Shown: positions 1-64,000 of the stretch, one piece after another
How positions within the stretch are numbered: position 1 is the first letter of the stretch
Layout: the number at the start of each line of letters is the position of its first letter
Assembly: GCA_002723385.1 (NCBI GenBank)
Contig: PBNY01000024.1
Span: 40,612 to 104,611, forward strand
Origin: Oceanospirillaceae bacterium
GTDB taxonomy: Bacteria > Pseudomonadota > Gammaproteobacteria > Pseudomonadales > Oceanobacteraceae
Reading direction: 5' to 3'
Length of the DNA: 64,000 bases
The notes under the pieces: generated by a model
The model's database searches: none
Told to the model about the DNA's origin: nothing
The model's input: only the letters and a program-made list of their open reading frames with translations
Position numbers and translations under genes: made by a program

Positions 1-390
1 TGGCATCCGAATAAAGGGTCCCGCTCCCGGAAACCCCTCTCCAAACCGTCACGTTCATCGCAAGTCCCTGTTCAACCGGGCAATTTTCTCAACAACAGGC
101 GTGCCAGCTCCCTGAATCAGGTTCACTTTTCCAATCCGATGCAATGCCGAACCGAATCTGGATCAAGGTTTACCGGCCCAAACTTTGGCGCAACCTGATA
201 CACAGAATAAACAGACCGCCACATCCATGAACTTTCATCACACCCGGTAACCTACTGATTTTTAAGCCAACAGACCTGTCACCTTCATTAATCATCACTT
301 AATGACACAAAATTGATGATTTGATTTTGTTTTAAGTATCACGTAGTTTTGCGCTCGTGGCTTGCGTAGAAGTACGTCAGGAAGAACGAA

Positions 391-506
391 CTTACCGGAG
401 TAAGGGCATCACACCGTACTCGCCGGAGTATTCCTGTTGCTGAATCTTTGCAATTCACGGGGTTCAACTGCTTGCAAACGACCTTGAGTGCCAGATGTGA
501 TGGCAC
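391..506 (+). promoter_or_regulatory. Possible structured 5' leader upstream of the TRAP operon
   Basis: The first 597 bases hold no convincing gene. Inside them I see three short hairpins: CTTAC-CGGA-GTAAG at 391-404, TACTC-GCCG-GAGTA at 417-430, and GTGCCA-(7 nt)-TGGCAC at 488-506 followed by a run of A. GGA triplets occur at 380, 397, 425, 546, 553, 573 and 586, the first hairpin shows one in its loop, and the last is the likely ribosome binding site. This could be an RNA-level control region of the transporter, for example a CsrA/RsmA target, but that is inference. I matched no known riboswitch. The rest of the region (1-390) shows nothing I can name. Confidence 0.25.
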
Positions 507-597
507 AAAAAACCACCCTGCTACCTCGGTTTGACGCAGGCTTGAGGAAGCAGGAAAAACCTTCCATCTGATGGAAACCAACTTTGGAGTTTTGATC

Positions 598-1623
598 ATG
601 ATAACAATAAAAAGCTTTCTGAAAGCTGGCGTACTGAGTCTGGGCGTACTGGCATCCACTTCAGCACTGTCTGAAACCGTGCTGCGTGTTGGAACCTGGT
701 TGCCGCCGACAGCCAAGCAGAATGCTGTTGTATGGCCAACCTGGGCAAAATGGGTTGAAGAAGCCACCGAAGGCCGCGTTAAAGTCAAACTGGAATACGG
801 TCTGGGCCATCCAAAGACGATGTTCCAGCTGGTAGAAGATGGTGTTATCGACGCCAGCTACAGCTATCACGGTTATGTACCAGGTCGTTTCAAGCTGCCA
901 CAAGTCATTGAGCAGCCAGGGCTGGGCGTGAGTGCCGAGGCTGCTTCCGTTGCTTTATGGCGCGTTTACAAGAAGCACTTCGAGAAAGCGAACGAATTTG
1001 ACGGTCTGGAAGTATTGGCCATGTTCACCCACGGCCAGGGTACGATTCAGACCAAAGACCCGGTGAACAGCCTGGCTGATCTGAAGGGCAAGAAAATCCG
1101 TGTAGGCGGCGGCGTTCAGGGCGAAATTGCTCACCGTATGGAACTGACCACCGTTTCCGCACCCGCCACCAAAGCCTATGAAATGCTGCAGCAGGGCGTT
1201 ATTGACGGCATCTTCATGCCGGTTGCCCAGCAGAAATCACTGCGTCTGGCTGAAGTTACCAAGCACGTGACTGTTTTCCCAACTGGCATGTACATGGGTA
1301 GCTTCTCCATGTTCATCAACCCGGAATTCCTGGAAGACCTGAGTGACAAAGACCGCAAGGCGATCATGTCCGTATCCGGCGAAAAACTGTCCGCACTGGC
1401 AGGCAAAGCCTGGGACGCGGGTGACAACGACGGTTACGTTGCTTCCAAGGCTGCTGGTGTCAACGTCAACAAACTGAGCGCCAACGACAAGATGGCCAAA
1501 GAGTTTGATGCTCTGACCAAGGGCATGGATCAGGAATGGGCCAAGTCCGTTGCCGACCGTAAAGTTGATGCCCAGGCTGCTCTGAAAGACCTGCGCGATA
1601 TCGCTCAGAACTACGGTAAGTGA
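598..1623 (+). CDS. TRAP transporter solute-binding protein (DctP family)
   Basis: Periplasmic binding protein of a tripartite ATP-independent periplasmic (TRAP) transporter, which captures an organic anion or similar solute and delivers it to the membrane subunits. The 341-residue product opens with a classical signal peptide (basic start, hydrophobic stretch, small residues near 20-25) and then shows the DctP fold pattern, including GKKIRVGGG, where the family has its substrate carboxylate-binding arginine. I chose the ATG at 598 because GGAG lies 8 nt before it and the signal peptide starts there. An in-frame ATG at 571 would add nine residues that do not look like a signal peptide. dctQ and dctM genes follow. 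The substrate cannot be read from sequence; C4-dicarboxylates, keto acids and ectoine are all known for the family. Confidence 0.93.
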   Translation: MITIKSFLKAGVLSLGVLASTSALSETVLRVGTWLPPTAKQNAVVWPTWAKWVEEATEGRVKVKLEYGLGHPKTMFQLVEDGVIDASYSYHGYVPGRFKLPQVIEQPGLGVSAEAASVALWRVYKKHFEKANEFDGLEVLAMFTHGQGTIQTKDPVNSLADLKGKKIRVGGGVQGEIAHRMELTTVSAPATKAYEMLQQGVIDGIFMPVAQQKSLRLAEVTKHVTVFPTGMYMGSFSMFINPEFLEDLSDKDRKAIMSVSGEKLSALAGKAWDAGDNDGYVASKAAGVNVNKLSANDKMAKEFDALTKGMDQEWAKSVADRKVDAQAALKDLRDIAQNYGK

Positions 1624-1632
1624 GGTAGTTGA

Positions 1633-2148
1633 ATGTCCTTGGCTAATTGGCTGGCGGACCACTACGAAGAAAAAGGACCAGTCGCATGGCTGGCCTTCTT
1701 TCTTGAAGCTTTCGCAGCACTGGTTCTGATGGCATTAATGTTTCTGACCTGTGCTGACGTCCTTGGCCGCTATCTGTTTGATAACGCGGTTGATGGCTCG
1801 GTTGAACTGACAGAACTCGCCATTGCTTTGATTGTTTTTGCTGAAATGCCGGTAATTACCTGGAGAGGAACCCACGTTATTGTCGATATTCTCGATAAAT
1901 GGCTGGGAAAGACGGTCGTATTTGTTCTAAGCGTCGTTTCTTCACTGCTGATTTCTGCATCACTGTATTTCCTGGCCGCTCGCATGATGACTCAGGCAGA
2001 GCGTTCTATCAGACGAGAGGTCGTTACTGAATATCTGGAAATGCCAGTTGGTTATATCGTCCAGTATATCGCCGTGATGAGTTATGCAACTGCGGCGCTC
2101 ATGATTACTTACGGGCTATATCGTCTGTATCGTGAATATTCGAGATAA
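1633..2148 (+). CDS. TRAP transporter small permease (DctQ family)
   Basis: Small integral membrane subunit that joins the binding protein to the large permease of a TRAP transporter. The 171 residues contain four predicted transmembrane stretches (about 18-40, 52-72, 90-115 and 133-158), and the length is normal for DctQ. It begins 9 bases after the binding-protein stop, with GAGGTAG just ahead of the ATG, so the two are co-transcribed. A 201-base space separates it from the large permease, which is unusual because these genes usually touch or overlap. Confidence 0.9.
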   Translation: MSLANWLADHYEEKGPVAWLAFFLEAFAALVLMALMFLTCADVLGRYLFDNAVDGSVELTELAIALIVFAEMPVITWRGTHVIVDILDKWLGKTVVFVLSVVSSLLISASLYFLAARMMTQAERSIRREVVTEYLEMPVGYIVQYIAVMSYATAALMITYGLYRLYREYSR

Positions 2149-2349
2149 GTCTGCTTACGATATTTTATAAGAATTCAAATAACCAATTCGCTAAGACAGG
2201 CAAAAAATTGAAGCGCTGACCCTATCTGTAATCGGTGAGCAAACGAGCAGATTGTGTTTGTCAGTAGCAAACGGTTTTACCGCCAGGCCCCAATAACTCC
2301 AACAACAGAATCGGCTGGCGCTAACGCAGAACACTAGCAGGTATATGAA

Positions 2350-3678
2350 ATGACAATAGCACTGATTGGATTCGCCATCCTGTTGCTACTCATCGTGGTA
2401 GCAAGGGTTCCTATTGCATTCGCAATGGGCATCGTTGGCTTTTTTGGTTTCGCCATTTTGCAGGGTCTGACCTTTGATAATTTATTCGACTTTCGCTGGA
2501 GAGGCGCTCTCGCCCTGGCCTCCAACCGCGTAATTGATACCGCACAGGAATATGGCCTGTCGGTAATTCCTCTGTTTATTTTGATGGGTAACCTGGTCAC
2601 CAAGTCCGGGTTATCGCAAGAACTCTATCGCGCATCCTATGCGTTTCTGGGTCACCGTCGTGGTGGCTTGTCGATGGCGACTGTGGTCGCTTGTGGCGGT
2701 TTTTCTGCCATCTGTGGCTCCAGCCTCGCGACGTCTGCGACCATGGCAAAAGTGGCCATGCCTCAAATGCGCAAATACGGCTACGCCGACGAGCTGGCAA
2801 CGGCGTCCATCGCTGCCGGTGGCACACTGGGTATTCTGATTCCACCATCCGTTATTCTGGTGATTTACGGCCTGCTGACGGAAACCAGTATTCGTGAATT
2901 GTTTGCTGCGGGCTTCATTCCCGGAATTCTGGGCATTCTGCTGTATCTGGCGGCTGTTCGTTACGTGGTCTGGAGAAATCCGGAAGCTGGTCCTCGTGGT
3001 GAAAAGCTGTCCTGGGCCGAGCGCCTGCAAGCCCTGAAAGGCGTGTGGGGCGTGTTGACCCTGTTCTTTATCGTCATGGGCGGTATTTATGTCGGAATCT
3101 TCACCCCGACCGAAGCCGCGGGTGTTGGCGCTGGTGGTGCGTTTGTGATTGCCTTGCTGAAGCGCTCTCTAACGCCCGGTTCATTATTCCTGGCACTGAG
3201 TGATACAGGCCGTACAACCGCGATGCTGTTCTCGGTATTGATCGGTGCCCTGATCTTCTCCGACTTCATCAACCGCGCAGGCATGCCAGACGATTTGCTG
3301 GCGTTTGTTCAGGGCCTGGAGATGGGGCCAATGGGCGTTATCCTGGTCATTCTGGGTATCTACATCGTGCTAGGCATGGTGTTCGAGAGTCTGTCCATGA
3401 TGCTGCTGACTGTACCGATTTTCTTCCCGCTGGTTCAGAGCATGGGCTTCGATCTGGTCTGGTTCGGTATTCTGGTGGTAGTTGTGACTGAAATCAGTCT
3501 TATTACTCCACCAGTCGGCTTAAATGTCTTTGTTCTGAGTGCGGTACTTCGAGATATCAATCCCGGCACTATATTCAAGGGGGTAACGCCTTTCTGGTGT
3601 GCTGATATCGTTCGTCTGGCATTAATTGCAGTCTTTACTCCTATTGCTTTATTCCTGCCTGAACTGCTGTACCGATAA
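2350..3678 (+). CDS. TRAP transporter large permease (DctM family)
   Basis: Large permease subunit that moves the solute across the inner membrane using an ion gradient, normally Na+. The 442 residues are almost wholly hydrophobic with about twelve membrane segments. They show family landmarks such as ICGSSLATSATMAKVAMPQM near 110-130 and the glycine/proline-rich LGILIPPSVILVIYG near 155-170. The second half repeats the architecture, with SLITPPVGLNVFVL near residue 385. The ATG follows an AGGT-type ribosome binding site. It completes the three-part transporter, and the 201-base gap before it contains no gene that I can see. Confidence 0.93.
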   Translation: MTIALIGFAILLLLIVVARVPIAFAMGIVGFFGFAILQGLTFDNLFDFRWRGALALASNRVIDTAQEYGLSVIPLFILMGNLVTKSGLSQELYRASYAFLGHRRGGLSMATVVACGGFSAICGSSLATSATMAKVAMPQMRKYGYADELATASIAAGGTLGILIPPSVILVIYGLLTETSIRELFAAGFIPGILGILLYLAAVRYVVWRNPEAGPRGEKLSWAERLQALKGVWGVLTLFFIVMGGIYVGIFTPTEAAGVGAGGAFVIALLKRSLTPGSLFLALSDTGRTTAMLFSVLIGALIFSDFINRAGMPDDLLAFVQGLEMGPMGVILVILGIYIVLGMVFESLSMMLLTVPIFFPLVQSMGFDLVWFGILVVVVTEISLITPPVGLNVFVLSAVLRDINPGTIFKGVTPFWCADIVRLALIAVFTPIALFLPELLYR

Positions 3679-3741
3679 CGCTGACAGTCATGCTTGCCCG
3701 AATAGACGGGCAAGCCTTTAAGATATTCAGGAGTCATTCCC

Positions 3742-4236
3742 ATGTTACCGACTATTCATCGTATTCTTTATGCTTCTGATTTGAAGCCGGGTTCCAGAGC
3801 GGCTTTTCGTGCAGCGGCCAGTTTATGCGGTCATTACGAATCTCATATAACGTACCTGCACGTTATTGAACCTTCAAATACCGGTGCTGAACGCCTGGTG
3901 CGAGGGCTGATGAGTGAAGACAAGTCTCTTAAGGAGCTTCACGACGACAGCATCAAGCACGTTCAGGAACAGGTTCTGGATCGCGTCAAGGCGTTCTGTG
4001 ATACCGAACTGGATGAGCATGAGACACTCAAGGAAGAACAGCTGACCGCCCGTGTCGAAGAAGGTACCCGCTGGGAAACCATTCTGAAGGTGGCTGAAGA
4101 CATCAACGCCAGCATCATCGTGATGGGCGTTCGTCACAACAACAAGGCCAGCAAACTGCTGATGGGGTCGACCTCCAGCAAGGTCATGAACCACAGCCGT
4201 CGCCCGGTGCTGATTGTTCCTCTCAAAGACGAGTAA
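3742..4236 (+). CDS. Universal stress protein, UspA family (TeaD-like position)
   Basis: A single-domain UspA protein of 164 residues with the N-terminal pattern RILYASDLKPGSRAAFRAA and the C-terminal nucleotide-loop region IVMGVRHNNKASKLLMGSTS. The usual ATP loop is G-x2-G-x9-G-S/T; here the second glycine is replaced by histidine (GVRH then nine residues then GS), so ATP binding may be altered. It follows the dctM-like gene by 63 bases on the same strand. In Halomonas elongata a UspA protein, TeaD, is encoded directly after teaABC and regulates that TRAP transporter. By analogy this protein may regulate the transporter here, but this is inference from position only. Confidence 0.9.
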   Translation: MLPTIHRILYASDLKPGSRAAFRAAASLCGHYESHITYLHVIEPSNTGAERLVRGLMSEDKSLKELHDDSIKHVQEQVLDRVKAFCDTELDEHETLKEEQLTARVEEGTRWETILKVAEDINASIIVMGVRHNNKASKLLMGSTSSKVMNHSRRPVLIVPLKDE

Positions 4237-4250
4237 ACATCAGCACCTGA

Positions 4251-4279
4251 TACACAGTTCACCCTCGGTGAACTGTGTA
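4251..4279. terminator. Perfect 13-bp hairpin between convergent genes
   Basis: TACACAGTTCACC and its exact complement are separated by a 3-base loop (CTC). The hairpin lies between the ends of the convergent usp and ridA genes, so it is probably a bidirectional transcription stop. No long T-tract follows on either side. Confidence 0.6.
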
Positions 4280-4288
4280 AACATACGA

Positions 4289-4675
4289 TCAAGCCAGAGA
4301 CATGATCGCTTCGACTTCGATGTCAGCGTCTTTTGGCAATGCTTTTACTGCAAAAGCGGCGCGTGCCGGATAAGGTGCGGTGAAGTAGCGTTCCATCACC
4401 GCATTCACCTCAGCAAAATACTTCAAATCAGACAGCAAGATGGTCAGCTTCACGCACTGATCCAGCGAACCGCCCGCTTCTTCAGCGACCGCCTTCATGT
4501 TTTCAAACACGCGCTCTGCCTGAGCCGTAAAAGACTCGGTCACCATTTCCATGGTTTCCGGTACCAGAGGAATCTGGCCTGACAGATAAACCGTATCACC
4601 CACTTTAACAGCCTGAGAATAGGTACCAATGGCGGCAGGAGCCTTGTCAGTGCTGACGATTGATTTGTTGTTCAT
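4289..4675 (-). CDS. ridA: RidA family reactive imine/enamine deaminase
   Basis: RidA (YjgF/YER057c/UK114) hydrolyses 2-aminoacrylate and related reactive enamines released by PLP enzymes such as threonine dehydratase, protecting other PLP enzymes. The 128-residue length is exactly that of the family. Visible landmarks are [21 protein letters not shown] near 17-37 and YPARAAFAV near 102-110, the latter carrying the arginine that binds the substrate carboxylate in RidA proteins. It is a single gene, convergent with usp and separated from it by a hairpin. Subfamily members not active as deaminases exist, but the active-site arginine is present here. Confidence 0.92.
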
Positions 4676-4752
4676 TACGTGTGTTCCCGTAGTTGTCAGA
4701 ATGGAGCCAGTGTAAATACAGCGGTAGAAAAAACAACGCTCTCAAAACGAAG

Positions 4753-4776
4753 AAAACCGCTCAAAGAGCGGCTTTC
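4753..4776 (-). terminator. Intrinsic terminator of the small membrane-protein gene
   Basis: Read on the minus strand, GAAAGCCGCTC-TTT-GAGCGGTTTTC forms a 6-bp GC-rich stem, one mismatch, then an A/T extension ending in T residues. It lies just downstream of the minus-strand small ORF. Confidence 0.6.
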
Positions 4777-4801
4777 AGGTACATACGGGGAACGGTGGAA
4801 A

Positions 4802-5083
4802 CTAGCTGATATCGGTCTTCCGAATTTCAAGTCTGTTGGCAGGTTCGTCGATTTGCTCAATGACCTGACTGGTTCGTTCTTCGGCTTCTTTATAGGTTGC
4901 ATCGAGCATCCAGCCTGTCACTACTGCCATCAACAGCATGGCTGCAATCACTCCCAATACAACGATGATCATGTCTTTGACAGGAAGATCCCTATCTCTG
5001 TCGGATGGCATATGGTGGTCACGATAGTGAGGACGAAAATTCTCCTGCACTGCGCTTTTTTGATTGAAACGACTGTCTCTCAT
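4802..5083 (-). CDS. Small single-pass membrane protein of unknown function
   Basis: A 93-residue protein not recognised as a family. The first 35 residues are polar and rich in Arg, His and Asp. A single hydrophobic segment (about 37-60, MIIVVLGVIAAMLLMAVVTG) follows, then an acidic tail that could form a short helix. The ATG at 5083 is preferred over an upstream TTG (5104) because GAGGG stands 8 nt before the ATG. It has its own terminator and no clear operon partner. Confidence 0.55.
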   Translation of the reverse strand: MRDSRFNQKSAVQENFRPHYRDHHMPSDRDRDLPVKDMIIVVLGVIAAMLLMAVVTGWMLDATYKEAEERTSQVIEQIDEPANRLEIRKTDIS

Positions 5084-5349
5084 AGTAATGGCCCTCGGGG
5101 TCAAAATGACGCCGGGAATATCCGCGAAGCGTCAATTACTGGGAGGCAGCAATAGTGGCTGCCGATAACACCACTCAAGCGCCTGAATCTGGCACCTTCG
5201 GCAATCGCACTACACCTTGTAATATTTCCCTGTTTTTCCTTACCCTTTGCTATCGCCGATCAAGCGGACTACTGTCTTTCTTTCAATCAGTTCCGCGATT
5301 AGCAGAGTCTGATTTCACAACACGTCATTGCTGACTTACTTTATGATCC

Positions 5350-5378
5350 TCAACATGAGAACCAGTTCAAATTATATA
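5350..5378 (+). promoter_or_regulatory. Weak candidate sigma-70 promoter ahead of trmL
   Basis: The 431 bases between the small membrane-protein gene and trmL hold no gene I trust. Within them TCAACA (5350-5355) and TATATA (5373-5378) stand 17 bases apart, each matching the sigma-70 consensus at four of six positions. A run of ten T (5396-5405) follows, without a strong hairpin before it. A 61-codon ORF at 5328-5513 lacks a ribosome binding site and recognisable features. Confidence 0.25.
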
Positions 5379-5514
5379 CAACAAATCCTTGAAGGTTTTT
5401 TTTTTGAACTGCAGAAAATTGACCATCCAGAACAAAACAACACCAAAGTGCTGATATGGCAGACACTTGCACCGAAGCAACGACTTACTTCCCAATTCAT
5501 TTCTGAGCCCTAAG

Positions 5515-6015
5515 ATGTTCCATATTGTCCTGTTTGAACCTGAAATTCCGCCGAATACCGGCAATATCATTCGCCTGTGTGCCAACACCGGTTGCCAGCT
5601 TCACCTGATCGAACCGCTGGGCTTTCAGATGGAAGAAAAAGCATTGCGTCGCGCCGGTCTGGACTATCACGAGTACGCCAACGTCGAGGTACACAAACAC
5701 TTTGAAGCGTTTCTGTCCTCTGCCCACCCCGAAAGACTGTACCCGTTTACTACCAAGGGGCAGACCGTTCACTCGGAGCATTCGTTCCAGGAAGGCGACT
5801 TCTTGTTGTTCGGTCCGGAAACCCGTGGACTACCGGTAGAAGTGCTGCAGGAATTTTCGCCAGAAAACTGGCTCAGGCTCCCTATGAAGGCGGACAGCCG
5901 TAGCCTGAACCTCAGCAATACGGCCGCTATTGTGGTGTACGAAGGATGGCGGCAGCTGGGCTACCCGGATGCAACGGTCAAGGGCACGCTTCCCGATATG
6001 CCAGCCAAGCCATGA
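5515..6015 (+). CDS. trmL: tRNA (cytidine(34)-2'-O)-methyltransferase TrmL
   Basis: SPOUT-class enzyme that 2'-O-methylates the wobble nucleotide of two tRNA-Leu isoacceptors using S-adenosylmethionine. The 166-residue product begins [20 protein letters not shown], the hallmark N-terminus of TrmL. It carries the trefoil-knot motifs [10 protein letters not shown] (near 101-110) and [17 protein letters not shown] (near 120-136), which bind the cofactor. The ATG at 5515 is chosen because the family starts precisely at MFHIVL; upstream in-frame codons add unrelated residues. Its stop overlaps the next start in an ATGA, so the two genes are translationally coupled. Confidence 0.95.
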
Positions 6016-6608
6016 AATGGCTAAGAGCAACATTGCCTGCCCCGGAGCCGCTACTCGAAGGCGATATGCTGCTCTACCCGGATGCCATCCTTGAACCCGA
6101 ACTCCTGTACCAAAACCTGCAGAGCAAGGTCTCCTGGCAATCCGGGGAGATCAGGCTTTATGGCAAAACCCATCGTATACCGCGGCTGCAATGCTGGATG
6201 GCCGATGCCCCCGAACAGTATCAGTATTCGGGCCAAAGCCTGACGAATACGGACTGGATTGACGAACTGACTGACTTGAGAGACGAACTGAATCAGGCAT
6301 TGGGAACGGCATTCAACTCGGTTCTTTGTAACCTCTATCGAACCGGTGAAGACAACATGGGGTGGCATTCCGATGACGAGCCGGAACTGGGACCAAGCCC
6401 GGTCATTGCATCAGTGACGCTCGGTGCAACCAGAGGCTTTGCAGTCCGCCAACGCGGTGCCACCAAACAGCACGGTGTGTTGCCTTTGCCTCATGGCAGC
6501 TTGCTGGTGATGCAGTCAGGAATGCAGACGCGTTGGCAACATTCACTGCCCAAACGCAAAGGAATCGATCTTGCCCGCATCAATCTGACCTTCAGAGAGA
6601 TTGTTTAA
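6012..6608 (+). CDS. AlkB-family 2-oxoglutarate/Fe(II) dioxygenase
   Basis: Predicted oxidative demethylase that repairs alkylated bases in DNA or RNA, closest in layout to short AlkB2/AlkB3-type proteins. In 198 residues I see the nucleotide-recognition region ([11 protein letters not shown]), the iron ligands in [10 protein letters not shown] and the distal histidine in RWQHSLPK, and the 2-oxoglutarate-binding arginine region RINLTFR at the C-terminus. The ATG at 6012 sits in an ATGA overlap with trmL. In-frame upstream codons reach to 5946 but lie inside trmL and look unrelated. Whether DNA, RNA or another substrate is used is not decidable here. Confidence 0.9.
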
Positions 6609-6623
6609 CCCGCTTCTAGCGGG
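6609..6623. terminator. Short hairpin at the convergent alkB-like / exported-protein gene ends
   Basis: CCCGCT-TCT-AGCGGG forms a 6-bp GC-rich stem directly after the dioxygenase stop. It overlaps the stop codon of the convergent minus-strand gene. No strong T-tract follows, so this is a moderate call. Confidence 0.4.
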
Positions 6624-7599
6624 ATATCACACTCTCAATACGAAACATGATGACAGGCGTGGTTTCGTAGTCTTTGTTACTTTCCCAAACCAACGCAGGC
6701 GCCACTTCCGCAAACACCCAGTCCTTATAGATCAGGCGGCGGTAACGGACACTGGCGAAGTAATCGTAAAAAGTTGCGCTGCTTTGAGTATCGCCACTGG
6801 CACCAGCCACGTAGCCCATAGCAGCTCGGTGGCTGAGTTCGTGATACACACCCAAATCGTAATTCAGCTTGAAATACTCGTCATTGAGCAGATATTCCGC
6901 AGCGCCATTAAGACGCAACAGCTTTTCAGTATTCAACGAACGGTTCAGCTGCAAAGACGTTCTCTCACCCCAGCCCTTGCTGGTGTAGTAGTAAAGAGTT
7001 TGGGTCGCTTTGGCTTCCCAGTCCCAAAAACCGAAGAAGCGTCTCGCCCTTAGCCGGCTGAACGGATCTGGCGGAATTCCCCAACGCACCCCGGAATCCA
7101 GGTTGGTTTTCCATCGATCCGACTCCTGAATAATAAAACGCAGCGCAGCACTGTAATTATTATTCTCGACGCTCTCTAATGGGTCCGCTTCACGGGCTTC
7201 TTCATCTTCTGATTCAAGCAACAGATTCAGCCGTTCGTTGGTATTCGGAAATACCAGCCTGACACTCAGGCCGAACTTGTAATCAACCGGATCTCCCAGC
7301 TCACGCCGGGTATAAAAAGACAATTTGGCACGGCTGCCTTCGATATCATCTTCGATAATGTTTTCACTGAAGAAGCTGTCAACAAAGAAAGAATCCAGAC
7401 CGGCAGACAACTCATCCAGATAGCCAGCCAGCCAATAGCGCGAGCGCTCAACCATGCCCGGAGTGATGGGCGTTTCCATCTGCGCATTGTCATCCACGGG
7501 AATCGTATCGACAGACTTGTCCGATACATTCGATGAATCAGCCAAACTCCAGTTACTGGACAATACCAACGCTGTGAACAGTAACCGAATCAGCATCAT
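6616..7599 (-). CDS. Exported beta-rich protein, probable outer-membrane protein, unknown function
   Basis: A 327-residue protein with an N-terminal signal peptide (MMLIRLLFTALVLSSNWSLA, cleavage near residue 21). The body has alternating hydrophobic and polar residues and many aromatic residues, for example YKFGLSVRLVFPN and FAEVAPALVWESNKDY, as seen in beta-barrel proteins. I do not recognise a named domain. Two adjacent ATGs (7599, 7596) could start it; GGAAG precedes both. It ends a four-gene minus-strand run (acyltransferase, lipoprotein, fieF, this gene) with 9 bases to fieF, so co-transcription is likely. Confidence 0.7.
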   Translation of the reverse strand: MMLIRLLFTALVLSSNWSLADSSNVSDKSVDTIPVDDNAQMETPITPGMVERSRYWLAGYLDELSAGLDSFFVDSFFSENIIEDDIEGSRAKLSFYTRRELGDPVDYKFGLSVRLVFPNTNERLNLLLESEDEEAREADPLESVENNNYSAALRFIIQESDRWKTNLDSGVRWGIPPDPFSRLRARRFFGFWDWEAKATQTLYYYTSKGWGERTSLQLNRSLNTEKLLRLNGAAEYLLNDEYFKLNYDLGVYHELSHRAAMGYVAGASGDTQSSATFYDYFASVRYRRLIYKDWVFAEVAPALVWESNKDYETTPVIMFRIESVISR

Positions 7600-7608
7600 C
7601 AGCTTCCA

Positions 7609-8472
7609 TCAAACCGGGTCATGGTGAATCAGCACTTCCGCTCGCGGGAATTGCTGCAAGATGGCTTGTTCAACCTGGTCACCAATGCCGTGTGCTTTGG
7701 ACAATGTTTGCCGACCATCCAGATCAAGATGTAACTGGATAAATTGCACCGCCCCGGCTTGTCTGGTTTTCAGGTCATGGAAGCCATGAACACCATCAAC
7801 ACCTCGAATCAGACCTTCCAGGACCTCCTGGTCAGCATCCGACATGGCTTGGTCCATCAGGACTTTCAGTGCTTCTGTGACAATTTCATACACGCTGTGA
7901 ACCAGTACCGCCGCGATGATCAGTGCCACGACAGGATCAAGCCAATAATGCTCCCAATACGCCGCCAACAGGGCAAATACAACCGCAACGCTGGTCAGGA
8001 TATCGCCGTAGTAATGCGCCGAATCGGCCTTGATCGCGAGCGACCCCGTCTTTCTGGCAACCCAGCGCTGATACACCACCAGCACTGCGGTCAGTGCTGC
8101 AGAAAACAACATGACGCCAATACTTTCACCTAGCGCATTGAGCGGCTGCGGGTTCAGCAAACGATCAACCACATGCACCAGCAAGGCAACGGCAGAGCCC
8201 ATAATAAAAGCCGACTGGATCAGAGCTGCAAGGCCCTCCGCCTTCGTATGCCCGAAGGGATGATCGTCGTCCGCTGGCATCAATGCATACCGCACGGCGA
8301 AGAAATTGATCAGGGAAGCCGCGATATCCATCAGGGAATCCAGCAACGACGACAGCACACTGGTCGAATCACTGAGCGACCAGGCGCCCAGCTTGGCCAC
8401 CAGCAAGGTGGCCGCAACCACCAGAGAAGCGGTCGCCGCACGCTTGATGTGTACTGATTCAGCTACTGCCAT
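7609..8472 (-). CDS. fieF: Cation-efflux pump FieF (CDF family)
   Basis: Proton-coupled exporter of divalent metals (Fe2+, Zn2+, Cd2+) in the inner membrane, of the cation diffusion facilitator family. The 287 residues show six membrane segments and the metal sites of FieF: LLDSLMDIAAS with the first aspartate pair, DDDHPFGHTKAEGLAAL after segment 2, and HYYGDILTSVAV in segment 5. A cytoplasmic C-terminal domain carries HGFHDLKTRQAG and FIQLHLDLDG and ends in VLIHHDPV. I start at ATG 8472 with GGGA upstream. A TTG at 8508 would overlap the preceding gene by four bases and adds residues the family lacks. Confidence 0.92.
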   Translation of the reverse strand: MAVAESVHIKRAATASLVVAATLLVAKLGAWSLSDSTSVLSSLLDSLMDIAASLINFFAVRYALMPADDDHPFGHTKAEGLAALIQSAFIMGSAVALLVHVVDRLLNPQPLNALGESIGVMLFSAALTAVLVVYQRWVARKTGSLAIKADSAHYYGDILTSVAVVFALLAAYWEHYWLDPVVALIIAAVLVHSVYEIVTEALKVLMDQAMSDADQEVLEGLIRGVDGVHGFHDLKTRQAGAVQFIQLHLDLDGRQTLSKAHGIGDQVEQAILQQFPRAEVLIHHDPV

Positions 8473-8504
8473 ACCGGCTTTCCCGCAATCAAAGTCATTG
8501 GAAA

Positions 8505-9668
8505 TCAAATCCCCCAGGTGACGTCATCATGGTCGTCGATACAGTTATCACGAAAATCCGCAAGGGAATCATCGATACAGATACTGTCGCTGCCAGTGTT
8601 GTAGAGTCTCAGCTCCTCACCGTCGACATAGACACGAACCAGCATCCATTCATCGTCTTCCAGTCCTGAAAAGTCGCTGCATGCTCCGGTACAGTCCAGG
8701 TCGATATCAGCATCGTAGATAGTCACCAGATTGTTGGAATCCGGGTCTTTCAGCTCGCTCCCACGCAGAATCATTCTGAAGTCATTGGACGAACCGACAT
8801 AGGAGTCCGGGTTACTGTCGTCTTCGTCCAGCGTCACCTTGGTGATAGTGCCGCCATCGGACACCGTTTTGATCACGTCAATGGTGTACTGCGAGCCCCA
8901 TTCAGGAGTAAACCCGTCAATACCACCCTCGAGCTGCAATAATTCAAAATCGTCCGAGCTGTTCACCTTGTACACCAGACACATGGAGGCTTCTGCCAGC
9001 CCGCAGTCGGACTGGAACCAGCCTATGATCCAGGAGACCTTGCTTTCACCTTCGCAATCGCTGGAGAAATCGTCTTCGGAAGACGCACAAATCACGCTGT
9101 TCAATTCGATTCCGGGAACATCTCCACCGGTCAATACAAACTCAAGTCGTGTTGCGTACTGGTTGGCGACTGCTTTTTCCAAAGCATCACAGGCAACGCC
9201 GCAGTCGAATGAAATTTCACCCCCCAGCTGCCAGTTAGTATCGTTGTTCTGAACCAGAATACCGGCCTGGGTATAAAGATTGATGGCGAAGGTATTTTCG
9301 CTGCTATCGACGGTTTCAGAAGCGTTCAGCCCGGTTACAACATAGCTGCTGGTTGATCCGTCATCGTTAAAGGACACCTGAACGTCCACGTCGTGGCGCT
9401 GTCCCCAGACGTAGTCCTCAAAACCGGCAAATGGCTCCTCAACCACTTCCCAGGAGTCACCGCTGTCTTCACGGATACGGAAGCAAAGTTCAGAGCTGTC
9501 GTTGTCACACTGCTCCTTGTAGTAATCCACTTCACGGGTTTCATGCTTGTCTGACCATTCCTGTCCCAGCTCAATACAGCCTGACAAGACAAGAACGAAG
9601 GTCGCCGCCGTTGCCAACCCGCGTGCGACGTGTCTCATGTTCAGTCGATCATTCCCTGTGTGGTGCAT
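8505..9668 (-). CDS. Lipoprotein with two DUF4377-like repeats
   Basis: A 387-residue exported protein with a lipobox (VLVLSGC, cysteine 31 from this start). The body holds two related units: LCFRIREDSGDSWEVVEEPF-AGFEDYVWGQ and CLVYKVNSSDDFELL-IDGFTPEWGSQYTIDV. Both follow the pattern C-L/F-x-V/I-R...W/F...I-x-G-F...G...Y-x-(I/V)-x-V that I associate with DUF4377, found in bacterial lipoproteins of unknown function. Several paired cysteines suggest periplasmic disulphides. The start at 9668 has AAGGGGAA 9 nt upstream; an internal ATG at 9638 would give a shorter signal peptide. Three bases separate it from the acyltransferase gene. Function unknown. Confidence 0.7.
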   Translation of the reverse strand: MHHTGNDRLNMRHVARGLATAATFVLVLSGCIELGQEWSDKHETREVDYYKEQCDNDSSELCFRIREDSGDSWEVVEEPFAGFEDYVWGQRHDVDVQVSFNDDGSTSSYVVTGLNASETVDSSENTFAINLYTQAGILVQNNDTNWQLGGEISFDCGVACDALEKAVANQYATRLEFVLTGGDVPGIELNSVICASSEDDFSSDCEGESKVSWIIGWFQSDCGLAEASMCLVYKVNSSDDFELLQLEGGIDGFTPEWGSQYTIDVIKTVSDGGTITKVTLDEDDSNPDSYVGSSNDFRMILRGSELKDPDSNNLVTIYDADIDLDCTGACSDFSGLEDDEWMLVRVYVDGEELRLYNTGSDSICIDDSLADFRDNCIDDHDDVTWGI

Positions 9669-9671
9669 GGT

Positions 9672-10814
9672 CTAGGGTTCCCCTTGCTGCAAGATCAATG
9701 GCATGGCGTAAACCGTCAGCGCCTGCTGTTGCAAGGCTTCGTCCTGATCCCCTATCCGTTGTTCGAGTTGCTCGGTCAGCGATGTATCCACATCACCACA
9801 AGCCAGTTCACGGTATTGGGCAAAACGGCGCTGTAACAGTGCCAATGCCGCTCGATGGATTGGCAGGATCTCAGCCATATCTCGAATCTGTCGATCAATT
9901 GCTGCCGCCATGGTATCAGCCGACTCGACTTCTTCCGGCGCGAGGGGTTGACCAAAATCCACGTAAACGGTGCCCTTGAATCCTGACACACCCGTCAACA
10001 GGCTGCGGGTATCTTCACCCTCTTCCTTGCAGTAGCTGCCATCACGAGCCTTGGCAACGAGTTCTCGCGCCTTCATCAAATCACACGGATCCCATTCATA
10101 CTGAATCGATACCGGAACCGGGCGCAGCGCGGCCATGGTTTCAGAGAAGGATTCCTTGCGGCCCCGCCCGTGTAACGCCAGCATTTTGAGTACCGCCGTA
10201 TCGGTGACATCAATACCATCTTTGGCTCGCCCTTCGCGCTGGGCAATCCAGACAGAAACGCCTTCATCCAGCGAATGGCGAATGTAATCTGACAACTGCA
10301 TCAATGCAGCCAACTTCTCGCGCTTATTGGCAATATTGCGCTTGACCAGAAAGCTTTTGTTCAGTCGCATCACATCCGCTACATCGGGATGCCCCAACAG
10401 GTTGTCACCGATGGCAATACGACTGGTTGGCCAGCCTGCCTGATGCAGAGAGTAATTGATCAGGGTTGGGTCCATCGCGATGTCACGATGATTGGAAATC
10501 CACAGGTGCCCCTCATCCGGAGACAGGTTCTCCAGACCTCGCACCACGACGCAGGTGGTGGTCTTGTCGAGTAAACGGGTGACCCATCTTTCCAGCCAAC
10601 GCTGGAAATCTTCCACAGTTTCGATGTCTGAGGTTTGCCTTTGCAAACGCCATTTCGCCACAGGGATCAGGACGTTGTGCAGCCATTCGGGCAAAGAAGC
10701 AAAGCGATAGCGTAACAAGGCCCCGACAAGCGCATCGGAGCGTGAAATACGCTCAATAACAGTCCTGACTTCAGAATTCTGATAGGGGCGAATATCGATA
10801 AACGGGTCAGACAT
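9672..10814 (-). CDS. PlsC-like glycerolipid acyltransferase
   Basis: Probable membrane-associated acyltransferase of the PlsC superfamily, expected to transfer an acyl chain to a lysophosphatidic-acid-like acceptor. The 380-residue product carries the motif ISNHRDIAMD near residues 115-125. Here the catalytic histidine and aspartate are spaced H-x5-D rather than the classical H-x4-D, although an aspartate two residues after the histidine also exists. The second block is VWIAQREGRAKDG (near 180-195), corresponding to the FPEG-type substrate motif, and RPVPVSIQYEWDPC follows as the third block. I start at MSDPFIDIRPYQ, where the family-like sequence begins; an in-frame ATG at 10871 adds 19 low-complexity residues. 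It is first of a four-gene minus-strand run. Confidence 0.82.
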   Translation of the reverse strand: MSDPFIDIRPYQNSEVRTVIERISRSDALVGALLRYRFASLPEWLHNVLIPVAKWRLQRQTSDIETVEDFQRWLERWVTRLLDKTTTCVVVRGLENLSPDEGHLWISNHRDIAMDPTLINYSLHQAGWPTSRIAIGDNLLGHPDVADVMRLNKSFLVKRNIANKREKLAALMQLSDYIRHSLDEGVSVWIAQREGRAKDGIDVTDTAVLKMLALHGRGRKESFSETMAALRPVPVSIQYEWDPCDLMKARELVAKARDGSYCKEEGEDTRSLLTGVSGFKGTVYVDFGQPLAPEEVESADTMAAAIDRQIRDMAEILPIHRAALALLQRRFAQYRELACGDVDTSLTEQLEQRIGDQDEALQQQALTVYAMPLILQQGEP

Positions 10815-10937
10815 GGGTGTATATAACTCAAACAGCAACGGGCGCGGGGATGATGCCTGAACTGACGCCATCTGTTAAGGCATGGAGCGACCTGTTATAA
10901 ACAGCCAGTGACTGACCAAAACCAATTGAGGTAAACC

Positions 10938-11333
10938 ATGAGCCAACTTTGGCAAGCTGCAGCCCCTTCCACTCAAGAGCCAGACAGTGAACTTCTCATT
11001 CGTCTTGCTGGAACGGCAGACGCGTTGATGGCGAGAGAACCGCTTGAAGCCAATCAGGAAGACATGGAACAGATCGAAGCCTGGTTGGCTCAGCCTGCCG
11101 AAAAATGGCTGCATCTGATTCAGCAACTGCCACAGGAGCAATGGCTGAATCTGGCAATATTCTTCACCGTTGCAGAAGAGCAAACCAGTCACTGGCAGTG
11201 CGGCGCCAACAACCCGGCCATCGTGATTTTTCGGGAATTAAAGAAACAAGGCAAACTGCCGGACAAGCCGGTCATCCGTCACATCAAGTCACTGACGACC
11301 AACCGTTACATCCCCTACGGTGCGGCTCTCTGA
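10938..11333 (+). CDS. Conserved-looking hypothetical protein
   Basis: A soluble 131-residue protein with no signal peptide or membrane segment, not recognised as a named family. It is largely helical in appearance and rich in Trp (LWQAAAP, IEAWLAQPAEKWLHL, SHWQCGANNPA). The ATG is preceded by TTGAGGTAAACC, a good ribosome binding site. It is divergent from the acyltransferase gene and followed by a hairpin that encloses its stop codon, so it appears to be a single-gene unit. Confidence 0.7.
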   Translation: MSQLWQAAAPSTQEPDSELLIRLAGTADALMAREPLEANQEDMEQIEAWLAQPAEKWLHLIQQLPQEQWLNLAIFFTVAEEQTSHWQCGANNPAIVIFRELKKQGKLPDKPVIRHIKSLTTNRYIPYGAAL

Positions 11334-11341
11334 CGAGAGCC
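11324..11341 (+). terminator. Hairpin around the stop codon of the small hypothetical gene
   Basis: GGCTCTC-TGAC-GAGAGCC forms a perfect 7-bp stem with the TGA stop in its loop. There is no T-tract after it, so termination is plausible but unproven. Confidence 0.35.
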
Positions 11342-11400
11342 TCGGAACCATCGTCTGCACAAGCAGTCAGCGGAATCGCTACCCCGGAATAAATACCAGG

Positions 11401-13473
11401 TTACTGCGTGTGCATTCGAACGAAGTTTGGAAGCTCGCGCTTCAACTCATTCAAACGAATGGGCTTCGATAAATACCCATCCATCCCGGCCTCTTCACAT
11501 TCCGCTTTGCGGTCCGACATAACATCTGCCGACAAGGCAACGATCGGCACTGGTGTGTGAGCGTTTTCCGCCTCCCATGCCCGAATGGCACGACTGGCGT
11601 CCAGCCCATCCAGTACCGGCATATGGCAATCCATCAGCACCAGATCAAAGTCACTTTCCTGACGGGCCGAAACCGCCTCCTGACCATTGTTGGCGGTCGA
11701 GACCACACAGCCAAGGCGAGACAACATCTGCGACGTCACACGTTGATTGACCGGGTTATCTTCAGCCAACAGGATTCTGGCACCAGCCAGTTCTGGCACC
11801 GGCTGACGTGCAGTCATGGACACTCGTGGTTCAGCGGGCGCCCGGCTATAACGGGTGACCAGATGTTGTGACGAAGGCTCTTGCTGTAGCAGGCGTACCA
11901 ACAGGTCACTCAACGTATGCTGACTGATTGGCCAATCCCAGTAAGCGTGTATTCCCTGCTCCAGCAATTCCTCACCGTCATGGGTCAGCACATCCGGAGA
12001 CGACATCGCCACCCGGGTTGGATGATGCTTGACGTAATTACGGAATTCATCACTGGCACCGTCCCAGACATTACGGGAAATCACGATCATGGATGGACTT
12101 TCGCGAATCAGAACCGGCAGCATGTCATCGGCGGAAGTAAATTCACGGGTTTTCATCCCCAGCTTGCGGGCAATGGAAATCAGCAGGGTGCGATTCACTT
12201 GCAGGTCATCACAAATCCACAGGGTTTGCCCCTTCGCCACCTGTTCTTCAACAGGCTCTGGAACATCGCAGGTTGCCACCGACAGGGTGATATCAAACCA
12301 GAAGTTGGAACCAATGCCGGGCGTACTGACAACGCCTACCTGGCCACCCATCAACTCAGCCAGCCGCTTGCAAATGCTGAGGCCCAGCCCGGTACCGCCT
12401 GCAGCAGTCGACAGCTGATCGTGGCCGAGAACGTATTCATCAAACAACGTCATGGCACGATCGGCACGGATACCAATGCCGGAGTCTTCCACAGAGAATC
12501 TCAGGTGCACCGCACTGGGCAAGTGCCGAACCACAACAACGCGTAATAGCACGTGACCACGCTCTGTAAACTTGATCGCATTGGTCAGGAAATTCATCAG
12601 AATCTGACGCAGCCGAATGGAGTCACCGACCAGCAGTTGCGGTGCATCGTCATCGATGAACGATTGCATCACCAGCTTCTTCTCCTGGGCCTTGCTGCCG
12701 ACCATGTCCAGCAGTGTCTCGATCATTCTGGCAAGGTCAAAGGCTTCTTCTTCCAGTGTCAGCTTGCCGGCCTCAATTTTTGAGATATCGAGAATGTCAT
12801 TCACGATCGACAACAAATGCTCGGAGGAACTTTGAATTACGCGTAAAAAATTGGATTGCTCTTCGCTGAGTTCGGTCTGCTCCATCAGGGAAACCATGCC
12901 CAGCAGACCCGTCATCGGAGTACGGATCTCATGACTCATATTGGCCAGGAAACGGCTCTTGGCCACACTGGCGCGCTCAGCACGATGTTTGTCGTTGATC
13001 AGCTGCTGTTCGCTGCGATGGGCTTCGGTGACATCTTCCACCAGTACCATCACCGGGGCATCATGGTTGTCTGCGATTGGAATCATCTGCAGCTGCAAGC
13101 GGCAAACCGGGGCCGAAAGGTTAATGCCCAGCGCAGCCGGGACACGCTGCTCAACGACGCTGCGAAGCACATTGCGGTATTCGGTCTGGACATCATCCGG
13201 AAGGTAGTCCTGAAACAGGGCCGTCTGTTTCAGCGGAGAATCTTCATCCTGACTGGCAGCGATGGGCCGTAACAAGGGACGACTGAATCGCATGATCCGC
13301 CCCTGGGAATCAATCAGCACCAACAGTTCCGGAAACTGATGCCAAATGGTCTCCAGTTCATCGTGCTGAGCCTGACACTGACGTAATTGCTGACGGGTTT
13401 CCATCCATTGCCACGCCAGATACGCGCTGACAAGCCCAAAGAAAACAGCGCATCCAAGCAGGAACCATTCCAC
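11401..13473 (-). CDS. Hybrid sensor histidine kinase (TM-PAS-HisKA-HATPase-pseudoREC-REC)
   Basis: Membrane-anchored hybrid kinase of 690 residues. One membrane segment (4-23) is followed by a PAS-like region (about 36-150). The dimerisation/phosphoacceptor helix has [14 protein letters not shown] (His181), and the ATPase domain shows [16 protein letters not shown] and [12 protein letters not shown]. Next comes a receiver-like domain (about 395-510) that begins [10 protein letters not shown] but has no phosphorylatable aspartate at strand 3 (VISRNVWDG). A true receiver (about 565-685) carries Asp615 in [11 protein letters not shown] and the lysine in LSKPI. The start is GTG with AAGGAG 9 nt upstream. 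No HPt domain is present, so a separate phosphotransfer protein is expected. Confidence 0.93.
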
Positions 13474-13571
13474 TCAGAAAATCTCCTTACTGGTATTGGT
13501 TGCCCCGTTACAATCTCCCACGAACAACAAACACAAACGCCTTGTGGGTACTGTAATCACAACAACAGTGG

Positions 13572-14141
13572 TTACACACTGCCATTGTCAACACTGCTGC
13601 CGGGGCTGAATTCAGACAGCAGGTTTACCAAAACCTGCTGCCCGGACGGCCAGCTCACAATATGCCAACCAGCGCACACTTTTTCCACCTCAGGCTGATG
13701 ACACAATCGAATCCGTAATTCCAGACCTCTGTTTTTTCCCACCAGAAGCCGATCGATTGATTCCTGCGCCGCTGGTGTATCCACGATGACACCGGCTGAC
13801 TGATGCACGCCCAGCAGATAACCCAGTTGCAGTTCACTGGAAGCCACCAGGGGTTCCCAGCCAGCACAACGTCCAATGGCAGCCAATTCACCGCCCCGCG
13901 ACTCAGACCATAGCAACAGCATGGATCGCTGGGGTAATAACTCTTCTGGCACTGGCATCTGGTTTTTTTCAAGAAACGACACAAAGTCTGTCACGGGAAT
14001 CCGGTTGTCCCCCCGACCAGGCAACTTGTAGGCTTCCAGATGTCCTCGCTCAATCCAGCGGATTACGGTTCGAAAATTAACGCCGCAGAATCGTGCCACT
14101 TCTCCTGTCGTCAAAGCGCTCTTGTCTGACACTGTTCTCAT
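13572..14141 (-). CDS. Helix-turn-helix protein with a possible pseudo-receiver tail
   Basis: About 189 residues. The N-terminal part has an excisionase/MerR-like DNA-binding motif (LTTGEVARFCGVNFRTVIRW, then GHLEAYKLPGRGDNRIP). The C-terminal 110 residues alternate short hydrophobic strands and helices (MLLLWSES, WEPLVASS, AGVIVDTP), resembling a receiver fold without a clear phosphoacceptor; this is inference. The start is uncertain. I chose MRTVSDKSALTTGE because the domain begins there; in-frame starts at 14177 and 14261 also exist, and none has a strong ribosome binding site. It is divergent from the receiver protein gene at 14368 and upstream of the hybrid kinase on the same strand, which suggests a linked regulatory role. 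Confidence 0.7.
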   Translation of the reverse strand: MRTVSDKSALTTGEVARFCGVNFRTVIRWIERGHLEAYKLPGRGDNRIPVTDFVSFLEKNQMPVPEELLPQRSMLLLWSESRGGELAAIGRCAGWEPLVASSELQLGYLLGVHQSAGVIVDTPAAQESIDRLLVGKNRGLELRIRLCHQPEVEKVCAGWHIVSWPSGQQVLVNLLSEFSPGSSVDNGSV

Positions 14142-14367
14142 CCCGTTCACTGTCTTGACCTGATGGGCAAGGCCCATCACCTCATCATTATCAGTATAGT
14201 TAGCATCCGGCGAATTGAAGCCATTGCGGCACAAAAAGGGGCGAGTGACGGCATTAGTCAACTTGAGACTCCGTTCATATCATGACCGTGATGAAATTCC
14301 GTTATGCTGGGTTGGTATAGTGACAAGGCCGATTCATGCAATCTCTGACTAACACGAGCACGCTGCC

Positions 14368-16224
14368 ATGACGGGTCGAGTGATGTTGATTGATGATGAC
14401 CCCGCCACCTTGCATGCTTTGGTGTACGTACTGCGGCAGGAGGGGCTGGACGCTCACGGATTTCCGAACGCCAGTCAGGCAGTGAGCGCAATTCGGAACA
14501 GCCAGTGGGACGTGGTGGTGTGCGATTACCATCTGCCCGACGGAACTGGCATCAATGTGTGCGAGCAGATTCAGCTTTACTCGCCGTCCACCTTTCGCAT
14601 TCTCCTCTCAGGCAAGGTCAACAAGTCCACTCTCGAAGACGCGGTACGACAGGGCACCATCCATACCTTCGTGGCCAAACCCTGGAATAACGCCTTTCTG
14701 AAGCGCAGCGTTCAGGAAGGCTGTCGTCAGAGTCAGTTACTGAGCACGATTCACCGCCTCAAAAATGTCGTCAGGAACGAACACCCGGCGCTGATCACCG
14801 ATTCCAACTGGATCATTCGACTGGCAAACCATCGCTTTTGTGAGTTTCTCGGAGTTGAGGAAAACCAGATTTTTGGTCTCAATCTTTTTGCTCCAACGCT
14901 ATCGGGCGCACCACTCACCCAGGAGTCCGAGATCACCCGGCTGGTCGAAGCAGACAACACCTGGCTGGGGGATTTCACTTTTTTTGACAAGGATCGTAAC
15001 CCCGTCACAACGCGCATGGCTGTGAGCACTATCAATGTCGAACATCGCATTTGCTGTTGCCTGCCAAGGGAAAACGAGGGGATAAACCGTCCGGCCATTC
15101 CGCAAGAAGCAGGGACAGAAGCCATCAACGGCAGAGCTGGATTCAGTGAAGAGCTATCCAACAAAGAGGCCTTGTCAACTCAGCTGGTCGCCAGAGGCTA
15201 CAGCGGCAAAGACATACTGCTACTGAGCTTTTCTCCGACAGAGATTTCCGACAGTTCAGCCAGCCGGGCCTGCATCGCTCGCATTCGTCAGGCAATGGAT
15301 CGGCGGGTGACGATTCGGCCATTGGAGCCCCATATTCTTGCAGTCTTCGCCAACGATGCCGGTATCCAGGTCGACTGGGCTACTCAGGAGTCGGCCATTC
15401 TGTCGGCATTGCAAACGCCCTTGTCCCTGTACAACCAGACACGAACCGTTGACCCGGACTGCCTGAGAATCACAGTGCCGCACGCCGTGAGCGATCTGAC
15501 GGATATTTTATCCGGCTGCGCCAGCACCGAGGCCATTACCAGCATAGCCTCAGCCCCGGCGGCCACAACCGAATCATCGCCAGAACCGACTGACAATCCG
15601 TTATCGGAACTTGAAGACTGTGCGTTGCCGATTTTCAATCAACAGAACACCCTGGCCGCACTGGAAGTTCCCAATCTGATTCTCACCTCGCCAGAACGCT
15701 GGAGACGTTGGTACATCACCATGATCACCTCATGGCGGCAGCATCACCAGACGCCATTTCAGGTTCTGATCGACAGCCAGGCCCTGGATGAACAACTGCT
15801 GAACCGGTTGCTCAACACCCTCGACCCCAGCGTCAGAAAAAGCATTTGGCTGGTGCTCAGACCGCAAGACCTGAACTACTTCCGAACACTGGGGTGCAAC
15901 ATCATGCTGAAGGTCAACCCGGATCAGGAACAGGAGCCAGGCACATGGACTCTGGCTGAGTTGCAAAGCTGGTTCAAGGAACACTCTGGTGACATTCAGG
16001 GATTGTGTCTGCCGCCTCGCCAGTTCAGCTACCTGAAAAACGACACACGCAAAGGCTGCGAAATGCTGAAAAAACTGCAAGAGTCCGGGCTGACTATCTG
16101 GGCCTGTCACACGGACAGCACTGAAGCGTTGGCCGCATCCCATTTGTGCGGTGTCGACTGGCTCAGTGGCAGCGCCCTGTCAATGCCGCTCAGTGCCAAT
16201 CAATTGAACTGGTTCGCCAACTGA
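14368..16224 (+). CDS. Response regulator with PAS-like and degenerate GGDEF/EAL-like domains
   Basis: A 618-residue protein. Residues 4-122 are a canonical receiver domain (acidic cluster 9-11, phosphoacceptor Asp53 in CDYHLPDGTG, Ser81, Lys104 in VAKPW), of the type found in RpfG-like and cyclic-di-GMP regulators. Residues about 135-235 look like a PAS domain (DSNWIIRLANHRFCEFLG). Residues 260-385 resemble a diguanylate cyclase fold but I find no GGDEF-type motif. Residues 425-618 resemble a phosphodiesterase EAL barrel, ending in CGVDWLSGSALSMPLSA, yet have no EAL motif or obvious metal ligands. It is therefore probably catalytically inactive and works by binding. The hybrid kinase encoded at 11401-13473 is a plausible phosphodonor. 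Confidence 0.75.
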   Translation: MTGRVMLIDDDPATLHALVYVLRQEGLDAHGFPNASQAVSAIRNSQWDVVVCDYHLPDGTGINVCEQIQLYSPSTFRILLSGKVNKSTLEDAVRQGTIHTFVAKPWNNAFLKRSVQEGCRQSQLLSTIHRLKNVVRNEHPALITDSNWIIRLANHRFCEFLGVEENQIFGLNLFAPTLSGAPLTQESEITRLVEADNTWLGDFTFFDKDRNPVTTRMAVSTINVEHRICCCLPRENEGINRPAIPQEAGTEAINGRAGFSEELSNKEALSTQLVARGYSGKDILLLSFSPTEISDSSASRACIARIRQAMDRRVTIRPLEPHILAVFANDAGIQVDWATQESAILSALQTPLSLYNQTRTVDPDCLRITVPHAVSDLTDILSGCASTEAITSIASAPAATTESSPEPTDNPLSELEDCALPIFNQQNTLAALEVPNLILTSPERWRRWYITMITSWRQHHQTPFQVLIDSQALDEQLLNRLLNTLDPSVRKSIWLVLRPQDLNYFRTLGCNIMLKVNPDQEQEPGTWTLAELQSWFKEHSGDIQGLCLPPRQFSYLKNDTRKGCEMLKKLQESGLTIWACHTDSTEALAASHLCGVDWLSGSALSMPLSANQLNWFAN

Positions 16225-16314
16225 CACCTCTGGCCAACAACTCCGGGATTCGTTGCCCGCGCCAGTGATGTATCATGGCCAGCATTGTCTGAACCCAGCC
16301 CGAGGATCACCACC

Positions 16315-16575
16315 TTGAACAAAGACCAAGCCTATCACCAGATAGCACTGGCCTGTCTGAAAACCCTGCGTAGCGGTAATGCCGCCTCCAACGAAGACAC
16401 CGCCAAAGCCCTGTACGAGTCCATCGACGCAGCGTTTGAGCAACAGTTCGCGCTGGTGCTGGCGGAACTCCAGGACAGCCAGGCGCGTCTTAACGCCATC
16501 AAACACCTTGATCCGAATCGTCACTCCCTTGCTGACGCGCTTGAGATCATCGACCACAACGGAACCGCACACTAA
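16315..16575 (+). CDS. Small hypothetical protein upstream of the M16 protease
   Basis: A soluble, helical-looking protein of 86 residues (MNKDQAYHQIALACLKTLRS), not recognised as a named family. I choose the TTG at 16315 because CGAGGATCACCACC directly before it gives a good ribosome binding site. A TTG at 16285 is in frame, but that site would then lie inside the gene. It ends 15 bases before the protease gene and is probably co-transcribed with it. Confidence 0.6.
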   Translation: MNKDQAYHQIALACLKTLRSGNAASNEDTAKALYESIDAAFEQQFALVLAELQDSQARLNAIKHLDPNRHSLADALEIIDHNGTAH

Positions 16576-16590
16576 ATACTAGGAGTCGGC

Positions 16591-19500
16591 ATGCTTTCGC
16601 CCCGCTACTGGACTTTCCTGATCATTGTGGCAGCCGCCATCATCTATTCCATGTTGAAACCCGAACCAACGACCACTGACGACACGGTCAGCGCCAATGA
16701 ATCAGCCGCCGAGGAAGCGATGACAGCATCACAGCCTGCCGCCCCTGTAGAGTACCAGTCGGCCTTTACCACCGAAGGTCTGGAATCAGGTGCGATTCTG
16801 TCCAGCCCGGCGGATCCGTTTCAGTACCGTTATCTGACACTGGAAAACGGCATGAAAGCCCTGCTGGTTTCCACTCCGGATACCGATAAAGCCGCCGCCG
16901 CTGTTACCGTTGCGGTGGGCAGTGGCGATGACCCCAAAGATCGCGAAGGATTGGCGCACTTCCTTGAACACATGCTGTTCCTGGGCACCGAGCCTTACCC
17001 GGAATCCGGTGAGTATCAGGCCTACATCAGCCGTCACGGTGGTAGCCATAATGCGTTCACCGCCCACCAGCAGACCACCTACTACTTCTCCATCGACAAC
17101 GATGCCATGGCAGGTGCTCTGGATCGCTTTGCGCCCTTCTTTATTTCGCCAACGTTCGATGAAGCTTATGTCGACCGTGAAAAGAACGCTGTTCACGCCG
17201 AGTACATGGCCAAGATCAAGGATGACTTCCGCCGCATTTACAACGCTGAAAAGCTGGCCATGAATCCTGAGCATCCCTACGCCAAATTTGCCACCGGCAA
17301 CCTGGATACCCTGTCAGACCGACCGGATAGCAAGATTCGCGACGAGCTGCTGCGCTTCTATGACAACCACTACAGTGCAGACCGTATGACGCTGGTACTG
17401 GCTGGCAACTACCCTCTGGAACAACTGCAGCAGTGGGCCACGAGCCACTTCAATGCCGTTCCCAATCGTGAGCTTGAAGCCCCGGCAGCCAGACCACCAA
17501 TGTTTGTTGAAGAGCAACTGCCGCTGGATGTGAACATCGTACCGGTGAAGGAAATCCGCCGTTTACAGCTGACCTTCGCCATGCCCGAAAGCCTCTCGTT
17601 GTATCAGTACAAACCGCTGTCACTGCTCGGCAGTCTGCTCGGCCACGAAGGTGAAGGCAGCGTGCTGGCCTTCCTGAAAGAAAAGGGCTGGGCCGAATCA
17701 CTCAGTGCCGGACGTTCTCTCAGCACTCAGTTTGAATCCAGCATGGTGATTCAGATTGGCCTGACGCGTTCCGGGCTGCTGCACGTTGATCAAATCACCC
17801 AGGCCGTACTGCACTATATGGAATTGCTCAAGCAGCAACCCCTGCCAGATTACCTGCTGGTCGAGCAGCAACAGTTGAGCGACATGGCTTTCCGTTTTAT
17901 GGAACATGGCCGCATTTCTGATTATGTGGTTCAGCTCAGTACCAATATGATGCACTACCCTGCCACTGAAACCATCTACGGCGATTACTTGTGGAAACCG
18001 GTTTCAAGCCAGCAGCTCAAGCCATATCTGGATGCCCTTTCCGCCAACCTCATGCTGCGCACTCTGATTGCACCCGGGGTGACAACGGATATGAAAGAGC
18101 AATGGTACGGCACGCCAATGCGGGTTCGTCCGTCCAACTATCAACCCGATACCGCTTTCGAAGCAGAACTGGCGGCCTTGCACCTGCCGGAGGCCAACCC
18201 TTTCATTCCGACCGACTTCAACGTCTACGCCGAGACAGAACAGGCCCGCCCGGTGCAGCTGGAGTCCGACCCGGGTTTCGAGTTCTGGTATTACCCGGAA
18301 CATGAATTCCAGCGTCCCAAAGCGCGCATCATTACCCAACTGTTCCAGCAGCAACTGGCCAACTCCGCAGCGACCCAGATTGCCGCCCAACTGTACGTGC
18401 GCGCCGTCAATGAAAGCCTGAACACCTACAGCTATCCGGCCTATCTGGCCGGACTGGGTTACAGCCTCAACGTTACACCGCAAAGTCTGCAATTGACGGT
18501 TTCCGGTTATCAGGACAAGTTGCCTGCCCTGATGGAACGTCTGCTGGCGGCGATGAAAGCCCCACAGGTTTCCGAACAGCAATTCGCACGCTATAAAGCA
18601 TCCCTTCAACGCCGACTTGAAAACCAGCTGAAGTCCAAGCCCTATGAACGCAGCATTGCCGAGCTGAAACAGTGGCTGTATCAGCCCAGCTTCAGTGAAC
18701 AGCAGCTGCTGTCAGCACTGGACAATGTCTCCCTCGAAGACGTCACCACCTTTGGTCAGTCGTTGCAGCAGGCATCCGCTACCCGCTTCTACGTTCACGG
18801 CAATCTGAACCGAGAACAGAGCAATGCCATTGCCGACCAGCTCAAGGCACAGTACCCACCAGTCAAATCAGAGATGGTGACAACCCGTATCACACGGGTT
18901 CCCGACGGCCAGTTCCAGCACGACATGGGGCTGGATCACCAAGACACCAACATCACTCTGTACGTACAGGGATCCGACAACAGCGACATGACCCGTGCCC
19001 GTATGGCACTGCTGGGGCAAATTCTGAGCGCTCCGTACTATCAGTACATGCGTACCGAACAGCAGCTGGGTTACATCGTTTTCGCAGCCGTTTATCCACA
19101 ACGCACGGTTCCCGGACTGGTGTTTATCGTTCAGTCGCCGGGGGTGGCTCCTCAGCAATTGATGGATCACAGCATCACCTTCTGGAAACAGTTTGAAGGC
19201 CAGCTGGCCGCCATGTCGGAAGATGAATTCCAGTCCTTCAAGGATGGGCTGACCAGCAAGCTGCTGGAACCACCAAAGAACATGGGCGAAAAAGCGACTC
19301 GTTTCTGGCGAGAAATCGACAATGGCCGCACCCTCTTCAACACCAACGCCGCCATCGCAGCACTGGTGAATGAGCTGACACTGGAAGACGTCCGTACCCT
19401 GTATCGCGACCTGCTGCTGAAGCCCTTGACCATTGATCCTGCGCCAACGCCGTGGCTGCTATTTACCCAGGGTGGTCATGTGAATGACCTGAAACCCCTG

Positions 19501-19617
19501 TCCGGGATTGACCAATCTGCCCAACCTGTTTTCCCGTTACCGAAAGCCCTGCTTCAGGTTGCAGAAGAAAACAACGTAGAGTCAGCCGTATCCCACATTG
19601 AGCAACCGGGTCACTGA
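16591..19617 (+). CDS. M16-family zinc protease, insulinase/pitrilysin type
   Basis: Large M16A peptidase that would degrade small proteins and peptides inside a clam-shell chamber. The 1008 residues begin with one hydrophobic anchor (about 8-22) and a short low-complexity linker, so it is probably tethered to the inner membrane facing the periplasm. The inverted zinc motif is HFLEH (His123, Glu126, His127), followed by the third ligand Glu204 in NAVHAEY. The R/Y substrate-binding pair expected in the C-terminal half is represented by the region MRTEQQLGYIVFA near residue 820. Length fits pitrilysin and insulinase. It is followed 2 bases later by selO. Confidence 0.92.
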   Translation: MLSPRYWTFLIIVAAAIIYSMLKPEPTTTDDTVSANESAAEEAMTASQPAAPVEYQSAFTTEGLESGAILSSPADPFQYRYLTLENGMKALLVSTPDTDKAAAAVTVAVGSGDDPKDREGLAHFLEHMLFLGTEPYPESGEYQAYISRHGGSHNAFTAHQQTTYYFSIDNDAMAGALDRFAPFFISPTFDEAYVDREKNAVHAEYMAKIKDDFRRIYNAEKLAMNPEHPYAKFATGNLDTLSDRPDSKIRDELLRFYDNHYSADRMTLVLAGNYPLEQLQQWATSHFNAVPNRELEAPAARPPMFVEEQLPLDVNIVPVKEIRRLQLTFAMPESLSLYQYKPLSLLGSLLGHEGEGSVLAFLKEKGWAESLSAGRSLSTQFESSMVIQIGLTRSGLLHVDQITQAVLHYMELLKQQPLPDYLLVEQQQLSDMAFRFMEHGRISDYVVQLSTNMMHYPATETIYGDYLWKPVSSQQLKPYLDALSANLMLRTLIAPGVTTDMKEQWYGTPMRVRPSNYQPDTAFEAELAALHLPEANPFIPTDFNVYAETEQARPVQLESDPGFEFWYYPEHEFQRPKARIITQLFQQQLANSAATQIAAQLYVRAVNESLNTYSYPAYLAGLGYSLNVTPQSLQLTVSGYQDKLPALMERLLAAMKAPQVSEQQFARYKASLQRRLENQLKSKPYERSIAELKQWLYQPSFSEQQLLSALDNVSLEDVTTFGQSLQQASATRFYVHGNLNREQSNAIADQLKAQYPPVKSEMVTTRITRVPDGQFQHDMGLDHQDTNITLYVQGSDNSDMTRARMALLGQILSAPYYQYMRTEQQLGYIVFAAVYPQRTVPGLVFIVQSPGVAPQQLMDHSITFWKQFEGQLAAMSEDEFQSFKDGLTSKLLEPPKNMGEKATRFWREIDNGRTLFNTNAAIAALVNELTLEDVRTLYRDLLLKPLTIDPAPTPWLLFTQGGHVNDLKPLSGIDQSAQPVFPLPKALLQVAEENNVESAVSHIEQPGH

Positions 19618-19619
19618 TC

Positions 19620-21101
19620 ATGAATACCAGCCAGCGACTGACACTGAACGAACTGACTCTGTCTCACGATTACGGGACGTTGCCAGAGCATTTCTATCAC
19701 CGCACAGAGCCCATGCCTCTGCCGGATCCCAAAATCATCAGTATCAATCCGCTGGCTGCCGAGCTGCTGCAACTGAATCCCTGCTCCCTGGACCCAGAGC
19801 ATCTGGCCAGTCTGATGGGTGGCCACCAGTTGCTACCCGGGTCTTCTCCCCTGGCCATGAAGTACGCCGGACACCAGTTCGGCATGTACAACCCGCAACT
19901 GGGCGACGGTCGAGGTCTGCTTCTGGGTGAACAGGCGATTGATGGTCAACTGTGGGACTGGCATCTGAAAGGCGCCGGTCTGACACGTTATTCCCGCAGC
20001 GGCGATGGTCGTGCCGTGCTGCGCTCCAGCATTCGCGAATACCTGGTGGGTGAAGCACTGACCGCCCTGAATATTCCGTCTACCCGGGCACTGGCGGTGT
20101 GCATCACCGGACAGAAAATCCAGCGCGAAATGGTCGAAAATGCCGCGACTATCATTCGCGTCACTCCCTGCCATATCCGCTTCGGACACTTTGAACACTT
20201 CTACTACACGCGCCAGCAAGACGCGCTTCAGCAATTGGTGGATTACTGCATTCAACGCTATTTCCCGGAATGCCAGGAAAGCGAGCAGCCCTGTCTGGCT
20301 ATGTTTGATCGTGTGGTCGAGCTTAACGCCAGTATGGTCGCAGGCTGGCAAGCCTATGGCTTTCTGCACGGAGTGATGAATACCGACAACATGTCCCTGA
20401 TTGGCGAGACCTTCGATCACGGCCCCTTTGCTTTTATTGATCGCTGGAAAGAAGACGCGGTGTACAACCACACGGATGAAACCGGTCGTTACGCCTTTGA
20501 TCAGCAACCCGACATCATTCACTGGAACCTGTCAGCGCTGGCACAGGCTCTGACGCCACTGGAACCGGTTGATGACCTGAAGAAAGTGCTGGCCCGCTTC
20601 CCTCGCCGCTTCAAGGCAGCCTGGTTGACGCGCATGCGCCAGCGTCTGGGACTGTTCACCGAACAGCCGGATGACGAAAGCTTCATCAAGGAATGGCGCT
20701 CACTGCTGGCTCAGTACGAAATGGACTTTAATCCACTCTACCGTGCACTCAGCCTGGCGCAGTCAGAATCTGATCAGCCAGACAGCGGACTGGATGAAAC
20801 CGAGTTACTGCTGTGGCGTACCGAACTGGAAAACTGGCTGCCGAAGTATCAACAACGTCTGGCGTTGGAAACCTGCCCGGCCCAACAGCGTCGGGATGCC
20901 ATGTTGGCCGTCAACCCTGTGTACACGCTGCGTACTCATGTTGCCCAACATATTATTCGTGCTGCCGAGCAAGGTGATTACGAGCCACTCAATCGATGGC
21001 TGCATGTGGTACAACACCCGTATCAGGAACACGCCGGGCTGGAGAGCTGGAAACGAGCACCACAGGACGGCGGATTTGTGATGTTAAGCTGCTCTTCGTA
21101 A
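19620..21101 (+). CDS. selO: Protein adenylyltransferase SelO (YdiU)
   Basis: Pseudokinase-fold enzyme that transfers AMP from ATP to protein Ser, Thr or Tyr residues and is linked to redox stress in bacteria. The 493-residue length is normal. Landmarks are MKYAGHQFGMYNPQLGDGRG near 79-98, LKGAGLTRYSRSGDGRAVLR near 115-134, and HGVMNTDNMSLIGETFDHG near 249-267 with the metal-binding Asn/Asp residues. The protein ends in LSCSS, matching the C-terminal position where eukaryotic SelO has selenocysteine in a CxU-like setting. The start lies 2 bases after the protease stop, so the two are tightly coupled. Confidence 0.95.
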   Translation: MNTSQRLTLNELTLSHDYGTLPEHFYHRTEPMPLPDPKIISINPLAAELLQLNPCSLDPEHLASLMGGHQLLPGSSPLAMKYAGHQFGMYNPQLGDGRGLLLGEQAIDGQLWDWHLKGAGLTRYSRSGDGRAVLRSSIREYLVGEALTALNIPSTRALAVCITGQKIQREMVENAATIIRVTPCHIRFGHFEHFYYTRQQDALQQLVDYCIQRYFPECQESEQPCLAMFDRVVELNASMVAGWQAYGFLHGVMNTDNMSLIGETFDHGPFAFIDRWKEDAVYNHTDETGRYAFDQQPDIIHWNLSALAQALTPLEPVDDLKKVLARFPRRFKAAWLTRMRQRLGLFTEQPDDESFIKEWRSLLAQYEMDFNPLYRALSLAQSESDQPDSGLDETELLLWRTELENWLPKYQQRLALETCPAQQRRDAMLAVNPVYTLRTHVAQHIIRAAEQGDYEPLNRWLHVVQHPYQEHAGLESWKRAPQDGGFVMLSCSS

Positions 21102-21113
21102 AGGACACAGACC

Positions 21114-22004
21114 ATGACGCGCCTGCACGCCACCCACCGCTCACTCATGACCGCACTGATCAGTGGGACACTGCTGTCCGGCTGCACTAACGGGCCCGTT
21201 CAGACGCTTGACTACCACCCCAACGACAAGGATTTGAGTGCCAACGCTGACACCTATGGTGCGCGTCAGATCGAAATCAGCCAGCTATTGTCATTCCAGC
21301 AGCGCATTGGCGAGTGGAATCGTCAGTATCATGTTCAGCTCGACGCGCTGCATCGTGAGCATATCCGTCAGGTTCATTTGCGAGCACTGCGTCTTCACGC
21401 GCTTCGCGACAACCAGACCTTGCCGCTGGAACAGCACAATGTGCTGCAGGCGCTGGCCTATCAGGCCAACGAACCCAGAGATGTGATACTGACGCGTTAT
21501 CCGCGGTTGACCAAACAGTTCCTGGCGCTGGAAATACGCCAGCTTGCCAACCAGCTGGCCTGGGCTGAAACAGCCTCTGAACAGGAACGGCTTGCCCAGC
21601 AGTTACTGGCGATTCACGATGGCGATTATCCGCAGCATCTTCGAGACGTGATTCTGGGCTTCTCGCCAGATATTGGCCGCCCGACACCACCAGAGTTGAC
21701 CTACCCGGCAGTCCCGCCTGAAGAGGCCATTAACGGCTCGGTGGATATGGTCAAATTGAGCGAAGACTACGAATCCATGATGGTCGCCCGCAGCCTGTAT
21801 CTGGAGGAAATGACGGACTACCTCAGACAGCCGCTGGCTCATTCGCCCTTTAACCCCGAACCGGAATTTCGTACCTATGTGCTGGAATACGAGCTACAGC
21901 AAGCAGGCGTGTCACAGCAGGACTTTTTCAAATGGGCGGGCCATCACGTAGAGCACGCGCCAGAAACACACGCTCCCGAGGCAGCCCCTGAAGTGGCTCA
22001 ATAA
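21114..22004 (+). CDS. Lipoprotein of unknown function
   Basis: A 296-residue protein with a type II signal peptide (lipobox LLSGC, cysteine near residue 24) and a mature part that is mostly helical and rich in Gln, Leu and His. No domain recognised. It follows selO by 12 bases in the protease-selO unit. The tail is low in complexity (Glu/Ala/Pro/His). Only one base separates its stop from the convergent chrA stop, with no room for a separate terminator. Confidence 0.7.
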   Translation: MTRLHATHRSLMTALISGTLLSGCTNGPVQTLDYHPNDKDLSANADTYGARQIEISQLLSFQQRIGEWNRQYHVQLDALHREHIRQVHLRALRLHALRDNQTLPLEQHNVLQALAYQANEPRDVILTRYPRLTKQFLALEIRQLANQLAWAETASEQERLAQQLLAIHDGDYPQHLRDVILGFSPDIGRPTPPELTYPAVPPEEAINGSVDMVKLSEDYESMMVARSLYLEEMTDYLRQPLAHSPFNPEPEFRTYVLEYELQQAGVSQQDFFKWAGHHVEHAPETHAPEAAPEVAQ

Positions 22005-22005
22005 T

Positions 22006-23250
22006 TCAGAGCACGGCCCAACCAATCACACCTGAGCCAATCACCACCAACCACGGTGGCAGTTTCCAGACCATCAGTGCAATCAGCGCCAGTAGTACCA
22101 TCACAAAATCAGCAGCACTGTGCACTGCACTGGTCCAGACCGGGTTGTACAAAGCGGCCAGCAAAATACCAACCACCGCCGCATTCACGCCGCTCAGTGC
22201 GGCTTGCAAACGGCTATCCGCTCTCAGACTTTCCCAATAAGGCAAGGCACCGGCAATCAGCAGGAAAGACGGCAAGAAAATCGCCACCAGGCAGAACAAA
22301 CCACCCAGCAAGCCCCCCGCAAAGACCGTATCGCCTTCGGCAGCGGTACCCAGAAACGCCGCAAAGGTGAACAAAGGACCAGGGACTGCCTGAGCGGCGC
22401 CGTAGCCTGCCAGGAAGGCATCTTTCTCCACCCAACCGGTTGTGACGACCTCACTTTGCAACAGCGGCAACACCACATGGCCACCGCCAAATACCAGCGC
22501 ACCGGCACGATAGAAAGCATCAAACAGGGTCAACGACTGACTGTCAGTCATGGCGACCAGTAATGGCAAGCCGCCGAGCAACACAAAGAAAGCGATCAGC
22601 CAGCGTTTGGCATGGGCACGATCCGTCTTGATTGGCAGAAAATCCTCTGGATCTCGTGCTTCAGGAGCAATCTTCCAGACACCGATCAAACCGGCAGCCA
22701 GAATCACCAACACCGGTGTTAACACCGACGGTACCAATAACACCACCGCAGCTGCCACCGCCATCAGACTGATCTTGAGCTTGCCGACACACAGGTTATT
22801 GCCCATCCCCCAAACGGCCTGAGCCACAACCGCAACCGCAACCACTTTCAGGCCTTGCAAGGCTCCGTGAGGAAACGACTCTCCCAACACACTGATACTC
22901 ATGGCCAGCGCAATCAGCACCAGAGCGGACGGCATGGTAAACCCAAGCCATGCAGCAGCAGCGCCTGTGTACCCGGCACGGGACATCCCCAGTCCCAACC
23001 CGACCTGGCTGCTGGCCGGACCGGGCAAGAACTGGCACAGAGCGACCAGATCAGCATAGCTGCGATCCGATAACCATTGTCGGCGTTGTACAAACTCATC
23101 GCGGAAATAGCCCAGATGAGCCACAGGGCCGCCAAAGCTGGTCAGGCCAAGGCGCAGGAAAATCAGAAACACTTCGCGAAATTGTTGCCAACGGCTCGCG
23201 TCGGCGATGGCTGGATCCGCCGATGTGTTTGACGTGGAATGTTCGGACAT
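22006..23250 (-). CDS. chrA: Chromate transporter, long-chain ChrA (CHR family)
   Basis: Inner-membrane chromate exporter of the two-domain type, expected to lower cytoplasmic chromate. The 414 residues contain two homologous halves. The first has FLRLGLTSFGGPVAHLGYFR near 31-50 and CQFLPGPASSQVGLGLG near 71-88, and the second has GALVFGGGHVVLPLL near 239-253 and GYGAAQAVPGPLFTFAAFLG near 273-292. These FGGP/FGGG and PGP motifs are diagnostic of CHR domains. No chrB regulator gene is adjacent. Some CHR proteins may act on other oxyanions. Confidence 0.93.
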   Translation of the reverse strand: MSEHSTSNTSADPAIADASRWQQFREVFLIFLRLGLTSFGGPVAHLGYFRDEFVQRRQWLSDRSYADLVALCQFLPGPASSQVGLGLGMSRAGYTGAAAAWLGFTMPSALVLIALAMSISVLGESFPHGALQGLKVVAVAVVAQAVWGMGNNLCVGKLKISLMAVAAAVVLLVPSVLTPVLVILAAGLIGVWKIAPEARDPEDFLPIKTDRAHAKRWLIAFFVLLGGLPLLVAMTDSQSLTLFDAFYRAGALVFGGGHVVLPLLQSEVVTTGWVEKDAFLAGYGAAQAVPGPLFTFAAFLGTAAEGDTVFAGGLLGGLFCLVAIFLPSFLLIAGALPYWESLRADSRLQAALSGVNAAVVGILLAALYNPVWTSAVHSAADFVMVLLALIALMVWKLPPWLVVIGSGVIGWAVL

Positions 23251-23547
23251 GGCTCAGTCTCTCCGTTAGGGACGGCTGGTCGGAATGGGTAAAATTCAGG
23301 CAGAGACTAGGGGGCCTGCCAACAGATTTCAACGCTCTTGATCAACGAATCTCGATGCTCGTATACCAGCGTACTCACACCCCGAAAATAACAAATCGAA
23401 TGAGAAGAATTCATTTCTTCAAAAACTTTTGAGTATCTTGTCAACCAATCGGATCCTGGCGCGTTACCCTATCAAGCGGCGTTGTTGACAGGAGCACACA
23501 GCTCTCTCAACCAACCCGCCGATACAAATCCACATCAGCGCTGACTA

Positions 23548-24465
23548 ATGACAGGAACTCGCGGCATGCCAACCCCCAATACACCATTTTTTCGACGTGC
23601 TTTTCTCCGCCAAACCGGCAAGCTTCTTATTGCCATCCCCGCCGTCAACCTGATTGCGTGCGGTGGAGGATCCAATGGCACGACAACGTCTGACACCACA
23701 TCGACTGACTCAACAACAGACTCAACAACAGACTCAACAACGGATTCAACGACCACCGACACCAGCTCAGGCTCCGCCGAGTCACTGACTCAGGACAATT
23801 CAGCGGTTGACTGGGCGAGTGGAGGAACCGATTCCATGTCGGTGGAATATCCCAACCCGTTTGATGAGGGCTACGGCAATGTCTGTGACCTGACAGACGC
23901 GACAACAGAGGGCCCTTGCTACTCCGATACGGTTGAACGTGAAGATATTTCCGAGGGGCTGGACGGCTTGCCAACCCGATTGTGTTTTCGTGTTGTGGAC
24001 GCCAATTGTAATCCCGTGGAAGGTGCGACTGTGGATATCTGGCACTGCGATACCGACGGAATTTATTCCGGCGACGGCATGCAATCTGTGAATTTTTGCA
24101 CCGGTGGCGATGCGGATCACATCAACAATGATTACTTCCGGGGCACCCAGACCACGGACGCCGATGGCGTCGTCTGGTTCAGTACCTGTTTCCCGGGCTG
24201 GTACAGCAGCCGTGCGGTTCATATCCACTTTATGGTCATCATCAACGGCCAAACCTACGTGACTTCTCAGGTTGGTTTCGAGGATTCTCTGGTCGATGAG
24301 ATTTTGACGTCGCACTCTGTTTACAAAAGTCGGGGCATTGCCGATACACACAATTATGACGACACGGTTTTTCCATCCAGTGGCTACGAAGGTTTCCTGA
24401 TGGACACGCACAAAATGTCAGACGGCTCCATGCTGGCCTGGAAGACCCTGATGGTCTCTGCCTGA
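23548..24465 (+). CDS. Tat-exported lipoprotein related to intradiol ring-cleavage dioxygenases
   Basis: Related to the beta chain of protocatechuate 3,4-dioxygenase, which cleaves catechols between the two hydroxyls using Fe(III). The 305-residue product starts with a twin-arginine motif (FFRRAFLRQTGK) and a lipobox (NLIACGGG), so a folded lipoprotein outside the cytoplasm is predicted. A Ser/Thr/Asp spacer (about 48-75) follows. The catalytic domain contains GPCYSDTVEREDI, VDIWHCDTDGIYSG and FPGWYSSRAVHIHF; the two Tyr (in GPCY and GWYSS) and the H-x-H pair fit the iron ligands of the family. The substrate is unknown and could be aromatic or humic matter. Regulation not visible. Confidence 0.85.
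   Translation: MTGTRGMPTPNTPFFRRAFLRQTGKLLIAIPAVNLIACGGGSNGTTTSDTTSTDSTTDSTTDSTTDSTTTDTSSGSAESLTQDNSAVDWASGGTDSMSVEYPNPFDEGYGNVCDLTDATTEGPCYSDTVEREDISEGLDGLPTRLCFRVVDANCNPVEGATVDIWHCDTDGIYSGDGMQSVNFCTGGDADHINNDYFRGTQTTDADGVVWFSTCFPGWYSSRAVHIHFMVIINGQTYVTSQVGFEDSLVDEILTSHSVYKSRGIADTHNYDDTVFPSSGYEGFLMDTHKMSDGSMLAWKTLMVSA
23707..23754 (+). repeat. Four 12-bp tandem repeats in the linker of the dioxygenase lipoprotein
   Basis: The unit GACTCAACAACA occurs four times in a row, two copies perfect and the last two diverging. It encodes the (D-S-T-T) spacer after the lipid anchor. Copy changes would stay in frame and only alter linker length. Confidence 0.8.
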
Positions 24466-24507
24466 AGCACACGGGTGCAAATTGTCAACGTACGCAAAAC
24501 TGCAACA

Positions 24508-24544
24508 GAGTTACCAGAGTCCAGCCTGCCGGATCTGGTAACTC
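24508..24544. terminator. Long inverted repeat between convergent genes
   Basis: GAGTTACCAGA and its exact complement are 15 bases apart; with a bulge the stem extends by three more pairs. It lies between the dioxygenase-like gene and the TonB receptor gene, which converge here. There is no T-tract, so a two-way terminator is likely but a protein-binding site is possible. Confidence 0.5.
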
Positions 24545-24580
24545 CATCCTTGTCTCGATCTATCACCCGATAGACCCGAT

Positions 24581-26653
24581 TCAGATCATATGAATCTTGA
24601 AACCAAACGAGAAGATGGTTGGCAGTGCCTTCACTTCCTCCCGACTACTGTAATCACCGTTGTATTCGTAACCCTCGACATTGTTCTGGCCGTACAGGTT
24701 GATGGCTTCGAAGTAGAGATCCGTTGGCATATTGAATATCTCAATACCGCGATCAGCACGGACGTCGAGTGAGTGCTGCATCGGCAGGCGTTCGGAGTTC
24801 AGATCACCGTACACCGGCTGATAGGCATTTTGATCCGGATCGAAGTAGGCTCCTTCCACCGGGGTAATCAGCTGGCCGCTCTGCATGCGCCATTTGAGTC
24901 CCAGATTCCAGTCGTCGTTCCATTGGTAATTCGCGACCAGATTCACAATCAGTGGCTGATCGGTTTCGTAGCGGAAGCTTTCATTAGTGACTTCGTTCTT
25001 GCGGAAGGTGCGGGAATAGGCGACCGACAGCCAGCCATACCAGTCATCGGTAATGTCCTTGTTGACGAACAACTCCACCCCGTAGGCCCGTCCCGTCGCA
25101 TCGTTGGTGTAGCGCGGCAGAGCCAGATATTCCTCTTCTGACAAATCGGGATAAATCTCCTCGTCCTGACGCGCCAGAATCAGACTGTCCATGGTCTTGT
25201 AGTAAAAATCGAGCTTCGCCAGCAAGCTGTCACTGTGTTGATATTCCACGCCCAATTCGTAGTGGGTGGATTCAGGCTGTTTGAGATCCTTGTTGCCGGT
25301 GGTTGGCGAGTAGGAGAAAAAATCATCGGGCAGTTTGTGATATCGGCCATAGCCGGTATTCAGTGCCCAGTCGTCGAGGAACTGCCAACGCGTTTGCAAC
25401 TTGGGCTGCAAGAATTCCTGTTCGGTGTAGTCATCCCAGGAATAGAGCACACCCGGTGTGACCGTAAACGCCTCGGTGACGGCCCATTCATCGGACACAA
25501 AGGCATCGGCGTTCAGAACATCGAAATGCTCACTGATGATCAGCTCTTCCTTGCCAGTACTGGCACGGCAATCCGGCTGGAATTCATCACAAGGTGGAAT
25601 CTGTAATTTGCCCGTGGCATCAATATCACGATCCACCACCTGAACACCCCACATCAGGGTGTGATCGGCGCTGACTGCGTGGCTGAATTCGGTGCGCAAG
25701 CCCTGATCCACGGTGTTCCCATCAATTCGGTTGTTACGCCCCAGACGGAAACGGAACTCCTGATCCAGCCGATACAAGCCGACTTTCTGAGTCATGCCTG
25801 AATCGTAGAAACGCTCCCACAACAGTCCCTGACTGTGGAACTGGCCGTAGTATTCAATCCCGCCTGCCAGTTCCGGATCCTGTTCGACTTCATCTGAATC
25901 CTCATCAAACAGCACCCCGGCCTTGTCCCTCGCGCCCATTACCTGAAAGCTGATTTTGTCCTGATCCCAGCGCCACTGATATTTGCCCTGATAGTCGTAA
26001 AACTCAGGCACCGTCGTCAGTTCGAAATCCTCTTCATCCATCAGGTTCTTGATGTAGTACTGAAACAGACTCTGGCGCGCCGACAGAAAACCACCGTCAT
26101 CCTCATCGCCGGTTTCCAGAAACACTCCGGCGCGCAGCAGACTCAGATCCAGGATTGCCTGGCTGGTGGCATACGGGTCTCGCGAGTTGGCCTCAATCAC
26201 TGCCGCACTGACGTTATTGTATTCCGCCCCGAAACCCGCGCTGTCGAGTTTGAAGTCCTGAACGGTGTTGTCACTGAGGATACTGGTGCCATCGACGTGG
26301 AAGACATAACCCACTGGCAGGAAATCAACGATGTACAGGTTCTCTTGCGGCGAAGAACCCCGCACGGCAGGTTCGCCGCCACCACGACCGTTGGTGAATG
26401 TCACCCCTGGCAGTGACGCGATGGCGCGCAGTGGATCGTTGCCAGCCCCGGCCACCTTGACCAGACGCTCGGTTTTCACCTGAGCGAGCGATTCCTTCTG
26501 GCCCGTCACGACAATTTCCTCGATGTTCTGGTCAGAACCGGAAGCATCGCTGGAATCGGTTTCTGCCCAGACGGGCAACGCAGTCAAGCCGCTGAGAACG
26601 GCGAGCGCCATGGCAATGGGATGGCGCTTGAAATCGGGAGCTGGGGTTTTCAT
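24581..26653 (-). CDS. TonB-dependent outer-membrane receptor
   Basis: Gated outer-membrane porin driven by TonB-ExbB-ExbD. The 690 residues start with a signal peptide (cleavage near 30, PVWAETD), then a plug domain with EEIVVTGQKESL near 45-57 and the conserved ITFTNGRGGGEPAVRGSSPQ-type segment near 87-105, followed by a 22-strand barrel rich in aromatic residues. The protein ends in KIHMI rather than the usual terminal aromatic residue. The ligand is not predictable, and no Fur box is evident in the 121 bases before it. It lies downstream of an RstAB-like two-component pair on the same strand and may be controlled by it. Confidence 0.88.
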   Translation of the reverse strand: MKTPAPDFKRHPIAMALAVLSGLTALPVWAETDSSDASGSDQNIEEIVVTGQKESLAQVKTERLVKVAGAGNDPLRAIASLPGVTFTNGRGGGEPAVRGSSPQENLYIVDFLPVGYVFHVDGTSILSDNTVQDFKLDSAGFGAEYNNVSAAVIEANSRDPYATSQAILDLSLLRAGVFLETGDEDDGGFLSARQSLFQYYIKNLMDEEDFELTTVPEFYDYQGKYQWRWDQDKISFQVMGARDKAGVLFDEDSDEVEQDPELAGGIEYYGQFHSQGLLWERFYDSGMTQKVGLYRLDQEFRFRLGRNNRIDGNTVDQGLRTEFSHAVSADHTLMWGVQVVDRDIDATGKLQIPPCDEFQPDCRASTGKEELIISEHFDVLNADAFVSDEWAVTEAFTVTPGVLYSWDDYTEQEFLQPKLQTRWQFLDDWALNTGYGRYHKLPDDFFSYSPTTGNKDLKQPESTHYELGVEYQHSDSLLAKLDFYYKTMDSLILARQDEEIYPDLSEEEYLALPRYTNDATGRAYGVELFVNKDITDDWYGWLSVAYSRTFRKNEVTNESFRYETDQPLIVNLVANYQWNDDWNLGLKWRMQSGQLITPVEGAYFDPDQNAYQPVYGDLNSERLPMQHSLDVRADRGIEIFNMPTDLYFEAINLYGQNNVEGYEYNGDYSSREEVKALPTIFSFGFKIHMI

Positions 26654-26774
26654 CCTGTGTCACCTTGAATGGCTGATCCTGAAGTTGGGTGCCATTCTGA
26701 CAACGCCTCGGTGATGTTTCGTGCGGGCAAATGTTCGGGTTCTTTATCAGCCGCCGCCTGATTGTTATGAAATG

Positions 26775-28094
26775 TTAGCCCTTCCAGCACACGGAGAAAC
26801 AGGCCCCCCCCAAAGTGGACTTGCCTATGGTTGCTTCGCCGTTATGACGTCGCGCAATCTGAGCCACAATGGCCAATCCCAAACCAAACCCGCCGGTTCC
26901 CCGGTTGCGACTCTTGTCAGCCCGCACAAACGGATCAAACAGGGTTTTCCAATAGTTTTCGGGCACACCAGGGCCATCGTCCTCAACCCGGATGCATGGA
27001 CGGGACTGACCACCCTCAGAGATCCACAACAGCTGGATTCTCACATGGGCGTGTGCGTAACGAGCTGCATTCAGTACCAGATTATCCAACGCACGGCTCA
27101 TGGCATCGCTGTTCAATGGCACCGCGCGATCCTGCTCTGGCAGCAGCAATTCGATGTTCAGCTGTTTGTCTTTCGAGTGCTCTCGCAGCAGGCGTTCCTG
27201 TTGCTGCAAAAACGAGTGATGCCACTGACTCAACCAGCTGGCCAGAGGTTGCTCTTCCAGCGCCAGTTCCAGCGTCGCACGCTCAAATTTGGCGTAGCTG
27301 AGCAGCTCTTCAACCATCTTTTCCAGCTCCTGGGTATCTTCGGCAATACTGTCAAAACTGGCATGCAGATCAGCCGGATCTTCCAGTGTTTGAGCAAAAT
27401 CCAGCTCAAAACGAATCCGCGAAATAGGCGTTCGCAGCTCATGGGAAACCGCATTGGTCAGATGCTTGTGACTCTCGATCAGGTTCTGGATGTGGACCGC
27501 CATGCGGTTGAAGTCGTCGTTCAGACGGCCGACTTTCAAACGCCCCGCGACACTGGCACGCACACTCAAATCGCCCTGGCCAAAATGTCGGGTGACCCGG
27601 CTCAGATGTGCAATCCGGCGCTGTACCGTAAATGCCCAGAGCAGCACCAGCAGCATCAGCAGCAAGGTTCCCCCCAGCATCACCATCACGAATACCTGCG
27701 TCAGTGATTCGACCGTCTCAACTGGCCCCACATGGATAATCCAGCGCGTCCCTTCCAGCCGTTTTACCAACACCCCTTCAGCAACATCGACCACCAGGAT
27801 TTCATTCCGATCCAGAGTTTCCTTCCCCGATTCAGACAGCGCCAATTCATCCTCAGTGACAACCCTGATCGGGATATTCGGTGCAGACATGTTCTCCAGA
27901 TGCTCGGGCCACGCCGTCTCATCCGAGTTTTTCAGCACCTCTTCGATCAGGTAAAAAGCCCCCTGAAAATCACCGATGGCGTCTTCCATAACTTCTTCTT
28001 CCGCAACGGCATAAAGCACCAACTCGGTTAACGGGTCGTACAACAGAACGTAAAAAAACAAAATCAGATACAGCGGCAGAAAAATCCGAAGCAT
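26775..28094 (-). CDS. RstB-like sensor histidine kinase
   Basis: Inner-membrane two-component sensor of 439 residues. Two membrane segments (about 3-22 and 165-185) flank a periplasmic sensor loop rich in Asp and Glu. A HAMP linker (about 190-240) is followed by the HisKA helix with VSHELRTPISRIRFEL and the ATPase domain with LDNLVLNAARYA, RVEDDGPGVP and GGFGLGLAIVAQIARRH. I start at ATG 28094, where the hydrophobic segment begins; a TTG at 28139 would add 15 residues. It lies 103 bases after its partner response-regulator gene. The signal is unknown. Confidence 0.9.
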   Translation of the reverse strand: MLRIFLPLYLILFFYVLLYDPLTELVLYAVAEEEVMEDAIGDFQGAFYLIEEVLKNSDETAWPEHLENMSAPNIPIRVVTEDELALSESGKETLDRNEILVVDVAEGVLVKRLEGTRWIIHVGPVETVESLTQVFVMVMLGGTLLLMLLVLLWAFTVQRRIAHLSRVTRHFGQGDLSVRASVAGRLKVGRLNDDFNRMAVHIQNLIESHKHLTNAVSHELRTPISRIRFELDFAQTLEDPADLHASFDSIAEDTQELEKMVEELLSYAKFERATLELALEEQPLASWLSQWHHSFLQQQERLLREHSKDKQLNIELLLPEQDRAVPLNSDAMSRALDNLVLNAARYAHAHVRIQLLWISEGGQSRPCIRVEDDGPGVPENYWKTLFDPFVRADKSRNRGTGGFGLGLAIVAQIARRHNGEATIGKSTLGGACFSVCWKG

Positions 28095-28197
28095 GAGCAA
28101 TCCGGCATTTATTGGAGATGGTTGCAGTGTAGACTGCAACCGGCGGGAAGAAATGACAGCGAAGTGTTATGGATTGTAATGACGACGGCCAGAATCG

Positions 28198-28995
28198 TTA
28201 CCAGGCGTCGGGAACAAACAGATACCCCTTGGCACGCACTGTAATGATTTTGCGTGGTTGCGACAGGTTATCTCCCAGCTTGCGTCGTAATGCCGAGACC
28301 TTCACATCCACCGATCGATCGAGACCGTCGTACTCAATACCGCGCAGCTGACGCAGCATTTCTTCTCGGCTGACCACTTCTTCGGCTCGTCCCACCAGCA
28401 AATGCAGTACATCAAACTCCGCAGGTGTCAGTGACACATCGTCGCCATCCAGCGACACGACTCGCTGCAATGGGTGCAGCGTCAGAGCGCCAAACACGAT
28501 TGGAGCATTGCGACTTGCCGGTTCGGAATCAACAGCAGCGGTAACCTCTGCCTTGCCAACAACCGGGCTGACGCTCAGCTGTTTCCGCAGCAACAACTTG
28601 ATGTGTGCCAGCAACACACGCGGATGAATTGGCTTGATCAGGAAATCATCGGCCCCCAGTTCCAGGCCGGCGACGTGGTCCATATCGTCTTCACTGGCCG
28701 TCAGCATCAGTATCGAACCCCGATAATGGGCCCGCACAGCACGACAAATATCAAAGCCATCAGCGCCCGGCAGCATCAGATCCAGAATCACCACATCGGG
28801 CTGGGTTTCCAGAATCTGATCAATTGCCGCCAGTCCGTTGTTCTGGATCTCAACCTGATACTGATACCGCACCAGAAACCGTTCTATCTGGGAAGACAGC
28901 TTTACATCGTCCTCAACCACCAGAATACGCGCGACCGGAGGCTGGTTCTCGGCCTGGCCTGTTGTCTGATCCGATACGTCCATCACACTATCCAT
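28198..28995 (-). CDS. OmpR/RstA-family response regulator
   Basis: DNA-binding regulator of 265 residues, partner of the adjacent RstB-like kinase. The receiver domain (about 22-138) has the acidic cluster VVEDD, phosphoacceptor Asp72 in ILDLMLPGADG and the lysine in LIKPI. A winged-helix DNA-binding domain (about 165-262) carries LTPAEFDVLHLLVGRAEEVV and ends with RRKLGD and VRAKGYLFVP. An extra linker of about 25 residues lies between domains. A 164-base space separates it from the divergent S41-like lipoprotein gene, which it may regulate. Confidence 0.93.
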   Translation of the reverse strand: MDSVMDVSDQTTGQAENQPPVARILVVEDDVKLSSQIERFLVRYQYQVEIQNNGLAAIDQILETQPDVVILDLMLPGADGFDICRAVRAHYRGSILMLTASEDDMDHVAGLELGADDFLIKPIHPRVLLAHIKLLLRKQLSVSPVVGKAEVTAAVDSEPASRNAPIVFGALTLHPLQRVVSLDGDDVSLTPAEFDVLHLLVGRAEEVVSREEMLRQLRGIEYDGLDRSVDVKVSALRRKLGDNLSQPRKIITVRAKGYLFVPDAW

Positions 28996-29159
28996 TACAC
29001 AGAATTACACCGAGCAATATATCACTTACTCACCACTGGCAGAACGAACACGCATTCCTCGGCAAGATGGTCACCAACAACACGGCACTGCCCCAACTCG
29101 CCGGGGCACTGTCAGAACAACATCGTAACGACCCATCTGATTCGATCAAGGAGTTGACC

Positions 29160-30695
29160 ATGAAACCATTAACCTCTGCCTCAGCCAATGAAATCTGGCC
29201 GCGTACTGATTCTTCCCGTCTGGCCCTGAAACCGTTGGCCGCGGCATTGCTGGGAGCCACGCTGTTAACAGCTTGCGGTGGAGACGATGACAACCCGGCG
29301 GCAATCGAAAACGGTGACTTTGTGGGGAACTGGATTTCTGCAGAAGATGGCCAGGCTCTGAAAGTGGAATCCAACAAGGTAACCAGCTACCAATACACTG
29401 CAGGCCACTGCCTGATTGATCAATCCACGACAGGCAATCAGGCCGATCTGGGCAAGCAGGGCTGGACACTTAACACAGACAACACCAGCCTGACCCTGAA
29501 AACGAACCACCTGGGCACCAGCTACATTGATATCAGCTATCAGAAAGCTGACGAACTGCCAGCACAATGTGCTGACGACAAGCTGTTGACCCAGTACTTT
29601 GAGGACGACTTCGAAGCCGATCCGGCACGTGACTACCAGATTTTCTGGGACACATTTAACGAATACTATCCATCGTTTGCGCGTCGTGGTGTCGACTGGG
29701 AAACCATCAACAGCACCTACTCAGGTCAAATCAGTAACGACATGAGCGAGCCGGAATTCTTCCAGGTGCTGGCACAGATGGTTCAGCCGCTGCAAGACAG
29801 CCATATTTCACTGGAAAACGGCGATGCCGAAGCATCCTTTATGCGTGGTGAAACCTTTGATGATCGCCTGCTGGCTGAATTCCTGGAAAGCGATCAGGTC
29901 GATGGTGCCATCGACACGGATGCTGAATATCAGGCGTACATGGCCTATATCGGCACTCAATATCAATTGATGAACGAAATTCGTACCAGCTACGCAACCA
30001 ATGACATCCAGCAGGCCGCCAACGACGAACTGCTGTGGTACAAGGTCGAGCAGGACGGATCATCGGTCGGTGTATTGATCATTAATGCCATGGACGGATT
30101 CCTTGAAGATGCCGACGAGGCGGAAAACCTGGCTGAAATAAAAGCGGATATGGACGCATTGGAAACGGCCATCGTCCAGGTGCTGACGGATCTGAAAGAC
30201 ACGGAAGGGTTGATCATCGACCTGCGTGACAACCCAGGTGGCCATGACGTCAACAGCCAGGTTCTGGTGCGCCACTTCCTCGACACGGAACGAACGCTGT
30301 ACAGCAAGCAGTCACGCCTGGGCAACGACCGCACTGATCTGGAGGTCATTCGACTGTCTCCAGCCGAGCTGACCTACACCAAACCGGTTGTGATTCTGAC
30401 CAGTCCGATGACCGAGAGCGCCGCTGAAGTCTTTACGATGGCCATGAGCGCATTGCCGCACGTGACCGTACTCGGTGAACGTTCCCAGGGCGCACTGGCC
30501 GACACGCTGGAGAAACAACTGCCGGACGGCACCAACTTCACATTGGTGAACGAATACTATCTGTCCAGCGACGGCGACTGGTACGAAGGTCAGGGCATTC
30601 CGGTGGCCGCCGAGATTCCATTCATGACACTGGAAGAGCGTGAGGAAGAAGAAGACCTCGGGCTGGAAACCGCCTGGGAAGCCATCACAGAATAA
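29160..30695 (+). CDS. S41 (C-terminal-processing/tricorn-type) peptidase-like lipoprotein
   Basis: A 511-residue protein with a signal peptide ending in LLTACGGDDD (lipobox), so predicted to be membrane-anchored outside the cytoplasm. The C-terminal half is an S41 peptidase domain: GLIIDLRDNPGGHDVNS, then VVILTSPMTESAAEVFTMAM with the nucleophile Ser420 (in ESAAEV), then VLGERSQGALAD. In CtpA-type enzymes a catalytic lysine follows about 25 residues after the serine; that position here reads RSQGALAD with no lysine, so it fits the tricorn-like subgroup or is inactive. No PDZ domain is seen. The ATG at 29160 is chosen because AAGGAGTTGACC stands right before it. Confidence 0.82.
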   Translation: MKPLTSASANEIWPRTDSSRLALKPLAAALLGATLLTACGGDDDNPAAIENGDFVGNWISAEDGQALKVESNKVTSYQYTAGHCLIDQSTTGNQADLGKQGWTLNTDNTSLTLKTNHLGTSYIDISYQKADELPAQCADDKLLTQYFEDDFEADPARDYQIFWDTFNEYYPSFARRGVDWETINSTYSGQISNDMSEPEFFQVLAQMVQPLQDSHISLENGDAEASFMRGETFDDRLLAEFLESDQVDGAIDTDAEYQAYMAYIGTQYQLMNEIRTSYATNDIQQAANDELLWYKVEQDGSSVGVLIINAMDGFLEDADEAENLAEIKADMDALETAIVQVLTDLKDTEGLIIDLRDNPGGHDVNSQVLVRHFLDTERTLYSKQSRLGNDRTDLEVIRLSPAELTYTKPVVILTSPMTESAAEVFTMAMSALPHVTVLGERSQGALADTLEKQLPDGTNFTLVNEYYLSSDGDWYEGQGIPVAAEIPFMTLEEREEEEDLGLETAWEAITE

Positions 30696-30710
30696 CCTCC
30701 CTCCCAAACG

Positions 30711-30742
30711 CCGCTTCTGTTCGCAGAAGCGGATGTCTTTTC
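30711..30742 (+). terminator. Intrinsic terminator with UUCG tetraloop
   Basis: CCGCTTCTG-TTCG-CAGAAGCGG is a perfect 9-bp stem closed by the very stable TTCG loop, followed by ATGTCTTTTCTC. It ends the S41-like gene. Confidence 0.8.
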
Positions 30743-30761
30743 TCACGCACAGGAACTGCCA

Positions 30762-31619
30762 ATGAAAACCGTCTTATTGGCTGGAGGAACCGGATACCTG
30801 GGCAACCACCTCTGGCAACAACTTCTCGATTCCGGCTACAAGGTTCGGGCGCTGGTCAGAAACCCCGGCAAGGTTGATCCACTGCACAAACGCCTGTCTG
30901 ACGTGCGTCAGGTTGATGTCACCAAAGCGACTACTCTGGCTGACTGCTGTGAACAGGTGGATGTGGTGATCTCCACCCTCGGCATCACTCGCCAACGCGA
31001 CGGCCTGAGTTACATGGACGTCGACTACCAAGCTAACCTCAACTTGCTGGATGAAGCCCGCCGTAGCGGTGTAAAACAGTTTATCTACGTCTCGGTACTG
31101 AACGGCGAGCGATTTCGTCAGGTGAAAATCTGCGCTGCAAAGGAGCGCTTCGTCGATGCGCTGAAACAGTCTGGCCTCAACTACCGAATTATTCGTCCCA
31201 ACGGTTTTTATTCAGACCTGGGAGAATTTGTTCATATGGCACAGAAAGGCCGCATCTATCTGTTTGGTGATGGCGAATACCGCACCAACCCGATTCACGG
31301 CGCGGATCTGGCCAAAGCCATTGTTGAGCAGATTGACCAGCCATCCGGTGAACTCCCCATTGGTGGCCCTCAAACCCTGAGCCACAATGACATCGCCAGA
31401 CTCGCGTTTGCTGCCACTGGCAAACCGGTCAACATCACCTATATCCCGAACTGGTTGCGCCAGACAGTGCTGTTCATGCTGAGAAACATCACCTCCGTCA
31501 AAACCTACGGGCCACTGGAATTTTTTATGACGGTGATGGCCACCAATATGCTGGCACCGGAGTATGGGGAAATATCCATCGAAAGTTACTTCAATAAGCA
31601 GGCCAGCGAGGAAAGCTGA
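30762..31619 (+). CDS. NAD(P)-binding SDR/NmrA-like oxidoreductase
   Basis: An atypical short-chain dehydrogenase of 285 residues. The Rossmann motif VLLAGGTGYLGNHLWQQLL opens the protein, followed by VRALVRNPGKVD, which suits NADP(H). The segment QFIYVSVLNGERFRQVKICAAKERF is at the place of the extended-SDR active site, with the classical Y-x3-K replaced by a K-x4-K pattern, so it may bind cofactor without classical dehydrogenase chemistry. The tail contains a hydrophobic stretch. AGGAACTGCC precedes the ATG. The gene stands 48 bases upstream of rsmE. Substrate unknown. Confidence 0.85.
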   Translation: MKTVLLAGGTGYLGNHLWQQLLDSGYKVRALVRNPGKVDPLHKRLSDVRQVDVTKATTLADCCEQVDVVISTLGITRQRDGLSYMDVDYQANLNLLDEARRSGVKQFIYVSVLNGERFRQVKICAAKERFVDALKQSGLNYRIIRPNGFYSDLGEFVHMAQKGRIYLFGDGEYRTNPIHGADLAKAIVEQIDQPSGELPIGGPQTLSHNDIARLAFAATGKPVNITYIPNWLRQTVLFMLRNITSVKTYGPLEFFMTVMATNMLAPEYGEISIESYFNKQASEES

Positions 31620-31667
31620 TCAGTTTTGGTATGATTCGCTCCTTCTATTCTCCAGCAGCGAAGTCCC

Positions 31668-32393
31668 ATGCCCGGCCCACGTATTTACACCGAACACCCC
31701 ATCGCCATTCATGATCTGATTACTCTGGAAGATCAGGCCAGCCAGCATCTGCTGCGGGTATTGCGGATGTCCGATGGTGACGCCGTCAGGTTGTTCAATG
31801 GCGATGGCAGTGAATATCAGGGGGAGCTGGAAGGCTGTTCCAAAAAAATCGCACAGGTTCGTATTGGCAGCATCAATCATACCGACGCACCTTTGACCCT
31901 GAGCCTGAATCTGGGGCAGGTGATTTCCAAGGGGGATCGTATGGATTTTGTGGTTCAGAAAGCCACTGAGCTTGGCGTTAGCCGCATCGTACCGTTATGG
32001 AGTGAGCGCTGTGATGTGCGCCTGAAGGGGGATCGTCTGGAGAAGAAAGTTGAGCATTGGCGCAAGGTGGCGATTTCAGCCTGTGAACAATGCGGCCGCA
32101 ACCACGTTCCCGAAATTGCTGCACCGCTGGAGTTTTCCAATTGGCTTGAACAGGCCAGCAGTGACCTGAAGCTGGTGCTGCACCCCCACAACCAGAAGCC
32201 GTTAGGGCAGCATACCCCACCGAGCTCGGTGGATATTGCCATTGGGCCAGAAGGCGGCTTTACGGATACTGAAATTGAACTGGCTCAACATTCAGGCTTT
32301 GAAGGCTTGTTGCTGGGGCCACGAATTCTGCGAACGGAAACCGCAGCCCTGACGGCCCTGTCAGTGCTGCAGTATCAGTGGGGAGATTTTTAA
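31668..32393 (+). CDS. rsmE: 16S rRNA (uracil(1498)-N3)-methyltransferase RsmE
   Basis: SPOUT-class methyltransferase that modifies U1498 of 16S rRNA in the assembled 30S subunit. The 241-residue product has the N-terminal PUA-like RNA-binding region (MPGPRIYTEHPI to RLFNGDGSEYQG) and the C-terminal knot. Landmarks are QKATELGVSRIVPLWSERC near 100-118, ACEQCGRNHVPEI near 140-152 and IGPEGGFTDTEIELA near 195-209, then LLGPRILRTETA near 220. Length and motifs are normal. It converges with the next minus-strand gene, with only 8 bases between the stops. Confidence 0.95.
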   Translation: MPGPRIYTEHPIAIHDLITLEDQASQHLLRVLRMSDGDAVRLFNGDGSEYQGELEGCSKKIAQVRIGSINHTDAPLTLSLNLGQVISKGDRMDFVVQKATELGVSRIVPLWSERCDVRLKGDRLEKKVEHWRKVAISACEQCGRNHVPEIAAPLEFSNWLEQASSDLKLVLHPHNQKPLGQHTPPSSVDIAIGPEGGFTDTEIELAQHSGFEGLLLGPRILRTETAALTALSVLQYQWGDF

Positions 32394-32401
32394 CAGCGTA
32401 T

Positions 32402-33106
32402 TCAGTCTGTTGGCTGGTCGGCAGATACCGGATCGGCTTCAGGCTCATCATCCAATGTCAGGTGGTAAGCCCCCCAATCCAGATAGCTGATCAATACAAA
32501 CAGCATAATCAGCGTAGCCAACCACCAGCCGGCCATCTTGGCCAGTTCTGGCGTCCCTGCGATCCAGCCAATCAGCAGCACCGCTACCAGCACCAGTTGT
32601 ACCACCACCAGCGGCGCACGAAGCCACAGACTCACGGTGTTCAAAATCCCGTCTCTACGCCAACCCCATTGACGTTGCACCAGTCGGGCCTGCAAATACA
32701 ACTGGATAACAACAAAGCCCGCCATAAACACACAGTGGACAGCCCAGGGAAGCTGATCAACTTCGGGTCTCAATACAGACACCGCAATCATCAGACACGC
32801 CGCCGCTGTGAACCCCAAAGCCGTCAGCCAGGCGCTGTAGTCATTGGCAACGCCCGGTTCTACCTCAGCAATCCAGCTGCGTACGGCATACCACCAGAAC
32901 GCCAACAACATCGCTCCGGGCAACAAACCGGCACGATAGACAAAGGAGATGGGATCGGGCACACCCAGCTCTGAGATTCCAATACAACCCGTCAACCAGG
33001 GATTGCAGCTGCTTTCTTGCGACTGTCCCATCAGATACAACGAGATCCCCAACCCCAGCATCACAAAAGCAACTGGCGCCAGCGCCAGTGCACGCGGCAA
33101 ATTCAT
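32402..33106 (-). CDS. Polytopic membrane protein, tandem paralog 3 ('CNP-x3-GC' family)
   Basis: A 234-residue protein with about six membrane segments, the last of three tandem paralogs. Shared landmarks are SSCNPWLTGCIGISELG near 32-48, a following Arg in VYRAG, then FWWYAVRSWI, and a C-terminal block WWLATLIMLFVLISYLDW. The motif after the first membrane segment (C-N-P-x3-G-C ... I-x3-G) and overall length faintly recall the Frag1/DRAM/Sfk1 group; I hold this as a weak guess. It overlaps the upstream paralog by 4 bases, so the genes are translationally coupled. Function unknown. Confidence 0.65.
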   Translation of the reverse strand: MNLPRALALAPVAFVMLGLGISLYLMGQSQESSCNPWLTGCIGISELGVPDPISFVYRAGLLPGAMLLAFWWYAVRSWIAEVEPGVANDYSAWLTALGFTAAACLMIAVSVLRPEVDQLPWAVHCVFMAGFVVIQLYLQARLVQRQWGWRRDGILNTVSLWLRAPLVVVQLVLVAVLLIGWIAGTPELAKMAGWWLATLIMLFVLISYLDWGAYHLTLDDEPEADPVSADQPTD

Positions 33107-33828
33107 AGCGCATCTCCTTGTGCAGAAGCCAGTTTCTGTTCCATGCGAGTCAGACGGAATTCCTTCCAGTCAGGATAGCTGGTGAGATAAAACAGCGAGC
33201 ACAGCGTCGCAATCCACCACTCACTGGTGTTGATCAACCAGTGAGTTTCCTTGCCCAGAACCAGCGCCGCTATCAAAACCAGCAGGATCAGCAGTTGGGC
33301 AATCGCCAGAATCGCCTTGGCGGTAATCCGGAATCCGGTGGTGGACAGCTGCTTGCGGTGAGTCCACATAAACCAGGTCATGATGATCTGGCAAACGGAC
33401 GTAAAGACAAAAAACACCACCGCAGTTAAAGAGTGGAAGTTCCAGAGAGCGCGGTGTTCATTGCTGGGCTCCATGTTCTCGCCGAGTACCACCATGGAAG
33501 CGACCAGCGTCAGACTGGCCAGAGACGCGATCCAGATCAGCAGTTTGATGCCCCAGCCAGGATCCGGGTCTTTGGCATCCTTCAGCCAGATTTGAGTGCA
33601 GTACCACCAGAGCACAAACACCACCGCCGAGCTGACGATACCACCGCGCAGCACATACGCCGCCGGATAGAAGATACCTGTTGCTGTGATGGTGGTGCAC
33701 CCGCCCACATAGGGGTTGCACCAATCGACATGCCCGCCCACAGCGGACAAAAGATAACTGACGACAAATGTCAGCACAGGCACCAGTGATGCCACCAGAC
33801 AAATGCGTTGGGGAACTGTAATTTGCAA
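33103..33828 (-). CDS. Polytopic membrane protein, tandem paralog 2 ('CNP-x3-GC' family)
   Basis: A 241-residue membrane protein related to both neighbours. It carries DWCNPYVGGCTTITATG near 35-51, VLRGGIVSSAVVFVLWWY, and the C-terminal block WWIATLCSLFYLTSYPDWKE with FRLTR. Six membrane segments are apparent. The paired cysteines in the extracytoplasmic loop are conserved in all three copies and could form a disulphide. It begins 48 bases after the first paralog and overlaps the next by 4 bases. Function unknown. Confidence 0.65.
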   Translation of the reverse strand: MQITVPQRICLVASLVPVLTFVVSYLLSAVGGHVDWCNPYVGGCTTITATGIFYPAAYVLRGGIVSSAVVFVLWWYCTQIWLKDAKDPDPGWGIKLLIWIASLASLTLVASMVVLGENMEPSNEHRALWNFHSLTAVVFFVFTSVCQIIMTWFMWTHRKQLSTTGFRITAKAILAIAQLLILLVLIAALVLGKETHWLINTSEWWIATLCSLFYLTSYPDWKEFRLTRMEQKLASAQGDAL

Positions 33829-33876
33829 ACCAACCTCCCTGTTGCAAGAAACTGCGAAAACCCGGTTTGTGAAACC

Positions 33877-34527
33877 TCAGGTGGTCAGTCTTACCGACCT
33901 CCAGTCCCACCAGGATGTGAGGAAGTAACAACCGATGAATGCGGTTGCCCACCATTCGATAATGCGTTTGCCATGGCTCATTTCAATACCAATGGTGACA
34001 CCGGCAAAAGCAACGAACTGAAACCATAACAGACCTATCAACAAGGTTTTAAACCAGAATGACGGGACATTCAAACCCTGTTTTCGGCCTCTAAAGATAA
34101 GAACATAATTGATGGTCAGAGCAATCAGCATACCCTGAAAAAACAGATTGGCACCCCGAACGTGAACTCCCCAGTGGGTGTCGCCTTTTTCCGGCAACAA
34201 TACGGCGGTTCCCGCCAACAAGCCGATGGCACCCAACATGCCGAAAAACACCATCACCCGACGACTGATATTGCCAGACACGGGTTTTAACCAGGCCGAC
34301 ATCACTTGCCACCAGAACAGAAAAAAGACACAGGCAGCAACCATGCCCCCGCGGAAAATAAACCCGGCGTCCCCTTTCATACCGGTATGTGTGATGTCAG
34401 TACAACCGACCAGAAAGGGATTACAAGCTGGTGCCGTTCCCTGGGAAATCGCCACCGCATAGGTGATTGCAATGGTGCCCATCGACAACAGAAAACTGCT
34501 CAGTGCGACGTATTGTCCGAACGACAT
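33877..34527 (-). CDS. Polytopic membrane protein, tandem paralog 1 ('CNP-x3-GC' family)
   Basis: The first and shortest (216 residues) of three paralogous membrane proteins. It shows PACNPFLVGCTDITHTG near 33-49, IFRGGMVAACVFFLFWWQ, and the C-terminal block WWATAFIGCYFLTSWWDWRS with VRLTT. Six membrane segments fit. No enzyme motif is seen. It begins just past the metY terminator on the same strand, so the three paralogs probably form their own transcription unit. Function unknown. Confidence 0.65.
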   Translation of the reverse strand: MSFGQYVALSSFLLSMGTIAITYAVAISQGTAPACNPFLVGCTDITHTGMKGDAGFIFRGGMVAACVFFLFWWQVMSAWLKPVSGNISRRVMVFFGMLGAIGLLAGTAVLLPEKGDTHWGVHVRGANLFFQGMLIALTINYVLIFRGRKQGLNVPSFWFKTLLIGLLWFQFVAFAGVTIGIEMSHGKRIIEWWATAFIGCYFLTSWWDWRSVRLTT

Positions 34528-34540
34528 GCCTACCTCAAAA

Positions 34541-34580
34541 ATCTGAAAAAGTGTTTACCAGCCCACCGGCCAGCAAACAC
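34541..34580 (-). terminator. Intrinsic terminator downstream of metY
   Basis: On the minus strand GTGTTTGCTGGCC and GGCTGGTAAACAC pair over 13 positions (three G-T wobbles) around a GGTG loop, and TTTTTC follows. Confidence 0.75.
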
Positions 34581-34589
34581 ATAGGCTGC

Positions 34590-35867
34590 TTAGCCAGCAT
34601 CGGCGGCGTTCAGTGCCTGCTCAATATCGGCCATGATATCGTCGACATTCTCAATGCCAATAGACAGACGCACCAGATCCTTGGAAACACCGGCCGACGC
34701 CAGTTCTTCCTCGTTGAGCTGACGGTGCGTGGTGCTGGCTGGATGGCAAGCCAGAGACTTGGCGTCACCAATGTTCACCAGACGCTTGATCATTTGCAGC
34801 GCATCGATAAAGCGAGCACCGGCTTCTTCGCCACCTTTGATGCCGAAGCTCATGATGGACGATGGACGCCCCTGTGAGTAGGTCTTGGCCAGTTCATAGT
34901 GCTCGCTGTCTGGCAGGCCCGCGTATCGAACCCAGCTTACTTGCTCGTGCTGGTTCAGGTATTCCGCAACTTTCTGGGCATTCTCGCAGTGACGATCCAT
35001 GCGCAGTGGCAGGGTTTCCAGACCTTGCAGAATCTGGAACGCATTCATTGGCGACAATGCAGCACCCATATTACGCAGAGGCACAACGCGGGCACGACCA
35101 ATAAAGGCCGCCGGGCCGAGTGCATCAGCGTATATCACACCATGGTAAGACGGATCAGGCTCGTTGAATTGCGGGAAACGCGGGTTGTCTTTCCATGGGA
35201 AGTTACCGGAATCCACAATCGCACCAGCGATGGTTGTACCGTGGCCACCGATATATTTGGTCAGGGCATGCACCACAATATCAGCACCAAACTCGAACGG
35301 ACGGCACAAATAGGGCGTCGGTACCGTGTTATCCACAATCAGAGGCACACCGTGCTTGTGAGCCATATCAGCCAGTGCTTTGATATCAACAATGTTACCC
35401 GCCGGATTACCGATGGATTCACAGAAAACCGCTTTGGTTTTCTCGTCGATCAAGGCTTCCAGGCCAGCAATGTCGTCGCCAGGTGCCATGCGCACTTCGA
35501 TCCCCTGCTGCGGGAAGGTGTGTGCGAACAGGTTGTAGCTACCGCCATAAAGCTGGCTAACGCTGACAAAATTGTCGCCAGCACGAGCAAGGGTCTGAAT
35601 CGCAGCCGTAATTGCCGCCATGCCGGATGCCATACACAACGCACCGATACCACCTTCCAGAGCCGCCAGACGTTTTTCCAAGACGTCGTTGGTCGGGTTC
35701 ATAATACGGGAATAGATGTTGCCCTGTTCCTTCAGGTCAAACAGATCCGCGCCGTGTTGGGTATCGCGAAAGCTGTATGACGTGGTCTGGTAGATAGGCA
35801 CCGCAACCGAGCGGGTTGTCGGGTCATCTTCAAAGCCAGCATGAATCGCCTGAGTTTCGAATTTCAT
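34590..35867 (-). CDS. metY: O-acetylhomoserine sulfhydrylase (PLP-dependent)
   Basis: Cytoplasmic enzyme of the Cys/Met-metabolism PLP family that makes homocysteine from O-acetylhomoserine and sulfide. The 425-residue length matches MetY rather than the shorter MetB/MetC/MetZ (about 390). Landmarks are the start FETQAIHAGFEDDPTTRSVA, YSRIMNPTNDVLEKRLAALE, the cofactor stacking region SQLYGGSYNLF, and the PLP lysine Lys204 in HALTKYIGGHGTTIAG. It has its own terminator and a 213-base upstream region shared with radA. Substrate choice between acetyl and succinyl esters is not settled by sequence. Confidence 0.92.
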   Translation of the reverse strand: MKFETQAIHAGFEDDPTTRSVAVPIYQTTSYSFRDTQHGADLFDLKEQGNIYSRIMNPTNDVLEKRLAALEGGIGALCMASGMAAITAAIQTLARAGDNFVSVSQLYGGSYNLFAHTFPQQGIEVRMAPGDDIAGLEALIDEKTKAVFCESIGNPAGNIVDIKALADMAHKHGVPLIVDNTVPTPYLCRPFEFGADIVVHALTKYIGGHGTTIAGAIVDSGNFPWKDNPRFPQFNEPDPSYHGVIYADALGPAAFIGRARVVPLRNMGAALSPMNAFQILQGLETLPLRMDRHCENAQKVAEYLNQHEQVSWVRYAGLPDSEHYELAKTYSQGRPSSIMSFGIKGGEEAGARFIDALQMIKRLVNIGDAKSLACHPASTTHRQLNEEELASAGVSKDLVRLSIGIENVDDIMADIEQALNAADAG

Positions 35868-35926
35868 CCAGTGGTATCCTTCTTGTTGTTGTCATTGTCT
35901 GCGATCGACTCGCGCAAGCCGATGCC

Positions 35927-36045
35927 ATTCCGCATGACTGCCAGTGCTGTCCGTTCTGTCACGGAACTCACCTGTCATTGGCGCCAGAGTGTATCAATTG
36001 CAGCTCCTAACGAATAATTCCATTTGCGGAATACTCGTTCCGCAT
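35927..36045. promoter_or_regulatory. Repeated ATTCCGCA elements in the metY-radA intergenic region
   Basis: ATTCCGCAT occurs at 35927-35935, its complement TGCGGAAT at 36025-36032, and TTCCGCAT at 36038-36045. The last two make a perfect inverted repeat, TGCGGAA-TACTCG-TTCCGCA (36025-36044). This looks like an operator array for a dimeric regulator of metY, radA or both. I cannot name the regulator. Confidence 0.4.
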
Positions 36046-36080
36046 CACCAACCCATCACTACAGCAAACATCGATCAGCT

Positions 36081-37454
36081 ATGGCCAAGAAAAAAACCGC
36101 TTATGTCTGTACCGAATGCGGCGCAGATCATGCCAAATGGCAGGGACAATGCACCGGATGTGGTGCCTGGAATACACTGCAGGAATTTGTGGTCTCAGCG
36201 GCCAAACAGGCGGAACCCTCTCCGCGATTTCAGGGATACGCAGGCCAGGACAGCGGCACGGGTATTCAGCCCCTGGCTGAGGTCAATCTGGCCGAGGTAC
36301 CGCGTGTCAGTTCCGGCATGCTGGAATTCGACCGGGTTCTCGGTGGCGGATTGGTGCCCGGTTCAGCCATCCTGATTGGCGGACATCCGGGTGCTGGCAA
36401 ATCCACATTGCTGCTGCAAACCATGTGTTATCTGGCCAGCCAGATGAAAGCGCTCTATGTCACAGGCGAAGAAAGCCTGCAGCAAGTGGCAATGCGAGCA
36501 AAGCGACTCGGCTTGCCAATGAACCAACTCGATATGTTGAGTGAAACCAGCGTTGATACCCTGTTGCAACAACTGCAAACGCATCAACCCAGGGTCATCG
36601 TGATTGACTCTATCCAGGTGATGCACGTTGACGGTGTTGAATCCGCTCCAGGTAGTGTTTCACAGGTACGGGAAAGTGCCGCACTTCTGACTCGTTTTGC
36701 CAAACAGACCAACACCATCGTTTTGCTGGTCGGCCACGTCACCAAAGATGGAACACTGGCAGGCCCCAAGGTTCTGGAACACATGATCGATTGTTCCATT
36801 ATGCTGGAAGGATCCAACGACAGCCGTTATCGCACAGTGCGGGGAATCAAAAACCGCTTTGGAGCCATTAACGAACTCGGCGTCTTCGCCATGATCGACC
36901 GCGGTCTGAAAGAGGTGAAGAATCCCAGCTCCATTTTCCTCAGCCGTAGCGACGAACCAGCCCCCGGCAGCGCCGTAATGGTGATCTGGGAAGGCACTCG
37001 CCCACTGCTGGTAGAGATACAGGCGCTGGTTGATGACAGCCACTTTGGCCATCCCAAACGCGTCGCTGTGGGGCTGGATCAGAACCGCATGAACCTGTTG
37101 CTTGCTGCGCTGCATCGTCATGGCGGTGTGCATCTGGGTGACCAGGATGTCTATGTGAATGTGGTCGGTGGCGTTCGGGTCAACGAAACCAGCGCAGACC
37201 TGGCGCTGCTGCTGGCGGCTCTGTCGAGTTTCCGCAATACGGCGTTGCCGCAGGATCTGATCGCTTTTGGTGAAGTAGGCCTGTCGGGCGAAATTCGCCC
37301 GGTTCCATCCGGTCAGGAGCGCATCAAGGAAGCCGCCAAACACGGTTTTAAAACCGCCATCGTGCCCAAGGCCAATATGCCCCGGCAATTACCCGAGGGC
37401 ATGAAAGTCATTGGCGTGGAACGTCTTCAGGAAGCACTGGAGTTCGGGTTTTAA
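36081..37454 (+). CDS. radA: DNA repair protein RadA (Sms)
   Basis: Helicase-like ATPase that drives branch migration in homologous recombination together with RecA. The 457-residue product has the N-terminal zinc finger (CTECGADHAKWQGQCTGC, residues 10-27). The RecA-like domain has Walker A GHPGAGKST near 99 and the diagnostic KNRFGAINELG near 255, and the C-terminal Lon-protease-like domain contains LSGEIRPV. The ATG at 36081 is the family start (MAKKKTAYVC); an upstream in-frame ATG at 36024 adds unrelated residues. Confidence 0.96.
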   Translation: MAKKKTAYVCTECGADHAKWQGQCTGCGAWNTLQEFVVSAAKQAEPSPRFQGYAGQDSGTGIQPLAEVNLAEVPRVSSGMLEFDRVLGGGLVPGSAILIGGHPGAGKSTLLLQTMCYLASQMKALYVTGEESLQQVAMRAKRLGLPMNQLDMLSETSVDTLLQQLQTHQPRVIVIDSIQVMHVDGVESAPGSVSQVRESAALLTRFAKQTNTIVLLVGHVTKDGTLAGPKVLEHMIDCSIMLEGSNDSRYRTVRGIKNRFGAINELGVFAMIDRGLKEVKNPSSIFLSRSDEPAPGSAVMVIWEGTRPLLVEIQALVDDSHFGHPKRVAVGLDQNRMNLLLAALHRHGGVHLGDQDVYVNVVGGVRVNETSADLALLLAALSSFRNTALPQDLIAFGEVGLSGEIRPVPSGQERIKEAAKHGFKTAIVPKANMPRQLPEGMKVIGVERLQEALEFGF

Positions 37455-37474
37455 CGGGTTACAAAACAACATTT

Positions 37475-37498
37475 TATAATCAGACGTTTGTCTATACT
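37475..37498 (+). promoter_or_regulatory. Promoter and small palindrome ahead of the efflux genes
   Basis: A consensus TATAAT lies at 37475-37480 and a second TATACT at 37493-37498. Between them AGAC-GTTT-GTCT (37482-37493) is a short palindrome resembling the half-sites of TetR-family operators, well placed to block transcription. No regulator gene is adjacent, so control by a TetR-type repressor is inference. Confidence 0.4.
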
Positions 37499-37545
37499 AT
37501 GAATGACAAGAGTGTTTTTTATTTCACCCATTCAGTGAGCATGCC

Positions 37546-38418
37546 ATGCGTCCAATTGTGCCTATTCTGCCTGCGTTGGCTTTGTCATTTCCGATGTCTC
37601 TGTCTGCCAATACCCAGGTTCCATCTCCCGCTCCTGGCCTTGTTTCCTACACTTATTTTCAGCCTGCCAAGGTCACACAGGCCCAGCAGGCTGAAGTGAC
37701 CCAGATCGATACCGAGCTGAAGCTGCCCCTTGGTGTGTCAGGTAACCCGAAAGATGGCCTGTTTGTCTATCAGGCACGTATTCACGAACGGGAATTTCGT
37801 ACCGAGGTTGATGGCCAGTCTGCCTCCAAACAGCGTTTGTATGATATTTCAGTGCCCATCAGTTTTATCAAGGTGCGTGATTCGTCATCCCGCTGGATCG
37901 CCAACCTGAGTCCGGGGGTCAAGTCGTCACTGGAATTTTTTGGCACCGACGATCTGGCACTGACCGGCATGGGACAATACCGCTACCAGGGGCCAACCCA
38001 TGGCTACGGCATTGGTCTGGTGTATACCCACGCCTTCGGCGAAGGCCGGTTTGTGCCGTTGGCCAACTATCTGTATCACCCATCTCCCAACGTTGAATTA
38101 ACCCTCGGATTTCCCTACACCCGTGCCAGCTACGCACCCACACCGAGCCAGCATTACTACCTCAAAGCCCTGCCAACCGGCGGTAACTGGCATGTGTACG
38201 ACCCGGACGACAAGGACATCAAGTTTGATTACAGCCAGAAAGGTGTGCGTATCGGAATCGGCACCGAGCAGGCTCTGAGCCAACAGTTCTGGCTCAACCT
38301 GGAAGGTGGCGTACAGGTCTCGCAAGAACTGGAATTCGATAATGAACAGGGCATTCAGGAAACCCTGGAGCTGGAAGATTCCGCCTATGTGCAGGTCAGC
38401 CTGCAATTCCGCCCCTAA
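37546..38418 (+). CDS. Outer-membrane beta-barrel-like protein (DUF6268-like), first gene of the efflux cluster
   Basis: A 290-residue exported protein with a signal peptide (cleavage near 22, SLSANTQ) and repeating amphipathic strands (GLFVYQARIHEREF, YGIGLVYTHAFGEG, FWLNLEGGVQVSQ). It ends YVQVSLQFRP, typical of outer-membrane barrels. It resembles the DUF6268 group in layout but I cannot confirm that. It is not a TolC-type factor: it is too short and lacks the long coiled coils. It precedes the adaptor gene by 35 bases, so it is likely expressed with the pump. Confidence 0.7.
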   Translation: MRPIVPILPALALSFPMSLSANTQVPSPAPGLVSYTYFQPAKVTQAQQAEVTQIDTELKLPLGVSGNPKDGLFVYQARIHEREFRTEVDGQSASKQRLYDISVPISFIKVRDSSSRWIANLSPGVKSSLEFFGTDDLALTGMGQYRYQGPTHGYGIGLVYTHAFGEGRFVPLANYLYHPSPNVELTLGFPYTRASYAPTPSQHYYLKALPTGGNWHVYDPDDKDIKFDYSQKGVRIGIGTEQALSQQFWLNLEGGVQVSQELEFDNEQGIQETLELEDSAYVQVSLQFRP

Positions 38419-38453
38419 TAAACCGATATGAGCACTTCACAAAGAGAGCTTTC

Positions 38454-39527
38454 ATGATGAATGGCAAACTCATTCCACTGATCATCGCCGTTGTCGCCCC
38501 CCTGACCTGGGCAGAAGGGCCAACGGTTTCCACCCACACCATTACAACCGGCAAACTGACCGATCAGTACGAGATTTCCGGGCGGGTTCAGGCAGCCCAG
38601 CGTGTGGCTATTATTCCCCGGGTGAACGGCGTGCTGGAGCAGCGCCTGTTCACAGAGGGCAGCCGTGTCGACAAGGGTGACAAACTGTTTGTGATCGAAC
38701 AGCGCCCGTATCAGATCAAGGTCAAGCAGGCGCAGGCACAATTGAAAAGTGCCAAAGCCGCTCTCAAGCAAGCCCAGGCCGAGTTGAAACGCTTGCAGAC
38801 ACTGCGAAAATCCGGGGCCACATCCCGCTCCAGTCTGGAAAGCGCTGAAGCCACACGCGACCAGGCTGCCGCAACGGTACAGCAGGCGGAAGCCGGTCTG
38901 GAACAGGCTCAACTGGAGTTGGGCTACACGGAAATCAGCAGCCCGCTGGCCGGAAAAATTGGTCGCACCAGCCAGACACCGGGCAATCTGGTCACAGCCA
39001 ACAGCGCCACCCTGGCCACCGTGGTGCAGACCGATCCGGTCTATGTCGAGATTTCCGTCAGCAACAAGCTATTGCTGAATGTCCGCCGTCAGTCGCCAGA
39101 GATGCAGGAAGCGCGTGTTGTCCCTCATTTGGTACTGGCTGATGGCAAACCTTACCAGCATGCTGGCCAGTTCGACTTTATCGACCCGGAACTGAATCCG
39201 GATACGGATTCCCTGCAGGTGCGGGCCACCTTCCCGAATCCCAACGGTTTGTTGCTGCCGGGGGAATACGTCAAGGTCTATATCCAGCCGAAAGACGCCA
39301 AAGAGGTACTATTGGTGCCGCAGATAGCCATACAACGCGACAAGGATGGTTTTTACGTTCTGCTGGTGAATGACCAGACCACGGTTGAACAGCGCCGGGT
39401 GGTTCTGGGAGAACAGGACGGCACCAACTGGACAATTGTTTCCGGCCTGAAGCAGGGCGAGCGTGTCATCACCCTTGGCCTGCAAAAAGTTCAGGTTGGC
39501 CAACCCGTGACCGTTGCGGAGGACTGA
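38454..39527 (+). CDS. RND efflux adaptor, AcrA/MexA family
   Basis: Periplasmic adaptor linking the RND pump to an outer-membrane channel. The 357 residues have a signal peptide (MMNGKLIPLIIAVVAPLTWA) without a lipobox, unlike the lipid-anchored AcrA and MexA. Then come a barrel-sandwich/lipoyl half (IIPRVNGVLEQRLFTEGS), a helical hairpin (about 85-140, rich in Lys/Ala/Gln), the second lipoyl half (GYTEISSPLAGKIGRT) and beta-barrel plus membrane-proximal domains. AAAGAGAG precedes two adjacent ATGs (38454, 38457). The pump gene begins 3 bases after the stop. Confidence 0.92.
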   Translation: MMNGKLIPLIIAVVAPLTWAEGPTVSTHTITTGKLTDQYEISGRVQAAQRVAIIPRVNGVLEQRLFTEGSRVDKGDKLFVIEQRPYQIKVKQAQAQLKSAKAALKQAQAELKRLQTLRKSGATSRSSLESAEATRDQAAATVQQAEAGLEQAQLELGYTEISSPLAGKIGRTSQTPGNLVTANSATLATVVQTDPVYVEISVSNKLLLNVRRQSPEMQEARVVPHLVLADGKPYQHAGQFDFIDPELNPDTDSLQVRATFPNPNGLLLPGEYVKVYIQPKDAKEVLLVPQIAIQRDKDGFYVLLVNDQTTVEQRRVVLGEQDGTNWTIVSGLKQGERVITLGLQKVQVGQPVTVAED

Positions 39528-39530
39528 CCC

Positions 39531-42500
39531 ATGTTCTCTCGATTTTTTATCCAGCGCCCCAAATTTGCTCTGGTGATCTCAATTGTGATCATGATTGCCG
39601 GAATCCTGGCGGTCACCACTCTGCCCGTGACCCAGTATCCAGACATCACACCACCTCAGGTTCAGGTCAAGGCGACCTATACCGGGGCCAATGCCGAAAC
39701 CGTTGAGCAAGCGGTGGCCGCTCCGATTGAATCGATGGTCAACGGTGTCGATGACATGCTGTATATGACGTCCACCAGCGGCAATGATGGCAGCTACACC
39801 CTGACCATTACCTTCAATGTCGGCACTGACCCGGATCAGGCGGCGGTGAACGTTCAGAACCGGGTTGCTCTGGCCAATGCCAGCCTGCCGCAAGATGTGG
39901 TTCGACGTGGCGTGACGACCCAGAAGCAATCCAGTTCCATGCTGATGGTACTGGCACTGACCTCTCCCAATGGCACTCACGACAACCTGTTTATGAGCAA
40001 CTACTCTTCCATTTATCTGGAAGATGCTCTGGCGCGTATCAATGGCGTTGGCAGCGCCAGCCAGTTTGGCAGCATGGAATACGGCATGCGGGTCTGGCTT
40101 GACCCGGATCGCCTGAAAGCGCTGGATTTGTCTCCGGCGGAAATCAGCAATGCGATCCAGAGCCAGAGCGTACAGGCTGCCCTGGGTCAGATTGGCGCGC
40201 CGCCCGTGACCAATCAGCAGCAATTTCAGTACACCCTGTCAGCCAAGGGGCGTCTGGCGACCCAGGAAGAGTTTGAAAACATCATCATCCGCAGCAGCAG
40301 TGATGGCAGCCTGATTCTGCTGAAAGACATTGCGCGCGTTGAACTTGGTTCGCAGTCCTACGGCTTCCGCATGCGGGTCAATGGTCAGCCCGGTGTGCCG
40401 TTTGCGGTGTATCAGAGCCCGGGGGCCAATGCATTGGAGGTCGCTGATCAGGTGATCGCCGAGATGGAACGCCTGAAGCAATTCTTCCCGGACGATCTGG
40501 AATATCAGGTGTTCTACGACTCGACCCGGTTTGTACGAGCATCCATCAGCGAGGTGATCGATACCCTGATTCTGACCTTTGTGCTGGTGATTGCCGTTAC
40601 CTTCCTGTTCCTGGGCGACTGGCGTGCGACCCTGATTCCTTCTGCCACCATTCCGGTATCCCTGATCGGTACCTTTGTGGCACTGCAGGCGGCGGGATTT
40701 ACCATCAACACCATTTCATTATTTGCCCTGATTCTGGCCATTGGTATTGTGGTCGATGATGCCATCGTGGTGGTGGAAAACGTCAAGCGGCATATGAAAG
40801 AAGATAATCTGAGTGCGCCGGAAGCCACGTCCCGCGCCATGGGGGAAGTCTTCGGCCCGGTCATTGCCACCACGCTGGTGCTGCTGGCGGTGTTTGTGCC
40901 GGTTGCCTTTATGCCGGGTCTGACGGGTAAACTCTACACTCAGTTTGCCGTGACGATCTCAGTAGCTGTAGTGTTGTCATCCATCAACGCCCTGACGCTG
41001 TCTCCTGCCCTCTGTGCCCTGCTGCTGAAACCTGAAAAAGAAGCCCACGGCTTTTTTGCCTGGTTTAACCGAATTGTGGATAAAGCCCGTCAACGCTATG
41101 TACTGGGCGCGGTATTTTTCAACAAACGTCTGATGCTCACAGCCAGCACACTGGTTGTGTTGGGTGGTGCTACTTTTTATCTGGCCAAGAATACGCCAAC
41201 CGGTTTTATCCCTTACGAGGATCAGGGCGCATTCTTTGTGGATATTTCCCTGCCTCAGGGCGCGTCGCTGAATCGCACCGATGAGGTGGCCTTGCGTCTG
41301 GAAGAACAGGTTCGGGATATTCCTGAAATCGACCGTACGATGGTGGTCAGTGGATTTGGCCTGTTGGCTGGCGTTACGTCCAATGCCGCCTTTATGCTGC
41401 CGGTACTGACGGACTGGAGTGAGCGCCCGGATACGCCCTGGTATCAAACCTTCGGGCAAATGCGCGACATGCTCAGCAATGAGCCCGGTGCCAATGCGTT
41501 TGGTTTTCCACCACCACCAATTCCGGGACTCGGTAACGCCGGAGGCCTCGAAGCCAATCTGCTGGATTTAACCAATGCTACACCTCAACAACTGGCTCAG
41601 GTTTCCAGCAGCCTGATACTGGCCCTGAATCAGTCCGAGGCCATCAAACAGGCTTTCACCCTCTACAGTGCCAACACGCCTCAGCTGGAGCTGGTGCTTG
41701 ATCGTCGCAAGGCGCTGTCACTGGGAGTGACTCCAGCGGATATTTTCTCGACGTTACAAAGCCAACTGGGTTCTTCGTACGTCAACGATTTCACCCTGTA
41801 TGGGCGTAATTACCGGGTGATGCTGCAGGCCGAAAGTGAATACCGCGATGCCATTCAGGATATCGATGGCATTTATGTACGCTCCTCACGCGGCAGCATG
41901 GTACCTGTTAGCGCCGTGGTCGATATCAAGCAGATACTCGGGCCGCAGAAGCTGGATCGCTTCAACACCTATCGGGCTGCTGCCGTCACCATTACCCCTG
42001 CCGACGGATTTTCCAGCGGTGACGTGATGGCCATGGTTGAACAGATCGCCGCCGATACCTTGCCAGACGGCTACAATCTGGAATGGTCAGGCACCGCACA
42101 GCAAGAGCGGGAATCAGCAGGCTATGTCATGCTGATTTTCGGACTGTCATTACTGTTTGCCTATCTGTTTCTGGTGGCTCAGTACGAGAGCTGGACAATT
42201 CCGCTGGCGGTGATTCTGTCGATCACGGTTGCGGTCTTGGGCGCCTTGTTACCGCTGTACCTGATCAACGGTCTGGACAACAACCTCTATGCCCAGGTAG
42301 GACTGGTGATGCTGATTGGTCTGGCCAGTAAGTCGGCCATTCTGATTGTGGAATTTGCCAAGCAACTCAGAGAAGAAGGCAAGAGCATCACAGAGGCCGC
42401 CAGAGAAGCTGCGGACTTGCGTTTCCGTGCCGTGATGATGACGGCCTTCTCCTTTATCCTCGGTGTTGCACCTCTGATCGCGGCGTCAGGAGCCGGAGCC

Positions 42501-42635
42501 ATGAGCCGTATTTCCATCGGCTTTGTGGTGTTGTCGGGAATGCTGTTTGCCACAGTGATCGGGATATTCCTGATCCCGGCTCTGTTTGTCATGATGCAAA
42601 CCCTGCGGGAAAAAGCCAAGTCGGCGAACCCCTGA
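39531..42635 (+). CDS. RND efflux pump, HAE1 (AcrB/MexB) family
   Basis: Proton-driven multidrug exporter of the inner membrane, 1034 residues as in AcrB. It starts [20 protein letters not shown] (first membrane helix). The proton relay residues are visible as the Asp-Asp pair in [14 protein letters not shown] (membrane helix 4) and Lys in [12 protein letters not shown] (helix 10). The proline-rich docking segment [14 protein letters not shown] marks the HAE1 subfamily. GGAGGACTGACCC gives a strong ribosome binding site. No outer-membrane channel gene is encoded here, so a channel from elsewhere must be shared. Confidence 0.95.
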
Positions 42636-42638
42636 AAC

Positions 42639-42676
42639 AAAAACGGGTAGTGATGTTGATCACTACCCGTTTTTTA
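42639..42676. terminator. Strong bidirectional terminator between the RND and mrp operons
   Basis: AAAACGGGTAGTGAT and ATCACTACCCGTTTT form a 15-bp perfect stem around GTTG. It is flanked by A residues on the left and T residues on the right, so it can stop transcription from both sides. Confidence 0.9.
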
Positions 42677-42690
42677 TTGCTTCTGTCTGA

Positions 42691-43065
42691 TCAGCTTTCC
42701 TGATCATTTACCTCAGGCGGTTTACGATCACGCATGGCTTCGGCAAGCTCGGCGTTGGTCGTTCCTTCCTGCATCGGCACTCGACGATGCAAGGCCGCTT
42801 TGACAATCATATAGGCCGATACCGGCGCGGTAATAAACAGGAACAGACTGATAACAATCTCCTGAATACTGAAACCGCGACCTTCCGCCACGTGCAAACA
42901 CATCGAAGCGATCAGAATACAGCCAATCCCCAACGTGGTCGTTTTGGTGGGGGCGTGCAAACGCGTGTACACATCCGGCAGTTTTACCATACCGACAGCA
43001 CCAATCAGCACAAACAGGCCACCCAGTACCAATAGAAAAGATGCGATCCATTCAAGCCAGGACAC
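42691..43065 (-). CDS. mrpG: Na+/H+ antiporter subunit MrpG
   Basis: Small subunit (124 residues, three membrane segments) of the multi-subunit Na+/H+ antiporter used for salt and pH tolerance. It has the family core GLFVLIGAVGMVKLPDVYTR near 16-35 followed by LHAPTKTTTLGIGCIL. The start is GTG, supported by AGGAGG just upstream. It is the last gene of mrpACDEFG. Confidence 0.92.
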   Translation of the reverse strand: MSWLEWIASFLLVLGGLFVLIGAVGMVKLPDVYTRLHAPTKTTTLGIGCILIASMCLHVAEGRGFSIQEIVISLFLFITAPVSAYMIVKAALHRRVPMQEGTTNAELAEAMRDRKPPEVNDQES

Positions 43066-43074
43066 AAGGGCCTC

Positions 43075-43344
43075 CTACTCAATAATGTCGCCACGCAACA
43101 GATACTTGGACAAGGCCGAGGTGCTGACAAAACCCAACATGGCAATCAGCAAGGCCGCTTCGTAATACAGCGAGGTCTGGAAATAAATGCCCAACAGCAC
43201 AATCAATGCAATGCAGTTGATGTACATGGTATCCAGGGCCAGAATCCGGTCGGTTACCGTAGGCCCGACAATCAGACGCCAGGCATTCAGAACCAGAGCC
43301 AGTCCCACCAGCACAGTGACACTTTGAAGTACGGTATCTAGCAT
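43075..43344 (-). CDS. mrpF: Na+/H+ antiporter subunit MrpF
   Basis: An 89-residue, three-segment membrane subunit with the typical WRLIVGPTVTDRILALDTM near 23-41, the conserved Asp-rich motif of MrpF. It overlaps the end of mrpE by 7 bases, and GGAGATATTTGC precedes its ATG. Acts only as part of the antiporter complex. Confidence 0.93.
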   Translation of the reverse strand: MLDTVLQSVTVLVGLALVLNAWRLIVGPTVTDRILALDTMYINCIALIVLLGIYFQTSLYYEAALLIAMLGFVSTSALSKYLLRGDIIE

Positions 43345-43826
43345 GCAAATATCTCCTTCAGTTCCACTTCGTAGCGCTGTTTGATCGACTCAATGACATC
43401 TTCTTCGGTCTTCATATGCAGTACGTGGATATAAAGCCACTTCATATCTTCTGAAAAATCGACGCTGACGGTTCCGGGTGTCAATGAAATGGTGCTGGCC
43501 AGTACCGCCAGAGGAAACTCGCCTTCCAGATCCAGAGGCAGTGCCACAATACCCGGACGCAAACTGGAGTTGGGTGAGAGTACCCGGATCGCGACCTCGA
43601 AATTGGACAGCAAGATATCCCACAGCACCACCAACAAATAGCGAATGGCCCGCAGCGGTTTTCTCACCTTGGGATGGTCATCGCTCATGGGAGCCACCAG
43701 CCAGCAAATACCAATGCTGAGTATCAGACCAAGTACCAGATGCCCAACACTGAAGTCATTCAGAAACAGCCATACCAGCGTCAGAATCACGGTATGAAAT
43801 GGCATGGGGAACAGACATTTGATCAT
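43338..43826 (-). CDS. mrpE: Na+/H+ antiporter subunit MrpE
   Basis: A 162-residue subunit with two N-terminal membrane segments and a cytoplasmic C-terminal domain. Recognisable are WDILLSNFEVAIRVL near 70-84 and the conserved STISLTPGTVSVDFSEDMKW near 112-131 with the following LYIHVLHM. Its start overlaps the mrpD stop in an ATGA. Confidence 0.93.
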   Translation of the reverse strand: MIKCLFPMPFHTVILTLVWLFLNDFSVGHLVLGLILSIGICWLVAPMSDDHPKVRKPLRAIRYLLVVLWDILLSNFEVAIRVLSPNSSLRPGIVALPLDLEGEFPLAVLASTISLTPGTVSVDFSEDMKWLYIHVLHMKTEEDVIESIKQRYEVELKEIFAC

Positions 43827-45331
43827 TTGCCACCTCCTGTCATCAGCGAGGAAGTATCAATTCCCTGAAAAAGACCGGTCGCCGAGCGCTCGGCAAATTC
43901 CGTCAGCCAACCCGCACCGATCACTAGCGCAACCAATGCCAAAACCAGCACAGAAATACCTGCCCATTGAAGCGGATGAACCACAGCCGTCCCCGCCTTG
44001 CCAGTGCGAGTCCGCCAGAACAAGGTGCTGCCAGCACGAGACAATGCAACCAGGGCAGCCAGGCTGGAGATCAACAAGGGAGGCCATATCCAGTCTGCCG
44101 AGCTGGCTTCCAGAGTGGCCTGCAACATCAGCGCCTTGCCGATAAAGCCAGACAGCGGTGGCATACCAATCAGGGCCAGAGCGGCAATGAAGAATACTCC
44201 ACCAATCAGGCCCGCTTGCGGCATCGCACGCGCCGATACGATACGGTCTTCAGCAGGGCCTCGGAGATTCACTACCAGACCGGCAATCAGGAAAATCAGA
44301 GCCGTCGCCAATGTACTGTGGATCAAATAGTAGAGTCCGGCACTGGTCGCACCGTGCGTTGCCGTCGCGACCATCAACAGCAGGCTGCCTACGGACACAA
44401 TCACCAGATTCGCCGCCAGACTTCTCAGGGTCTGACTGGCCATCACAGACACAATACCGAGCAGTAGCGTCAACCACGCGAGTGGCCATATCCACGGTTG
44501 GGCAATGTTCGCCAGACCTCCGGCATTTTCGCCGAAGACTCCCAGGTGAACTCGCCACAAGCTGTAAATACCCACCTTGGTCATGATCGCGAACAGAGCT
44601 GCAACCGGAGCAGGTGATGCGCTGTAGGCCTTCGGCAACCAGAATTGCAGCGGCAGCATCGCCGACTTGAGCCCGAATACCACTACCAGCAGCAGAGCGC
44701 CACTGCGTGCAAGGGTCAGGCTCCCACCTTCGATAGTCGGAGCCACTCGCGCCATATCGGCCATATTCAGTGTGCCAAAGGTTCCGTACAGGATACCCAG
44801 AGCAATCAGGAACAACGCCGAACCGGCCAGATTCAGAATCACGTAGTGAACATTGGCCGCTGTCTTCAGCTTGCCACCACCGTGTATCACCAGACCGTAG
44901 GAAGCGATCAAAAGTACTTCAAAGAACACGAACAGGTTGAATATATCGCCGGTCAGAAAAGCACCCTGAATACCCATCACCTGAAACATCAGCAATGGCT
45001 GGAAGAACGGGCCATGCTCATCTTCTCCAGAGCTGGCGTACAACTGCACTCCCAGAATCAAGACACTGGTCAACAGCAGCAAGATGGCGGACAAACGATC
45101 CACAACCATCAGAATGCCGAATGGAGGCAACCACTCACCAACGGCATACAAGTGAACGCCTGTGGTATCAACTTCAATCAATAACAGCACTGCGATGGCA
45201 ACCATTGCCACAGAGGCCAGCGTCCCCAGACCACGCCGTAATGCCTTGTTCTGGCTAAACGGCGGGATCAGCATCAAGGCACCCACAATCAGGGGAATGA
45301 GAATCGGCAGAACGGGTAAATGCGTCATCAT
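43823..45331 (-). CDS. mrpD: Na+/H+ antiporter subunit MrpD (complex I NuoN-like)
   Basis: One of the two large ion-translocating subunits, homologous to NuoL/M/N of respiratory complex I. The 502 residues hold about fourteen membrane segments. Landmarks are NLFVFFEVLLIASYGLVIHG near 129-148, KSAMLPLQFWLPKAYSASPA near 219-238 (with the channel lysine) and HSTLATALIFLIAG near 325. It overlaps mrpC and mrpE by 4 bases each. Confidence 0.94.
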   Translation of the reverse strand: MMTHLPVLPILIPLIVGALMLIPPFSQNKALRRGLGTLASVAMVAIAVLLLIEVDTTGVHLYAVGEWLPPFGILMVVDRLSAILLLLTSVLILGVQLYASSGEDEHGPFFQPLLMFQVMGIQGAFLTGDIFNLFVFFEVLLIASYGLVIHGGGKLKTAANVHYVILNLAGSALFLIALGILYGTFGTLNMADMARVAPTIEGGSLTLARSGALLLVVVFGLKSAMLPLQFWLPKAYSASPAPVAALFAIMTKVGIYSLWRVHLGVFGENAGGLANIAQPWIWPLAWLTLLLGIVSVMASQTLRSLAANLVIVSVGSLLLMVATATHGATSAGLYYLIHSTLATALIFLIAGLVVNLRGPAEDRIVSARAMPQAGLIGGVFFIAALALIGMPPLSGFIGKALMLQATLEASSADWIWPPLLISSLAALVALSRAGSTLFWRTRTGKAGTAVVHPLQWAGISVLVLALVALVIGAGWLTEFAERSATGLFQGIDTSSLMTGGGK

Positions 45332-45705
45332 CGCTTGTTCTCCTTGCGATGCTTGCGTTCAACCAGCTCATCAGTCGTAAGTGACGCTTCCCGACCATCA
45401 ACCTGGTCATTCCCCATGTCAGTTCTGGCACGAATCGCCAAAATGATCACAAAGGCTGTCATGGCAAAACCAATCACAATGGCCGTCAGCACCAATGCCT
45501 GCGGCAGTGGGTCAGAATAAGTGTCGGTGGTACCCAGAATGGCTGCACCGTTAATCACCAGACGGCCGCTGGCAAACAGAAACAGGTTGACCGCATACGA
45601 GAGCAACGTCAGCCCCAGAATCACGGGAAAGGTCTGGCCACGCAACATCAGGAACACACCCGCTCCGGTCAGGAAGCCAACGCCCAAAGCAAAACTGAAC
45701 TCCAT
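45328..45705 (-). CDS. mrpC: Na+/H+ antiporter subunit MrpC (NuoK-like)
   Basis: A 125-residue, three-segment subunit homologous to NuoK. It shows VILGLTLLSYAVNLFLFASG near 29-48 and PLPQALVLTAIVIGFAMTAF near 67-86, the diagnostic MrpC motif. Its ATG overlaps the mrpA stop (TAATG), and GGAGGT within the mrpA end serves as its ribosome binding site. Confidence 0.94.
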   Translation of the reverse strand: MEFSFALGVGFLTGAGVFLMLRGQTFPVILGLTLLSYAVNLFLFASGRLVINGAAILGTTDTYSDPLPQALVLTAIVIGFAMTAFVIILAIRARTDMGNDQVDGREASLTTDELVERKHRKENKR

Positions 45706-48506
45706 TATTCCTTACCTCCGCGCAGACGCAGGCGTTCCGATGTCGTCATCTTGCCGAGGTTGGCCAGAATCAGCAGGGTTGCACCAATCACGGTCAAATA
45801 CACTCCCAAGTCAAACACCATGGCACTGGCCAGCTCGAATTTGCCGATGCCAGGCAGGTAGAAATAGTCGTACCAGGTTTTCAGGAAGTTGAAGCCAAAC
45901 ACCCAGCTTCCAACCCCCGACAGGATTGCGATACACAGGCCACTGGCAATCAGGGCCTGATAATTGATCGGCATACGTTGCTTCATCCATTCCACACCGT
46001 GGGCAACGTATTGTTGAATCAGGGCAATGGCGGTGATCAAACCGGCGATGAAACCACCGCCCGGCATATTGTGACCGCGCAAGAAGATGTAGGCAGATAC
46101 CAGCAGCGCCAACGGCAGCAAACTCTGGGAAACCAGTGCCAACAGCACCGGGTGACTTTCTCGAGACCACGGAACACCATCACTGTTCGCTGTTGGCATC
46201 GCCAGCGTGATGCGCAGCAACAGTTTATAAATACCCAAGGCCGCGATCCCTAAAACGGTAATTTCACCCAGCGTATCGAAGCCACGGAAATCCACCAGAA
46301 TCACGTTCACCACGTTGGTACCACCACCGCCAGACTTGGAATTTTCCAGGAAGAAGTCGGAAATCGATTCGAGTGGCCGTGTCAGCATTGCATAGCAAAT
46401 CGTTCCTACCACACTGCCGAACAAGGTTGCCACCCCCAAATCTCTTACGATGACGCGCAACGGACTGTCGATAACCGGACTGTGCTGAGGCAAGAAGAAC
46501 AACGCCAACAGGAACAACAGAATGGTCACGACTTCAACCGATAGCTGGGTCAACGCCAGGTCAGGAGCAGAGAAATAGGCGAAGGTAATCGAGACAACCA
46601 GGCCCACAACGGACAACGCCAGCAGAGCACGCAAGCGCAGGTGACTCCACCAAACGGTCAGCAGCGTAGAGATGATCAATAAGCCGGTACAGAAGGTCAC
46701 AACCCAGTTGGTGGGTATCTGCGGTCGTGTACCTTCAACCGACGCCATGGTGAGCAACGGATACGAAACCATTGCCAACGATAGCAGCAACATCAGGAAC
46801 ATCGCTCGTTGCAACGAATCGCTGTCAAACCAGCGGTACAACACGCCCGCCTTCTGCACAATATCCTGGACAACACCTTCGAAAATCATCTTGGCATCGA
46901 TGTCGTTGAACTGCCCCTGGAAGTTAAACAAATGCTTCCGCTTGATATAAAGGAAAGAGCCGACAGTAATAGCCACGGCGCTCATCGCCAGCGGCACATT
47001 AAAGCCATGCCAGATGTGCAGATGGAATTCTGGCAGTTCAGTTTGCAGGACGGCTGAGGATGCTGCGTTGAGCAAGTCACCAATCACGAACTGCGGGAAG
47101 ATACCCACGACCAAACAGAGCACAACCAGTACTTCAACAGGGACACGCATATACCTGGGCGGCTCGTGCGGAGTTTTGGTCAGCCCAATCGGTTCACCGT
47201 TAAAGAACACGTCGTGCATAAAGCGCAGCGAGTATGCCACGGACAATGCCCCGCCAACGGTCGCCAACAACGGAATCCACCAGGACAATGCGCCCAGCGT
47301 GTACTGATTCAGAGTCTCGGCAAACATCATTTCTTTCGACAGGAAGCCGTTCAAGAGCGGAACGCCAGCCATCGAAGCCGCTGCAACCATCGCTAACGTC
47401 GCGGTCACAGGCATGTACTTCCACAATCCATTGAGCTTGCGCATATCACGAGTGCCGGACTCATGGTCAATGATCCCTGCTGCCATGAACAGGGAAGCCT
47501 TGAATATCGCATGGTTGATCACGTGAAAAACTGCCGCGATTGCAGCCAACTCGCTGCCTAAACCCAACAACAGGGTGATCAGACCCAAATGACTGATGGT
47601 CGAATAAGCCAGCAAGCCTTTGAGATCGTGTTTAAAGAGAGCCGTGTAAGCACCGACTAACAAGGTCGCCATCCCGGTCAGTGACACCACAATGAACCAG
47701 GCGTCCGTATCGGCCAGCAGTGGGAAAAAGCGTGCCATCAGAAATATACCGGCCTTCACCATAGTCGCCGAATGCAAGTAAGCGCTTACAGGCGTCGGTG
47801 CTGCCATGGCATGAGGGAGCCAGAAATGGAAGGGGAACTGGGCAGACTTGGTAAATGCCCCCAAAAGGAACAACACCAGAATGACGTAATAGTATCCGCT
47901 TTCATGAACCACATCAGACATTCCCAGCACTTCATCGAGCTGATACGTCCCGGTTACATGGCCTATCAGCAACAACGCACCAAGCAATGCCAGACCGCCG
48001 GCTCCCGTTATGGTCAGAGCCATACGCGCCCCTTTTCGGGCGTCCGAGCGATAGGACCAGAAGCTGATTAAGAGGAATGAGCTGATACTGGTCAGTTCCC
48101 AGAAAAACCACAGCTGGATCAGGTTATTGGAGAGCACGATGCCAAGCATGGCGACCATGAATAGCATCAGATAGGCATAGAAGCGACTCATGGAGTCCCG
48201 CTCTGACAGGTAATAGCGGGCATATAAAATGATTAAAAGGCCAATACCCAGAATCAGCAGCGCGAAGAGATAAGCAAGCCCGTCAAGGTGAAGCTGGATG
48301 TTCAGCCCCAGAACCGGAATCCATTCCATAGAGAATGTTCCAACCGTTCCGGAAAAAACCTCGGGGGTCTGTTTAAGAAGAATAACCAGCGCCGCGAAAG
48401 GCGCTAACGCTGTCGCCCAGGCGCAAGCAGTACGCCCAAATCTGGCAGCAAGCAAGGGAGACAGAATACCCAGGATGGGTAGAAGCAGTATCCAGAACAC
48501 ATTCAT
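45705..48506 (-). CDS. mrpA: Na+/H+ antiporter subunit MrpA fused to MrpB
   Basis: Largest subunit, 933 residues and NuoL-like. The core includes [20 protein letters not shown] and [20 protein letters not shown] (with conserved His and channel residues), then [20 protein letters not shown]. After the antiporter core, a MrpA-specific tail ([20 protein letters not shown]) is followed by a MrpB domain with [19 protein letters not shown] and [21 protein letters not shown]. No separate mrpB exists, so this is the fused 'group 2' arrangement known from Sinorhizobium pha and Pseudomonas operons. It heads the operon, with 228 bases to hemE. Confidence 0.94.
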
Positions 48507-48620
48507 ATAGAGGCGAAGCCCTGTCAGTTGAAGTCCATCACACCAAGCTGGTCCTTCCCTAAACCTTTCAAGACGTAGGGCAATTCAGACCAATGTAGAC
48601 AGGGGCAGAGCTTAGCATGG

Positions 48621-48647
48621 TTTAGGACGGGGAGTGACCGTCCCAAA
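48621..48647. terminator. Weak hairpin between hemE and mrpA
   Basis: GGACGG and CCGTCC pair across seven bases, with TTT/AAA beyond one mismatch. It could end hemE transcription or lie in the mrp leader. T-tracts are poor. The surrounding 228 bases also contain a GTACT-TGTC-AGTAC palindrome (near 48687-48700 on the plus strand) but no clear promoter. Confidence 0.3.
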
Positions 48648-48734
48648 CCAACATAGTGATGCTTTGGATCAGAGTACCTACCGACCCGGTAAAAGTACTG
48701 ACAAGTACACTACCAAGAGGCATCAATACTGGTA

Positions 48735-49799
48735 TCAAGAGTGATAGTCAGCACTCAATTCAACAACAGACTCGACAAATACTCTTGCATTTTCAGGGTC
48801 AACAAACTGGTGAATCCCGTGTCCAAGATTGAACACATGACCACTGCCTGTTCCGTAACTTTCCAGAATGCGTTTGACCTCAGAGCGGATTTTTTCTGGG
48901 GAAGCGTATAGAACGGAAGGATCCATATTACCCTGAAGCGCAACCCGGTCACCCACCCGAGTACGGGCTGAACCGATGTCGGTCGTCCAGTCCAGACCCA
49001 ATGCGTCCGCACCCGTATCAGCCATGGATTCCAGCCACTGGCCACCGCCTTTGGTGAAAAGAATTACCGGGACTTTCGCACCGTCGTTTTCGCGTGTCAG
49101 ACCATCAACAATCTGCTTCATGTATTTGAGCGAGAACTCCTGATAAGCCACGTCACTAAGACTGCCGCCCCAGGTATCAAAGATCTGGACCGCCTGGGCG
49201 CCTGCGCGAATCTGGGCATTCAGATAATCGATCACTGACCTGGCCAGAACGTCCAGAAGCTGGTGCATGACTTCCGGAGTGTTGTACATCATGGCTTTGA
49301 CGTGACGGAAATCCTTGGAAGAACCGCCTTCCACCATGTAAGTGGCCAACGTCCATGGACTACCAGAGAATCCGATCAATGGCACGCGACCATTGAGCTC
49401 TGAACGAATGGTGCTTACCGCCTTCAGGACGTAGCCAAGATCTGCTTCAGTGTTAACAACTTTCAGCTCTTGGACATCCGCCTCTGTACGAACGATCTTG
49501 TTGAATTTGGGGCCTTCACCAGTCTCGAAATACAACCCTAACCCCATGGCATCCGGAATAGTAAGGATGTCCGAAAACAGAATCGCTGCATCCAGAGGAT
49601 AACGGTCCAGCGGCTGGATGGTCACCTCACACGCCAACTCATGATTTTTGCACAACGACATAAAATCACCGGCTTGCGCACGAGAAGCACGATATTCAGG
49701 CAAATAACGACCAGCCTGACGCATCATCCAGATTGGGGTACGGTCGACAGGTTGACGCATCAAAGCACGAAGGAAACGGTCATTCTTGAGTTCAGACAT
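48735..49799 (-). CDS. hemE: Uroporphyrinogen decarboxylase
   Basis: Cytoplasmic enzyme that removes four carboxyls from uroporphyrinogen III to give coproporphyrinogen III in haem synthesis. The 354-residue length is standard. The product begins with the family pattern [20 protein letters not shown] near 17-36 (substrate-binding Arg), and contains [19 protein letters not shown] near 69-87 with the catalytic Asp, and [11 protein letters not shown] near 205. In Pseudomonas this gene follows gltD directly; here a 5-kb gene stands between them. Confidence 0.96.
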
Positions 49800-49829
49800 G
49801 GAAGGATTCCGGCAAAAAACAAAGGAGGG

Positions 49830-49838
49830 ATGATAGCA
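49830..49838 (-). promoter_or_regulatory. Possible extended -10 promoter for hemE
   Basis: On the minus strand TGCTATCAT matches an extended -10 (TGN plus TATCAT, five of six). It lies about 30 bases before the hemE ATG; no good -35 is visible. Confidence 0.35.
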
Positions 49839-49876
49839 AAAAAGCCCCCGTCAGCATTGACCCGACCAGGGAAAAC

Positions 49877-49902
49877 AAAAAAGCCAGCACCGATGTGCTG
49901 GC
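49877..49902 (-). terminator. Intrinsic terminator of the giant lipoprotein gene
   Basis: On the minus strand GCCAGCAC-ATCG-GTGCTGGC, a perfect 8-bp stem, is followed by TTTTTTGTTTT. Confidence 0.9.
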
Positions 49903-49923
49903 CCTGTTGAAAGATTGCCAACT

Positions 49924-52900
49924 CTAAGGTGCAGGTGTCAGCAAAACACCATCTGAGGAACCATCAAAAAACCCCTCAATTTCAATACCTTTAGTAACGC
50001 CATCTTCCTCGTAATCGACCCTGTAAAGCTGACCGTAACTTGGTAACCCAACATCAACCCCTTCATAAAGCTCTCCGAGGCTATTTGAAACCGGGCCATT
50101 GGCAGACCTTACAGTATAACCGTCACCAGTAATGGTCAGACTGGTTGTTAGAGCCGGCATGTTGCCGTTTTGGTCTTGTAAAAGTACGTAAAAAGTACCA
50201 CTAGTCACAAGATCAATATCTGACTGCTCCTCATAGCGAGTGCCGTTATATTCATACAACGTAACCACGGGCACAGTTGCAGTACTTTGTATGATTCTGA
50301 TCGAATCACGAACATGTACCAGTTCCTTACAGTGCCCTACAAGGTTAGTTCGCGCATATTCTATTAGTTTTTCACTACAAACAGCGCCCTGATAATACGC
50401 AGGAGAAGAGATATCGGTGTACTCCTGGTCATCATTAAAATCTGCAAAGAACTCTACGGGGTGACCTCCCTCCCGGTCCCGGTCTACCCGCCTATTATAA
50501 TTATCGTCTCTAAACACCTCAGGAAGAGAAACGAATGGCTCTGTTTCAGCGCCTTCCACGAAGTCTTCACCACGGAAGTCGAACTGTCCATTACCATTCT
50601 GATCGGTAAAACCTGCTTCACCAGTAGTGTATGCCGTAATGGTTGTCATACCCAGAACAGAAGTAATTCCATCAGACTCAAATCGTTCGTAGCAATAATC
50701 CTCAAAATCATTGGCAGATCCATCAACCGGGTAACCAGGGTCCGAAGGGTCTGTTGAAAATGATTGACAATTGGGCTCAATTTCATTGACTCGTCCCAAA
50801 GCCGGATCGTGTTTCCCTGGCCGAACACCTCCACTGACCCAAGTCACAGAGCAGCTGCCGTCCTCAGTCAAACAACTGGATGTAATGACCCCACTTTCAG
50901 CAGTGAAGTTAATTGCAGTCTGATCTGCTACAGGATTCTGGTACTGATCAGCAGCATGTACTGTTACCTCCACTTCAACTCCATTTTTGTCGTAAGCGCC
51001 CGGATTTCTTATGTCGACACTAATATCGAAGCTGTCTTGATCTGGCAGGCCACTCGTTACAGTAATAGGTTGTGAATCCGTCGCTATCTCCACTCCCTCA
51101 GAAGTCTTTGTTGAAGCCCTGATGGAAGTGACCGCATGGCTTGTACCTGAATTGACAATGACACTCACCTGACCATTTTCATCTGTAACACCAGAACTGG
51201 TCACATCACCACTACCCAAGGTAATACCTCCAGTGGTGTTGTTCAGCTTAAAATTCACCGACTGTCCAGCAATTGCTCCTCCGATTCGATCCATAACTTT
51301 GAAGGTAACAACCGACTGCTTAGGTAGCACCGCATCGCCAATATTTATTAATGATATGTATGTCTGTGAAACGCTCTCGAAAATTATCGTGCCAACTTCA
51401 ACAGGCTGGATGTAGATCACCCCCGTCACTACATCATCTGTAATCTTGGTTGCCAGTGCACCATTAACAACGGTGTACAGATCAGCACTGAAGTTATCGA
51501 ACAAACAGCCATTTGCCGTGTAGGTGAATCGAATTTCTCCAGAAGTCGTCGTTTTTTCTGATGCATCCAGAGTTGCAGTTCCGTCATCAACACAGCCAGA
51601 TTCAATTCGAACACCATACTGGGAACCAGTAATTAACGCATCGCCGTCATTGCCATCAACGATGTTGATTCTAATCAACATGGTTCCGCCAGCAGACAGC
51701 TTCAGAGAATCTTCTACAGTATCTGAATCAGGTAACGGATCCCCGTACTCTGATTGACGAGTTCCATTGACCAATAGCTCTTCATAGAAATCGTCATCAT
51801 CGTCGATAACACCAAGCTTTGGATCAGGTCCTTCTTCCACATGAATATCAGTCGTCAATACCGCAGCACAATCTCTGGTATGACCAAAGTCACAGCTTTG
51901 ATTGCGTTCATAAAGAATGACCGTGATGGTGTTCTTGCTGGTGTATCCCACATCTCCAGGATTTCCGACACTCAGACAACTATCAAGATCGGTGGTATAT
52001 CGAGTGCTTACCGTGCCCGTGTCCAGGGCTTGCCTTTCAACACTAAACGTTTCGTTACCACGACAGTTTGAACCCCATTCAACGATGTAATCAGAGCTAA
52101 CAACCAAAGCATTGGCTTCAAGCGGGTTGATCACCGTAACGGACAAATCTGTCTCCGATTCGCCAGACAATTCAAGATTGCCATCAACTTCACCTTCATT
52201 AAACGAAGAACCTGATCCGGTTCCAATCTTCGGCAATGCCGTCTCGATGGAAGATGAAGCCGTTGCCAAAGGTGTTGCTGAAGAAGGATCAGCATCCTTA
52301 TCAAACAACTTGACGGTAATTGTGTCTCCAGAAGAAGATGCACAGCTCAGATTTCTGTAGGTACTGGTAACGCTGTTAGATGAACTAACCGTCTCAGAGA
52401 TTGAGAACACATTGTCTACTGCAGGCATACAGCTTGACTCAAATGTATACAGATATTCATCTGTCAAATTCACATTCGAGTTATTCTTATCAACACCATT
52501 GACAGTGATAAGGATACTGCTTCCTACCAATACACTGTCAGTACTTAATTCCAGACGCCCCTCATAGAAGGCATTTCCAACACCGGAGCCCAGACCAGGG
52601 TTAGGTGTATCTCCGCCAGTTTCAAGCAAGGTCACGTTGAAAGTGAGACTGTCCAGCTCTTCGTCGTTCGCAGCCAGGTACAGGGTCGCGGTCACCACGC
52701 TGCTGGTACAGGTCGGTGCCGCAGCGCCAGTGCTGTAGCGGGTTTCAATCGCATTATCCAGGGTTTGCTCTACAACGCTGAACTTGATTTCATCCGCTCT
52801 TGTATCACCCGCACATATCACCGTTTCAGACCAACGCACCTCATATAAATTCGAGCTGATCGCGCTGTTGGCATTAAGAGGGTTCACGACGTCGGCGGTC

Positions 52901-55041
52901 AGGGTCGTTGCGTTGGTCCCGGTGATGGTGATCGCCTGGCTGGTCTCATCAAATTCGGCACCGGTGCCCGTACCCAGGATCGGCATGGTGGCGGTCAGGG
53001 TCGCTCTGGCGGTGACGTCCTTGACGTCGGTGCCTGTATCAAGATCCACCAGTTGGGCGATCAGAGTGATGTCACCGCTGGCGCATTCGGTGATCGATGG
53101 CGTGTAGCGGGTGCTGGCCAGGCCGGTGCTGCTGATCACTTCGCTGCGGCTGTAGCCATCGTTGTTGGCCGTGCCGTTACAGTCAGCCGTGAAGTTGAAC
53201 TGGTAGCGCTCGCTCAACAGGGCGTTCTGCGCGTCGGCGTCCACCAGGTTGACGCTGACGTCGATGCTCTCGCCCACCAGGACGTTGCTGGCGCTGAGGC
53301 TCAGTTCTTCGGGCAGGAAGTCATCGCCGCTGCCATTACCCAGTGCTGGATCCTCAACGTCTGAACTCACCGTCTCGAACGAGACTACTTGCTCGATTGA
53401 ATTCAGTTCAATGTCATTCCAAAACAGGGTAAGCGTAATAGTGTTACCACCCGGCTCCTCCTGGCAATCAACTTCGCTACCATCATATCGGGTTTCTATC
53501 AACCCCGAACCCAGGTGCTGGTTTTCAATACTGAATACCCCTTTCTCGCAAGACGACTTCCAACTCACTTCATATTCCGAAGAAGTGATCAAACTGTTCG
53601 AATCGAGAGGGTTGACAGCATTCGCAGTCAACGTTGTTTCAGTGACGTCGACCAGGCTTAGCTCACCACCGAACTGACCTTCCCGGAATGCAGAGCCGGA
53701 ACCAACACCCAGTTTGGGCAATGCAACATCAATTGTGGCAGAAGCTGCTGCCACCGCAGTCGCGCTATCCGGATCAGCGGCAGACTCATACACCCATAAC
53801 GTAATGGTGTCTGAGTCAACACAATTTACACCGGTAGGAGTGTATGCAGTGGTTACCTGGCCATCACTGTTGACTGTACTGGTCAATGTGAAGCTTGCCG
53901 TCGCCTCTGGCGCTTCGGTTTCTCCGTCAGGAATGGCAGGATTAGCGCATTCAGACCGGAAAACATATTGATAGTCGGATGCCAAAACGGTATTCGAATT
54001 GTTTTTGTCTACCAGGTCGCCACTGACGCTTAGGCTTGTCCCTGTCACTGTTCGCGAGCTGGATAATGTCAGCTGGCCTTCGCGAAAATCACCTCCGGTT
54101 CCCCTGCCGATGCTAGGCACGATTACAGCTCCACCGCTAGACGAAGAATTGACCTGAACGATAGTCGACGTAGTATCCAGGACTGTGCTCGGGTCACTAG
54201 TCAGTGTCAGAGTCAATGTAATGATGTTGTCGCCCGGACAATTCTCGATATCGGCATCGTAACGGGTTTGAATAGTCGGATTTGATAAGGACTGCGAGGG
54301 GATACTGAACCGTGATGACGATTCTGTTGGGCAATCTGAAGCCCAGGTTGCTGTATAAGCAGAAGACGTGACCTCTTCGTTCAAAGCCAATGGGTTAACA
54401 ACGTTAGCTGTTAACAATGTCTCGGAAACACCGACGAGACTGAGTTCTCCGTCAATCTGTCCATCCCGATAATCAACGCCATTACCAAAACCCAGCTGTG
54501 GTGCACTGGCCTGAACCGTTGCGGTTGCCGTCGCAAGAGGTGTTGCCGTTGTGACGTTGTCCGAAAAGTTAAAAAGCTGTGCTGTAATCGTATCAGTGCC
54601 GGTACAACCCGTGTTGGTATAGGTCGTAGATGCCTCACCGTCAGAACTGAAGGTTGCTGTCGTACTTAAAGTTGCTGTGGCAGGACTTGCCGATGAGCAA
54701 GTCGAACTGAAAGTGTACTGGTAGGTGCCATTGCTAAGAGCGCTGTTATTATCATTTTTATCAACGCCATCAACAGATACAGTTATTGAACCACCGGTAA
54801 GAACCGTTGACGAACTCAAGGTAAGCAACCCTGGTACGTGGCTACCATCAGCACCTGATCCCAAGCCTTCAGATACTGTAGCAGATCCAGTATCTGTCCC
54901 GGTGTCAGTACCAGTATCGGTACCAGTGTCGGTACCAGTGTCGGTACCCGTATCAGTACCAGTAACGGATGTCTCACCACCTCCGCAGGCGGAAAGAACC
55001 ATCGCCAGCAATAGAGTAGTAATCAGACCGGGTTTTAACAT
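49924..55041 (-). CDS. Giant modular lipoprotein with alternating A-B repeats and Big-like domains
   Basis: A 1705-residue protein of unknown function, predicted to be lipid-anchored at the cell surface or periplasm. The lipobox is LSACGGG (Cys19), followed by a (GTDT)6 spacer. Two module types alternate. A starts near residues 60, 310, 567 and 817 (G-x-G ... LSxxxVLxGxSIxVxVxxVDKNNxN). B starts near 180, 447, 689 and 935 (LSxVxxTxLTxxVVNPLxxNxxVxSS). Most modules have one or two cysteines. A diverged A-like unit begins near 1075, two Big/invasin-like Ig domains occupy about 1224-1420, and three EF-hand-like acidic loops follow near 1480-1550 (DQNGNGQFD, DDNYNRRVDRD, DFNDDQEYTD). ATG 55041 has AAGGGAG upstream; an open frame to 55227 overlaps gltD. 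An adhesin or matrix role is inference. Confidence 0.8.
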   Translation of the reverse strand: MLKPGLITTLLLAMVLSACGGGETSVTGTDTGTDTGTDTGTDTGTDTGTDTGSATVSEGLGSGADGSHVPGLLTLSSSTVLTGGSITVSVDGVDKNDNNSALSNGTYQYTFSSTCSSASPATATLSTTATFSSDGEASTTYTNTGCTGTDTITAQLFNFSDNVTTATPLATATATVQASAPQLGFGNGVDYRDGQIDGELSLVGVSETLLTANVVNPLALNEEVTSSAYTATWASDCPTESSSRFSIPSQSLSNPTIQTRYDADIENCPGDNIITLTLTLTSDPSTVLDTTSTIVQVNSSSSGGAVIVPSIGRGTGGDFREGQLTLSSSRTVTGTSLSVSGDLVDKNNSNTVLASDYQYVFRSECANPAIPDGETEAPEATASFTLTSTVNSDGQVTTAYTPTGVNCVDSDTITLWVYESAADPDSATAVAAASATIDVALPKLGVGSGSAFREGQFGGELSLVDVTETTLTANAVNPLDSNSLITSSEYEVSWKSSCEKGVFSIENQHLGSGLIETRYDGSEVDCQEEPGGNTITLTLFWNDIELNSIEQVVSFETVSSDVEDPALGNGSGDDFLPEELSLSASNVLVGESIDVSVNLVDADAQNALLSERYQFNFTADCNGTANNDGYSRSEVISSTGLASTRYTPSITECASGDITLIAQLVDLDTGTDVKDVTARATLTATMPILGTGTGAEFDETSQAITITGTNATTLTADVVNPLNANSAISSNLYEVRWSETVICAGDTRADEIKFSVVEQTLDNAIETRYSTGAAAPTCTSSVVTATLYLAANDEELDSLTFNVTLLETGGDTPNPGLGSGVGNAFYEGRLELSTDSVLVGSSILITVNGVDKNNSNVNLTDEYLYTFESSCMPAVDNVFSISETVSSSNSVTSTYRNLSCASSSGDTITVKLFDKDADPSSATPLATASSSIETALPKIGTGSGSSFNEGEVDGNLELSGESETDLSVTVINPLEANALVVSSDYIVEWGSNCRGNETFSVERQALDTGTVSTRYTTDLDSCLSVGNPGDVGYTSKNTITVILYERNQSCDFGHTRDCAAVLTTDIHVEEGPDPKLGVIDDDDDFYEELLVNGTRQSEYGDPLPDSDTVEDSLKLSAGGTMLIRINIVDGNDGDALITGSQYGVRIESGCVDDGTATLDASEKTTTSGEIRFTYTANGCLFDNFSADLYTVVNGALATKITDDVVTGVIYIQPVEVGTIIFESVSQTYISLINIGDAVLPKQSVVTFKVMDRIGGAIAGQSVNFKLNNTTGGITLGSGDVTSSGVTDENGQVSVIVNSGTSHAVTSIRASTKTSEGVEIATDSQPITVTSGLPDQDSFDISVDIRNPGAYDKNGVEVEVTVHAADQYQNPVADQTAINFTAESGVITSSCLTEDGSCSVTWVSGGVRPGKHDPALGRVNEIEPNCQSFSTDPSDPGYPVDGSANDFEDYCYERFESDGITSVLGMTTITAYTTGEAGFTDQNGNGQFDFRGEDFVEGAETEPFVSLPEVFRDDNYNRRVDRDREGGHPVEFFADFNDDQEYTDISSPAYYQGAVCSEKLIEYARTNLVGHCKELVHVRDSIRIIQSTATVPVVTLYEYNGTRYEEQSDIDLVTSGTFYVLLQDQNGNMPALTTSLTITGDGYTVRSANGPVSNSLGELYEGVDVGLPSYGQLYRVDYEEDGVTKGIEIEGFFDGSSDGVLLTPAP
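54890..54966 (-). repeat. 12-bp tandem repeats coding the (GTDT)6 spacer
   Basis: Units close to GACACTGGTACC (minus strand) repeat about six times with small third-position differences, directly after the lipid-anchor codons. Copy-number change would keep the frame and vary the surface spacer length. Confidence 0.85.
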
Positions 55042-55120
55042 GACGGCATGCTCCCTTGAGAAATTCCTGACACAGCTTATGGCACAGGAGAATATCACCT
55101 GAAGCCACTGCCAAGCCACC

Positions 55121-55149
55121 AACAAAAAACGCGGCAATAGCCGCGTTTT
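55121..55149 (-). terminator. Intrinsic terminator of the gltBD operon
   Basis: On the minus strand AAAACGCGGC-TATT-GCCGCGTTTT pairs over ten positions and runs into TTTTTTGTT. It separates gltD from the giant lipoprotein gene, so the latter is its own unit. Confidence 0.9.
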
Positions 55150-55177
55150 GTACCTTTCATCACAAAAATAAAGGTTT

Positions 55178-58947
<3,770 letters not shown>

Positions 58948-58956
58948 GACTTTATG

Positions 58957-61086
58957 CTAGCCCTTGCGAATGGCTTTACGGTAATTCTGCTGAGACTTCA
59001 GCGGATCTCCCAGCAATTCACCTGTGCGATGCAGATCCGTCAAAACACTGTAGGCCAACCAAGGGAAAATCGCGGTCGCACCAAAGCCCAACAGGACTGC
59101 GAAGTGGTGCGGATCACGAGCATCACCGGTTTCAACAATAATGTTGCCGTTGGTACGCAAACCTTTCTGAACCAGACGGTGATGTACAGCACCCGTTGCC
59201 ATCACGGATGGGATCAGCAACTGTTCCTGAGAGACGTCTTTGTCAGTCAGAATAAGAATCACACTGCCATCAATGATGGCCTGCTCGGCTTTATCAGCCA
59301 GATCAGTGATCGCATTCTGAAGACCACGCTCTGGATCAAACGCCAGTGACAGGACAACATGACGGAATTCAGCACTGTCAGCATTTTTCAAACCAACAAA
59401 CTTCAGCGGAGACAGCACAGGTGATGTCAGAATAATCCGCTTGGCATGATCTGCCGTTTGCTCGAATACGTTCTTTTCCGCACCAATACAGGTTTCCAAA
59501 GACATAACGATGGCTTCGCGCAGAGGATCAATCGGAGGATTGGTCACCTGAGCAAACTGCTGACGGAAGTAGTCGGCCATATGACGAACGCGACCCGACA
59601 AAACAGCCATTGGCGTATCATCACCCATGGACCCCGTTGCTTCCTGACCATCTTCGCCCATCGGGCGCAGAACCTGATCACGTTCTTCGTTAGTGATCAA
59701 ATGAAGCTTTTGCTGGGTCGCCAGCTCATCGCCACTGATTGGATCATCACCTACTTTTTTCAGGAACAGCTGACTTTCAATGCGAATCGCATTTTCACGT
59801 AGCCATTGCTTGTAAGGTTTTTCTGACTTCAGTGCGTTGTCGATGTCATCGGCCTGAAGCAGACGGCCCTCCTGAGTATCAATCGCCAGAATTTGACCAG
59901 GGCCAACACGGCCTTTGGACACCACGTCTTCCGGCTTGTAATCGTAGGTACCGATTTCAGAAGCGACAGTAATAAAGTTGTTTTTGGTAATCACCCAACG
60001 AGATGGACGAAGACCGTTGCGATCCAAACCACAAACAGCATAACGGCCATCGGTAATTACCAGACCGGCAGGTCCATCCCAAGGCTCCATATGCATGGAG
60101 TTGTACTCATAGAATGCGCGCAAATCGGCATCCATGGTCTCAACGTTTTGCCATGCCGGCGGAATCATCATGCGAATCGCACGGAACAGGCTCATACCGC
60201 CAGTCGTCAGCAACTCAAGCATGTTGTCCATGGAAGATGAATCGGAACCGGTGGTATTCACAACCGGTGAGATGTCTTCCAGATTGGGTAAAAGATCAGA
60301 AGAGAATTTCGATGCACGAGCGTTCGCCCAGTTGCGGTTCCCCTGAATGGTGTTGATTTCACCGTTGTGCGCCAACATACGGAAAGGCTGGGCCAATTTC
60401 CAACGCGGCATGGTATTGGTAGAGAAACGTTGGTGGAAAACACAAATCGCGGTTTCCATTCTCTCATCGCCCAGATCCAGATAGAAGTTAGGCAAATCGA
60501 CAGGCATCGTCAGTCCTTTGTATGAAAGAACTGATTCGGAAAGGCTGGCAATGTAAAAGTCCGGGTACGCTTCGAGCGCTTTTTCCGCAAACCGACGAGC
60601 ATAGAACAATTTGATACCAAACTCAGTCGAGTCCAGCTCAGATTCTGCGGTAATGAATACCTGCTCGAAACGCGGCAAACAATCCACGGCCATAGGACCA
60701 AGGCAATCATTGTTTGTTGGCACGGCTCGCCAACCCGCAACTTTCAGACCTTGTGCGGCCAATGCATTTTCAACCGCCGTTTTCTGGGTCTGGAAAACAT
60801 CATCATCCAAATCCATAAACAGCATGCCGACTGCATACTGATCGGGTAAATCAATACCAGCTTCCTTGCACACGGTGCGCAAGAAAGAATCTGGTTTCTG
60901 AAGCAACAAGCCACAGCCATCACCGGTTTTGCCATCCGCAGCAATACCGCCACGGTGCGTCATGCAGGTCAAGGATTGGATCGCTGTCGTCAACAGCTCA
61001 TGACTAGGCTCGCCTTCCAGATGGGCCAGCAAACCGAAGCCACAGTTGTCCTTGTAGTCGCCTGGAGTATACAGACCAGTTCTCAT
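58957..61086 (-). CDS. gltB: GltB N-terminal part: glutaminase and central domains
   Basis: The upstream 709 residues of glutamate synthase. The short propeptide ends before Cys15 in YKDNCGFG, the glutaminase nucleophile. The glutamine amidotransferase domain continues with [42 protein letters not shown] and [13 protein letters not shown] (to about 400). The central domain follows, with [17 protein letters not shown] and [18 protein letters not shown]. It ends [20 protein letters not shown] and NYRKAIRKG before the stop, so it lacks the FMN, Fe-S and C-terminal domains. On its own it could at most hydrolyse glutamine. The ATG at 61086 is the family start; a longer open frame to 61149 is not. 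Confidence 0.85.
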
Positions 61087-61182
61087 AGAACAGCTCTCAC
61101 CAAAAAATACGATTGAATAAGTCAGCGGCCAGGGAAGCCGAGTGCTCAAAAAACGAGCAATATCAAGACAAAAAGGACGCCC

Positions 61183-61211
61183 ATTCTACACAGTCAGGGC
61201 TTTGGTCACAA
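61183..61211 (-). promoter_or_regulatory. Probable sigma-70 promoter of gltBD
   Basis: On the minus strand TTGTGA and TAGAAT are separated by exactly 17 bases (four and five matches to consensus). They lie about 97 bases upstream of the gltB ATG, in the 220-base space after damX, so gltBD can be transcribed on its own. Confidence 0.6.
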
Positions 61212-61306
61212 ATTTGCAGGAATTCAGGATTATCTTTAAGCGCAGAGCTTGAGCTGCAGGAGCCCACAGCAGTAGCAGACACTAACATTCATTTCACCGG
61301 CTGAGT

Positions 61307-62560
61307 CTATTCCCTTAACCAGACAGCTGGATGCTCTGAAAATCTGACCCAGGGTTTGCTCTGACGTAATGTGTGAGGCAACTTCTGAATATGCTTCTTC
61401 GCTACCTCCTTTTCCTCGAAACGCCCAACCAAAACCACATACCACGGGCTGCCATTCAGGTTCGTCTTCAGATACCCCAAAGGGAGGTTGAGATCATCCC
61501 CCAACGAATCGATATAGGTTCTTGCCGCAGCCTCTTCTCCTACCCCCAGAATCTGGATCGCGAAAAAGGGCAAAGCGCCACCCTCAATCAGATCTTCCGC
61601 TTCTTGCAACGCCACACCTGGCTGAAGATCGGGAACAACAGGCTCTGTCTTTACAATTCCCCCACTTACGGACTCAACCTTCTCAACAGGGACTTCTTGA
61701 TAATGGTCCGCTTCCGGGGCTACTGACAAGTTGTCAAACTCGACCATCGCCGGTGTTTTAGGTTCTGGCAGAGTCACTTCGGATATCTGCTCGATGTCGT
61801 CCGAACCATCCATTGGTGAAGATAAAAACGCCAGCACAACGACCACAACAACCAGGGTTATTGCAACAGTATGCCCCAACGGAAAACTGCCATTTTTGAC
61901 GGGATGAACGATGCTATTCAGCTGGGGGAAGCGCGCTTCCAATTTCGACCAATAATTGGCAAAGACAGAAGCCAGCCCTTGATCCAGACTACGATGCTGA
62001 ATCACCTGAACCGTATCTTCCATGGGATTACTGATGTATTGCTTCATCGATTGAGCGGGACCTTCCCGAATCACGTCCGAGAAACCGCTCTCTCCCAGCA
62101 ATACAAACGAAATACATCGTTGACTGAGGAGCGAAAAGTGACCAATCTGATTAAGAACATCTGATTCCAGATGCTGGCAGTTGTCGATCACCACCAGCAA
62201 AACCCCACCGGACGCATAACGTGAACGAGTATGATCCAGCAAGGCGTCACTCAGCTCAACAGACTCACCATCTACGGTATCATCCAGCAGGTTATTCGAC
62301 AGGATGGACAGCAAATCCAACCATGACTTGCCGCCCACAGCATCAATGGTCACCACATCAAAGGAGCCTCCGTGCAACACCCTCAACCTTGAGACCATTT
62401 CGAAACGCACCACCTCATCTGGCTCAGGTACCACGTTCAAAAAATCACTGTAAATAGCGGCATGGTGAATCAGCTCAACCCAGGTATCCAACGGGTCTTC
62501 TGGTGCCAACTTAAACCCTCGTCGAATGCTATCCAGCCAGCCTCGAATCTGATCCTTCAT
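61307..62560 (-). CDS. damX: DamX-like cell-division protein with SPOR domain
   Basis: Inner-membrane protein expected at the division septum through its C-terminal SPOR domain, which binds denuded peptidoglycan. The 417 residues consist of an ATPase-like N-terminal domain (about 1-200), one membrane segment (about 228-248), a charged linker, and SPOR (about 328-412, from FFAIQILGVGEEAAARTYID to SPWYVVLVGRFEEKEVAKKH). The ATPase-like part has VTIDAVGGKSW at the Walker A position without the first glycine, and a Walker B-like LLVVIDNCQHLE, so hydrolysis is doubtful. It is encoded 7 bases after aroB, the usual aroK-aroB-damX order. Confidence 0.88.
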   Translation of the reverse strand: MKDQIRGWLDSIRRGFKLAPEDPLDTWVELIHHAAIYSDFLNVVPEPDEVVRFEMVSRLRVLHGGSFDVVTIDAVGGKSWLDLLSILSNNLLDDTVDGESVELSDALLDHTRSRYASGGVLLVVIDNCQHLESDVLNQIGHFSLLSQRCISFVLLGESGFSDVIREGPAQSMKQYISNPMEDTVQVIQHRSLDQGLASVFANYWSKLEARFPQLNSIVHPVKNGSFPLGHTVAITLVVVVVVLAFLSSPMDGSDDIEQISEVTLPEPKTPAMVEFDNLSVAPEADHYQEVPVEKVESVSGGIVKTEPVVPDLQPGVALQEAEDLIEGGALPFFAIQILGVGEEAAARTYIDSLGDDLNLPLGYLKTNLNGSPWYVVLVGRFEEKEVAKKHIQKLPHTLRQSKPWVRFSEHPAVWLRE

Positions 62561-62567
62561 GTTATGA

Positions 62568-63659
62568 CTATACCTGACCCAATCTGTCTCCAGCAGACAG
62601 CGTTTGCCTCAAGAGCTGATCCGGTGCTTCATCGGTTACAACCGCATCGCCAATTCCTTTAAGCAGAATCAACCTGATAACACCATCAAGAACTTTTTTA
62701 TCCACCTTCATACGAGATAGGTAATCTTCTTCCGACATGTCGTTCGGTGGAACAACCGGGAGGTTTGCTTTCGCCAAAAGCGCACGGAGAGAATCCACAC
62801 TTTCATTCTTCAACCAACCCATTCGCGCACTCAAATCTGCGGCCATCAACATACCAGTAGCAACCGCCTCACCATGCAACCACTTGCCGTACCCCTGATG
62901 AGCTTCAATTGCATGTCCGAAGGTATGCCCCAGATTCAGCAGGGCACGAACACCCGATTCACGTTCGTCTTCAGCCACAACATCCGCTTTGCATTGGCAG
63001 GAAACCAGAATGGCGTGTGTAATTGCATCCAGATCACACTCGGACAAACGCGATATATTATCAGTAAGCCACGAATAAAATGCCTGATCTCTAATTAGTC
63101 CGTATTTGATTACTTCTGCGATACCGGCAGCTAATTCCCTCTCAGGCAACGTCTTTAGTGTCGCCGTATCAATCACCACACACTGGGGCTGGTAAAAAGC
63201 ACCGATCATGTTTTTACCCATTGGGTGGTTCACACCGGTTTTTCCTCCGACAGAGGAATCGACCTGAGACAATAAGGTGGTCGGCACCTGAATGAAATTC
63301 ACACCACGCTGATAACACGCTGCTGCAAAACCACACATGTCACCAACAACCCCCCCCCCCAGCGCAATCAGTGTGGTTTTTCGATTGTGAGCTTTCTCCA
63401 GCAGCGCCGAAAAAATCAAATTGACAGTATCTAGAGTTTTGTACTCTTCGCCATCTGGCAAAATGACTTCGTCAACCTGATACCCTTCAAGTGATGACTT
63501 AATGGCTTCCAAATACAGCGGCGCCACTGTGGTATTGGAAACGATCATGACCTGCTTGCCATGAATGAAAGGCCTAAAGCAGTCAGGTGAATTCAGCAAG
63601 TCCTGACCAATGTAAATGGGATAACTTCGATCCCCCAAATCAACATTCAACGTTGCCAT
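62568..63659 (-). CDS. aroB: 3-dehydroquinate synthase
   Basis: Second step of the shikimate pathway: converts DAHP to 3-dehydroquinate using NAD+ and a metal. The 363-residue product shows [11 protein letters not shown] near 70-80, the NAD-binding [12 protein letters not shown] at 100-111, [20 protein letters not shown] near 126-146 and the Zn ligands in AEVIKYGLI and [10 protein letters not shown]. The glycine motif is coded by an unbroken run of eleven G. It sits 5 bases after aroK and 7 bases before damX. Confidence 0.95.
63350..63360 (-). repeat. Eleven-base poly-G tract inside aroB
   Basis: Eleven C on the plus strand (G on the coding strand) cover the third base of Leu100, three GGG glycine codons and the first base of Val104. 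Such tracts are prone to slippage in replication and sequencing. The frame as given is intact. Confidence 0.9.
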
Positions 63660-63664
63660 CTCAA

Positions 63665-64000
63665 TCAGCCTTTAATTCGACGCTTTATTTCATTCACAAC
63701 CCATTTGGGATTGCGTTGATCCGTTTTTAATACAATGTGTGCTGCTTCTTGATAAAGAGGATCACGGATTGCAAACAACTCTCTCAACACGGATTCCGGG
63801 TCTTCGGTCTGGAGAAGAGGTCTGTTTTTGTCTCGCGCAGTACGCTGAAGTTGCTGCTCGATTGAAGTACAAAGATAAACGACCGTACCCCTGCCGTGTA
63901 AGTGACTGCGGTTCGCTTCCCGGAGAATCGCACCACCGCCGGTCGCCAACACAATCCCTTCTTTTGCCGTCAGACAATCGATCGCCTGCTCTTCTCGATC
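63665..64000 (-). CDS. aroK: Shikimate kinase, C-terminal part (5' end beyond the window)
   Basis: ATP-dependent phosphorylation of shikimate. Only the last 111 residues are inside the window. They begin [20 protein letters not shown], then [11 protein letters not shown] (the substrate-binding glycine motif), [19 protein letters not shown] with the adenine-site region, and the lid-domain motif KNRPLL. The Walker A part lies off the right edge. It stands 5 bases before aroB. In Pseudomonas pilQ lies upstream of aroK. Confidence 0.93.

Follow-up and report, generated by a model that had tools for sequence, protein, structure and literature searches.

The locus described here raises the question of whether a bacterium has lost or split its glutamate synthase, or whether an intact gene has been written wrongly in a draft genome. 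The window, that is the whole stretch of 64,000 nucleotides that was analysed (contig C24, 40612-104611), carries gltB on its minus strand, and direct reading of the sequence places an in-frame TAG at codon 710 of 1,483.

The interrupted gltB locus

The features that the argument depends on are the following.

61086-56638, minus strand: gltB as a whole, ATG at 61086, 1,483 codons with the terminal stop included
58957..61086, minus strand: first piece of gltB, 709 aa plus stop; contains the glutaminase domain and the larger part of the central domain (Pfam PF00310, PF04898)
58957..58959, minus strand: TAG at codon 710, read directly; leucine in homologues
58939..58944, minus strand: codons 715-716, which encode Ala-Asn next to the stop and are private to the window; the homologues examined have Ser-Lys
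56638..58947, minus strand: second piece of gltB, 769 aa if its start is the ATG at 58945-58947; Pfam PF04898 (tail), PF01645, PF01493
55178..56596, minus strand: gltD, small subunit, uninterrupted, adjoining gltB downstream (TIGR01318, 790 bits against a cut-off of 483)

On the minus strand the letters at the break read AAG GGC TAG CAT AAA GTC ATG. The initial annotation had described an in-frame amber codon splitting gltB into two ORFs that lie in one frame, 9 bases apart, and jointly make up 1,483 codons including the stop. Our reading agrees with this, as the first ORF ends at 58957 and the second starts at 58947. The frame around the TAG is otherwise open, with this one TAG in 1,515 codons. 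As the sequence stands, GltB is therefore not encoded as one uninterrupted chain.

The GATase_2, central, FMN/synthase and GXGXG domains are nevertheless all present in the order expected for GltB. The first piece matches GATase_2 and most of Glu_syn_central; the second contains the end of the central domain (the last 24 Glu_syn_central positions) followed by the FMN/synthase domain (Glu_synthase) and the GXGXG domain. Each piece on its own exceeds the cut-off of 1,047 bits for the family NF008730, the first with 1,130 bits over model positions 2-712 and the second with 1,445 bits over 717-1481. By this family cut-off, by the adjacent gltD and by sequence matches to PDB entries 1ea0, 2vdc, 6s6s and 7mfm, the gene resembles bacterial NADPH-dependent GltB, from which it differs in being broken after 709 codons and in the replacement of S715 and K716. 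The gltD gene had been annotated as intact, and its frame is indeed open throughout.

Beyond gltD lies a 1,767-aa ORF (49924-55227, minus strand) with no Pfam match. It contains a GTDT repeat that arises from a 12-base tandem array (54887-54968), and in six same-genus genomes the regions fetched near gltB contain a stretch with 43-53% identity to it.

Private changes around the stop codon

We aligned the protein with 119 full-length homologues, 120 having been listed and one, the partial protein P0007 (1,288 aa), dropped. The stop replaces a leucine that is conserved in all 119, as had been proposed from the sequence of the locus. It does not stand alone, as two further private changes, S715A and K716N, place three such changes within seven codons. 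Altogether 560 columns are invariant across the 119 homologues, and the window departs from them at just these three positions and leaves the other 557 unchanged. When three columns were drawn at random from the 560 in 1,000,000 trials, a span of at most six codons was obtained 88 times. One further residue, A809, is also unseen in the homologue set, in a column that is itself variable.

The single T-to-A change put forward in the initial annotation thus falls short as a full explanation. A single point mutation is ruled out by the two missense changes next to the stop, and the lesion is a cluster rather than one change. Since the leucine codon aligned to 710 is CTG in all six same-genus genomes, even the stop on its own may have taken more than one change.

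The same positions were read in the DNA of relatives' loci. Codon 710 encodes leucine in 109 of 111 loci, methionine in one and isoleucine in one, as read with a pattern limited to L, M, I, V or stop at this codon, which matched 80 of 80 loci, 29 of 29 relatives' loci and two others. Codons 715 and 716 encode serine and lysine, respectively, in 111 of 111. The leucine and the Ser-Lys pair are present even in the ferredoxin-dependent enzyme 1llw.

A nearly identical, intact copy exists. P0121, which was compared as the representative of a cluster of 14 members, is an uninterrupted GltB of 1,482 aa encoded on another contig, 99% identical to the window's protein over 100% of its length. The longest contig for P0121 has 22,041 bases, against 104,611 for the contig of the window. 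Nine residues differ between the two proteins, three of which are the stop at L710, S715A and K716N.

The initial annotation had suggested that sibling strains be checked for the stop. We searched the draft together with 54 relatives from its genus, family and order. Every one of these 55 genomes gave a GltB match, and in none of the 54 relatives is the coding region of gltB interrupted by a stop. A seeming recurrence in relative G051 is a TAG that falls just ahead of the start codon. In G035 contig ends truncate the gene, and the GltB proteins of G041, G044 and G054 are distant forms with 41-55% identity. The closest named relatives of the protein include records from Oleibacter, Oceanobacter, Parathalassolituus, Thalassolituus and Bacterioplanoides.

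The draft genome, its tRNAs and other odd residues

The draft, which appears to be metagenome-assembled, comprises 3.59 Mb in 104 contigs and is 90% complete; this number of contigs for 3.6 Mb would give little reason to assume very low coverage. The gene for ribosomal protein L2 had no match in the draft, and no tRNAs for Ala, Cys, Glu, Ile or Thr were called in it. The 28 tRNA hits correspond to 25 distinct tRNAs, 22 of which have a fully paired acceptor stem. Two of the 25 are initiator tRNA-Met with a mismatch in the first pair, which is expected in this tRNA.

The only tRNA-His detected in the draft (contig C23, 14700-14772; locus L111, 1498-1573) has three mismatches in its acceptor stem, as compared with none in any of 32 copies from 29 relatives' loci. 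ARAGORN misses the draft copy and calls tRNA-His in all nine relatives' loci tested. At positions 66, 67 and 69 the draft differs from the commonest base of the relatives, which is C at 66 (29 of 29), G at 67 (22, with A in 7) and C at 69 (27, with T in 2); these base counts are from 29 copies that exclude loci L190, L193 and L194, all three of which are included in the 32-copy stem count. As tRNA-His is essential to the cell, either the broken copy is a wrong sequence or the draft lacks an intact one. Two copies of tRNA-His are present in 3 of the 29 relatives' loci, and a second one could sit in the missing tenth of this genome. A 28-base match to tRNA-His on contig C9 was rejected, there being no tRNA gene at that site.

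The remaining one of the 25, a copy of tRNA-Val(GAC) at the end of contig C70 (locus L106, 48-124), has two acceptor-stem mismatches, and three of its first four bases differ from those of the copy on contig C33. It is weak evidence of error and is perhaps a mis-join at the contig end.

We also considered rpoC as a second protein-coding cluster. Where most relatives read NVLQYF, the RpoC of the draft reads NVQQDF (locus L204, 8100-8108). Of the 43 genomes matched, 30 loci were read, one of them from the draft, and the tyrosine that is changed in Y796D is present in 29 of 29 relatives' loci. The other change, L794Q, also occurs in relative L251, a genome in one contig, which weakens rpoC as a clean second cluster and leaves it as weak evidence of error.

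To what extent odd residues accumulate throughout the draft was assessed over 10,051 aligned columns from 26 ORFs, with five relatives for comparison (left out were G021 and G006, which nearly duplicates G002; in one other comparison G002 was dropped where G006 was present). Radical private residues are most numerous in the draft, with 74, followed among the six genomes by 54 in G004, 29 in G002 (28 of which fall in one ORF that resembles a paralogue match), 24 in G001, 21 in G003 and 18 in G005. Such residues form 12 close pairs in the draft and 7 in G004, and among the private changes in six ORFs of the rpo region, 23 of 89 in the draft and 16 of 75 in G004 are radical. A large genome-wide excess is not supported by these counts, G004 being the most divergent relative, and because the draft sits on a long branch the excess is at most mild support for error. 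No stops were found in the draft among the matches listed for ABC-transporter genes. If these departures are errors, they are patchy.

Explanations for the stop codon

We consider it most probable (roughly 0.6) that the gltB stop reflects local base errors in the draft, and that gltB is intact in the cell. A patch of wrong bases in the assembly would have created the TAG together with the two missense changes, and the living cell would make a full-length, ordinary glutamate synthase. Three observations jointly favor a local sequence error, namely the clustering of the three changes, the damaged tRNA-His of this draft and the intact, near-identical gltB elsewhere. The clusters in gltB and in tRNA-His would then both be sequencing or assembly errors. 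Base errors and misassemblies are described for draft and metagenome-assembled genomes (PMC10582259, PMC9661791), and the gltB patch has in common with them that it departs locally from an otherwise conserved sequence. If the stop is an error, it carries a small warning for draft genomes in general: where a core gene contains a nonsense codon, one should look for private changes nearby before drawing conclusions on metabolism. The initial annotation had left three options open, a wrong base call, loss of glutamate synthase, and an enzyme made as two chains or by readthrough. It is the first of these that we favor, the second keeps some weight, and the third found no positive support.

A real, clustered (multi-nucleotide) mutation that killed gltB, with glutamate obtained by another route or by import, is the main alternative, which we consider clearly less probable. 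The cluster could have arisen in one event, and the undecayed remainder of the gene fits a recent lesion. An old null allele is disfavored, since decay would be expected along the whole length and all other 557 invariant columns are kept. A templated event is unsupported, as the 30-base stretch around the patch has no other match in the draft at up to three mismatches that could have served as donor. Another glutamate route may exist in the form of two PF05088 (NAD-glutamate dehydrogenase type) genes in the draft (contig C82, locus L153, 2140-5868; contig C19, locus L152, 3021-5882), one of which is open with 1,242 aa and one of which runs off the contig end; five of six same-genus genomes have just one PF05088 match. 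The sole PF00208 match in the draft resembles tryptophan dehydrogenase, at a score under the cut-off of that family. In Streptomyces coelicolor a mutant with a frameshift in gltB could be isolated and grows, as described in PMC9282665, whereas Escherichia coli without both gdhA and gltB is described as auxotrophic in PMC6415869. Loss of the gene is possible on these grounds, but the draft has no other full-length GltB to make the stop harmless, its other two matches being FMN-domain proteins far under the family cut-off, and a GltB match is found in every one of the 54 relatives searched. The damaged tRNA-His may also point to error. If the lesion were real, loss or splitting of glutamate synthase would have taken place in a bacterium akin to Oceanobacter and Thalassolituus, going by the names of the closest protein hits, and neither was seen in any of the 54 relatives searched.

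It is improbable that translation terminates at the TAG, starts again at the ATG nine bases on, and yields two pieces that assemble into an enzyme. Such an ATG is present in frame and both pieces keep their domains; separate ORFs that possibly encode single glutamate synthase domains are reported in Archaea (PMC8097209), and a GltB made of several chains would be shared with them if the sequence here is real. However, the methionine codon at this place is common to 32 of 111 relatives' loci, so it is not a new start made for re-starting. In contrast to the archaeal form, the gene order is that of bacterial gltBD and the cut lies within the central domain instead of at a domain border, PF04898 continuing across it; in the structure shown in PMC8097209 the central domain of the alpha subunit comprises residues 423-780. 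A fold predicted for residues 430-1140, read through the stop, places residue 710 in a helix (695-717). The confidence of this model is moderate (mean pLDDT 60.5, pTM 0.56), and the mean pLDDT falls from 82 over the ten residues that precede 710 to 65 over the ten from 710 onward. Each piece was also used to search a set of 5.8 billion clustered proteins, of which the 120 best-matching representatives were considered. Among these, no relative of 423-1,346 aa exceeded 88% identity to the second piece (the best was an 831-aa protein), no full-cover relative of the first piece exceeded 72% (partial-cover matches reached 83%), and no close relative of either piece has an equal split form. The same split was found in 0 of 54 relatives' genomes, and the matches listed in the literature search include no report of a split bacterial gltB. 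That a glutamate synthase has turned into a two-chain enzyme, its second chain starting from a former internal methionine and carrying Ala-Asn in place of an invariant Ser-Lys, strikes us as very improbable.

Least probable of all is readthrough of the TAG, whether by an amber suppressor tRNA or because the stop is leaky, which would give some full-length GltB. The frame is kept on both sides of the TAG, but readthrough leaves the neighboring S715A and K716N unexplained. A search for an amber suppressor, suggested in the initial annotation, gave no anticodon CUA among the 25 distinct tRNAs called, a set that lacks those for Ala, Cys, Glu, Ile and Thr and from which a suppressor may likewise be missing. 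Together with the cut through a predicted helix inside the central domain, the lack of an amber-decoding tRNA in this incomplete set makes both two chains and readthrough unlikely.

The window also contains monovalent cation/proton antiporter genes (42691-48506, minus strand). Two ORFs among them, 43078-43389 and 42694-43074, were considered as a second split gene and turned out to be ordinary antiporter subunits F and G, which lie in the same frame with one stop codon between them and are thus a natural look-alike of a split gene.
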